Both the position numbers and the translations under genes were made by a program. Shown here in pieces: positions 1-38,443 of a stretch of DNA of 38,443 nucleotides. Position 1 is the stretch's first letter. Every line of letters begins with the position of its first letter. The stretch covers positions 1 to 38,443 of IMG/VR virus record IMGVR_UViG_3300047560_000826; one strand, given 5' to 3'. Source of the DNA: a virus. Below the pieces are notes generated by a model, which worked only from the letters and a program-made list of their open reading frames with translations, had not been told where the DNA came from and searched no databases.

Positions 1-123
1 CTCGGCATCACGAAAGGCGCTGTTTCCCATTGGGGAGAAGACATCCCGCGCGGTCGTGAATACGAGTTACGATACCTAAAGCCCGAATGGTTCGCGGTTG
101 AAAAACAAAAGGAAGCAGCATGA
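1..123 (+). CDS. Cro-like regulator, 3' part (5' part at 38260)
   Basis: This is the last 40 codons of the Cro-like gene that begins at 38260; the gene is split only because the circular genome was opened here. It ends with TGA at 121-123, and the next gene's ATG (120) overlaps that stop (ATGA), so the two are probably translationally coupled. See the full-length entry at 38260-38439. Confidence 0.85.
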   Translation, partial: LGITKGAVSHWGEDIPRGREYELRYLKPEWFAVEKQKEAA

Positions 124-127
124 GTTA
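1..127. repeat. Terminal direct repeat, left copy
   Basis: Identical base for base to 38317-38443. It contains the 3' end of the cro-like gene and the start of the MazG-like gene, so it is ordinary coding sequence present twice. Length 127 equals a common maximum assembler k-mer, so I read it as the overlap of a circular contig (unit genome 38,316 bp). It shows circularity or circular permutation of the assembly and does not by itself define physical ends. Confidence 0.95.
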
Positions 128-425
128 CGCAGAAGTCGAGATGAAGGTCATTCAATGGTCTGAGGCTCGTAAGATCATCCCAAACAGCACCCCATTGGCT
201 CAATGGAAAAAGGCCGCAGAGGAGCTGGACGAACTGCGTGATGCTTTGGTCAAAGATGACCGCGCAGAGGCCATTGACGCTGTTGGTGACACCGTGGTGT
301 GCCTCATCAACATCTGCGCCTTGATGGACATCAACCTCGTTGATTGCTTGGCATCTGCGTACAACGAAATCAAGGATCGCAAAGGCACGATGAATTCCGA
401 AGGAATCTTCGTCAAAGAAGTGTGA
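120..425 (+). CDS. MazG-like NTP pyrophosphohydrolase
   Basis: A 101-residue all-helical protein with a MazG/dUTPase-like metal-binding pattern: E34-E35-x2-E38 in one helix and E50, D53, D57 in the next (AIDAVGDTVV). MazG-type enzymes hydrolyse nucleoside triphosphates to monophosphates; phage versions are thought to tune nucleotide pools or (p)ppGpp. The length fits a single-domain phage MazG. The ATG overlaps the stop of the Cro-like gene by ATGA, placing it second in the rightward early operon. Substrate cannot be told from sequence. Confidence 0.75.
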   Translation: MSYAEVEMKVIQWSEARKIIPNSTPLAQWKKAAEELDELRDALVKDDRAEAIDAVGDTVVCLINICALMDINLVDCLASAYNEIKDRKGTMNSEGIFVKEV

Positions 426-537
426 TATAGTTTCTGAAACAGCGGCTAGGTCTTAGGTAGCTCCCAAGACCGAAAAGAGTTCCCCCCTTCTCCTGCCGAT
501 TGTTTCTTCTCAAAGGGGCGCGATTAAGGTTTGGGGA
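423..537 (+). promoter_or_regulatory. Leader before replication gene: extended -10 and hairpins
   Basis: The stop codon of the MazG-like gene is part of TGATATAGT (423-431), an extended -10 motif without a convincing -35. A hairpin follows (GGTCTT 449-454 with AAGACC 466-471) and a second possible pairing joins CCCCTT 484-489 with AAGGGG 513-518. No T-run follows either stem, so neither is a clear terminator. AAGGT at 526-530 is the ribosome binding site for ATG 538. A promoter or structured leader for the replication gene is an inference. Confidence 0.35.
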
Positions 538-1308
538 ATGCACTACTACCAATTCAACATCGGTGACTATGCCAGTCACACTCGGAACTTGTCTTTGCTT
601 GAAGACTTGGCGTATCGCCGTCTGCTAGACGAGTATTATTTGCACGAACGGGCGTTGAACGCTAATGTATCGCTTGTTTCTCGGCACATAGGTATGCAAG
701 GGCATGAGGCAGAGGTTCAATTTGTCCTCGAAACCTTCTTTGAACTGAGCGAAGTGGGATGGGTAAACAACCGGGCAGATCAAGAAATACACCATTTCAG
801 GGCAAAAATTGAACAAGCGTCTAGGGCAGGTAAAGCATCTGCTGCTCGTAGACTCAACAATGGTTCAACGGACGTTCAACTAACCAATAACCAACAACCA
901 ATAACCAATAACCAAGAAAAGAATACAAAGCGCCCTGCGGTCGCTGCGCCTGTCGGCGTGTCACCAGAAGTTTGGGAATCCTTTGTCAAACATCGCAGAG
1001 CAAAGAAAGCTCAGCTTACGCAGTTGGTGATCGACACCATTGCGGAGCAGGCGCAGAAGGCAGGGTGGACGCTGGAGAAAGCCCTGACCGAATGCGTGGT
1101 GCGCAACTGGCAGTCATTCCGCGCGGATTGGGTGACGCAGAACCCGAACCCATTGCCCGGCAGGGATGTGGCTCACATGACGACCCCGACCCCGCCAAAC
1201 CACGATGCGGCACTCCGCAAAATCGAGCAGGACAGGAAATCAGCCGTTCCGCCCCCTGCGAATATCCGAGCAAAGATGGCTGAGTTGACGAAAGGTGTGA
1301 AGGTATGA
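538..1308 (+). CDS. DUF1376 (YdaU-like) replication protein
   Basis: A 256-residue protein. Residues 1-95 are a clear DUF1376 domain: YYQFNIGDYASHT near the N-terminus followed by LSLLEDLAYRRLLDEYY, which has a winged-helix character. DUF1376 proteins sit at the lambda O / replication-initiator position in many phages. Residues about 110-130 form an Asn/Gln-rich linker encoded by tandem 7-bp repeats, followed by a basic, helical C-terminal region. No helicase or helicase loader was found beside it, so the host helicase is presumably recruited. Start ATG 538 has AAGGT 7 bases upstream. Confidence 0.75.
   Translation: MHYYQFNIGDYASHTRNLSLLEDLAYRRLLDEYYLHERALNANVSLVSRHIGMQGHEAEVQFVLETFFELSEVGWVNNRADQEIHHFRAKIEQASRAGKASAARRLNNGSTDVQLTNNQQPITNNQEKNTKRPAVAAPVGVSPEVWESFVKHRRAKKAQLTQLVIDTIAEQAQKAGWTLEKALTECVVRNWQSFRADWVTQNPNPLPGRDVAHMTTPTPPNHDAALRKIEQDRKSAVPPPANIRAKMAELTKGVKV
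882..916 (+). repeat. Five tandem 7-bp iterons (AACCAAN)
   Basis: Five contiguous heptamers begin at 882, 889, 896, 903 and 910: AACCAAT, AACCAAC, AACCAAT, AACCAAT, AACCAAG. They lie in the linker region of the DUF1376 gene and are followed by an A-rich stretch (916-930). The placement resembles the lambda origin, where O-binding iterons lie inside gene O, so this is the best candidate origin of replication. The repeat itself is seen directly; origin function is inference. Confidence 0.6.
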
Positions 1309-1311
1309 CGA

Positions 1312-1602
1312 ATGGCAACGAAACGCAAACCGAAAGAAGCCCCAAGACTGTATGGGCCACCACTCCAACGACCTGCCAACTACAAAGGCGGAATAAGCCA
1401 ACAGGAACTCGAACACATGAGGGATTGCGAAGCGAGGGAGTGGATCAAGAGGTACAGAGCGAAACTAAAGACCAGTGGATTGACCGACACAAATATCTGG
1501 TGGCAGGAACACTTGGCGGTAATGCGAAAAATCAGAGGCGAGTCAGGTATTTTGGATTTGAAGCGCCGCATGAATGAACAACAGAAAAAGGACAAGAAAT
1601 GA
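1312..1602 (+). CDS. Small basic protein of unknown function
   Basis: A 96-residue, strongly basic protein (Lys/Arg-rich N-terminus TKRKPKEAPRLYGPP and C-terminus). I do not recognise a family. The ATG at 1312 is chosen over an overlapping frame starting at 1305 because this frame gives a normal phage-like protein and because its stop TGA overlaps the next ATG (1599) by ATGA. It lies between the replication gene and a RusA-type resolvase, so a DNA-metabolism role is possible but not shown. Confidence 0.6.
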   Translation: MATKRKPKEAPRLYGPPLQRPANYKGGISQQELEHMRDCEAREWIKRYRAKLKTSGLTDTNIWWQEHLAVMRKIRGESGILDLKRRMNEQQKKDKK

Positions 1603-1847
1603 GTCCCCTTGAAATTACGATTGCAATCAACTATGCAGTGTCTTCGCGAGATTTTCGTGATGGAGACTTCTCTGCGCCTGCTGTGCGCGAGGCGATTGAC
1701 TGGTTTGTTGAGCTTGGGTTTCTGCGCTTAGCTGTTGCTTCTGATAATGTAAAAGCGGTCTATGTCTCAACGGATATGTGCCGCGTGTATGTCGAGAAGT
1801 TATGTTCAATTGGAATCCCAAAACGAAAGTGGGTCTATGAAGATTGA
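1599..1847 (+). CDS. Conserved small phage protein, winged-helix-like
   Basis: An 82-residue protein with the pattern of a widespread phage hypothetical: an N-terminal DFRDGDFSAPAVREAI segment, then a helix leading to LGFL, and a C-terminal VYVEKLCSIGIPKRKW segment. The helix-turn-helix-strand layout suggests a small winged helix, but no function is known to me. Start ATG overlaps the previous stop by ATGA. Its 3' end overlaps the RusA gene by 11 bases, so it belongs to the same transcript. Confidence 0.65.
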   Translation: MSPLEITIAINYAVSSRDFRDGDFSAPAVREAIDWFVELGFLRLAVASDNVKAVYVSTDMCRVYVEKLCSIGIPKRKWVYED

Positions 1848-2199
1848 GCTTGACTTCCCCCCAAGGGAGCTATTCCCCAATCGCGCAAAAGGAACTCATT
1901 GGGCAAAGCTGTATCAGGTGCGAAGCGATTACAGAGATGGATCGACATTCCTTGCCAAACACCAGATCAACGGCTGGAAACATGATGGGTACAACATTCG
2001 CGTAAAGCTGACATTCCAAATGCCAGACAAGCGCCTAAGAGATTCTGACAATTGTTTGGCTGCGTCGAAAGCCGCGCTGGATGGATTGGCAGATGCGTTG
2101 ATGATTAACGATAAGTTCTTTGAACCAATCGAGATTCATCGGGAGTTCGGTACAAAGCCGGGCAAATTGATAGTTGAACTTTTAAAGGATACGAAATGA
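1837..2199 (+). CDS. rusA: RusA-like Holliday junction resolvase
   Basis: A 120-residue protein, the same length as E. coli RusA. Conserved acidic residues line up with the RusA catalytic set: D69 and D71 in RLRDSDNC and D92 in MINDK, between the invariant helix SKAALDGLADAL. The N-terminal FPPRELFPNRAKGTHW strand-loop is also typical. RusA is a dimeric endonuclease that cuts four-way junctions symmetrically; phages use it to resolve replication or recombination intermediates before packaging. ATG 1837 is chosen because the upstream 25 codons overlap the previous gene and match no RusA. Confidence 0.9.
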   Translation: MKIELDFPPRELFPNRAKGTHWAKLYQVRSDYRDGSTFLAKHQINGWKHDGYNIRVKLTFQMPDKRLRDSDNCLAASKAALDGLADALMINDKFFEPIEIHREFGTKPGKLIVELLKDTK

Positions 2200-2447
2200 C
2201 AATTCAAAAAACACTCAAAGCCCGTCAGAAGACTCATGGCAACTTTGCGACTCATGCGGTTATCAGCCAACAACTTAAAGCCGTGATGCGTGAGCATGGT
2301 TTGCTTGAGTTGGCTCCAGATCAGATTGAAGCATTGGAAATGATTGCTCACAAGATCGCCCGTGTGTTGAATGGCAATCCAGATCACCATGACCATTGGC
2401 ATGACATCTCTGGCTATGCTGAATGCGCGGCTGAACGATTGGAGTGA
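2196..2447 (+). CDS. DUF6378-type phage protein
   Basis: An 83-residue protein with the family pattern KTHGNFATHA near the N-terminus, then a helix ending in EALEMIAHKIARVLNGNPDHHDHWHDISGY-type sequence, rich in His and Asp (residues about 60-72). It is a frequent neighbour of early phage recombination genes. The His/Asp cluster could bind a metal, and the fold may resemble an all-alpha NTP pyrophosphatase; both are inference. ATG overlaps the rusA stop by ATGA. Confidence 0.7.
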   Translation: MTIQKTLKARQKTHGNFATHAVISQQLKAVMREHGLLELAPDQIEALEMIAHKIARVLNGNPDHHDHWHDISGYAECAAERLE

Positions 2448-2449
2448 AT

Positions 2450-2662
2450 ATGAAACACATGACAAGACAAAAATACTATGAGCATCTTTGCAAAATTGGA
2501 ATTCCAGACTTGGTTGCGGCATCAATGGCTGCGCAATCCAGTGACGGAGCAAGATGCAATGTGACATCACATATCAGATCCGAAATTTACGCTTTTTCTT
2601 TGTGGACAAACACAATAGAAGGAAGTGAATTTTGGAATCTTTTTATTGATGAGTGGAAATGA
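2450..2662 (+). CDS. Small unknown protein
   Basis: A 70-residue protein starting MKHMTRQKYYEHL and ending IDEWK; mixed composition with no recognised motif. ATG 2450 is preferred because GGAG (2441-2444) stands 5 bases upstream; a GTG at 2444 would also fit. It is squeezed between DUF6378 and ninB with overlapping ends, which supports it being translated. Confidence 0.55.
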   Translation: MKHMTRQKYYEHLCKIGIPDLVAASMAAQSSDGARCNVTSHIRSEIYAFSLWTNTIEGSEFWNLFIDEWK

Positions 2663-3078
2663 AATACAAGCTCTACGAAGTGAATCAGGCCCACAGCGCA
2701 ATGCTCGTTGTGTGGCCCAAGATCAAAGAGATCATCCAGTCTGGCAAGAAAGTCATTCTGGAAGTGACTGAGGAAAGCCGTAGCAATCCTCAGAACAAGA
2801 AATTCCACGCCATCATTGGGCAGATTGCTAGTCAGGCTGAACACGCTGGTGCAAAGTGGGACACAGAAGCATGGAAGCGCCTTCTGATCGACCAGTGGGC
2901 AAAGGACACAGGCCGGTCGCGCGGTGATGTGGTTTCATCCATTGATGGCGGGGATGTGATTCAGCTTGGCATCCAGAGCCGCAAATTCAGCAAAGCCGAA
3001 GGTGCTGATTTCATTGAATGGCTACTAATGTGGTCTGCAACCAACGGAATTGACATAAAAGAACCAGACTGGTCATAA
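2659..3078 (+). CDS. ninB: NinB-like recombination protein
   Basis: A 139-residue protein matching the NinB/Orf family: residues 25-60 contain KKVILEVTEESRSNPQNKKFH, split here as VILEVTEESR and SNPQNKKFHAII, and the central segment WKRLLIDQWA with C-terminal FIEWLLMWSATNGI. Lambda NinB (Orf) is a recombination mediator that binds SSB-coated DNA and can replace RecFOR. ATG 2659 overlaps the previous stop (ATGA); a GTG at 2653 in the same frame is less likely. It ends the first dense gene cluster of the early operon. Confidence 0.85.
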   Translation: MKYKLYEVNQAHSAMLVVWPKIKEIIQSGKKVILEVTEESRSNPQNKKFHAIIGQIASQAEHAGAKWDTEAWKRLLIDQWAKDTGRSRGDVVSSIDGGDVIQLGIQSRKFSKAEGADFIEWLLMWSATNGIDIKEPDWS

Positions 3079-3081
3079 CTA

Positions 3082-3111
3082 TGGTATAGTTATCTCAACT
3101 CGGAATGAGTT
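3082..3111 (+). promoter_or_regulatory. Possible extended -10 promoter with small inverted repeat
   Basis: TGGTATAGT (3082-3090) is an extended -10 motif in the only real gap of this stretch. A TTGACA lies at 3050-3055, but its spacing to TATAGT is too long for a normal promoter. AACTC (3097-3101) and GAGTT (3107-3111) form a 5-bp inverted repeat at the expected start of a transcript. Weak but plausible promoter for the genes from 3131. Confidence 0.35.
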
Positions 3112-3130
3112 AAACAAGAAAGGACAAGAT

Positions 3131-3295
3131 ATGACATTAGAAACATTGCAAAAACAGATCAGTGAATGTATTGATCTAGAGGAGGCCGATGAGATTTGCT
3201 GGAATTGGCTTCGTGACTCGGCTCGCGATAATGGCAACGAAGGCTCTATCGCCATTATGCTGATGAACATCATTCAATCGAAGTTGATGCCATGA
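3131..3295 (+). CDS. Small acidic unknown protein
   Basis: A 54-residue acidic protein beginning MTLETLQKQISECIDLEEAD. The ribosome binding site AAAGGA is well placed upstream, and the stop TGA overlaps the next ATG (3292, ATGA). No family recognised; probably a small helical protein. Confidence 0.55.
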   Translation: MTLETLQKQISECIDLEEADEICWNWLRDSARDNGNEGSIAIMLMNIIQSKLMP

Positions 3296-3399
3296 ATACA
3301 TGGCCCTTCCCACCCTATCCACCAGTGCCTTGGACTGCCAAGCAGATCAAGGAATACGCACAACAGCAACGTCAACAACTACCAGAAAGCCCACTATGA
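3292..3399 (+). CDS. Proline-rich micro-protein
   Basis: A 35-residue reading frame, MNTWPFPPYPPVPW followed by a Gln-rich tail. It is chained by ATGA overlaps at both ends (3292 with the previous stop, 3396 with the next start), which is the main support for translation and coupling. It has no recognised function and could be a coupling leader only. Confidence 0.45.
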   Translation: MNTWPFPPYPPVPWTAKQIKEYAQQQRQQLPESPL

Positions 3400-3647
3400 A
3401 AATCCGATCACAAAACATGAATGATGTTATGCAAGCCATGATTGACGTTGAAAACGTCTGGCTCACGCAAAAAGACAGAAACATTGATGACATGATTAAC
3501 CCAAATGCTCCTGTCATCATTCAAGTGGGTGATTATGGATATGAGGTTCAAAGCGTTGGTGGAGATGGAGAAGTCGAGGGCTTTGTCATCATGTGCAAAG
3601 AAAATCCCGTATGCAAATGGGAAGGCATGGAGTGCATCAAACTATGA
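3396..3647 (+). CDS. Unknown small protein
   Basis: An 83-residue protein starting MKIRSQNMNDVMQAM. ATG 3396 overlaps the previous stop and the C-terminus (CKWEGMECIKL) overlaps the next ATG. A central strand pair (VIIQVGDYGYEV, VEGFVIMCKENP) suggests a small beta-rich fold. Family not recognised. Confidence 0.55.
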   Translation: MKIRSQNMNDVMQAMIDVENVWLTQKDRNIDDMINPNAPVIIQVGDYGYEVQSVGGDGEVEGFVIMCKENPVCKWEGMECIKL

Positions 3648-3835
3648 GCAAACCTGCAAACTTTTGTGATGAGTGCAAACACTTTATTGACAAAACAGAA
3701 GACATTAAAAACGTTTGCGAACTGAAACACAAACCACGTTTCTATGAACCTAAAACATATTCGCAAGTTCACATGGGTGTTTGGGGATGGAAACGCCGTT
3801 GTGATGATTTCATCTATCAGGGGAAAAAGCAATGA
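3644..3835 (+). CDS. Small Cys-rich putative zinc-binding protein
   Basis: A 63-residue protein with an N-terminal FCDECKHF knuckle, a later Cys in VCELKHKPRF, and CDDF near the end; the C-x2-C plus two further Cys is the pattern of a treble-clef or zinc ribbon. A zinc-binding structural or nucleic-acid-binding role is inferred. Start ATG overlaps the previous stop (ATGA) and its own stop overlaps the next ATG (3832). Confidence 0.55.
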   Translation: MSKPANFCDECKHFIDKTEDIKNVCELKHKPRFYEPKTYSQVHMGVWGWKRRCDDFIYQGKKQ

Positions 3836-4278
3836 GCATTGAAGCAATGAAACAGGCGCTTGAGGCGTTGGAAAACCACAACGGAAATTACAAACTCAGC
3901 AAAGCCGAATGTGCGGAAGTTAACAAAGTTTGCGACAACCTACGCCAAGCCATCGCAGAGGCAGAGAAGCAAGAGCAGGGTGAGCCTGTGGAATCCAAGA
4001 AGGATGCAGTTTTTGAGGCATCAATTGAATTTATCAAGACGCTAACTGGCATGGAGCCGCCACCAATTGAAGTCGCCCCGCTAGAGGTTTTTCAGCCGTT
4101 TAAGGATTTCACTGAAAAGGTTTGCACGATTTTTGCCGCATCACCACATCCAGCGCAGTCAAAGCGTGAGCCGCTGACGGATGAGCAGATTCACATTCGA
4201 TACAAAGCAATGCGTGACAACGCGCCACCACGATACATTGAAATTTATCGTGACTGCGAAGCCGCACACAGAATTTAG
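3832..4278 (+). CDS. Ea22/Eaa-like modular early protein, copy 1
   Basis: A 148-residue protein made of modules: an N-terminal helix SIEAMKQALEALE, a KQEQGEPV linker, a variable middle, and a C-terminal LTDEQI segment followed by a short helix. The same module order occurs in the next gene. The layout resembles ead/Ea22-type phage accessory proteins, whose role is unknown. Twenty-five bases encoding the KQEQGEPV linker are identical in both genes (3967-3991 and 4453-4477), pointing to duplication or recombination at that linker. Confidence 0.6.
   Translation: MSIEAMKQALEALENHNGNYKLSKAECAEVNKVCDNLRQAIAEAEKQEQGEPVESKKDAVFEASIEFIKTLTGMEPPPIEVAPLEVFQPFKDFTEKVCTIFAASPHPAQSKREPLTDEQIHIRYKAMRDNAPPRYIEIYRDCEAAHRI
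3967..3991 (+). repeat. 25-bp direct repeat, copy 1
   Basis: Identical to 4453-4477; both encode the KQEQGEPV linker of adjacent paralogous genes. A second shared stretch of 13 bases (4173-4185 and 4602-4614) encodes LTDE. Identity inside otherwise diverged genes suggests a recombination joint. Confidence 0.8.
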
Positions 4279-4287
4279 GAGTAAAAC

Positions 4288-4722
4288 ATGATTATTGAAG
4301 CAATAAAACTGGCGATTAAGACGTTGCAAAAATGTGAGGATGCTTTGGCAGAAGAACTTAGTGCATGGGATATTAACCCGCCTTTGCATCATGTCCAAGA
4401 GTCGCATGATCTATGCGAACCAACCATCAAAGTCCTAGAAGAAGCACTAGCCAAGCAAGAGCAGGGTGAGCCTGTGGCGTGCAACATTCAAATGGATGAA
4501 TGCAGTAGTCAGCCAGAGCAAGCGCCTCGTTGCATGACTTGCGGTAAATGGACTGATAAACCTTGTCGAAACACCACACCACAACAACGCACATGGGTTG
4601 GGCTGACGGATGAGGAAATGAAGAAAACTTGGTACGAGATGCAAAACATCATGGGATGGTACTCATTTCAAGAAATTGCAAATGCAATACAAGAAAAGTT
4701 AAAGGAAAAAAACAATGCGTAA
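4288..4722 (+). CDS. Ea22/Eaa-like modular early protein, copy 2
   Basis: A 144-residue relative of the preceding protein: helix IIEAIKLAIKTLQ, linker KQEQGEPV (25 identical bases with copy 1), then a Cys pair region CMTCGKW and C near PCRN that may bind zinc, and LTDEEMKKTW near the C-terminus. The middle differs completely from copy 1, typical of module shuffling. Its 3' end overlaps the next gene by 8 bases. Confidence 0.6.
   Translation: MIIEAIKLAIKTLQKCEDALAEELSAWDINPPLHHVQESHDLCEPTIKVLEEALAKQEQGEPVACNIQMDECSSQPEQAPRCMTCGKWTDKPCRNTTPQQRTWVGLTDEEMKKTWYEMQNIMGWYSFQEIANAIQEKLKEKNNA
4453..4477 (+). repeat. 25-bp direct repeat, copy 2
   Basis: Exact partner of 3967-3991, in the second modular early gene. 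Confidence 0.8.
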
Positions 4723-5176
4723 ACGCTGCCGCCGCCGTGTGTGGTCTACTGAAATAAATCCCATTGCTCATGCAATTGCAGGAGCTTGTGTTCCAGACGT
4801 AGGCTCACTAAATGAGCTTCGTCTTGGTGAAGTCAGGTCTTTGGAGCTGATGAAGACAGGTGAGGCCGGTGTCCAAGAATGGCAAATCCTGTGTGACATG
4901 ATGAACATTGCTGAAACAATGGGCAGGAATGGTATTGGGCCGGAAGTCTTGGAGCATTGTGAGGTTGCTAATGAAGCCCTGCACCGCGCTGCCAAACGAT
5001 ACGAAGCCACAAAGAAGATGGGATTGTCTGGTGAAGGTCTGAAAGCCTTGGGTGACATCATGGAATACCATGATCTTCAAAGAACAAGTGTCTCAAGATC
5101 AAAGTATGAGCAAATGATCGAGAAAACCAAAAACTACCTAAAGTCGCATGGCAAGTATGTGACGCATATTGAGTGA
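4715..5176 (+). CDS. Conserved early phage protein of unknown function
   Basis: A 153-residue protein: basic start MRKRCRRRVWSTEINPIAHAIAG, a helical middle (LCDMMNIAETMGRNGIGPEV) and a C-terminal EYHDLQRTSVSRSKYEQ segment. I have seen this architecture as a conserved hypothetical in Burkholderiales phages and prophages; no function is known to me. It starts 8 bases inside the preceding gene and is followed by the HNH cassette, so it may be the natural neighbour of the nuclease gene at 5716. Confidence 0.6.
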   Translation: MRKRCRRRVWSTEINPIAHAIAGACVPDVGSLNELRLGEVRSLELMKTGEAGVQEWQILCDMMNIAETMGRNGIGPEVLEHCEVANEALHRAAKRYEATKKMGLSGEGLKALGDIMEYHDLQRTSVSRSKYEQMIEKTKNYLKSHGKYVTHIE

Positions 5177-5177
5177 T

Positions 5178-5206
5178 TTGACTAAAACATCGTAAGAGCT
5201 TATGAT
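5178..5206 (+). promoter_or_regulatory. Near-consensus sigma70 promoter for the HNH gene
   Basis: TTGACT (5178-5183), 17-base spacer, TATGAT (5201-5206). AGGAGG at 5216-5221 then precedes ATG 5226 by 4 bases. This is the strongest host-type promoter plus ribosome binding site seen in the early region, and it serves a single gene. Confidence 0.7.
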
Positions 5207-5225
5207 TCTTCAAACAGGAGGAATT

Positions 5226-5735
5226 ATGGGAAAATTTGTAGATAGAACAGGTCAAAGATTTGGTCGCTTGGTCGTAATTGAAAAAAGCGATCAAAGAAAT
5301 TCAAGCGGAAACGTCAAATGGTTTTGTTTGTGTGATTGTGGAAATCAATGTCTTGTAACTGGTTCCACCTTAAAAAGTGGCGACACTCAAAGCTGTGGAT
5401 GTCTTTTTCTTGATGTTGCGGCAGCAAAAGGCAAAGCAAAAAAAATTCATGGATTGACCAATACCAAGGCTTACAAAGTTTGGACAAACATGAAAAATCG
5501 TTGCTATAACCCGCAATACAAGAAGTTTCATCTTTGGGGTGGGCGTGGAATTAAGGTTTGCGATAGGTGGCTTAATTTTCAAAACTTTTTTGATGACATG
5601 GGGCAACCAGAAGCGGGTATGTCCATTGACAGAATTGATGTAAATGGCGATTACTCAAAGGAAAATTGCAGATGGGCAACGCAAACAGAACAGCAAAACA
5701 ATAGAAGGAACAACCTTGCAAATAGAAAAATTTAA
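5226..5735 (+). CDS. HNH-type homing-like endonuclease
   Basis: A 169-residue protein with the two-part build of free-standing phage HNH/homing endonucleases. The N-terminal domain has a Cys-rich knuckle (CLCDCG at residues 34-39 and SCGCL near 56-60). The C-terminal part has WGGRGIKVCDRW, then MSIDRIDVNGDYSKENCRWA and a basic Asn/Arg tail. Such proteins nick or cut DNA to spread their own gene. The start at 5226 is fixed by AGGAGG; the upstream ATG at 5202 lies inside the promoter. The gene has its own promoter and sits between two early genes, as expected of a mobile intruder. Confidence 0.75.
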   Translation: MGKFVDRTGQRFGRLVVIEKSDQRNSSGNVKWFCLCDCGNQCLVTGSTLKSGDTQSCGCLFLDVAAAKGKAKKIHGLTNTKAYKVWTNMKNRCYNPQYKKFHLWGGRGIKVCDRWLNFQNFFDDMGQPEAGMSIDRIDVNGDYSKENCRWATQTEQQNNRRNNLANRKI

Positions 5736-6084
5736 TTATTTCAGGAGCAAAAAGCACCTGAAAAATGTGTCATCGTTGTGTTGTCAGTCATGCGGCAGAG
5801 ATGACGGAACAATTGTTGCTGCTCACACCAATTGGGGTGGCGGGAAAGCCCGTTCTTTGAAGGCTTCGGACGAGTACACCGCAGCTCTTTGCTATACCTG
5901 TCATACCGCTTGTGACCAGAGCCATATACTTACCCGTGAACAACGGATGAAGCTGTGGGTTGTGGCACATTACCGAACCGTGAGAAAATTGGTTATGTCG
6001 GGACAATGGCCAAGCGAAGTGCCAGTCCCATTCGACCCACTCTATGAGGAAATCTGGAATGAAGAAATATACAGCCAGCATTGA
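5716..6084 (+). CDS. HNH-fold nuclease (early, Ref/DUF968-like)
   Basis: A 122-residue protein from a TTG start preceded by AGAAGGA. Paired cysteines C23/C26 and C59/C62-H63, with AAHTNWGGGKARSLKASDEYT-type sequence (residues 35-55, given in part), form a treble-clef HNH fold; TAALCYTCHTACDQ carries the metal-binding end. Related phage proteins are annotated as putative nucleases, perhaps acting with host recombination. The TTG is chosen because in-frame codons further upstream (from ATG 5644) lie inside the HNH endonuclease gene and look like a shadow. Insertion of that gene may have replaced the original start. Confidence 0.65.
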   Translation: MQIEKFNYFRSKKHLKNVSSLCCQSCGRDDGTIVAAHTNWGGGKARSLKASDEYTAALCYTCHTACDQSHILTREQRMKLWVVAHYRTVRKLVMSGQWPSEVPVPFDPLYEEIWNEEIYSQH

Positions 6085-6460
6085 GCAAGCTAAGCCACAA
6101 AGCCCTGTGATGGACTTCGTGATGTGCCTTTTGCATAGTGTGACCAATGCTCACATCCTCCACTTGTCCACGACCAGCTACGCCGCCCACAAAGCACTCG
6201 AAAATTATTACGAAGAAATAGGCGGCATTGTTGACAGCTTTGTTGAGGCATACCAAGGTAAGTATGGGTTGTTGGTCAACTACCGTTCTGATTACGCGCT
6301 GCCACACAATCCTGTTGATTACATGGTCTACCTCAAGACTGAGGTTGAAAAGCTGCGTCGCGAGACTGGTTTTCCACAAGACTCAGAGATGCAAAACATT
6401 GCGGATGAGATCGCTCAACTGATTGATTCGACTCTGTATAAACTGCGCTTTTTGAAATAA
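6059..6460 (+). CDS. DUF5856-like Dps/ferritin-like helical protein
   Basis: A 133-residue protein with the pattern of DUF5856: a first helix with HILHLSTTSYAAHKALENYY, split motif HKALENYYEEI and then VDSFVEAYQGKYG. This helix pair resembles Dps/ferritin-type bundles in spacing of acidic and His residues. The role in phage is unknown. ATG 6059 has GAGGA 8 bases upstream; an in-frame ATG at 6044 lacks a site. It overlaps the 3' end of the nuclease gene. Confidence 0.6.
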   Translation: MKKYTASIEQAKPQSPVMDFVMCLLHSVTNAHILHLSTTSYAAHKALENYYEEIGGIVDSFVEAYQGKYGLLVNYRSDYALPHNPVDYMVYLKTEVEKLRRETGFPQDSEMQNIADEIAQLIDSTLYKLRFLK

Positions 6461-6463
6461 GCC

Positions 6464-6643
6464 ATGCCACTGCGTAACGTAAAAGGCAAATGGTATTGGG
6501 GGTCAAAAGGCCCATTTGATACCAAGGCAAAGGCTCTGGCAGTGGCTAGGGCCGCTTACGCGCATGGGTACAAGGGTGAGCAGAGCGACACAAAGAATTC
6601 TGAGCCGCTGATTCTGGAAAGCAAATTTCCACAGAAAAATTAG
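6464..6643 (+). CDS. Small conserved phage protein (GKWYWGSKGPF type)
   Basis: A 59-residue protein, start ATG just after the previous stop. The pattern VKGKWYWGSKGPFDT followed by AKALAVARAAYAHGYK is a recurrent short phage protein of unknown role. It is the last gene of the rightward early block; T-rich sequence and then a long non-coding stretch follow. Confidence 0.6.
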   Translation: MPLRNVKGKWYWGSKGPFDTKAKALAVARAAYAHGYKGEQSDTKNSEPLILESKFPQKN

Positions 6644-6711
6644 GCGTCCAATTTTTTTTTCAAAAACCCTGAGTGGGGGGTCTGAAAATACATCTATTTT
6701 TCCCCTTTTTG

Positions 6712-6733
6712 TTAGTTGGTGCTCACTAACTTA
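6712..6733. repeat. TTAGT...ACTAA element, copy 1
   Basis: TTAGTTGGTGCTCACTAACTTA forms an imperfect palindrome (GTTAGT 6711-6716 with ACTAAC 6725-6730). The related copy is at 6876-6901. Possible operator or structural site; function unknown. Confidence 0.5.
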
Positions 6734-6833
6734 GCAAGCGCAAAGCAAGAAACGCGCCCCGCATATTGCACCCTATATCGCGCCACAATCGCCCACAATG
6801 CCCCAAATTTTTTAGCCTAAGGGGTATCCTAGG

Positions 6834-6850
6834 GTTTAGCAAAGTAAACG
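6834..6850. promoter_or_regulatory. Operator-like element GTTTAGCAAAGTAAACG
   Basis: Differs by one base from 8482-8498 and shares the GTTTA-N6-TAAAC inverted repeat. The other copy lies within the promoter of the leftward accessory operon, so the two copies bracket that operon. Binding by a phage regulator is inferred. Confidence 0.45.
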
Positions 6851-6875
6851 CCCCAAGGGGTTTTAAATCGTTTGC

Positions 6876-6901
6876 TTAGTTGGTTGGCGCTTACTAACTT
6901 A
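6876..6901. repeat. TTAGT...ACTAA element, copy 2
   Basis: Same ends as 6712-6733 (TTAGTTGG and ACTAACTTA), with four extra bases in the middle. It lies just beyond the leftward terminator. Confidence 0.5.
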
Positions 6902-6910
6902 ACGCCCCCA

Positions 6911-6935
6911 AAAAATCCCCGCGCTAATGGCGGGG
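6911..6935 (-). terminator. Rho-independent terminator of the leftward accessory operon
   Basis: On the minus strand, a GC stem (CCCCGC 6917-6922 pairing with GCGGGG 6930-6935, 7-base loop) is followed by ATTTTTT (6911-6917 on the plus strand as aaaaaat). It lies about 20 bases beyond the stop of the last leftward gene (6954). Confidence 0.8.
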
Positions 6936-6953
6936 AATGCTTGGGGCTATCAG

Positions 6954-7160
6954 TTAGGGGGTGAAACTATCAAGCAGGGGCCAAAAATCAGCGGGGGCTA
7001 CTTCGCATGGGGATAATTTTCCTGCTATATCTTCCAACTTGATAAGGTGGAATTCTTCGCCATTGGTAACGCCGCCACGGAAACCCGCCACGCGCCACAA
7101 TGTTCCGCTTCCGTCCATTATTGAGCCAATGTTGCCCGTCTTAATTTCTTGTGTTTTCAT
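6954..7160 (-). CDS. Unknown small protein, last gene of leftward accessory operon
   Basis: A 68-residue protein beginning MKTQEIKTGNIGSIMDGSG, with a beta-rich first half (LWRVAGFRGG) and a C-terminal PADFWPLLDSF. AAAGGA precedes the ATG. No family recognised; the fold could be a small SH3-like barrel (inference). Followed by the operon's terminator. Confidence 0.6.
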   Translation of the reverse strand: MKTQEIKTGNIGSIMDGSGTLWRVAGFRGGVTNGEEFHLIKLEDIAGKLSPCEVAPADFWPLLDSFTP

Positions 7161-7162
7161 GT

Positions 7163-7342
7163 TTAATCCTTTGCAAAAGATGCCTTGAATGTTTTATGCG
7201 GTTGCATCCTTGTTGCATCAATCAAGGCGGCGCGGCAAGTTTTGAACGCATTGGTAGACCATGCGTAAAACCATCCCTTTTCTCTTTCGTTCCAATACCA
7301 AACGTGAATTTTGCGTTTGTGAACTTTGAAATCTGTTTTCAT
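7163..7342 (-). CDS. Unknown small basic protein
   Basis: A 59-residue basic protein starting MKTDFKVHKRKIHVWYWN, with Trp/Tyr-rich strands (EKGWFYAWSTNAF). GGGGCAAGC precedes the ATG, and ATG 7342 overlaps the upstream gene's stop (ATGA). The gene fills the gap exactly and is chained to its neighbour, so I consider it real. Function unknown. Confidence 0.55.
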   Translation of the reverse strand: MKTDFKVHKRKIHVWYWNEREKGWFYAWSTNAFKTCRAALIDATRMQPHKTFKASFAKD

Positions 7343-7584
7343 GCTTGCCCCTTTGCGTTTTTGGTGTCTAAGATTTCGCGTAAATTTTTGGCGGTTTGAC
7401 GGTAAGACCCGTTATAAACGGCACAAACCCCGCCCCCGTCATTGATTATTGAGTAGACGCGGCGGCGACGGTTTACTCCATCGCCTCGTATGTTTGCAAA
7501 ATATAAATACCCCTTTTGTGGGTACGTTACGCAGTTTGCTTTGTTGATAGCCTCGCACAATTTATCAATTACGCCATTTTTCAC
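7339..7584 (-). CDS. Unknown small protein
   Basis: An 81-residue protein starting MKNGVIDKLCEAINKANC. It has a central basic patch NRRRRVYSI and C-terminal helix TAKNLREIL. Start and stop overlap both neighbours by four bases (ATGA). No family recognised. Confidence 0.55.
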   Translation of the reverse strand: MKNGVIDKLCEAINKANCVTYPQKGYLYFANIRGDGVNRRRRVYSIINDGGGVCAVYNGSYRQTAKNLREILDTKNAKGQA

Positions 7585-7817
7585 GATTGCACTCCCTTTG
7601 CTTGCTCAATGTCATCTAGAAAATTGGCAAGTAAAAGCCCATTTTCTGAAACCTTATCGGCTAAATCTCTAAGTGTTTCTAGTTGCATCCATAGCGGCGG
7701 CGGGTTTTCGCTTTGCAGTGCTGCAAAAAGAATCCCGATTGCTGCCCATGCTTTGTTGTTTTCCTTGTACGCTTTATCAAGTTGCAAAGCGTGATTTTGT
7801 AGGAGTGATTTTTTCAT
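7581..7817 (-). CDS. Unknown small helical protein
   Basis: A 78-residue protein with helices throughout (LLQNHALQLDKAYKEN, LRDLADKVSENGLLLANFL). AAGGGGCAATT precedes the ATG. Leu-rich heptads suggest a short coiled coil or bundle. Stop overlaps the next start (ATGA). Confidence 0.55.
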   Translation of the reverse strand: MKKSLLQNHALQLDKAYKENNKAWAAIGILFAALQSENPPPLWMQLETLRDLADKVSENGLLLANFLDDIEQAKGVQS

Positions 7818-7827
7818 AATTGCCCCT

Positions 7828-8004
7828 TTAATCTTGAATTTCTGTTACGTCGCAAATTCTCCAATCCCCGGCATCTTCTCGCATGGTGTCAAACATTCCC
7901 CCATCCATATCCCGCGCCATTTCGTTGGCCTGCTCCTCGTTTTCCGCTTCAATTTCTGCGGTTAAATACGTGGACATAACGGCCACTACCTTAAATTTTT
8001 TCAT
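7828..8004 (-). CDS. DpnD/PcfM-like small protein
   Basis: A 58-residue acidic protein: an initial strand KKFKVVAVMSTYLTAEIEAEN, quoted in part as KKFKVVAVMSTY, then a helix EEQANEMARDM and a final strand WRICDVTEI. This strand-helix-strand pattern is that of the DpnD/PcfM-like domain, a small domain of unknown function found on phages and plasmids. GGGGAAACC precedes the ATG. Confidence 0.5.
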   Translation of the reverse strand: MKKFKVVAVMSTYLTAEIEAENEEQANEMARDMDGGMFDTMREDAGDWRICDVTEIQD

Positions 8005-8013
8005 GGTTTCCCC

Positions 8014-8280
8014 TTAAATCTTTGAAGCGTCAAAACAAAACACAAAGCCGCGCCCATCGGCGCTGTCACCGTATCGCATATCGCGTAAGTCCCAATTTAA
8101 TTTGTGTTTATGCACCAAAGCAATAACGGCTTCAAAGTGACATTTTTCACCGCTTAAATGATATGGATATGCAATGGTTGCATCGAATCCTTTTCGCTCT
8201 CCATGTCCGGCGGTGTATGCTTTAATCCTTGCGCCGCGTGTATTTGTAGGCCCAATAAATTTTGTATGTATAGCAATCAT
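8014..8280 (-). CDS. Unknown protein, conserved-looking beta-alpha fold
   Basis: An 88-residue protein: MIAIHTKFIGPTNTRGARIK, then a Gly/His loop TAGHGERKG and a helix FEAVIALVHKH, ending FVFCFDASK. AAGGGG precedes the ATG. Similar short proteins starting with IHTKFIGPTNTRG-like sequence occur in phages and plasmids, but I know of no role. Confidence 0.6.
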   Translation of the reverse strand: MIAIHTKFIGPTNTRGARIKAYTAGHGERKGFDATIAYPYHLSGEKCHFEAVIALVHKHKLNWDLRDMRYGDSADGRGFVFCFDASKI

Positions 8281-8290
8281 TGAATTCCCC

Positions 8291-8413
8291 TTATTTAGTC
8301 AAGACGTCAAAATAAGCAAGAGCAAGGCAAACGCCTACACTTACAATGGCAACAAAGCCGATAGCGTTAAAAATTCGCTCTGTGATTGATAGCGAAGAAT
8401 CAAAGTAATTCAT
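8291..8413 (-). CDS. Single-span membrane micro-protein
   Basis: A 40-residue protein whose second half (IGFVAIVSVGVCLALAYF) is one transmembrane helix. It is the first gene of the leftward accessory operon, with AAGGGG upstream of its ATG. It may sit in the inner membrane with a short soluble N-terminus. Function unknown. Confidence 0.55.
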   Translation of the reverse strand: MNYFDSSLSITERIFNAIGFVAIVSVGVCLALAYFDVLTK

Positions 8414-8468
8414 AAAAAACCCCTTTTTTACGTTTTGACGCTTGCCCCTTGCTTGCGTCATGTTTCAT

Positions 8469-8498
8469 AGTATAGGGTAAAGTTTAGAAAAGTAAACG
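8469..8498 (-). promoter_or_regulatory. Promoter of leftward accessory operon with embedded operator-like palindrome
   Basis: On the minus strand TTTACT (8491-8496), a 16-base spacer and TATACT (8469-8474). GTTTAGAAAAGTAAACG (8482-8498) covers the -35 and part of the spacer and is nearly identical to 6834-6850. The same TTTACT-N16-TATACT arrangement occurs before the other leftward operon (38172-38199), so both may be controlled together. Confidence 0.6.
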
Positions 8499-8526
8499 GG
8501 GGAAAACCCTACAAGGTAAAAATAAA

Positions 8527-8955
8527 TTGCCCACGTTACCAAAAAACAACACTTGTGAAGCGTTACGGTGTAAAGCGCCCCGCGCTATCGGCTCCGCATA
8601 TTGTGAAACCCACGGCGGCAAGCCTAAACAAAGCGCCGCCCGTTTTGAATCTAACGCTGCCTACAAGGGCGCGGCATGGGCAAGCATACGGGCGCGGCAG
8701 TTAAGCGCCGCCCCCCTTTGCGCCTCATGCTTAACCCATGGGCAAGTAACGCAAGCTCAAGCCGTGGATCACGTTTTCCCGTGGAGGCAAATAGCCCCCG
8801 CCGCTTTTGCGTGTAACCTTTTTCAAAGCCTTTGCGCTCCATGCCATAGCCTAAAAACGGCGGCGGAGCAAAAAGGGGTGTTTATCCATTACACAGAGCG
8901 CGGAACCATGGAGTACACCCGCGCCGATTACATGACGGCAACGGCAAATTTATAA
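8527..8955 (+). CDS. HNH endonuclease next to terminase
   Basis: A 142-residue HNH protein: zinc-knuckle pairs C65/C68 and C103/C106-H107, and D81-H82 followed by FPW, then N97 in ACNLFQSLCAPCHS. HNH proteins beside the terminase genes are common in HK97-type cos phages and help terminase make its specific cut. An extra Cys/His set near the N-terminus (C10, C15, C26, H29) may bind a second zinc. The start is a TTG with AAGGT upstream; no ATG is available. Codon use is GC-rich and differs from the head genes. Confidence 0.75.
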   Translation: MPTLPKNNTCEALRCKAPRAIGSAYCETHGGKPKQSAARFESNAAYKGAAWASIRARQLSAAPLCASCLTHGQVTQAQAVDHVFPWRQIAPAAFACNLFQSLCAPCHSLKTAAEQKGVFIHYTERGTMEYTRADYMTATANL

Positions 8956-9310
8956 CCGCGCCGCCTCAATGCACCTAGCGCCGCGCCCGCCGCGCCCGCC
9001 GCACCAATAAAACCCCTTTTATTTAATACTAAACGCCACAAAACGGGCGGATATAACCGCGCCCGCCTTTTCATTTAATACATTTATGCGGGTAATTAAA
9101 GGCAAAACGCAAGAACCGCGCGTTTAATTTAATACAAAAGCACGCAAGCAAAGCTCGAAAACGCGCAAAAGCAAGGCAAAATCACGCGATTAGAAACTTA
9201 AATGTATGTAATTGGCAACGGAGCAGGCGCGGGGTCAATTTCGTAGGAGAGGTAAGTCAGAGGGGGGAGTAAGGTATACTGTTAACCAAACTAAACCCTT
9301 GGGAATTCCC
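8956..9310. other. Repeat-rich non-coding region before terminase; candidate packaging site
   Basis: No gene seen. Three copies of ATTTAATAC (9021-9029, 9073-9081, 9127-9135; spacing 52 and 54 bases), three copies of CCGCGCCCGCC (8981-8991, 8990-9000, 9057-9067), a perfect hairpin AATAAAA/TTTTATT (9006-9023) and a GC-rich inverted repeat around 9045-9066 followed by CCTTTT. Its position between an HNH gene and the small terminase gene is where cos or pac sites lie. TATACT (9275-9280) may be a weak -10 for the late genes. Confidence 0.5.
9021..9135. repeat. Three ATTTAATAC boxes at about 53-bp spacing
   Basis: Boxes at 9021-9029, 9073-9081 and 9127-9135, each preceded by a T-rich trinucleotide. 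Regular spacing of about five helical turns suggests protein binding sites on one face of the DNA, possibly for the small terminase subunit. Function is inferred. Confidence 0.55.
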
Positions 9311-9697
9311 ATGAGCAAAGCGCCTTCAAAGAAAACTCCAAAAAACATCATTGATTACATCCGGAGTCCAGACGATTGGGATGCAAAAATCTTTGAGACA
9401 AAAATACGCAGCGAAATCGAGGCGTCAACCGGCGCTTTGACCGCCAGTGATGAAACCCTTTTGGGGATGCTTGTGATGACAATGGAAAGCCTGATTGCTT
9501 CTGAGCGAACAATCAAGGCGCAAGGCCATATCGAGCATTACAATTCCGGCCCTGCCACATCACCCTATTACAAGATAAGAGTTGAGTCTTTGGACAAAGC
9601 GATCAAGATCCTTGCGGAATTGGGCCTTGTTGCCCGTGGTCGCCCCAAGAAGACCAGCGTACCGTCAGCCGTAGATGAGTTATTCAACACTGCTTGA
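9311..9697 (+). CDS. Terminase small subunit
   Basis: A 128-residue protein. The C-terminal two thirds match P27-like small terminase subunits: SERTIKAQGHIEHYNSG, then ATSPYYKIRVESLDKAIKIL and a basic tail GRPKKTSV. It recognises packaging-site DNA and recruits the large subunit. ATG 9311 is preferred over a TTG 33 codons upstream because that extension is poor coding sequence. The gene overlaps the large subunit gene by 23 bases. Confidence 0.75.
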   Translation: MSKAPSKKTPKNIIDYIRSPDDWDAKIFETKIRSEIEASTGALTASDETLLGMLVMTMESLIASERTIKAQGHIEHYNSGPATSPYYKIRVESLDKAIKILAELGLVARGRPKKTSVPSAVDELFNTA

Positions 9698-11348
9698 GCC
9701 TGCGTTTAAATACGCCACTGCCGTAGTTCGCGGCGACCAACTTGCGTGTGAAGATGTCCGAATTGCGTGTCAGCGATTCTTGGACATGGTTGAGCGCAAA
9801 GATGCTCAATACGAGTTCGTCCCCGCAAAGGCTGAACATATCCTCAAATTCGCCAAATTCTGCCGCCATGTCAAAGGGCCAGATGCTGGCAAGTCAATTG
9901 AGCTTGAGGGGTTTCAGGTTCTTTTCCTTGCTGCCATTTATGGGTTCAGAAACAAGAAAGACCACGGCATCCGATGGGTGACTGACGTTATCTTGTTCGT
10001 TCCGCGAAAGTCCGGTAAGACCACATTGGCGTCGATCATTGCCTTGTATGAATTGCTGTTTGGCGAGGCTGGCCCAGAGGTGTTTACTCTGGCGACCAAC
10101 CGAGAGCAGGCATCCATTTGCTTTGATTCGTCCAAGGCCATCATGGAGAGCATGATCCCTGAGTTGCAGAGCCGATTCATTCCATTCCGAAGTGAACTGA
10201 AAAAGGCAGGCGACTCGACCTCTACCTACCGCGCCCTGTCCCGTGAAAACCGTAAGACTGGTGACGGTAAGAACCCATCATGTGCCATGATCGACGAGGC
10301 CGCGCAGATCACCGAGCGTGGCTCCATTGAGGTGTTGCACTCCGGTATGGCGGCGCGTAAGAACCCGCTTCGGATGTATCTGACGACCGCAAGTTTCACG
10401 AAAGAGACAAAGTTTTACGAGGACTTGAATCACTTTCGCGCGGTTCTGCGCGGCGCTGCGGAGGACACTTTCCGCTGGTTTGGATTGCTGTATTCCGTCG
10501 ATCCCGGTGATGAGTGGTCTGATCCGTCTGTATGGGGCAAGGCCAACCCGATGCTTGGCGTTTCTGTTACGACGGAGGCCATTCAGCACATGGCAGACGA
10601 GGCTAAGAGCAAACCTGCGTCCCTCAATGAATTTCTGTGTAAGCAGCTCAATATCTATGTGAGTTCAAATGCTGCTTGGGTTGATCGCCGGTATTGGGAT
10701 GAGTCCATTGCGCCAATGCCAACCGATAAGCCGGAGGCTACATTCATTGGATTTGACTTGGCTCATAGTCGAGATTTGAATGCCGTGGTAACGCTGCATC
10801 GCTATGGTGAGGAAGACCTTTACGCCAAGTTTAAATTCTTCTTGCCAGAGGAGTCGATTGATCTTGTGCCAAATCATTACAAGTCGATCTTTCAACAGGC
10901 CGTTGCCTCGGGTATCTTGCATCTCACACCCGGAAACGTGACTGATCTGAATGAGATCGAGTCGTACATTCGCCAAGAATCGGAGCTATATGAAGTCAAA
11001 GAAATTGGTTACGATCCTTATAACGCTGCTGCTTTGGTCGCCAATCTATTTTCCTACGGCCTTCCAGTCAAGAAGGTTGGACAAGGTATGGCAGTACTAT
11101 CCAACCCGTCGAAAACGGCAGAACAACTCATCCTCAAAAAAGCTATCAAGCACGATGGAAATCCGTTTGTTGGGTGGCAGCTCGGTAATTGCGAGGTCTA
11201 CACGGACGTAAACGGTAACGTAAAAGTGAGAAAAAATGAGGCTGATCCATCTGCTAAAGTGGACGGGATCATCGCAATGATTATGGCCTTGCACTGCCAT
11301 TTGGATAATGTTTTCGTGTCAGATTCTTATGGACTACGATTATTTTGA
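9675..11348 (+). CDS. Terminase large subunit
   Basis: A 557-residue packaging motor. The ATPase domain has a Walker A variant VPRKSGKTT (K115) and Walker B AMIDEAA (D207, E208), and the nuclease domain has FIGFDLAHSRD (D361) and VDGIIAM (D530). It pumps DNA into the prohead and cuts concatemers. The length and motif order are those of HK97/P27-type terminases. ATG 9675 lies inside the small subunit gene, typical of coupling. Confidence 0.95.
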   Translation: MSYSTLLEPAFKYATAVVRGDQLACEDVRIACQRFLDMVERKDAQYEFVPAKAEHILKFAKFCRHVKGPDAGKSIELEGFQVLFLAAIYGFRNKKDHGIRWVTDVILFVPRKSGKTTLASIIALYELLFGEAGPEVFTLATNREQASICFDSSKAIMESMIPELQSRFIPFRSELKKAGDSTSTYRALSRENRKTGDGKNPSCAMIDEAAQITERGSIEVLHSGMAARKNPLRMYLTTASFTKETKFYEDLNHFRAVLRGAAEDTFRWFGLLYSVDPGDEWSDPSVWGKANPMLGVSVTTEAIQHMADEAKSKPASLNEFLCKQLNIYVSSNAAWVDRRYWDESIAPMPTDKPEATFIGFDLAHSRDLNAVVTLHRYGEEDLYAKFKFFLPEESIDLVPNHYKSIFQQAVASGILHLTPGNVTDLNEIESYIRQESELYEVKEIGYDPYNAAALVANLFSYGLPVKKVGQGMAVLSNPSKTAEQLILKKAIKHDGNPFVGWQLGNCEVYTDVNGNVKVRKNEADPSAKVDGIIAMIMALHCHLDNVFVSDSYGLRLF

Positions 11349-11378
11349 GTGATAACATCACGAAAACTAGGAGCTGAC

Positions 11379-12776
11379 ATGGCTATTCTTGACATTTTCA
11401 AACGTAATTCCACCAAAGCCAACGAAAGCAATACGCTGTTCGGTCAGACGGCTCTAGGTAACAACGTCATCTATTCGGGCAGCAATACTCGCCCCACGGT
11501 CAATACACAAATCCTGTATGTGACCACTTCAAGCACCAATCAGGCGGGTCGTCCAATCGACATGAGCCTGTTGACGCGCAACAGTACGGTAATGGCTTGC
11601 GTTGGAGCGAAAGCTCGGGCATTAGCTCAGTTGCCAATCAAGATCATGGCAGAGCAAGAAGACGGATCGTATCTCGATGCTGTGAAAGACAAGTCCGTTG
11701 GTGTGCGTGACAAAAACAAGGCCAAGCAAGTCGCCAAACTCTTAAACAACCCCAACAATTTCCAGTCCAAATATGAGTTCTGGTATCAATGGCTCATGTG
11801 GTTGGAATTGTCTGGCGAAGCATTCACGCTATGGTGGCGCGAAGATCAAAAGAACCCAACACAGACCCCGATGGAAATGTATGTGTTGGATTCGACATTG
11901 ATTGCTGTGACGATCAACCCTGCGCGTTACCCTTCATATCGCCTGTCTACTCCGTCCTACGGTTTCAGTAAAGACGAGCCATTGGCTGCGCATCAAGTAA
12001 TGCACTGCAAAGAAGCCGCATGGCAAGGCTCGGCTGGTTTCAACAAGGGCATCTTGGCTGCTGAGTTGGTGACGTTGGATCAAGACATCGACGTTTATGC
12101 CAACTTCATCATGCTGAATGGCGCGAAACCAACTGGTATGTTCACCACTGAGCAAGTGATTCCCAATGGAAAGTACGAAGAAATTGCCGCGCGTCTGAAA
12201 GAGGCTTGGTCTTCTTTGGTTGGCAGTCAGAAAACCGACTTGTCGAAACCCGGTCAAGGTATGTTGCTTGACCAAGGCATGAAGTACACGCCTTTGGATA
12301 TTTTGACTTTGCAGGATACGCAGGCTGCTGAGTTGAAGATCCAAACCATGAAGCGCATCTGCGGTTTGTTTGGTGTGCCTCCTGCAATGATTGGTATTGC
12401 GGATCAGAAGTACAACAACACTCAAACAATGTTGGATGAGTTCTACAAGTCAACGATGTATCCCACGATCGTGAACGTGCAGGACAAATTGAAGCAACAG
12501 TTGTTCAATGGCTTCCCATCTTTGTCGGTTCAATTCGATACAGCAAACTTCTTGAAGGGCGCTCCGATTGACCAGATGAATTATGTGAAGGCTGGCGTTG
12601 AAGCTGGCATCTTGACTCCAAATGAGGCGCGTGAGTATTTGGGCAAAGCTCAAAAAGAAGGCGGCGATGAATTGAAGCAAGATACAAAGGCAACAGATCC
12701 GATTGCTGGATCAAGTCCTCAAGATACCGGCGGCGGCGGCGGAAATCAACGAAATAAAGCAAACATCGGCAAATAA
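11379..12776 (+). CDS. Portal protein
   Basis: A 465-residue HK97-type portal: N-terminal SLLTRNSTVMACVGAKARALAQLP-like start (in part), a central region with NNPNNFQSKYEFWYQWLMWL, and the conserved helix around RICGLFGVPPAMIG followed by YNNTQTMLDEFY. The dodecameric portal is the head vertex and the DNA channel. ATG 11379 is chosen because AGGAG stands five bases upstream; a GTG at 11349 is less likely. The Gly-rich C-terminus is disordered. Confidence 0.93.
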   Translation: MAILDIFKRNSTKANESNTLFGQTALGNNVIYSGSNTRPTVNTQILYVTTSSTNQAGRPIDMSLLTRNSTVMACVGAKARALAQLPIKIMAEQEDGSYLDAVKDKSVGVRDKNKAKQVAKLLNNPNNFQSKYEFWYQWLMWLELSGEAFTLWWREDQKNPTQTPMEMYVLDSTLIAVTINPARYPSYRLSTPSYGFSKDEPLAAHQVMHCKEAAWQGSAGFNKGILAAELVTLDQDIDVYANFIMLNGAKPTGMFTTEQVIPNGKYEEIAARLKEAWSSLVGSQKTDLSKPGQGMLLDQGMKYTPLDILTLQDTQAAELKIQTMKRICGLFGVPPAMIGIADQKYNNTQTMLDEFYKSTMYPTIVNVQDKLKQQLFNGFPSLSVQFDTANFLKGAPIDQMNYVKAGVEAGILTPNEAREYLGKAQKEGGDELKQDTKATDPIAGSSPQDTGGGGGNQRNKANIGK

Positions 12777-12989
12777 ATGTCGTTGATTTTTAAGATTATG
12801 GTAGCATCGTTGGTAGCTAATAGACCAACTGTGCCGCCTCCACCTCGTCGTGGTAGGCCGCCAAAAATAATACATGACATTGACCAAACTAAAGTCGATG
12901 AGGTAATCCATGACGCAAAAAAACTTGATGATGTTGTGCGAGGCCAAACTGGTTCTCGAAAAGGCAGGCGGCGCAGAGCCAACGGGTAA
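12777..12989 (+). CDS. Small basic protein with AT-hook-like motif
   Basis: A 70-residue protein with PPPPRRGRPPKI near the middle; RGRPP flanked by basic residues is the core of an AT-hook, which binds the minor groove of AT-rich DNA. It fills the gap between portal and protease and overlaps the protease start by 80 bases. A start at ATG 12798 is also possible. Role unknown; it may be a head-associated or shadow-free connector gene. Confidence 0.45.
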   Translation: MSLIFKIMVASLVANRPTVPPPPRRGRPPKIIHDIDQTKVDEVIHDAKKLDDVVRGQTGSRKGRRRRANG

Positions 12990-13713
12990 CATTGAGGCGG
13001 TTGTTACGACTTGGGGGCCGCGCGAAGGCGCAGACGGTCGCAAGTTCAATTACCAGCCAGAGGCGTTTATGCAGTGGGCCGAAGATTTCGGCAAAACTGG
13101 TCGTCCTCTCCCAATGTTTGTTAACCACGAAGCCGATGCAATTCCTGTTGGCGAATGGACATCATTTGAGTTTGACGATACCGGCATGAAAGCCTCGGGT
13201 CGCCTCTACATCAATACAACTCAAGGCTCTGATCTGTATCAAGTGATGAGCGAATCTCCAAATATGTTCGGTGGTGTTTCTGTTGGCGCATACGCCGAAG
13301 AATATCAATGGACAAAAGAAGACGGCACTGTTTTCCCCGCTGGTTCTGGCGACTATTGGGATGATGGTTACTTCCAAATCACCAAGGGTGGTTTGCGTGA
13401 AGTGTCAGTCGTGATGTACCCAAACAACCCTATGGCAGAAGTTCAGAAGTTGGAGTATTTCCGCGCTGACGGCTCTGCCGATTTAAAAGTTTTGGAGCAA
13501 GCCCTGCGTGATGTCGGTCTTTCCAAGAAAGATGCGGTCGCTGCCGCATCTACATTCAAGAAAGTGATTGAGCAGCGTGATGCCACTCAAGAGCAGATTG
13601 AAATTGCGCCTCAACAGAGTGAGTCTGATGTGGAAGCGACCGAAGCTGAAATTCTCGCTGCTCTTGAGCAACGTGAACTTCTTAAACTCCTCGACAAACG
13701 CCTGAAAGGTTAA
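12910..13713 (+). CDS. Prohead maturation protease (HK97 S78 family)
   Basis: A 267-residue serine protease: catalytic H73 in FVNHEADAIPVGEW and S124 in MFGGVSVGAYAEE, followed by GGLREVSVVMYPNNP, the usual strand with the third site residue. It cleaves the delta domain from capsid protein during maturation and then digests itself. The C-terminal 80 residues are acidic and helical, as in protease-scaffold versions. GAGGT precedes the ATG. Confidence 0.9.
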   Translation: MTQKNLMMLCEAKLVLEKAGGAEPTGNIEAVVTTWGPREGADGRKFNYQPEAFMQWAEDFGKTGRPLPMFVNHEADAIPVGEWTSFEFDDTGMKASGRLYINTTQGSDLYQVMSESPNMFGGVSVGAYAEEYQWTKEDGTVFPAGSGDYWDDGYFQITKGGLREVSVVMYPNNPMAEVQKLEYFRADGSADLKVLEQALRDVGLSKKDAVAAASTFKKVIEQRDATQEQIEIAPQQSESDVEATEAEILAALEQRELLKLLDKRLKG

Positions 13714-13715
13714 TC

Positions 13716-15062
13716 ATGTCAAAAGAAATCATCGAAAAGCTGGACGCTATTGAAGTCAAGCAAGTCGAAGCAATCCAAGCTGTTGAAGCAAAAATCCCTG
13801 CTGCCATTGATGCTGTTAAAGCAGAAATGTCGGAAATGGTTGCTGCTTTGGAAGCTAAAGTTGCCGCTATCCCTGCTCCATCCATCATCAAGCCTGTCGC
13901 TAAGACTGTTCGCCAAGATGTTAACCGTAGCGTTCGTGAGCAATTGTCTGCCTTCTACAAAGGTGGCCGCAATGTCGAAAAAGAATTGCAAGTGTTTGCT
14001 GATGAATCACAACACGCTGCATACTTGGCCGAGGCCTCTGCCTTGACTGGCGGCGGTGATGGCAAAGGTGGTCGTACTGCGTATGACCCTGTGTTCGTCG
14101 CTCTGCGTTTGAACAACCCATTGCGCGGCATCACTCGCACTGTGGCTACTGATGGCTCTAGCTATCAATTCCGCGTGAAGACCGGCAACGCTGGTGCTGC
14201 ATGGGGCTACGGCATCCAGAACAACGGTTCGGCAACAACTGAAAACACTTCAATCTGGCAACTCGTTTTGCAAGATTTGAACGTGCAGTTCCCAATCCGT
14301 ACTGCTGCTTTGGACGACATCGACGGCTTGGAAGCCAACGTGGTTGACGATATGTTGGCTGAATTCGCTCAAGCCGAAGCTCTGTCAATGATCCAAAACA
14401 ACGACCAAGGTTTGACCAGCTTGCCTTATGGCGGCTCTAACGGTCTGCGCGGCTTGAACCAGTACGCTGGCTCTAACGCAACCTACACTGGCGGTCAAAC
14501 AACTACTGCGGCCTTCGGTTCTAGCGGTACTGGCTCTACCAGCGGTTTGCACAGCTTGGCTACTTACGACCAGTTGACTTCAAACACCAACAGCGTGACA
14601 ACCAACAGCGTGACTTACAAAGACGTTATCAACTTCTTGTATGCTTTGCCACAACAATACTGGACACCAGAAGCAAAGATCATGGTGAACCCATTTATGT
14701 TGGCCGCAATCCGTGGTTTGACAGACAGCAACGGCACTCCTGTGTTCGAGCGTATGTCTCCATTGGAAGCAACTCCCGGTATCGTGGGTCGCTTGGCTGG
14801 TTTCGATGTGGTGGTCAACAAGTACCTCGACACTCCAAACCAAACCACAACCGGCTCTGCTGGCACAACTAACCTGTTCCCAATGTACTTTGCGGACTGG
14901 TCACGTTTCCACACTACCGTTGATCGCTTGAACATGGTGATGCGTCGTTACGACCAAACATTGCCCGGTTACATCACGTTCTTCGGTGAAAAGCGTCTGG
15001 CTACATCGGTTCGCGACCCCTTCGCTGGCGTCCGTTACCGTTCAACCGGCACTGCAACCTGA
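13716..15062 (+). CDS. Major capsid protein 1 (HK97 fold, with delta domain)
   Basis: A 448-residue HK97-fold capsid protein. Residues 1-104 form a charged coiled-coil delta domain (repeating Val/Ala/Glu/Lys heptads), which serves as internal scaffold and is removed by the protease. The mature part starts near EASALTG (106-112) and includes WQLVLQDLNVQFPIR, the long spine helix region DDMLAEFAQAEAL and the C-terminal VRDPFAGVRY. AAGG precedes the ATG. A strong terminator follows directly, then a paralogue without a delta domain. Confidence 0.93.
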   Translation: MSKEIIEKLDAIEVKQVEAIQAVEAKIPAAIDAVKAEMSEMVAALEAKVAAIPAPSIIKPVAKTVRQDVNRSVREQLSAFYKGGRNVEKELQVFADESQHAAYLAEASALTGGGDGKGGRTAYDPVFVALRLNNPLRGITRTVATDGSSYQFRVKTGNAGAAWGYGIQNNGSATTENTSIWQLVLQDLNVQFPIRTAALDDIDGLEANVVDDMLAEFAQAEALSMIQNNDQGLTSLPYGGSNGLRGLNQYAGSNATYTGGQTTTAAFGSSGTGSTSGLHSLATYDQLTSNTNSVTTNSVTYKDVINFLYALPQQYWTPEAKIMVNPFMLAAIRGLTDSNGTPVFERMSPLEATPGIVGRLAGFDVVVNKYLDTPNQTTTGSAGTTNLFPMYFADWSRFHTTVDRLNMVMRRYDQTLPGYITFFGEKRLATSVRDPFAGVRYRSTGTAT

Positions 15063-15073
15063 TAGTTGCCTTG

Positions 15074-15100
15074 GATGGGGAGTTCGCTCCCCATCTTTTT
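15074..15100 (+). terminator. Intrinsic terminator with UUCG loop between the two capsid genes
   Basis: A perfect 9-bp stem (GATGGGGAG 15074-15082 with CTCCCCATC 15087-15095), a TTCG tetraloop, then TTTTT (15096-15100). It lies between capsid gene 1 (stop 15062) and capsid gene 2 (start 15120), and all further head and tail genes lie downstream. It would lower downstream expression relative to capsid protein 1, as partial terminators after major capsid genes do in other phages. Confidence 0.9.
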
Positions 15101-15119
15101 AACTCTCATTGGAATAAAC

Positions 15120-16142
15120 ATGACCATTACCGAAAAAATCCTGAACGGCATTAAGCAAGCGATTACCGAAGGTGGCTCCGTCACCATTGACCTGAAAGAA
15201 GCCTCGGCATTGACTGGCTCTGGTTCGGGTGTTGGTGGTAATGTTGTCTTTGATGATGCTTTTGCCGCCTTGCGTCAAGCAAACCCTTTGCGTCAAGGTT
15301 CTCGTCAAGTGCCTGTAATCGGCTCTGATTTCCAGCTCGTTGCCAAGACTGGTAATGCTGCTGATGCAACAAACCCTTGGGGTTACGAATTTACTCCCAA
15401 CTCAGGCTCTCCTGACGTTGATACAACGATTTGGCAATTGCCAGTTCGTGTGCTGGTTGCACAACTTCCAGTTCGCTCTGCTGTTCTTTCTGACGTAAAC
15501 GCTTTGGATTCCGCAATCGTGGAAGACTTGGCCTTGGAATTCGCTCAGTTGGAAGGTCAATCTATGGTCATTAACAATGACCAGTCTGGCACAACAACCA
15601 CTTCCACAGGTGGCGAATTGGGTCTGCGCGGTTTGGATAGCTATCCATCTGGTTCTGTCAGCTCATACGGCACAAGCGGCACTGCGATGACTGATGGTTT
15701 GCATGAAATTGCAACAGTTCCTTTGAATGGTAGTCCCGTCACTTATGACAGCATTGCTACTATGGCACAAACATTACCAGCTCAATACTGGTCTTTGCCA
15801 TCAACTGCTTGGCACATGACTCCTGCAATGATTGCAACTTTGCGTCAATTGAAAGATGACCAAGGCTTGCCTTTATTCTTGGAAATTGGCGATGCTGATG
15901 GCGCTGCTGTTGGTCGCGTTTTTGGCTTCCCTGTCATTCCAAACCCATATTTGTCTGGTGATTTCCCCATCTACTTGGCAAACTGGAATCGCTTTTTGAC
16001 AATCGGTGATACTGAGCAAATGAATGTTCAAATGTACGAGCAAACACAGCCCGGCTTCATCACCCTGTACGCTGAAAAACGTATGGTATCGTCAGTGCGT
16101 GACCCGTTCGCTGGTGTTCGCATGACAATTGATGGTCTGTAA
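15120..16142 (+). CDS. Second capsid protein (HK97 fold, no delta domain)
   Basis: A 340-residue paralogue of capsid protein 1. From EASALTG (27-33) the two align end to end: ANPLRQ / NNPLRG, VKTGNAG / AKTGNAA, WQLPVRVLVAQLPVR / WQLVLQDLNVQFPIR, EFAQ, GLRGL, ALPQQYW / TLPAQYW, and VRDPFAGVR near both C-termini. It lacks the 105-residue scaffold domain. It could be a minor capsid or vertex protein, or a spare recent duplicate; assembly would need the scaffold of protein 1. ATG 15120 is chosen because upstream codons form the terminator hairpin. Confidence 0.9.
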   Translation: MTITEKILNGIKQAITEGGSVTIDLKEASALTGSGSGVGGNVVFDDAFAALRQANPLRQGSRQVPVIGSDFQLVAKTGNAADATNPWGYEFTPNSGSPDVDTTIWQLPVRVLVAQLPVRSAVLSDVNALDSAIVEDLALEFAQLEGQSMVINNDQSGTTTTSTGGELGLRGLDSYPSGSVSSYGTSGTAMTDGLHEIATVPLNGSPVTYDSIATMAQTLPAQYWSLPSTAWHMTPAMIATLRQLKDDQGLPLFLEIGDADGAAVGRVFGFPVIPNPYLSGDFPIYLANWNRFLTIGDTEQMNVQMYEQTQPGFITLYAEKRMVSSVRDPFAGVRMTIDGL

Positions 16143-16155
16143 GTAAGGATAAAAA

Positions 16156-16827
16156 ATGTCCGTTGATTCTCAACTCGGTTATTTGAATTACGGTGCGCCC
16201 ACGCGCAATCCGTTCAACTACGCAAAGACGGAGCAAATCAATCGTGACATTGCGACCGCTTGGTTGACTCTGGATGAAATCACCAATCAATTGAACTTGT
16301 TTGGTGATGAAAGTCAGGATGTGTATTTGTCAAGCCTTGAGCTGGCTGTGCGCATGGCTATCGAGGATTTCCTTGGTATGTCCATCTTCCCAACGTCATA
16401 TCGCGTCTGGTACAACGCATCCAGTCTGTACGGTACGCCTTTGACATTGGATCTGCCTGCGGTGAGCCAGAACTTCAATCCAGCATTGCCCGGCGTGTCG
16501 GTTAATGCTGTGAAGTATTGGAATGACAACAACCCTCCAGAGCTGATTACAGTTTCTCCAACAGAGTATTACTACGATCCATCTGGCAACAAAATCGTTA
16601 TTGCAAATTTGCCGACGAATTTGAATAGCTCGATGACTTCGCCTGTGTATTGCGAGTACACAACAGCAGCAAACCCCTTGGCGGCATATCCCGTAATTAA
16701 GCAGGCTGGTTTGCTGTTGTTGACTCACCTCTACAACAACCGTAGTGATACCTCTGGCCCAATCCAGCACAACATCCCTTGGGGTGTTCAAGTGCTTCTG
16801 CGTCAATACAAACCTTTGGTGATGTAA
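16156..16827 (+). CDS. Head-tail connector (gp6-like adaptor)
   Basis: A 223-residue protein: residues 38-75 (TLDEITNQLNLF, then SLELAVRMAIEDFLGM) match the helical connector pattern of HK97 gp6/phiE125 gp8 type adaptors, followed by a beta domain with YYYDPSGNKIVIANLP and a final helix VIKQAGLLLLTHLYNNR. It forms the ring below the portal. AAGGA precedes the ATG. Confidence 0.8.
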   Translation: MSVDSQLGYLNYGAPTRNPFNYAKTEQINRDIATAWLTLDEITNQLNLFGDESQDVYLSSLELAVRMAIEDFLGMSIFPTSYRVWYNASSLYGTPLTLDLPAVSQNFNPALPGVSVNAVKYWNDNNPPELITVSPTEYYYDPSGNKIVIANLPTNLNSSMTSPVYCEYTTAANPLAAYPVIKQAGLLLLTHLYNNRSDTSGPIQHNIPWGVQVLLRQYKPLVM

Positions 16828-17171
16828 TGGCAATTGCACGTTTTGAGAACATTGCAATCAATAATCTCACTTTTTCTGAGAGTGATTTTGGTGAAGGCGC
16901 GACCATTCAGACCAAATGGTTTGATACCCGCGCCCGTGTATCTGACGTTGCCAACAGCCTAAAGATTGCTGACAAATATCGCCTGTACCAAGAGTTGACC
17001 CAATTCACTCTGAATTACACGCCAAATATCAAGCAGATTGTGGATGGGCAGGATAACTATTCGATCACTTGGCGTGGTCAAGATTGGCGTATCACAGATG
17101 TGCGTGAAGCAAATGACCGCATGACTGTGCTGCTGTTGTGCTACCGTAACGATCCATCGACCGCAGTATGA
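16827..17171 (+). CDS. Head closure / head-tail joining protein
   Basis: A 114-residue protein directly after the connector gene (TAATG overlap). Beta-rich with YSITWRGQDWRITDVREAND, the pattern of SPP1 gp16-like head closure (stopper) proteins. It seals the DNA-filled head and makes the platform for the tail. Confidence 0.7.
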   Translation: MAIARFENIAINNLTFSESDFGEGATIQTKWFDTRARVSDVANSLKIADKYRLYQELTQFTLNYTPNIKQIVDGQDNYSITWRGQDWRITDVREANDRMTVLLLCYRNDPSTAV

Positions 17172-17587
17172 CAACACAGCTCAATCCCGTTCTGTATGGC
17201 AAGGCGATCCAGTATCAACTGGCAAACATCGTCGATCCTGTGCCTGTCTATGCTTCGTTCAACCGCAATTTCGCGAGAGAGCCGAAGTTCATCACATGGC
17301 AATTGCGCAACGTCCACCAGCCTGTTTACACAGGCCAGACGCAAAGCAATAAGGGTATCGACCGCCCTGTTTTCCAAATCTCTATCTTCACGCAAAAGAT
17401 AGAAGATGGTTTCGCTATTTCCAATCAGGTACTACAATCCCTTCACGGTTATAGCGGTCAATTTGGTAGTCCGTCAGAAGGCTTTTTCATTGCGAAAGCC
17501 GATGTGGTGTGGCTATACAACAGCTATGACAACGAACAGAATTTGGCGCAGGTCTTCTTAGATTGCACCATCGACGTTCCAGCATAA
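17168..17587 (+). CDS. Tail terminator / tail completion protein (DUF3168-like)
   Basis: A 139-residue protein with the general DUF3168/gp17 pattern: an N-terminal helix, strand FITWQLRNV, then PVFQISIFTQKIEDGFAIS and a C-terminal strand VFLDCTIDVP. Such proteins cap the tail tube at the head end. ATG overlaps the previous stop (ATGA). The gp10-like protein usually found beside it lies later in this genome, at 19208. Confidence 0.6.
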   Translation: MTTQLNPVLYGKAIQYQLANIVDPVPVYASFNRNFAREPKFITWQLRNVHQPVYTGQTQSNKGIDRPVFQISIFTQKIEDGFAISNQVLQSLHGYSGQFGSPSEGFFIAKADVVWLYNSYDNEQNLAQVFLDCTIDVPA

Positions 17588-17621
17588 GACAGTCAAATCA
17601 ACTCTTTTCAAAGGAAAAATC

Positions 17622-18146
17622 ATGGCTCTTATCAATAAGGTCTTACCCGGTTACGTTGCAACCCTCTGGTGTCAAGAAGGCGATACGCCAACTCCCTTGA
17701 CTGATGCTCAATTGGCTACTTGGACTGGTCAAATCGAAGACATCATCGGTACAGCCGCAGGCGGTACTGGTACAGGCGGCATCCAAGTTCCAGTGGAAGC
17801 TGTGCCTGCATTCGGTGCTGATGACGCTGTGGCCGCTTACTCTGTGGCTGGTGCGCGTACCGGTGCAAAGATCACTACTCAAAACCAAGTGACATCTTTG
17901 GCTGTGACTGCTGCATGGAACCCTGCTGATCCAGCTCAGTTGTTGATCCGCAATGACGGTTACAACGGCACAATCGTGCGCACTTACGTTGTGGCTGTGT
18001 ATGACGGCACTGACACTGTTGCCTACGCTTTTAACGGTATGGTTGGCGGTATGTCTTGGGATATGTCTCCATCTGCCGAAGGCAAGTTCAACTTCACAAT
18101 CCACCCTGTCGGTGGCAACAGCTACGGCTGGTCAAACAACACCTAA
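17622..18146 (+). CDS. Major tail tube protein
   Basis: A 174-residue protein beginning MALINKVLPGYVATLWCQ, beta-rich with a Gly/Thr loop (AAGGTGTGG) and C-terminal GMSWDMSPSAEGKFNFTI. Position after the tail terminator and before the chaperone genes, and its size, fit the tube subunit that stacks in hexamers. AAAGGAAAAATC precedes the ATG; it has its own clear ribosome binding site as expected for a highly made protein. Confidence 0.75.
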   Translation: MALINKVLPGYVATLWCQEGDTPTPLTDAQLATWTGQIEDIIGTAAGGTGTGGIQVPVEAVPAFGADDAVAAYSVAGARTGAKITTQNQVTSLAVTAAWNPADPAQLLIRNDGYNGTIVRTYVVAVYDGTDTVAYAFNGMVGGMSWDMSPSAEGKFNFTIHPVGGNSYGWSNNT

Positions 18147-18157
18147 TACGAGACTAC

Positions 18158-18385
18158 ATGACAGTATCAATAAAAGACAACAGCGACCTACTCAGCTTCT
18201 TAGTGACCCAAGCCGAATCCCGCAAGGATTGGTTTGGGTTCACTCAGCAACGTCTGACGGCGGTTGCATTGGCGCACGACATTGCTCGTTATCACGCCGA
18301 CAAAATGACCCCTACTCAAGCCGTGGATTACGCTATCGGCTTGAATGAGGCCATCTATCACAAGATCATCAAGACTACACGATAA
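18158..18385 (+). CDS. Small unknown protein between tail tube and chaperone
   Basis: A 75-residue helical protein (MTVSIKDNSDLLSFLVTQ at the start; RLTAVALAHDIARYHADKM). The ribosome binding site is weak. It is in the right orientation and fills the gap between tube and chaperone genes. Function unknown; an extra tail assembly factor is possible. Confidence 0.55.
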   Translation: MTVSIKDNSDLLSFLVTQAESRKDWFGFTQQRLTAVALAHDIARYHADKMTPTQAVDYAIGLNEAIYHKIIKTTR

Positions 18386-18394
18386 GGAAAAACC

Positions 18395-18865
18395 ATGAGC
18401 AGATTTGCTGCCGCATTTGGCAAAAGCTACGAGAGCGCTGTCGCGCAAATTCGTACAAAATCATTTTTCATTGGCGGTCACGAATTCAAGGTGCGAGTGC
18501 CTTTGACCGCCGAGATGACCGCGCTGCAAGAGCGCATTACAAATGTAGATCCAGACAAGGCCAAAGCCAAGTTTGATGAGATGACCAAAGGACTTCGCTC
18601 ATCGCCTCCTGCGGGTGTTGAAGTGTCCGATGATGATGTGGTCATCGAAGGAAAATCCACCAAAGAATTAGTGAATGCTGTTCTAATGATGGAAAACCGA
18701 GTGGTCGAGTACATCCGTTTGTTGGTTCCCGTCAAAGGAACTCTTGATGACATTACATACGATGAGATTGAGGCTGAGTGGCCTTTGTCTATCCAAATGG
18801 AGATCGTCGAGAAGATCAGTGATGCGATCCAGCCGGGTTACAAGGACACTCGAAAAAACTCCTAA
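18395..18865 (+). CDS. Tail assembly chaperone, short form (G-like)
   Basis: A 156-residue protein made in the normal frame, ending just after the slippery site. Residues 20-40 (FFIGGHEFKVRVPLTAEM) and the helical rest fit gpG-type chaperones that coat the tape measure before tube polymerisation. It is followed in the -1 frame by the T-like domain. Confidence 0.8.
   Translation: MSRFAAAFGKSYESAVAQIRTKSFFIGGHEFKVRVPLTAEMTALQERITNVDPDKAKAKFDEMTKGLRSSPPAGVEVSDDDVVIEGKSTKELVNAVLMMENRVVEYIRLLVPVKGTLDDITYDEIEAEWPLSIQMEIVEKISDAIQPGYKDTRKNS
18853..18859 (+). promoter_or_regulatory. -1 ribosomal frameshift site A_AAA_AAC
   Basis: In the chaperone frame the codons read CGA AAA AAC TCC TAA, giving the classic slippery heptamer A AAA AAC two codons before the stop. 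A -1 slip leads into an open frame reading LLRDSRQQARAYVWAHGG and on to the stop at 19222-19224. A possible stem, GTTGTC/GACAAC, lies some 75 bases downstream. Confidence 0.88.
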
Positions 18866-19224
18866 GGGATAGCCGTCAGCAGGCCCGAGCATATGTTTGG
18901 GCGCATGGTGGTTGTCCCGACAACATACCAGCGAATGAGATGCAAAACATTGAGATCATGCTCAGTGATGGGATTATCGGAAGCAAGGCTATCTTGCTTG
19001 CGTTGAGCGTTCTGACCACGGGGAATCTGAACTCGAAGCTCAAACAAGGATCAAATCCATTCACGATCAATCATGTTTTGCCATCTACGCATGAATACAT
19101 CATTCCACCTCTAAGCGAGGAGGAGCAGAGAGAGCAAGCAAACCGCAAGCTCATGGCATTCATGGCTGCGTCCCCCAAAGCTCCTGAGAGCTTGAGAAAG
19201 GCATTCAATGACGGAAATCTTTAA
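18859..19224 (+). CDS. Tail assembly chaperone T-like extension (by -1 frameshift)
   Basis: This open frame is in the -1 phase relative to 18395-18865 and is entered at 18859 after slippage, giving a G-T fusion of about 276 residues. The first in-frame ATG is not until 18940 and would cut off 27 coding residues, which supports fusion over independent start. The sequence SDGIIGSKAILLALSVL resembles T-domain helices of other phages. The long form binds tube and tape measure in lambda-type tails; the ratio of G to G-T is set by the slip. Confidence 0.85.
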   Translation, partial: LLRDSRQQARAYVWAHGGCPDNIPANEMQNIEIMLSDGIIGSKAILLALSVLTTGNLNSKLKQGSNPFTINHVLPSTHEYIIPPLSEEEQREQANRKLMAFMAASPKAPESLRKAFNDGNL

Positions 19225-19675
19225 GACAGAAGGTTTTGAGGAATTGGAGTCTCAGCTCTTGGAGTTGGCGGAAGGGTTCCGTGGCGACTTGGTGATGCGC
19301 AACACATTAGTGAAGGCCGTCAAGGTTGCTATGGAGCCTGTATTGTCAAGCGTCATCTCAAGAGCGCCCTATGACGAAAACAATACCGGCCCAATCCACA
19401 TGAGGGACACGGCGCGGATTGATGGACGCATCCCTACATCTGCGGATCGGAAGTCAGAGTATGTCAATCAAACCGATGCCGTGATTGGCGTTGTTTCTGT
19501 GAAAAAGAGTGCCGTTTCTTTGTCTCAGGAATTTGGCAACGCCAGAACAACTCCACAGCCTTTCTTGCGCATTTCGTTAGAAAGTAATCGCGACAATATC
19601 GTGAACACATTAAAATCCGAGCTGGCGGTCAGCATCCCTGCTTACGCCAAGAAATTAGCCAAACGGAAGATTTGA
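19208..19675 (+). CDS. HK97 gp10-like neck/tail protein
   Basis: A 155-residue protein: N-terminal FEELESQLLELAEGF helix, RAPYDENNTGPIHMRDTAR loop, a beta segment, then QEFGNARTTPQPFLRISLES, the hallmark of the HK97 gp10 family. Such proteins join head completion and tail. Here it is placed after the tail chaperones, later than in HK97, where it stands beside the connector genes. It overlaps the T extension by 17 bases. Confidence 0.75.
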   Translation: MTEIFKTEGFEELESQLLELAEGFRGDLVMRNTLVKAVKVAMEPVLSSVISRAPYDENNTGPIHMRDTARIDGRIPTSADRKSEYVNQTDAVIGVVSVKKSAVSLSQEFGNARTTPQPFLRISLESNRDNIVNTLKSELAVSIPAYAKKLAKRKI

Positions 19676-19676
19676 C

Positions 19677-22073
19677 ATGGCATCACAAAACATTGCTCGA
19701 CTTGGTATTGTTCTCGGATTGGATTCTGGTGAGCTTGTCACCAAAATCACTGAGGCTCAACAAAAGTTTGGTCAATTTAAGGCTCAGATCAAGCGTGATA
19801 GTGAAGATGCCGCCAAGGAAATCGTGCGCCTTGAAGCGGCCACACGAAATTACGGAAAGACGCTTACAGAGGTCGAAAAGATCGAGGAGCAGATCCGTCT
19901 TGGCAAATATAAGCACCAGCCAGATCTCATCGTCAACAATCTATTGAAGCAGGCTGCGGCCTATGACAAGGTTGCCGCCGCAGCGAAGTTGGCTCAAGAG
20001 GCTCAGATGGGTCCAAAAGGCGGATTGACTGCTCAACAGTCTGCCGCGCTTGGCTATCAGACGACTGACATTGTGACCAGCTTGGCTGGCGGTCAAAACC
20101 CATTGATGGTATTGCTGCAACAAGGTGGTCAACTGAAAGATCAGTTTGGTGGCTTCAAGCCAATGTTTGCTGGTATTGCCGAGGCTTTGACGCCTGTTCG
20201 ATTGGCTGTTGGCGGCATTGCCGGTGTCTTGGGTACTTTGGCTTATGCGTTTAGTCAAGGCGCGGAGGAAAGCAAAAAATTCCAAAATGCAATGGTCTTG
20301 ACTGGTCAATTTGCCGGAATGAGTCAAGCTCGCGTAGAGGGTCTTGCAAAGACAATTCGCGAAGACTATGGCATCTCTATCTCTCAATCCAGAGAGGTGA
20401 TGCAGCAATTGGTCGCCTCTGGTCAATTCACATATAAGTCGCTTCAATCTGTTGCCGAAGTGATCGCAAAGGTTGCCTCACTTTCTGGAGAATCTGCTGC
20501 TGATGTTGCCGATAAGTTGATTCCATCGTTTGATGGAACTGCTGCTTCTGCAAAGCGATTGAACGATCAATATCACTTTCTGACAATTGCTCAATATAAG
20601 CATATTGAGGCATTGAATATCGCCGGTAAGAGCCAAGAAGCTGCGCAATATACCGCTGACGCATTGAACAAGCAACTCAAACAGCAACAGGAATATCTTG
20701 GCTATATCGAGCGTTCTTGGAAGGCTGTAAAGAACGCCGCATCTGATTTTTGGGATTGGTTGAAATCAATCGGTCGAGAGGAAGATCCTCTTGTTGCTGC
20801 CATCAAAAACGAAGCCGCCATGATGGAGACTTTGACTCGTCAATTTGGTGATAACGCATCCAAGAGTCCTCAGTATCAAAAAGCTCTTGAGAACTATAAA
20901 AAGTTTGCCGCCGAAATGGATGCGCAAGAGGCTGCGCGTCAAAAGAAGGCCGATGAGCAAGCAAAGATTGACACTGGTATCAGTAACTATGCAGGCGCAG
21001 GTGGGGCATCAAAAGCTGCTGATTTGGTTCGCCAACGAGCTGAAATTCTTGCTGACATCAAATATCAGGAGGAGGCGAAGGGCTTGACAAAGGTTGAGCA
21101 GCTTACCCTCCAGATGAATCGCGACTTGCTCAAAGCTAAGGCGGAGCAAGACAAGGCAAACATCAATGAGAAATATGCTTTCGCTGGAGATCGCGCCAAG
21201 CTGCTGGAGGCTCAAGAGAGACAAATCAGAGCGAAGGCTCAAAAAGATATTGAAGACCTGTATCACGAATCAAGAAAAGTATTCGAGGAAAAGACTCGCG
21301 CAGAAGGCGATTCAATTTCCAAAGAGCGCGAAAAGGTCGAGCTATACAGAAAAAATGTTTTCTCAAGCAAAGAGGATTTGGATATTGCCGAGTCTCGCTT
21401 AAAAACACAGCAGCAGCTTCAAGAGTTGTATGACCGTGAAAACATGAAAGATACAGACCGCGCAAAAGCGGCTGATCGTATTCGTGCATTAGGTGATGAG
21501 CGAGAGGCGCTGATTAAACAGCAAGAAACATTGAAGCAGCTTCAAGAGGTTAACGCAGCCGTGTATAGCAGCATGACTCAAACTCTGCAAGACTTTGTGC
21601 GAACAGGAAAGCTGTCATTCAAAGATTTTGCTTCAAGCATTGTGAATGAACTCATCAACATCCAAATCCGCGCGATGGCTTTGCGCATGACGACTGGATT
21701 GGGTAGTCTTCTTGGTTTTGGCGCTGCCGCCGCAAGCGGTGGTGTCGATTACTCGTTGACAACAGGACAAAGCACTGGAGGTCTTGGTCTTCAAATGAAG
21801 GCGGCTGGCGGTCCTGTGGCTGGAAATCAGCCATATATCGTCGGAGAGAATGGTCCAGAGCTTTTTGTTCCACCCGGATCTGGAACAATCGTGCCAAACA
21901 ATATGCTTGGCTCGATGGCCCAATCAGGTCCAACAATCAATTACAACGGACCGTACATTGCCAATATGAGCGCAATTGATACGCAGTCAGCAACACAATT
22001 CTTGTCTAAGAATAAGATGGCCGTTTGGTCTGCTAATCAAAGCGCAAACCGTTCAATTCCAGCATCGAGGTAA
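19677..22073 (+). CDS. Tail tape measure protein
   Basis: A 798-residue protein that sets tail length. Long coiled-coil stretches cover 10-60, 360-430 and 470-640. A central hydrophobic part (VRLAVGGIAGVLGTLAYAF, around 180-200) may insert in the membrane. QNPLMVLLQQGGQLKDQFGG and the C-terminal FKDFASSIVNELI are typical of lambda gpH-like tape measures, and the tail end GENGPELFVPPGSGTIVPN is a common closing motif. By the usual 0.15 nm per residue rule the tail would be about 120 nm, which is an estimate. Confidence 0.92.
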   Translation: MASQNIARLGIVLGLDSGELVTKITEAQQKFGQFKAQIKRDSEDAAKEIVRLEAATRNYGKTLTEVEKIEEQIRLGKYKHQPDLIVNNLLKQAAAYDKVAAAAKLAQEAQMGPKGGLTAQQSAALGYQTTDIVTSLAGGQNPLMVLLQQGGQLKDQFGGFKPMFAGIAEALTPVRLAVGGIAGVLGTLAYAFSQGAEESKKFQNAMVLTGQFAGMSQARVEGLAKTIREDYGISISQSREVMQQLVASGQFTYKSLQSVAEVIAKVASLSGESAADVADKLIPSFDGTAASAKRLNDQYHFLTIAQYKHIEALNIAGKSQEAAQYTADALNKQLKQQQEYLGYIERSWKAVKNAASDFWDWLKSIGREEDPLVAAIKNEAAMMETLTRQFGDNASKSPQYQKALENYKKFAAEMDAQEAARQKKADEQAKIDTGISNYAGAGGASKAADLVRQRAEILADIKYQEEAKGLTKVEQLTLQMNRDLLKAKAEQDKANINEKYAFAGDRAKLLEAQERQIRAKAQKDIEDLYHESRKVFEEKTRAEGDSISKEREKVELYRKNVFSSKEDLDIAESRLKTQQQLQELYDRENMKDTDRAKAADRIRALGDEREALIKQQETLKQLQEVNAAVYSSMTQTLQDFVRTGKLSFKDFASSIVNELINIQIRAMALRMTTGLGSLLGFGAAAASGGVDYSLTTGQSTGGLGLQMKAAGGPVAGNQPYIVGENGPELFVPPGSGTIVPNNMLGSMAQSGPTINYNGPYIANMSAIDTQSATQFLSKNKMAVWSANQSANRSIPASR

Positions 22074-22075
22074 TC

Positions 22076-22756
22076 ATGGGTCTGACAGATATTCTTGCAA
22101 TCAGCGAATCGGTTGGAATCAATGACCAGCGATTTGTCGGTCAATCAATTAGCCGAAATCAGCGCCTCACCACCTCTGAGGTTCTGACTGTTGTTCCGTT
22201 CATTTTTGAATTAAAGCCAATGAACTGGTTGCTGTATAGCAAAAACAGATCTCTGCTGAATTCTTTGCGGATTGCCGACAAGTCATTGCAGCAAGTGCTG
22301 AACTTTGGCCAAACAGGATGGTCAAACTATATCAAGTACCAAGGCGACATGACGGGTTCTCAGATCGCCTCATGTCAATGGCAGACGGCAAGCGCAAACA
22401 AAACCTTGGTGCTTGGCAGTCTTCCGTCAATGAGCGCGACTGATTACATTGTAAAAATTGGCGACTTCTGCCAAGTTGGTCGATATTCTTATATTGCAAC
22501 AGCAAACGTGCAAAGAGGATCTGGATCTACTGTAAACATTCCTGTTCATCGTTCTTTGATTGCCGCGCTTGTTTCTCCTGTTAATGCTGTGATTGGTGAA
22601 TACGGAACAACAATCAGCTTTGATGGATCGACATACACGGGGATCACTTTCCCTGTTGTCCTGCGCGAATATCCAACATACACACTGATTCCAATCACAA
22701 ATGATTCCTATGTCCAATGGAGTGGATCATTTAAAGCGATGGAGTATGTCCTATGA
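22076..22756 (+). CDS. Distal/minor tail protein, unknown family
   Basis: A 226-residue protein directly after the tape measure, the slot for lambda gpM/gpL-like or distal tail proteins. Mixed beta content with PVVLREYPTYTLIPI and VQWSGSFKAMEYVL at the end, which could close a beta barrel. Not recognised with certainty. Stop overlaps the next start (ATGA). Confidence 0.55.
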   Translation: MGLTDILAISESVGINDQRFVGQSISRNQRLTTSEVLTVVPFIFELKPMNWLLYSKNRSLLNSLRIADKSLQQVLNFGQTGWSNYIKYQGDMTGSQIASCQWQTASANKTLVLGSLPSMSATDYIVKIGDFCQVGRYSYIATANVQRGSGSTVNIPVHRSLIAALVSPVNAVIGEYGTTISFDGSTYTGITFPVVLREYPTYTLIPITNDSYVQWSGSFKAMEYVL

Positions 22757-23358
22757 ATATCATTGCTCCTGTTGATGGCGTAAGCAATATCCGTCATGCC
22801 GAGTTTGTTCGCGTGACGACCGAATCTGGTGTTTATTTGTTTTCAACAGCTCCGTTTGCAATGACGATTCCAGCCGTGGACTCCAATCCTTTTGATGGGT
22901 TGAGCCAGCTTGTTTCTATTGGCGACGCATCTCGCGACATCAAGAGTACGGCAAATGAGACAACAGTAACTCTTGTTGGTATTGACACTGCTTTACTTGG
23001 TTGGGTCTTGGGTCAAAACATCAAAGGCTCAAAGATTGAGATGTGGCATGGTTTCTTTAACACCGATAACCAACTCATCACAACCGGTGGAACCGGCGGT
23101 CTATACAAGTTCTTTACTGGCTATATCACTACATTCAGCATCTCAGAATCTTGGGATGAAGATCACAAGTCATATCTTGGCGTGATTAACGTGAGTGCGT
23201 CATCGACCCAATTGATTTTGCAAAACCGGACGGCTGGAAGATTTACCAATGATAATTCATGGCAATTTTTCAATCCCGGCGACACAAGCATGAATAGGGT
23301 TGCATTACTTGAATCGCTGAACTATCAATTTGGTAAGGGCGCAAGCTCGAATAGCTAA
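22753..23358 (+). CDS. Minor tail / baseplate hub protein
   Basis: A 201-residue protein with beta strands in the first half and the segment NRTAGRFTNDNSWQFFN followed by PGDTSMNRVALLES. GR-T-N and GDTSM-RV are typical of DUF2163-like or gpL-like tail tip proteins. It probably forms the ring that anchors the central fibre. ATG overlaps the previous gene and its stop overlaps the next ATG (TAATG). Confidence 0.6.
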   Translation: MNIIAPVDGVSNIRHAEFVRVTTESGVYLFSTAPFAMTIPAVDSNPFDGLSQLVSIGDASRDIKSTANETTVTLVGIDTALLGWVLGQNIKGSKIEMWHGFFNTDNQLITTGGTGGLYKFFTGYITTFSISESWDEDHKSYLGVINVSASSTQLILQNRTAGRFTNDNSWQFFNPGDTSMNRVALLESLNYQFGKGASSNS

Positions 23359-23789
23359 TGATTCGATACGCGAATCCTCACGACAATGAGAAGATCAAAG
23401 AGCTTTTGATTCATTTTCATCGTCAATACGATCACCCTTTGTCTCAAGATATGTCAAAGTGGTCGCATAGCCATGTAGATACAGTTTTGTCTCAGGTGTA
23501 TGCGGGTAGAGGCTTCATTCTTGTCGATGAAGATTTGACCGGGTTGCTGGTAGCCGTCAAATGCCCATGTCTATGGATTCCTGATGTATTTACGCTTCAA
23601 GAGGCTATGTGGCATGGAAAAACCGACCGAGTAAAGGTTGAATTGTTGCGTGAGTATTTCAAAATTGCGAGACAATGGGTGGATGAAGGCAAGGTGTCTG
23701 ATTTCTATTTCAGCACCTATGGCAACGCAGACTTTGAAAGACATCAAATGAAACGAATCAACACAACATGGGGCGTGAATCATGGCTGA
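23358..23789 (+). CDS. GNAT-like acetyltransferase in the tail cluster
   Basis: A 143-residue protein: MIRYANPHDNEKIKELLIHF matches the first strand and helix of GNAT enzymes, then GRGFILVDEDLTGLLVAV forms the central strands and VELLREYFKIARQWV a long helix. The acetyl-CoA loop (R/Q-x-x-G-x-G/A) is not obvious, so it may be a degenerate or structural GNAT. It occupies the place where lambda-type phages carry the NlpC/P60 tail protein. Genes annotated this way are seen before J-like genes in some aquatic phages. Confidence 0.6.
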   Translation: MIRYANPHDNEKIKELLIHFHRQYDHPLSQDMSKWSHSHVDTVLSQVYAGRGFILVDEDLTGLLVAVKCPCLWIPDVFTLQEAMWHGKTDRVKVELLREYFKIARQWVDEGKVSDFYFSTYGNADFERHQMKRINTTWGVNHG

Positions 23790-26700
23790 GGCGTTAGCAA
23801 CATATCTTGTTGAGGAATACGCTTTCAACCAAGCGGTTGCAACCGTTGTTGCATACGGTACGGTCATTTACGCTTCATCTGTTGTCAGTCAGAAACTTAA
23901 CCAGCAAGATTTTGGCGCGTTGTCGTCTGGAACAAATCCCGGCTCTCGCGCTCAGGTTCCTCCGGCTGGAAGCAATAAATTGCCGATTGTTTATGGCTCC
24001 GCCTATGTCGGCGGAATCATTAGCGATCTGAGCATCACAAGTGACAATCAAACTTTGTATTTTGTGATCTCTCTGTCTGAGGTGACGAATACAGAATCAG
24101 GTGGAACCCCTGACACTTTCTCATTTGGTGATATTTATTGGGGCGGCAAAAAGTGCAATATGACCGGCCCTCAGGTCAATTCGCTGCTCGATGAATCGAC
24201 TGGCCTGACGGATTCCACGATTGATGGAAAACTGTTCATTTACACATTCCGTAATGGCTCAAGCAGCGGTGTAAACACTTCTTTGACTGCCATTCAGATC
24301 ATGCAAGAGTCTGGATTGACTTACACATGGGACTCATCCAAGTTGATGAGCAATTGTGCTTTTGCAATCGTCAAGATGGTTTATAGCTATTCCGCTGGCC
24401 TTACATCTTTGCAGCAAACTAGATTCCAGATTACAAACTCGCGCAGAGATATTGGCGCTTGTTTCTTGGATTACATGACATCAACTCGATATGGGGCAGC
24501 TATTCCGTCGAGTCAAATTGACACTACAAGCCTTGATGATCTGACGACCTATGGAAACCAAATCATTTCGTATACGGATAGCAACGGAAACCCTGCGACT
24601 CAACCAAGATTCAAGTTTGACGGCGTAGTTGATACGACCCAAACGATCATGCAGAACCTTCAAATGATGGCTGCATCTTGTGACTGCTTGCTCAAATACA
24701 ACGAGATTCAGAGCAAGTGGGGTGTGATTGTTCAGAGTCCCGACAAGCCTATTGTCATGGATTTGAACGATAGCAACATGGTGTCTAGCATCAATGTATC
24801 TCCAATTGATGTCAGCAATTCATACAACATTGTTGAATGCAAATATCCAGATGGCACTGTCAAGGATTCATTCAATTCCGTAACTTATGACTTGGCTCAA
24901 ATCGCTCCAAGTCTATTGTTCAACAATGAGCCTGTAAACAAACAATCCATCAATCTGAATCTCGTAAACAATGATGTGCGAGTTCAGATGCTTGCCTATC
25001 GTTTCTTGAAGGCTGCTAGAGAAGATTTGCAGATTCAGTGCAAGATCAACTATTCCGGCATTCAATTAGAAGCTGGCGATGTTGTGACTGTTACGAATGC
25101 AAATTACGGATGGACAGCCAAGCCGTTTAGGGTTCTAAAAGTCACAGAAGTATTTGGAGATGATGGAAACATCATTGCTCAATTAAGCCTGTCTGAATAC
25201 AACTCATCCGTCTATGATGACGCAAGCGTTACTCAATTCACTCCGGCGCCCAATACGGGCATTGGAGATCCATCGTTCTTTGGAACTCTATACGCACCGT
25301 CCGTGACAAATGTTCAGGCATCTGCTCCTGTTCCTTCGTTTGATGTGGCTGTGACTTGCGCGAGTAACGGCATTGTTCAGTATGCGGAAGTTTATTATTC
25401 AGCATATCCAACACCATCTGATTCTCAGAGGATCTTTGCCGGAACAACGGCAATCAATCCCGGTGGAAATCCATACAGTCCGTCATCCTCAATGGGTGTT
25501 GTGACAATCAGCAATATCCCTCAAGGGGGTTGGTACTTCGCCGTCAAATATGTGAACGCATTGGGATCAAGTGATTTCTCTGCATCATCTGCTGTATTCC
25601 AATGGCGTCCATACACATTCCAATTCTCTGATCGCTATCTGTCGGTTGCTTATGCAGATGACATTTCTGGTGGTGGTTTCTCTTTATCTCCAACAGGTAA
25701 GGAATTCTTTGGGTTACTGAATCAATCAAATACGATTGTTTCATCTGATCCTTCTGCGTATACATGGTATGACGCAAATCCTGATTTTGCGTCTGACAAC
25801 TTCTTGCTTTACGCAAGCCGTCAGAATAGAAAGTTCACATTTGCATCGGGTGGTGCTGTATATGCGAGTCAGACAGGTTCCTATGTGCCGTCCGACACAT
25901 CAACATACGATCAATCGTTGTGGTCTGCATTAGCAGATGGAACAAACATTATCGACCTTGATGCTCGAACTGGTCAGCTAATTAGGGTTGGCACATCTGC
26001 AATCTCATCTTCGGATGGTTTGATTAAGGTTGTGAACAACCAGACGGGGCAGATCATTGCGCAGCTCGACAAATTCTTAAACTTTGGCGAAGGTGTAAAT
26101 CAAAAGACGTTCCCTGTATCCGCTTTGACAATTGACGTTTTTGGTCGTGTGGTAGGCGTTGTTGATCCAGATGATTTCTATTTCACGGCCAATGTTTTTA
26201 CCGCAATCGCTGGTCAAACATCATTCTCTGTGGCTCACGTTGTTGGGCAAATTCTTGTTTTCAAGAATGGTATTTTGCTTGGCTTGTCCGATTACACGGA
26301 AACAACATCAACTGTTGTTCTAAATGTGGCTTGCACAGTAAATGACCGCATCACAACTCTTAACATGAGAGCTACATCAACGTTGTCTTACTATGAGCCT
26401 CTGAACATTACTGTGGCTTCAATTGCATCGTCAACAGTGACGTACAGCTCAAGCTCATCTCCTTATCAGTACATCAATGCTGGTGACAAGATCACGTTTG
26501 TCAATGCTGGAACTCCGACTCAATACACGGTCAGTACAGTTAATTACGCAACTCGACAAATCACATTCACAACATCCCCAACGGGAATTGTTGCTGGAAC
26601 GCCTTTGTACCGATACAGAAATGCGGGAACATCATATGTTCCATTTAGTCGTTACGATGTGAGTCTTTCATCTGTCTCAAGCTATACACCATCCAATTGG

Positions 26701-27078
26701 TCATTCAGATCTGGATTTGAGCTTATTTTTGTAAATGGCTCTATTTTTAATGAGATTGATTATGATTTGACATCGGGTGTTCTAAGTGGTCTGCCGGATG
26801 TAATGACAGGCTCGATGTCTGTGATCCAATTCTCGGAAAATAGTTTTGGTGTGCCATGCTCGGCTGTAACGAACACCTTAACAACAACAACAACCGGTCA
26901 GACTATTTACAGTTTCGATCACAACGCAGATGCGTTCCAGCTTTATGCGAACGGTGCTATGCTGACTGATGGCGCGGACTTTACAGAGAATCCGACAACA
27001 TTTACACTAGCAACTACGCCGACCAATGACTTTACAATTCTTCAACAACAAACTTTTGCAAGGGCTGGTGCAGCATGA
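23782..27078 (+). CDS. Central tail fibre / tip attachment protein (J-like)
   Basis: A 1098-residue protein. The N-terminus has a hydrophobic helix (ATVVAYGTVIYASSVVS), then LPIVYGSAYVGGIISD and a hub core (residues 60-480) typical of J-like and phage tail tip proteins. A fibronectin-like domain lies around 510-610. The C-terminal 300 residues hold three copies of a small beta domain (around 800-865, 975-1020 and 1033-1098), each with a V-x-x-NG core. It probably contacts the receptor and opens the tail. It overlaps its neighbours by 8 and 4 bases. Confidence 0.85.
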   Translation: MAEALATYLVEEYAFNQAVATVVAYGTVIYASSVVSQKLNQQDFGALSSGTNPGSRAQVPPAGSNKLPIVYGSAYVGGIISDLSITSDNQTLYFVISLSEVTNTESGGTPDTFSFGDIYWGGKKCNMTGPQVNSLLDESTGLTDSTIDGKLFIYTFRNGSSSGVNTSLTAIQIMQESGLTYTWDSSKLMSNCAFAIVKMVYSYSAGLTSLQQTRFQITNSRRDIGACFLDYMTSTRYGAAIPSSQIDTTSLDDLTTYGNQIISYTDSNGNPATQPRFKFDGVVDTTQTIMQNLQMMAASCDCLLKYNEIQSKWGVIVQSPDKPIVMDLNDSNMVSSINVSPIDVSNSYNIVECKYPDGTVKDSFNSVTYDLAQIAPSLLFNNEPVNKQSINLNLVNNDVRVQMLAYRFLKAAREDLQIQCKINYSGIQLEAGDVVTVTNANYGWTAKPFRVLKVTEVFGDDGNIIAQLSLSEYNSSVYDDASVTQFTPAPNTGIGDPSFFGTLYAPSVTNVQASAPVPSFDVAVTCASNGIVQYAEVYYSAYPTPSDSQRIFAGTTAINPGGNPYSPSSSMGVVTISNIPQGGWYFAVKYVNALGSSDFSASSAVFQWRPYTFQFSDRYLSVAYADDISGGGFSLSPTGKEFFGLLNQSNTIVSSDPSAYTWYDANPDFASDNFLLYASRQNRKFTFASGGAVYASQTGSYVPSDTSTYDQSLWSALADGTNIIDLDARTGQLIRVGTSAISSSDGLIKVVNNQTGQIIAQLDKFLNFGEGVNQKTFPVSALTIDVFGRVVGVVDPDDFYFTANVFTAIAGQTSFSVAHVVGQILVFKNGILLGLSDYTETTSTVVLNVACTVNDRITTLNMRATSTLSYYEPLNITVASIASSTVTYSSSSSPYQYINAGDKITFVNAGTPTQYTVSTVNYATRQITFTTSPTGIVAGTPLYRYRNAGTSYVPFSRYDVSLSSVSSYTPSNWSFRSGFELIFVNGSIFNEIDYDLTSGVLSGLPDVMTGSMSVIQFSENSFGVPCSAVTNTLTTTTTGQTIYSFDHNADAFQLYANGAMLTDGADFTENPTTFTLATTPTNDFTILQQQTFARAGAA

Positions 27079-28310
27079 CGCAAGCATTTAACCTCTCACA
27101 ATTAGCAAACAATCTGAATTCATCTGGTCAGCTAGATGGTTCTGATGGTTTGTTTAATGCAGTTCCACCTGCTAATGGCGGCACAGGACTAACAACGCTT
27201 GGCGCTGCTGGCAATATGCTTATTGCCACGGACCCTTCTACGTTGGCGGCTGTGACAATGCCAACATTTGGCTTTAAGAACCGCATCATCAATGGTGCGA
27301 TGATGATTGACCAGCGTAATGCGGGGGCTAGTGTTACTCCTACGGCTGGTGCATATACTCTTGATAGATATACGGCTAACCTTGCTCAAGCATCAAAGTT
27401 AACGATACAGCAAAGTTCAACGGCTCCAACAGGTTTTATCAATTCGTTATTGGTTACATCTTCATCTGCCTATTCAGTTTTAACTGGCGACTATTTCAAC
27501 ATTCAACAAAATATTGAAGGTCTAAACATTGCTGACCTTGCTTGGGGTACTGCAAATGCTGCTCCTGTAACTTTGTCTTTTTGGGTTCGTAGTTCTCTAA
27601 CAGGCGCTTTTGGTGGTTCTTTGCGAAACAACGCAAGTGACCGTTCGTATCCGTTTACATATACCATCAACAGCGCAAACACATGGGAACAAAAGATTAT
27701 TACTATTGCTGGTGATACATCTGGAACATGGCTAACTACAAACGGAATAGGTATTAAAGTCGGTTTTAGTTTAGGCGCTGGTGCTACTTATAGCGGCACA
27801 GCAAGCGCATGGGCAGGAGCTAACTACTTTCAACCAACAGGCGCAACATCCGTAGTCGGCACTAACGGAGCCACCTTCTACATCACAGGCGTTCAACTAG
27901 AAAAAGGCAGCACAGCCACTTCGTTTGACTACCGCCCGTATGGTACTGAGTTGGCTTTGTGTCAGCGGTATTGCCCTGTATTTGATGCTTCAACAGGAAC
28001 AGGCGCTCGTATTCTTGGTTATGGTCGTAGCACTACTTCTACCGATGTTTCTTTTGAATTTCCAGTTACTTTAAGAACGCCGCCAACAGGCATCACTGTT
28101 TCATCCGCTTCTAACTTTAATATTTTTAATCCTGCCAACGGTGGTTCAGGTGCTGTGACTGCATTAACTTTTAGCCTTGGAGATATACAAGGTTCAATTC
28201 TTTCCGCAACAACTACGGTTGCAACTCCAACTATTGCTGGCGGTAGTTTATTGCAAATGTATCCAAATTCTACAAGTGCAAAAATCATTTTTAACGGGTG
28301 CGAATTATGA
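27075..28310 (+). CDS. Tail fibre / receptor-binding protein
   Basis: A 411-residue protein. PPANGGTGLTTLGAAGNML is a repeat-like motif of fibre shafts; FKNRIINGAMMIDQRNAG, then YTLDRYTA and the middle beta sandwich with FYITGVQLEKGSTATSFDYR and ALCQRYC are hallmarks of a carbohydrate-binding-like fibre domain common in marine and freshwater phages. The last 100 residues form a separate tip. It most likely binds the host surface. ATG overlaps the J stop (ATGA). Confidence 0.75.
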   Translation: MTQAFNLSQLANNLNSSGQLDGSDGLFNAVPPANGGTGLTTLGAAGNMLIATDPSTLAAVTMPTFGFKNRIINGAMMIDQRNAGASVTPTAGAYTLDRYTANLAQASKLTIQQSSTAPTGFINSLLVTSSSAYSVLTGDYFNIQQNIEGLNIADLAWGTANAAPVTLSFWVRSSLTGAFGGSLRNNASDRSYPFTYTINSANTWEQKIITIAGDTSGTWLTTNGIGIKVGFSLGAGATYSGTASAWAGANYFQPTGATSVVGTNGATFYITGVQLEKGSTATSFDYRPYGTELALCQRYCPVFDASTGTGARILGYGRSTTSTDVSFEFPVTLRTPPTGITVSSASNFNIFNPANGGSGAVTALTFSLGDIQGSILSATTTVATPTIAGGSLLQMYPNSTSAKIIFNGCEL

Positions 28311-28474
28311 TGTACAAACTTTATAAAACTCAAGACGATAAAGATGCGGCGATGTCTATTGGCGTAGAACCTCAAATTAGTTTTGTATTTGACCCCGCCA
28401 ACACAGACTACCAAGCCTATTTGAAATGGCTGGAAGAAGGCAACACGCCTTTACCTGCTGACGAGCTTCAATAA
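28307..28474 (+). CDS. Small fibre-associated protein
   Basis: A 55-residue protein starting MMYKLYKTQDDKDAAM and ending YLKWLEEGNTPLPAD, a pattern shared with short proteins downstream of fibre genes (for example the C-termini of fibre assembly proteins). ATG overlaps the fibre stop by ATGA (28307-28310). A chaperone or fibre-tail accessory role is inferred. Confidence 0.55.
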   Translation: MMYKLYKTQDDKDAAMSIGVEPQISFVFDPANTDYQAYLKWLEEGNTPLPADELQ

Positions 28475-28497
28475 AATAAAACAAGACATGATTGGCG

Positions 28498-28542
28498 GCT
28501 GATGTGAGTTCATGTCAGCTATAACCGAGAATTGGAGCTGAC

Positions 28543-28545
<3 letters not shown>
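28498..28545 (+). promoter_or_regulatory. Two mutually exclusive RNA hairpins over the start of the 28543 gene
   Basis: Hairpin A pairs 28498-28506 with 28511-28519 (nine pairs including two G-U, loop AGTT). Hairpin B pairs 28511-28520 (CATGTCAGCT) with 28536-28545 (AGCTGACATG), a perfect ten pairs with a 15-base loop; it encloses the start codon ATG 28543-28545 and part of the GGAG site (28534-28537). Both use 28511-28519, so they cannot form together. A leaves the start open, B closes it. A regulatory role is inferred. Confidence 0.6.
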
Positions 28546-30937
<2,392 letters not shown>

Positions 30938-30942
30938 AAGAT

Positions 30943-31992
30943 ATGAAAATTGCTGTCTACGCCATCGCCAAAAACGAAGAACAGTTTGTAAAGCGCTTTT
31001 GTGAATCCGCAAGAGATGCTGATTACATTCTGATCGCTGATACAGGATCAACGGACAACACTGTTGGTCTTGCATTGGATTGTGGGGCGACCGTACAGAG
31101 CATTTTCATTTCTCCTTGGCGTTTTGACAAAGCGCGTGACGCAGCCCTCTCAATCATCCCTCCAGACATTGATGTGTGTATCAGTCTCGATTTGGATGAG
31201 GAGCTTCAAGAAGGTTGGCGAGAGGAGATCGAACGAGTCTGGAAAGAAGACACAACCAGACTTCGCTACAAATTCGATTGGGGCATGGGTATTGCCTTCT
31301 ATTACGAGAAGATCCATCACCGCAAAGGCTACCATTGGCATCATCCATGCCATGAATATCCTGTGCCAGATGTTAGAACGAAAGAGGTTTGGGCGCATAC
31401 AGATATGCTTTTAGTTGTCCATAAGCCTGATCCAACAAAGTCGCGCGGCCAATACCTCGATCTGCTGAAAGTCGCAGTTACAGAAGATCCTCGCTGCCCA
31501 CGCAATGCGTTTTATTACGCGCGTGAGTTGACTTTCTATCGTCATTGGGATGAAGCGATTTCAGAATTGAATCGCTATCTTGCATTGCCAGAAGCCACAT
31601 GGGAGAACGAGCGTTGCTACGCCATGCGATTGATGGGTAAATGCTATGATGAACTTGGTCAATACTGGAATGCTTTGAAGTGGTATCGACTGGCCTGCGC
31701 GGAAGCTCCGATGACCCGTGAGCCTTGGTGCGAAATGGCGATGTTTTCTTATAGAAACCAACAATGGACCGATTGTTATTTCGCTGCAAAGAAGGCTTTG
31801 GAGATCACGAATAAACAAGAAGTCTATACAATGAATCCAGATGTGTGGACTGAACAGCCGCACGATCTTGCAAGCATTGCGGCGTGGCATTTGGGATTGA
31901 AAGATGAAGCTATTGAGCATTGTCAAGCGGCCCTGATGTACGCCCCTGCAAATGAACGAATCCAAAACAATTTACAAATGATGGTGCATTGA
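30943..31992 (+). CDS. Family 2 glycosyltransferase with TPR repeats
   Basis: A 349-residue protein. Residues 1-120 form a GT-A domain: IAKNEE at the N-terminus, ADTGSTDNT (32-40) for nucleotide-sugar binding, and LDLDEEL (81-87) as the metal-binding DxD. Residues 160-345 are helical TPR-like repeats (YYARELTFYRHWDEAISELNRYL; in part), ending NNLQMMVH. Such enzymes transfer sugars to proteins or surfaces. It lies 5 bases after the GPT-rich fibre, the natural candidate substrate, although host surface glycan is also possible. Confidence 0.8.
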   Translation: MKIAVYAIAKNEEQFVKRFCESARDADYILIADTGSTDNTVGLALDCGATVQSIFISPWRFDKARDAALSIIPPDIDVCISLDLDEELQEGWREEIERVWKEDTTRLRYKFDWGMGIAFYYEKIHHRKGYHWHHPCHEYPVPDVRTKEVWAHTDMLLVVHKPDPTKSRGQYLDLLKVAVTEDPRCPRNAFYYARELTFYRHWDEAISELNRYLALPEATWENERCYAMRLMGKCYDELGQYWNALKWYRLACAEAPMTREPWCEMAMFSYRNQQWTDCYFAAKKALEITNKQEVYTMNPDVWTEQPHDLASIAAWHLGLKDEAIEHCQAALMYAPANERIQNNLQMMVH

Positions 31993-32174
31993 TGGCGACG
32001 ATTAACGCGACAGAAGCAAGGCTAGACACACATGAGGAGGTCTGCGCGATGCGCTATGAGCAGATCAATGCTCGACTCAAGCGACTTGAAAGTATTTTGC
32101 TCAGGGCTTGTGGTGTCATGCTATTAGGCATGGCTGGCGTGATCTGGACAACTATCATCCAACAGGCAAAGTGA
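31992..32174 (+). CDS. Small membrane protein, possible holin partner
   Basis: A 60-residue protein: a charged helix with two Cys-free heptads (YEQINARLKRLESIL) and one transmembrane segment (CGVMLLGMAGVIWTTII). The layout resembles XhlA-type hemolysin/holin partners. TGATG overlap with the glycosyltransferase stop. First gene of the lysis region. Confidence 0.55.
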   Translation: MATINATEARLDTHEEVCAMRYEQINARLKRLESILLRACGVMLLGMAGVIWTTIIQQAK

Positions 32175-32175
32175 T

Positions 32176-32904
32176 GTGCTTGATCCAATCTCTATCGGAT
32201 TGGCTATCAAAGCAATGCAGGGTGCTTTCAGCGGAATCCAATACTGTTGCGAAGCCTTGTCAGACGGCAAGGTACAGGTACAAAAAATAAAGAAAGCGGC
32301 GGAGGATGCCCAAGCGATCGTAAAAGAGGTCAAGGGCATTTGGAGTATTGTTCGTGGGCTATTTGGGAAACCCGCGCCAAAGGTTGAGCAGCCAGCAGTC
32401 ACAATAAGCTCGCCTAGTGAGCCTGCCAAACCCAAGCCCAAGGAAGTGTTCATCAAGCATATTCCAACCGAGGCTGAAATCGTCCAGCAGTTTGTGACGC
32501 ACATTGGTGACTTTTACCACCATCACCGCGAACTGTCGGAGCTATACGACACGAAATCTGAGGAGGTCTACGCTATGGATAGGCCAGACCCTCGGGACAT
32601 CCTGCTTTTATCTCAGATCAGGCATGAGCTTGATGGAGCGTATATGAAGCTCAGTGGCATGATGCGCGGCGCTCATGTTCCGCCCCAACTTGGGCCATTG
32701 TGGGACAACTTTAATGCAATATACGAAAATGCTAAAGAGAAGCAAGCGGCTCGTCGTGAGCGCGAACGTATCAGAAAGCAGCAAGATTCATGGCTACGCG
32801 AGGAGGAGCATCTGGAAAGGGTAGAACTAGCAATGGCGGTGTTCCTGGCGTTGCTGTTCGTTCTGGAGCTGTGGGCCGTATGGATAAACTCATTTACAGA
32901 TTGA
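32176..32904 (+). CDS. Lysis-region protein with C-terminal membrane anchor
   Basis: A 242-residue protein from a GTG start: N-terminal DPISIGLAIKAMQGAF helix, a Pro/Lys linker around 65-85, a helical middle (YHHHRELSELYDTKSEEVY), a basic coiled coil and a C-terminal membrane helix (AMAVFLALLFVLELWAVWI). I do not recognise the family. Its position suggests a role in lysis or in the virion-membrane interface. Confidence 0.55.
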   Translation: MLDPISIGLAIKAMQGAFSGIQYCCEALSDGKVQVQKIKKAAEDAQAIVKEVKGIWSIVRGLFGKPAPKVEQPAVTISSPSEPAKPKPKEVFIKHIPTEAEIVQQFVTHIGDFYHHHRELSELYDTKSEEVYAMDRPDPRDILLLSQIRHELDGAYMKLSGMMRGAHVPPQLGPLWDNFNAIYENAKEKQAARRERERIRKQQDSWLREEEHLERVELAMAVFLALLFVLELWAVWINSFTD

Positions 32905-33074
32905 TTGTTGGATTGGCCTGCCTGATATTGGCAATTGTGCTGATCGTGACACCCATTTTGACCAAGATGTTCATTGAGATGGACAGGCGAGACAAACGCA
33001 TGGCGGAATTGGAAAAGCAGTTACAGAAAAAGATAGAACAGTTTGAACAACCAGAACTACCGAAAGGCGAATGA
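32880..33074 (+). CDS. Small membrane protein with coiled-coil tail
   Basis: A 64-residue protein: one long membrane helix (LIVGLACLILAIVLIVTPIL) and a charged coiled coil MDRRDKRMAELEKQLQKK. The N-in, C-out arrangement with coiled coil is that of an inner-membrane spanin subunit (i-spanin), but the partner lipoprotein is not evident. ATG 32880 lies in the end of the previous gene. Confidence 0.55.
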   Translation: MDKLIYRLIVGLACLILAIVLIVTPILTKMFIEMDRRDKRMAELEKQLQKKIEQFEQPELPKGE

Positions 33075-33577
33075 TGCTATCTTTATTCTCAACACTTGGC
33101 GGCTTGCTGCTGTCCATGTTCCCAAAACTGATTGACCTGTTTCAAAACCGAAACGATCAAAAGCACGAAGCTGAACTAGCTCGTATCCAGACTGAGCGCG
33201 AGCTGCAATTGGCTGCGGCTGGTTTTGCTGCTCAAGCTAAAGTCGAGGAGCTGCGCACCGATCAAGTCTCTATTCAGGCCGATGCCGCCATGACTCAGGC
33301 GGCGTATTTGCATGAGGCAAAGGTACTGGAAAAGGCTGCGCCGTGGGTATCGACCTTTGTTGGCACTGTGCGCCCCATTGTGACCTACCTATTCGTTCTA
33401 GAACTTCTGTTTATCAACTGTGGTCTTGGTTACTATGTGTGGACACACCCAGAGATGATTAAGAGCGTTGACGATCTAATCCGCATTGGCAATGAGATTT
33501 TCAGCGACGATGAGATGGCCATGTTGGGCGGCATCATTGGTTACTGGTTCGGTTCTCGCGGGAACTCCAAGAAATGA
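33071..33577 (+). CDS. Holin (GTA 3TM-type)
   Basis: A 168-residue protein of the 3TM holin family of phages and gene transfer agents: a short N-terminal membrane helix (FSTLGGLLLSMFPKLI), a long Ala/Glu coiled coil, a second helix (PIVTYLFVLELLFINC) and a C-terminal GGIIGYWFGSRG. It makes pores that let the endolysin out. ATG overlaps the preceding stop; its stop overlaps the endolysin start (ATGA). Confidence 0.8.
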   Translation: MMLSLFSTLGGLLLSMFPKLIDLFQNRNDQKHEAELARIQTERELQLAAAGFAAQAKVEELRTDQVSIQADAAMTQAAYLHEAKVLEKAAPWVSTFVGTVRPIVTYLFVLELLFINCGLGYYVWTHPEMIKSVDDLIRIGNEIFSDDEMAMLGGIIGYWFGSRGNSKK

Positions 33578-34095
33578 TTACCAGCGACAAAGGTGTTGAG
33601 CTGATGCACAAGTTTGAGGGCTATCGTGACAAGCCCTACCAGTGCAGCGCGTCGATGTGGACGATTGGGTGGGGCCATGTGATCTACCAAGATCAGATCA
33701 AATACCCCATTGTTCGCAAAGAAGGCTACACAGGGATGCTCAGACCCGAGTACCCTTTAAAACCAGAAGATAACAGAGTATGGAGCAAAGATGAACTCAA
33801 AGAGATATTCCGAAAAGACATCCGATCTTTTGAATCTGGTGTTCTTAGACTTGCTCCCAATCTGGCTGGTCGTCAGGGTGCTTTCGACGCTTGCGTTGCA
33901 TTTTCCTTCAATGTCGGATTGGGGAATTTTCAGCGGTCTACTATTCGGATGAAGATAGGCCGCGAAGAATGGCAAGGCGCGGCGGAAGCCTTTATGAGCT
34001 GGACAAAGGCGGGTGGAAAAGAGCTGCGTGGCCTTGTGCTTCGTCGCACTGCCGAACGTCAGCTCTTTGAGACTTCTATCGAGAAAGAATCCTGA
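33574..34095 (+). CDS. Endolysin, GH24 lysozyme
   Basis: A 173-residue muramidase with the E-8-C-5-T catalytic triad of P21/P1-type lysozymes: E15, C24 and T30 in KFEGYRDKPYQCSASMWT. It cleaves the MurNAc-GlcNAc bond of peptidoglycan. No signal or SAR segment is seen at the N-terminus, so release depends on the holin. FDACVAFSFNVGLGNF and the helical C-terminus are typical. Its 3' end overlaps an antisense reading frame at 34076. Confidence 0.92.
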   Translation: MITSDKGVELMHKFEGYRDKPYQCSASMWTIGWGHVIYQDQIKYPIVRKEGYTGMLRPEYPLKPEDNRVWSKDELKEIFRKDIRSFESGVLRLAPNLAGRQGAFDACVAFSFNVGLGNFQRSTIRMKIGREEWQGAAEAFMSWTKAGGKELRGLVLRRTAERQLFETSIEKES

Positions 34096-34171
34096 GCGCA
34101 ATGTAAACAGACGCAGAGAATCCGATGACGATTGCAAACATGAAACAGATGAGGTTAATGACGTTTTCCAA
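34076..34171 (-). CDS. Membrane micro-protein, antisense to the endolysin end
   Basis: A 31-residue frame from a TTG start, with AAAGGAG 7 bases upstream, encoding one membrane helix (VINLICFMFAIVIGFSASVYI). It is the last leftward gene and its 3' end overlaps the endolysin stop by 20 bases. It fits the series of single-span peptides in this operon. Too short to be sure. Confidence 0.4.
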   Translation of the reverse strand: MENVINLICFMFAIVIGFSASVYIALRILSR

Positions 34172-34292
34172 TGTAATGCTCCTTTGCTTCGCCTAGTGTC
34201 TGGAAGTATTCATCGCAGACCTTGCATCGCCATAAGACTTGTCTTGTGATCTTTGCAAGGTTCTGGTGTCTACCCTGAAAGCCGATTACCAC
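34155..34292 (-). CDS. Small C2H2-like zinc protein
   Basis: A 45-residue protein (GTG start assumed) with CKVCDEYFQTLGEAKEHYIG then KRH; C-x2-C and two His at helix end look like a C2H2 zinc finger, a DNA- or RNA-binding module. Start is uncertain; an upstream TTG at 34376 would give 73 residues but overlaps the previous gene strongly. Confidence 0.45.
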   Translation of the reverse strand: MVIGFQGRHQNLAKITRQVLWRCKVCDEYFQTLGEAKEHYIGKRH

Positions 34293-34518
34293 CCTTGAAT
34301 CGCCCCGTAGAGAGATCACGCGTTCTAGGTGCTTGGGTATTCTTGATGGCTTTGAGCTGTTCACGGGTATCAGCAAGATAATCTAAATCGGAATCGAATT
34401 TTATCCTTGGCTGGTTATTTCCCGGGCGGCGCGGTGGCGGTTTCGGCTTCTCCGCTGGAGCTGTTTCCCATTTGGGCCACGGGGCATTCGGTGCTAGGAC
34501 TGTCTTTATTTTTGTCAT
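34270..34518 (-). CDS. Small Pro/Lys-rich unknown protein
   Basis: An 82-residue basic protein: MTKIKTVLAPNAPWPKW, then Pro-rich EKPKPPPRRPGNNQPRI and a C-terminal part with DSDLDYLADTREQLKAI, ending LSTGRFKGG. It overlaps the preceding gene widely (34415-34518), so either starts are misread or the two are true overlapping genes. No family known. Confidence 0.5.
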   Translation of the reverse strand: MTKIKTVLAPNAPWPKWETAPAEKPKPPPRRPGNNQPRIKFDSDLDYLADTREQLKAIKNTQAPRTRDLSTGRFKGGNRLSG

Positions 34519-34611
34519 GTTTCTTGCCAAAGATGGCCTCAAAGTTTTTGTTAAATGTTTCGTTGTCAACGCTTAGTGGCGCGGTGCGCTACCTTTTCCT
34601 CCATCGCTCAT
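34415..34611 (-). pseudogene. Frameshifted copy of a common small phage protein (GKGSxPR / IFGK type)
   Basis: ATG 34611 overlaps the previous stop (ATGA) and has AAGGA upstream. It reads MSDGGKGSAPRH and then stops (34573-34575). One base out of frame the reading continues as PLSVDNETFNKNFEAIFGKK and on to a stop at 34415. Together they would give the usual phage pattern of GKGS-PRP-SV followed by F-x-N-F-x-x-IFGK. Adding one C in the CGCGCC run around 34576-34581 restores one 65-residue gene. A true mutation, a programmed shift or a sequence error are all possible. Confidence 0.6.
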
Positions 34612-34802
34612 TGCTTTTTCCTTTTTGGCGCTCCTGCGCGTGAGTAAACATAGAAATCTGTCACTTCTGTTTTTGGCATCTTCGATCTGGCTAGTGAGCC
34701 GTACTTTTGCCCGTTAGCTTTTTGATCTGCCTCTTTTTTGATTGAGGACATGAATTGAGGCATATATGTTTGAACATATGCGGGATGGAATGCGTTAATC
34801 AC
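34608..34802 (-). CDS. Small unknown protein
   Basis: A 64-residue basic protein (VINAFHPAYVQTYMPQFM at the start, KMPKTEVTDFYVYSRAG near the end). GTG 34802 overlaps the previous stop (GTGA), and its own stop overlaps the start at 34611. Function unknown. Confidence 0.5.
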   Translation of the reverse strand: MINAFHPAYVQTYMPQFMSSIKKEADQKANGQKYGSLARSKMPKTEVTDFYVYSRAGAPKRKKQ

Positions 34803-34873
34803 CAGAAGATCCAATCTAAAAATGCTGCTGCAATTACGATGAGAAAGAGAATATGAGTGTCGGTTATTGGCAT
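34799..34873 (-). CDS. 24-residue membrane peptide
   Basis: MPITDTHILFLIVIAAAF followed by LDWIFW: one transmembrane helix and little else. AAGGA stands 7 bases before the ATG, and both ends overlap neighbours, which supports translation. Confidence 0.5.
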   Translation of the reverse strand: MPITDTHILFLIVIAAAFLDWIFW

Positions 34874-35157
34874 TTCATAATCCTTTGTTGACGACCTGAT
34901 CGGCCAATTCGTGTTCCCTCGATCTTGATATAACCCTTTTCCAAGAGAGCTTTGTATCGCGCTGTCACGCTTGAATAGGGCAACGTTGGGAAGATTTCTA
35001 GTACCTGATCGCTGATACATCCTGTGTCTCCAAATGATTTGATGGCCTCATAGACCTTTTTTTCGAGTCCTGCTGTGTCTACTTTTTCCGCTGCTTCAAA
35101 TGATGTTTGTGGGTCATGTTTGCGAAATAACTTCGCGAGGTGTGTTCCAAAGTTCAT
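34864..35157 (-). CDS. Winged-helix DNA-binding protein
   Basis: A 97-residue protein: TSFEAAEKVDTAGLEKKVYEAI helix region, GCISDQVLEIFPTLPYSSVTARYKALLE (in part, ISDQVLEIFPTLPYSSVT) as helix-turn-helix, and GYIKIEGTRIGRSGRQQRI as wing. This is a common small phage regulator or DNA-binding protein. AGGA precedes ATG 35157. Confidence 0.7.
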   Translation of the reverse strand: MNFGTHLAKLFRKHDPQTSFEAAEKVDTAGLEKKVYEAIKSFGDTGCISDQVLEIFPTLPYSSVTARYKALLEKGYIKIEGTRIGRSGRQQRIMKCQ

Positions 35158-35282
35158 GTCTTATCCTGTATTGTTGGGTGGGGTACTCGCTGCGGCTGCG
35201 TGGGCGGGAGCAACCCCGCATACCAAGGTAGGGCAAAACCCGTTTGAAGTACCTTGCAACTATCCGCTTTCCCCCGTGAAAC
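35158..35282. other. Short stretch without a clear gene
   Basis: These 125 bases lie inside the leftward operon. On the minus strand one frame reads FCPTLVCGVAPAHAAAAS, which faintly resembles the secreted peptide at 35504 but has no good start. A small stem GAAAC/GTTTC flanks the stop of the 35283 gene. I see nothing else. Confidence 0.4.
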
Positions 35283-35501
35283 TTATTTCGTTTCTTCGAG
35301 AAGATCCATTTGATCTGGAGCTTTAGCATTCTCGACTGAGCAGCCTTTGCTGATTGCCTCAACCAAATCATCCTGCGTTGCCACACGGAGAGTCAGCATA
35401 GAGTTTGCAACATGAGACAAAGCCTGTGAGCGAACACTTGCTTTGACCAATCGGATTTCGCCACTTGGAGTGCCGACGAGATAGATGCGTTGTGTAGCCA
35501 T
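35283..35501 (-). CDS. Unknown small protein
   Basis: A 72-residue protein starting MATQRIYLVGTPSGEIRLVK, with a strand pair and a helix RSQALSHVANSM, acidic at the end. The first 50 residues resemble a short phage family whose members respond to no known task. ATG 35501 is chosen over one 7 codons upstream, which lies in the preceding gene. Confidence 0.55.
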   Translation of the reverse strand: MATQRIYLVGTPSGEIRLVKASVRSQALSHVANSMLTLRVATQDDLVEAISKGCSVENAKAPDQMDLLEETK

Positions 35502-35503
35502 GA

Positions 35504-35632
35504 TTACATCCCGCATCCACAAACTTGTTTACCGTTCATCATCACTTGGCAGCGATAAGGAGCGTATGTGGGGCAAGATGCTGCGGCAACGCCGGAGGCA
35601 ACTAAGAGAGCGATAGCAATGAGTTTTTTCAT
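35504..35632 (-). CDS. Secreted Cys-rich small protein
   Basis: A 42-residue protein with a signal peptide (MKKLIAIALLVASGVAAA, cleavage near ASA/SC) and a short mature part with four Cys (C20, C28, C38, C40) that could form two disulfides in the periplasm. AGGA precedes the ATG. If the Cys after ASGVAAAS is lipidated it could be a lipoprotein, but the lipobox fit is poor. Function unknown; superinfection exclusion is conceivable. Confidence 0.55.
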   Translation of the reverse strand: MKKLIAIALLVASGVAAASCPTYAPYRCQVMMNGKQVCGCGM

Positions 35633-35640
35633 GTGATGTC

Positions 35641-36132
35641 CTATTTGATGGTTAAGCGATCTTTGGTGACGATGTAAGCGCCTTCGATTTCCTTGCCATC
35701 CATCAAGGCTTGCTTGATCTTTGACTTAGAAGGCTCTGACGGCTTTGGATCTTCATAAAGCTCAGGTGGGATTGATGCGTCTGGCTCAATCACAACGGAA
35801 CTGTCGCGATTGAGATAGAGCTTCACTTTGAATGACCCATCTTCGGCCAAGATTTCAGTTCTACCAACTGCCTTCATGTGGTCAGCAAGGTATTTCTTCA
35901 ATCGTTCGGCTTTCTTTTTATGGGCCTCTCGCAGAGCCGTGACTCGTTTAATCACGACTGTTGCCTGATCCGCTTCCAATTCCGTGTTCAGAATGTAAGC
36001 GGCGACCGATGACAGCTTATCGCTGATCTGGTCATGTAGCTCCTCGAAGCGGGGCGTCATCACCCCGTCTTCATCGAACATTTCGTCAATGGTTTGACGA
36101 AACTCCACGGTTAAAGCGTAGAGGGATGCCAT
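35641..36132 (-). CDS. Siphovirus Gp157-like protein
   Basis: A 163-residue protein: MASLYALTVEFRQTID start, a long central coiled coil (REAHKKKAERLKKYLADHM) and C-terminal VVIEPDASIPPELY with a DG-x-E-x-x-GA ending. This is the Gp157 family pattern; in Streptococcus phages it was linked to phage resistance and it is found with SSB and recombinase genes. ATG 36132 follows the SSB-like stop by 2 bases. Confidence 0.8.
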   Translation of the reverse strand: MASLYALTVEFRQTIDEMFDEDGVMTPRFEELHDQISDKLSSVAAYILNTELEADQATVVIKRVTALREAHKKKAERLKKYLADHMKAVGRTEILAEDGSFKVKLYLNRDSSVVIEPDASIPPELYEDPKPSEPSKSKIKQALMDGKEIEGAYIVTKDRLTIK

Positions 36133-36134
36133 TT

Positions 36135-36746
36135 TTAGAATGGGATTTCCATGTCGTCGTAGTTCACGTTGCTGGATTGCAGCTCGGCAAACTGAGGTGA
36201 ATTCTTGATGTTTTCCTTGATCCACTCAGGCAGATCATTGAAGTGATCCCAATTGGGTTCAGTCATGTCGAAATAGATCACATCGTTGAATGGTTCTGGC
36301 TTGTCTTCGCGGAACTCTTTTGCCAAGGGGCGAACTTCTGCTACGTTGACATAGGTTTTCAGCCCCTTGCGCTCGTGGACGACTTTGAGCATACAGTACG
36401 CGCCGACGATCTTTTTAACCTCAAAACCTTCGAGTTCGGACGCTGTGAATGGGATGCCGCGCCAAGACTCCAGATCCTTGCGCAGAGCTGATGTTTCAGC
36501 CAGAGACAAGGTGTAGGTCTTGCCGATGGTCATTTGCTTGGTTACGCCGTCGATTTCGATGGTCATTGGTGTGCCGTCAGGCTCATAGCCTAAGAGTTCC
36601 CATTGAATGCGCACTTTGTGTTGGCCTGCGCTGTACTCAGAGATTTGATCGCCCATATCGGCAAACAGGTAACACCGAGCCACATGAACCCCTTGAGGGA
36701 CTTGCTTGAAGTTTTTGTTTCCGTTGTCTTTTGCTACTAAAGCCAT
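36135..36746 (-). CDS. SSB-like single-stranded DNA-binding protein
   Basis: A 203-residue protein starting MALVAKDNGNKNFKQVPQG, with beta strands typical of an OB fold (VRIQWELLGYE, TIGKTYTLSL, YCMLKVVHE) and a C-terminal acidic tip ending DDMEIPF, which copies the DDDIPF tip of bacterial SSB. That tip recruits replication and recombination proteins. It probably coats single strands made in replication, and fits with NinB, which acts on SSB-coated DNA. Confidence 0.7.
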   Translation of the reverse strand: MALVAKDNGNKNFKQVPQGVHVARCYLFADMGDQISEYSAGQHKVRIQWELLGYEPDGTPMTIEIDGVTKQMTIGKTYTLSLAETSALRKDLESWRGIPFTASELEGFEVKKIVGAYCMLKVVHERKGLKTYVNVAEVRPLAKEFREDKPEPFNDVIYFDMTEPNWDHFNDLPEWIKENIKNSPQFAELQSSNVNYDDMEIPF

Positions 36747-36769
36747 TTTGTTTCCTTTGAAAACCGCAA

Positions 36770-36976
36770 TTACAGGCTTGCGGTAACGCCTTTTTCCATC
36801 TGCTCAAGCAGATTCTTTTGCGCTTGCATGACTTTCTCGGCGTGGTGGAGAAGGTCGCAAAGCTCATAGATTGAAGACTCAAGGTAGCCGACATGGAAAG
36901 CCAGTCGAGCATCTTGATTCTTGCTGTGGTTTGTAGCCGCTAAACGCGCGGCATCAATGATGATGTTTGGACTCAT
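36770..36976 (-). CDS. Small helical unknown protein
   Basis: A 68-residue protein: DAARLAATNHSKNQDARL, then YELCDLLHHAEKVM and a last charged helix. ATG 36976 overlaps the stop of the membrane peptide gene (ATGA). Function unknown. Confidence 0.55.
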   Translation of the reverse strand: MSPNIIIDAARLAATNHSKNQDARLAFHVGYLESSIYELCDLLHHAEKVMQAQKNLLEQMEKGVTASL

Positions 36977-37044
36977 ACTGCCGTCCACAGGATCACAAAC
37001 GCAATAAACGCAACGGCGAATAGGATTTTGTTTAATAGGTTCAT
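36973..37044 (-). CDS. 23-residue membrane peptide
   Basis: MNLLNKILFAVAFIAFVIL followed by WTAV, a single membrane helix. ATG 37044 overlaps the previous stop and its stop overlaps the next ATG, both by ATGA. Such chaining on both sides is strong evidence that this tiny gene is translated. Confidence 0.6.
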   Translation of the reverse strand: MNLLNKILFAVAFIAFVILWTAV

Positions 37045-37316
37045 GGCTCGCTGGCCTCCTTGATTGCTTGTTCCATGTGCTTGTCGCAGTATTCTTCGAT
37101 CTCAAGACGATCTTCGCTGGTCAATTCCTGCCAGATGTCTTTTTTACCACGGATTACATGGATTTCCCAAAAGTCTTTTTCGCCAACGGTTTTGTCGCCG
37201 GGCGTGAATGTGAAGTTGACCAACACATCGGGAAACTGCTCTGTTGACCACTCATCAAGGTAATGCTCAAAGCTACCCTGAAAGCACTTTACTTTCGAGT
37301 TGAATGAAGCAGACAT
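37041..37316 (-). CDS. Unknown acidic protein
   Basis: A 91-residue acidic protein: strands at FPDVLVNFTFTP and FWEIHVIRGK, then a helix LEIEEYCDKHMEQAI. No family recognised. It overlaps the preceding winged-helix gene by 28 bases. Confidence 0.55.
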   Translation of the reverse strand: MSASFNSKVKCFQGSFEHYLDEWSTEQFPDVLVNFTFTPGDKTVGEKDFWEIHVIRGKKDIWQELTSEDRLEIEEYCDKHMEQAIKEASEP

Positions 37317-37609
37317 TCTTCCATCTCCTTGAAGTATTTGATTGCCTTTGGCGTTGTGATGATGAGCTTGGTTCGGCGGTTGCCTGCTTTGAACGCGTGA
37401 GAGATGTAACCAGTCTCAACCAGCATATCCAAACGGCGGTGAAGGGTGGCAGGAGAAGCAATCCAAGCCAAATTCATGGCCTTGGTGACTGTCAAACAAG
37501 CGCCTTGACTTTCTGCTAAACCTATTTCATTGAGAAGTGTAATGCAGTCTTGACCACAATCATGCTCAACTCGTTTAGAAAGCTCAACAAATTTCATGTA
37601 CTGATTCAT
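37289..37609 (-). CDS. Winged-helix (MarR-like) regulator
   Basis: A 106-residue protein: N-terminal helix, then LTVTKAMNLAWIASPATLHRRLDMLVETGYI, whose parts SPATLHRRLDMLVETGYI form helix-turn-helix, and NRRTKLIITTPKAIKYF as wing and last helix. It may regulate the leftward or late genes. ATG overlaps the preceding stop (ATGA). Confidence 0.65.
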   Translation of the reverse strand: MNQYMKFVELSKRVEHDCGQDCITLLNEIGLAESQGACLTVTKAMNLAWIASPATLHRRLDMLVETGYISHAFKAGNRRTKLIITTPKAIKYFKEMEECLLHSTRK

Positions 37610-38127
37610 TTTTTACCTGCTTTCTTTGTGGGCCAACCGGCCTTGACGAAATCAGCAACCACATTGGTGACTACTGGTAGCGTGCAGATTGCTTTAGCTT
37701 CATCTTCTGGAAGATACTTCTCAAATTCAGGGAGAGCATCAACTAGCTGCTTACGGGTTGAAACGCTGTATGCCACACGGCGCAGCTTGCTTTCAAGATC
37801 ATCCCTAAGTTTGTCATTATCCTTTTTCTTTTGAGCAAGCTCATCGACCTTTTTTTGAACACTTGGGGTCAATTTTGGTTTACTGCCCCATCCTGATTGC
37901 TCCCGAGCTGGATATCTAACGGACACCTCTCCGTAATTATTGTGATCTGATTTCAGCCAATCACAGATAGACGGATCATCGTACACGGCTCTGACCTTTG
38001 GATGCAGTTTCTCAACAAAATCTTTTGTGACGATCTTTCTGATTTCCTCCGAATGATCCATTTCTTTGGGTACATCGTGCATTGCCGCGCGGATAAATGA
38101 ATCTCGAATTGTGTTAGTCAATCTCAT
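37606..38127 (-). CDS. Nmad5-like protein, first gene of leftward operon
   Basis: A 173-residue protein starting MRLTNTIRDSFIRAAMHDVP, with VRAVYDDPSICDWL, VRYPAREQSGWG and a C-terminal Lys-rich tail. The N-terminal pattern and layout recall the Nmad5 domain (nucleotide-modification-associated domain 5) of phages, described from genome context only. No other base-modification gene is evident here. GAAAGACAAG precedes the ATG. The start of the operon suggests early action. Confidence 0.5.
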   Translation of the reverse strand: MRLTNTIRDSFIRAAMHDVPKEMDHSEEIRKIVTKDFVEKLHPKVRAVYDDPSICDWLKSDHNNYGEVSVRYPAREQSGWGSKPKLTPSVQKKVDELAQKKKDNDKLRDDLESKLRRVAYSVSTRKQLVDALPEFEKYLPEDEAKAICTLPVVTNVVADFVKAGWPTKKAGKK

Positions 38128-38259
38128 GTCTTGTCTTTCAGTTTTTTACATTCCAAGTCGGAACGGATGTGAGTATACACAACTAAACGGTCGAGTAAAG
38201 TAATCCCGACAAAGTTGAAGGGTCTATACAGTTTACGAAGATCAACTATAATCCAGCCC
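38128..38259. promoter_or_regulatory. Divergent control region: leftward promoter and Cro promoter
   Basis: Leftward promoter on the minus strand: TTTACT (38194-38199), 16 bases, TATACT (38172-38177), with GTTTAG in the spacer. Rightward promoter: TATACA (38225-38230), 16 bases, TATAAT (38247-38252). The rightward 16-base spacer (38231-38246) is itself operator-like. The -10 ends only 7 bases before ATG 38260, so the transcript would be nearly or fully leaderless. The two promoters stand back to back, as at a lambda-type switch, but without a CI gene. Confidence 0.6.
38231..38246. promoter_or_regulatory. Operator-like element in the Cro promoter spacer
   Basis: GTTTACGAAGATCAAC fills the spacer between TATACA and TATAAT. 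It matches the GTTTA-N6-TAAAC element of 8482 and 6834 at 11 of 16 positions. Cro autoregulation through it is an inference. Confidence 0.4.
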
Positions 38260-38439
38260 ATGAAAAAACAAGACGCAATCAAACTGGCTGGCAGTGCCAT
38301 AAAACTAGCCAAGATTCTCGGCATCACGAAAGGCGCTGTTTCCCATTGGGGAGAAGACATCCCGCGCGGTCGTGAATACGAGTTACGATACCTAAAGCCC
38401 GAATGGTTCGCGGTTGAAAAACAAAAGGAAGCAGCATGA
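38260..38439 (+). CDS. Cro-like transcription regulator
   Basis: A 59-residue protein of the P22-Cro type: MKKQDAIKLAGSAIKLAKIL, then GITKGAVSHWGEDIP as the recognition helix-turn-helix and a C-terminal tail REYELRYLKPEWFAVE. P22 Cro has the same length and the same A-V-S-x-W core. It turns down early promoters in temperate phages. No ribosome binding site is visible before ATG 38260 and the promoter -10 is very close, suggesting leaderless translation. A TTG at 38215 would extend it through the promoter and is unlikely. The 3' end is repeated at 1-123. Confidence 0.85.
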   Translation: MKKQDAIKLAGSAIKLAKILGITKGAVSHWGEDIPRGREYELRYLKPEWFAVEKQKEAA

Positions 38440-38443
38440 GTTA
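38317..38443. repeat. Terminal direct repeat, right copy
   Basis: Exact copy of 1-127; see there. It holds the 3' part of the Cro-like gene and the first codons of the MazG-like gene. Confidence 0.95.

Follow-up and report, generated by a model that had tools for sequence, protein, structure and literature searches.

Two adjacent genes in the head operon of a small virus genome encode paralogous capsid proteins of the HK97 fold, here called P1 and P2, which have been kept side by side throughout the related phages sampled. The best reading of P2 is as a lesser subunit of the shell that P1 forms in bulk, and we lean towards the pentameric vertices as its most likely place. Below we set out the evidence on fold, descent, gene expression and domain architecture that bears on this proposal, together with the alternatives.

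The virus record analysed, referred to in full as the window, comprises 38,443 bases. Its first 127 nt (1-127) recur as its last (38317-38443), which indicates a contig that is circular as assembled and is probably the whole genome, about 38.3 kb long. The head genes are ordered terminase (9675-11348), portal (11349-12776), S78 prohead protease (12910-13713), P1 (13716-15062), a hairpin (15074-15100), P2 (15120-16142) and head-tail adaptor (16156-16827), with all features from the protease to the adaptor on the + strand. The protease, directly 5′ of P1, was identified as Peptidase_S78 type (Pfam PF04586, E = 2.6e-9; phrog head maturation protease, E = 9e-13), and P1 starts 3 nt after its gene. 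P1 is closed by tandem stop codons, TGA TAG (15060-15065), and P2 opens with ATG. The adaptor, the first gene 3′ of P2, matches phrog_40, head-tail adaptor Ad1 (E = 2.4e-9), and a putative major tail protein lies at 17622-18146 (phrog_158, E = 0.0045; P19250A orthologue position, E = 4e-5). Genome matches for host or prophage context were confined to four MAG contigs of mixed taxa, and no host is inferred from them.

The coordinates of the two genes agree with those given in an earlier sequence-only reading, which had taken both products for HK97-fold capsid proteins. Both match Pfam Phage_capsid (PF05065; cut-off, 24.2 bits), P1 with 87.7 bits (E = 1.2e-24) and P2 with 81.1 bits (E = 1.2e-22), and both match phrog_10, ‘major head protein’. 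They align to each other with 40% identity over 347 columns (BLASTP, E = 8e-72), and VRDPFAGVR stands at the end of each, as had been noticed. Single-chain models were predicted with middling confidence (pLDDT 62 for P1; pLDDT 73 and pTM 0.73 for P2), which makes them good for the fold and not for interfaces, such that they cannot separate a pentamer from a hexamer. Compared with solved capsids, their best structural match is the RcGTA capsid (VIA Z of 20.9 for P2 and 19.7 for P1), with many HK97 entries at Z 14-16; profile searches also place RcGTA and HK97-type capsids as the closest solved structures. The assignment of a common fold is thus borne out by Pfam, phrog_10 and structural comparison. 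A hint as to capsomer type from the chains matched (6tb9_A5 and 9gyi_A for P2; B chains for P1) was dropped, the models being too weak to carry it.

P1 (448 aa) has the make-up of an HK97-type capsid protein with a delta domain: an N-terminal helical scaffold some 100 residues long, with an S78 protease upstream and no scaffold gene besides. Its delta domain spans residues 1-106 (13716-14033), predicted as a long coiled helix and modelled with helices at 3-50 and 65-83 ahead of the shell fold, and its mature shell domain spans residues 107-448. P2 (340 aa, shell domain 28-340) has 26 residues only ahead of the junction common to both proteins, and 78 delta-domain columns of P1 have no counterpart in it. 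The claim that P2 has no delta domain therefore stands in so far as the long scaffold is confined to P1, but P2 keeps a 26-residue stub before the EAS motif, with a predicted helix at 3-17, that aligns to the end of the delta domain in prohead I of HK97 and D3, a stretch that is ordered there. The junction itself reads EASALTG in both proteins, at residues 106-112 of P1 (E106; 14031-14051) and 27-33 of P2 (E27; 15198-15218), where the sequence-only reading had placed it. Its glutamate is invariant in a 35-row alignment and in the P2 alignment, and the residue at -2 is constrained, with [LMI]-x-E-A-S in nearly all of 121 P1 sequences and L or V at -2 in nearly all P2 sequences. From this conservation, the EAS junction looks like a maturation cleavage site common to P1 and P2, at which we infer cutting to occur.

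P1-P2 loci were sampled by scans of viral contigs, which supplied nearly all of the 332 loci, overlapping contig copies included. A search of related phages for the same pair, suggested by the sequence-only reading, found P1 followed by P2 in constant order in 314 loci (overlapping copies counted), which contain 157 distinct spacers. Single genes occur in 17 loci, all at contig ends; wherever a related locus has space for the two genes, they lie next to each other. A frameshift interrupts P2 in a single contig (L156, 5889-6865), either an assembly error or a real break. The cultured Methylophilaceae phage P19250A also has the pair, its P2 orthologue (P19250A_0006) being annotated as a ‘hypothetical protein’. 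Cleavage after the junction glutamates of this phage, Glu106 in P1 and Glu34 in P2, would yield mature proteins of about 38.4 and 33.6 kDa, respectively. Among 99 non-redundant pairs, identity is at least 57% between P1 sequences and at least 54% between P2 sequences, and at most 47% between P1 and P2; P1-P2 identity is no higher within one genome than across genomes, and these pairs show no sign of gene conversion between the two genes. A tree of 56 proteins separates P1 and P2 into two clades (support 100/100) with a long branch between them, and median dN/dS over 639 pairs is 0.124 for P1 and 0.130 for P2, denoting equal purifying selection.

By these measures, the duplication predates the sampled family. 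The sequence-only reading had offered a recent duplication with loss of the scaffold as an alternative, which is refuted by the two fully supported clades, the universal intact pair, the identity ranges and the dN/dS values; nor is the second gene random or broken in related phages, being intact and universal in the group. It is likewise well supported, on comparative grounds, that P2 is under full constraint and has a function. That P2 is a functionless recent duplicate on its way to loss, for which the similarity of P1 and P2 is the one thing that speaks, is highly improbable given the age of the two clades, the adjacency in every locus with room and a dN/dS of 0.13.

Between the two genes lies the hairpin described in the earlier reading, with the stem GATGGGGAG-TTCG-CTCCCCATC at 15074-15095 (9 bp, UUCG loop) and T5 at 15096-15100. 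The region folds at -23 kcal/mol (z = -4.1), a value reached by none of 200 shuffles, and this is the sole hairpin on the + strand of the window to pass a strict terminator test. Applied to relatives, the same test finds a spacer terminator in 110 of 121 pairs, compared with 11 at all other places on the strand across 1.2 Mb of loci. A softer test finds a terminator-like hairpin in 156 of 157 distinct spacers, in the form of 102 different stems, with at least five kinds of base pair at each of nine inner stem positions (compensating changes). Perfect stems of at least 8 bp occur in 130 of the 157 real spacers compared with 351 of 3,140 shuffled ones; in P19250A the spacer stem is shorter and bulged. 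By this pattern of substitution, the hairpin is conserved as a structure, and its G+C-rich stem, T run and compensating changes qualify it as a predicted intrinsic (rho-independent) terminator.

The idea that the hairpin is peculiar to the P1-P2 pair was rejected. In four ordinary single-capsid phages (ST64B, YeP1, Pmp8 and RHph_X2_25), a hairpin also lies directly after the capsid gene, although two of these fold no better than z = -1.8. Farther downstream, a second strict terminator was seen near the predicted major tail gene in several relatives, about 3.06-3.09 kb after the P1 stop in L174, L182, L183 and L190 and 3.6 kb after it in L179 and L185. Hairpins of this kind seem to follow genes for bulk virion proteins, and P2 simply sits with the neck genes on the low-expression side of one. 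The stem ends about 25 nt from the P2 start (median across relatives), long enough for a ribosome site but too short for a promoter, and a promoter scan gave no match; transcription of P2 and all genes downstream would thus come from read-through, provided that P1 itself contains no promoter.

In one relative the P1-P2 spacer measures 574 nt and contains, after the terminator, an extra 180-aa ORF (L131, 5704-6246), the start of which (FYTYIHF..GIPFYVGKGKGRRH) resembles a GIY-YIG homing endonuclease by eye; a Pfam search of it gave no match. In Rhizobium phage RHph_X2_25 (L333, 1992-2840), the annotation likewise has a putative homing endonuclease next to the capsid gene, on its 3′ side, and such elements may tend to insert where that gene ends.

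Codon usage was examined as a second guide to expression. A preference for C-ending codons in two-fold pyrimidine families is a usual mark of high expression. P1, with a C-ending share of 0.80, stands above all other window genes examined; the putative major tail protein follows at 0.72, and P2, at 0.51, resembles the portal and adaptor. The value for the gene at 16844, read in a wrong frame, was left out of account. Ranked among nine head-tail genes in 130 related loci, P1 comes first in 89, the tail protein in 21 and P2 in 1. Codon bias, an indirect measure, agrees with the hairpin in placing P1 on the bulk side and P2 on the low side, and the two proteins are very probably made in unequal amounts, with P1 the more abundant. 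This part of the earlier prediction is upheld, but its casting of the terminator as a device that sets the P1:P2 ratio was overstated.

P2 has a codon bias at portal level, precedes the adaptor gene and would be read on one transcript with the neck genes, and these features would suit a protein at the portal vertex or neck, present in a few tens of copies as a capsomer ring around the portal or as a starter of assembly. P2 distances nevertheless track those of the adaptor less closely (matrix correlation 0.55) than those of the protease (0.71) or P1 (0.62), with the portal at 0.60, although adjacency of the genes confounds all of these values, and we know of no precedent for an HK97 paralogue forming a portal ring. 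We regard such a location as quite improbable. A choice of partner for P2 from the same correlations was abandoned, neighbouring genes being confounded. What the comparison does indicate is exchange: P2 identity drops to 61% among loci in which P1 is more than 85% identical, a pattern that we take to mean that P2 variants have been exchanged between lineages.

We propose instead that one head shell is built from two HK97-fold proteins, P1 and P2. P1, made in bulk, would form the hexamers, with its 106-residue delta domain acting as scaffold, and P2 would be a paralogue retained for one minor role of its own in the shell, most likely at the 11 vertices, as pentamers. A triangulation number of T=7 is typical for a genome of 38 kb and, if it applies, about 55 copies of P2 would accompany about 360 of P1. 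With its short pre-region, P2 would probably be unable to scaffold alone and would be recruited by P1; the S78 protease would then trim both proteins between Glu and Ala of their common hydrophobic-x-Glu-Ala-Ser junction. The terminator after P1 would mean that P2, together with the neck and tail genes, is transcribed by read-through and at a lower level. In this scheme the presence of P2 in the shell, its vertex position, its cleavage and its copy number are all what we infer from the features described above.

The preference for vertices comes from the shell domain and from precedent. Beyond the delta domain, 73 columns are fixed and identical between P1 and P2 and the shell cores align nearly without gaps, with nearly all differences in length falling in the A domain, in which loops of 9, 8 and 13 residues in P1 are absent from P2; the domain limits used here are approximate, being drawn from predicted secondary structure. 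The A domain surrounds the capsomer axis in HK97-fold shells. Since A domains meet at that axis, subunits of five-fold and six-fold capsomers would be expected to differ there, and it is these loop differences, together with the pentamer role of T4 gp24 and SaPIbov5 Ccm, that lead us to favour the vertex position. Other considerations weigh against it. Most phages of this size build pentamers and hexamers from one protein, as do the closest solved relatives, RcGTA and HK97, which need no P2, and the fall of P2 identity to 61% alongside closely similar P1 sequences gives no suggestion of a tightly co-adapted interface.

The main rival to the vertex position, on our assessment, is an encapsulin-like mixed shell, in which P2 would be a minor subunit tied to no one site, mixed variably into hexamers and pentamers or tuning the size or stability of the head. 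Family 2B encapsulins co-assemble two HK97-fold paralogues with irregular tiling (PMC12407261), and chains of two-component encapsulins are among the structural matches of P1 and P2; the large share of shell-core residues common to the two proteins and the swapping of P2 variants between lineages would also fit. Both phage-type precedents, however, are defined pentamers, and the systematic absence of three A-domain loops from P2 suggests a defined site, such that we hold this arrangement to be unlikely, if the most serious of the alternatives. A role outside the virion is less likely again: as an assembly regulator, a decoy capsid (directed, for instance, at islands that hijack capsids) or the subunit of a separate shell, P2 would have a parallel in SaPIbov5, in which a capsid homologue redirects assembly (PMC8569155), and it has no scaffold of its own. 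Its full mature shell domain, conserved core and junction, and selection as strong as that on P1 are better suited to a structural part.

A bolder reading of the pair can be stated, in which the shell, throughout a widespread family of small siphophages, is an obligate two-protein assembly with the scaffold in P1 only and P2 recruited in trans, P2 either having come to form vertices independently of T4 or entering mixed capsomers of a kind new to tailed phages, and P2 being a swappable module. We put this forward tentatively, as a possibility that we would not expect to hold in full.

The HK97 fold is known, as is a second capsid paralogue as a kind of protein, from T4 and SaPIbov5; of the pair described here we found no description in the open-access literature. 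According to reviews, possession of a dedicated vertex capsid protein sets T4 apart from the other well-studied phages (PMC9958956, PMC3185693). The two-capsid arrangement described here, apparently of independent origin, is a constant feature of a large environmental family of phages that has a genome of 38 kb and includes an isolate, P19250A. The survey suggests that small freshwater tailed phages of this group always carry the pair and have heads with a dedicated second subunit. They offer a small, testable system for asking for what reason and under what conditions a phage divides its shell between paralogues, whether a scaffold-bearing subunit can recruit a scaffold-less one and what sets the P1:P2 ratio, and a conserved ‘hypothetical protein’ gains a name.

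Among known systems, T4 likewise encodes a pair of HK97-fold paralogues, the second of which has a much shorter N-terminal pre-region and, in P2 as in gp24, is probably the lesser in amount. The T4 propeptides measure 10 residues in gp24, which forms the pentameric vertices, and 65 in gp23 (PMC9958956); the corresponding lengths to the conserved glutamate, at the predicted cleavage site, are 27 in P2 and 106 in P1. T4 differs in its separate scaffold, genome of about 170 kb, prolate head and gp23-gp24 identity of only about 20%, compared with a 38 kb genome, a scaffold inside P1 and 40% identity here, and the vertex position is demonstrated for gp24 (PMC9958956) and proposed for P2. No other known relative of P2 comes near to P1 in similarity, which may point to an origin of P2 independent of gp24; gp24 is absent among the structural matches listed. 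In SaPIbov5, Ccm is likewise a shorter-delta homologue (87 compared with 128 residues) of a delta-domain HK97-type capsid protein, forming the pentamers where the phi12 protein forms the hexamers (PMC8569155), and both proteins are cleaved. Ccm is the product of a parasitic island and redirects the head size of its helper (PMC8569155), whereas P2 lies in the phage’s own head operon, between the capsid and adaptor genes. Family 2B encapsulins share with the pair the co-assembly of two HK97-fold shell proteins, but they are bacterial compartments with irregular tiling and without a portal, protease or delta domain (PMC12407261), unlike P1 and P2, which are flanked by terminase, portal, protease and tail genes. 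RcGTA and HK97-type phages have the same portal-protease-capsid gene order, but form hexamers and pentamers from one capsid protein and have no P2. The phiCbK-like siphophage CcrColossus has a second paralogue of its major capsid gene, although in a giant genome, as a diverged copy about 21 kb away and in one phage only (PMC3556154). For the marine P19250A relative Venkman, a single capsid protein is mentioned (PMC8163748). P19250A itself is a cultured counterpart of the virus described here, with the same pair in the same order, a hairpin between the two genes and a P2 orthologue that is 54% identical.
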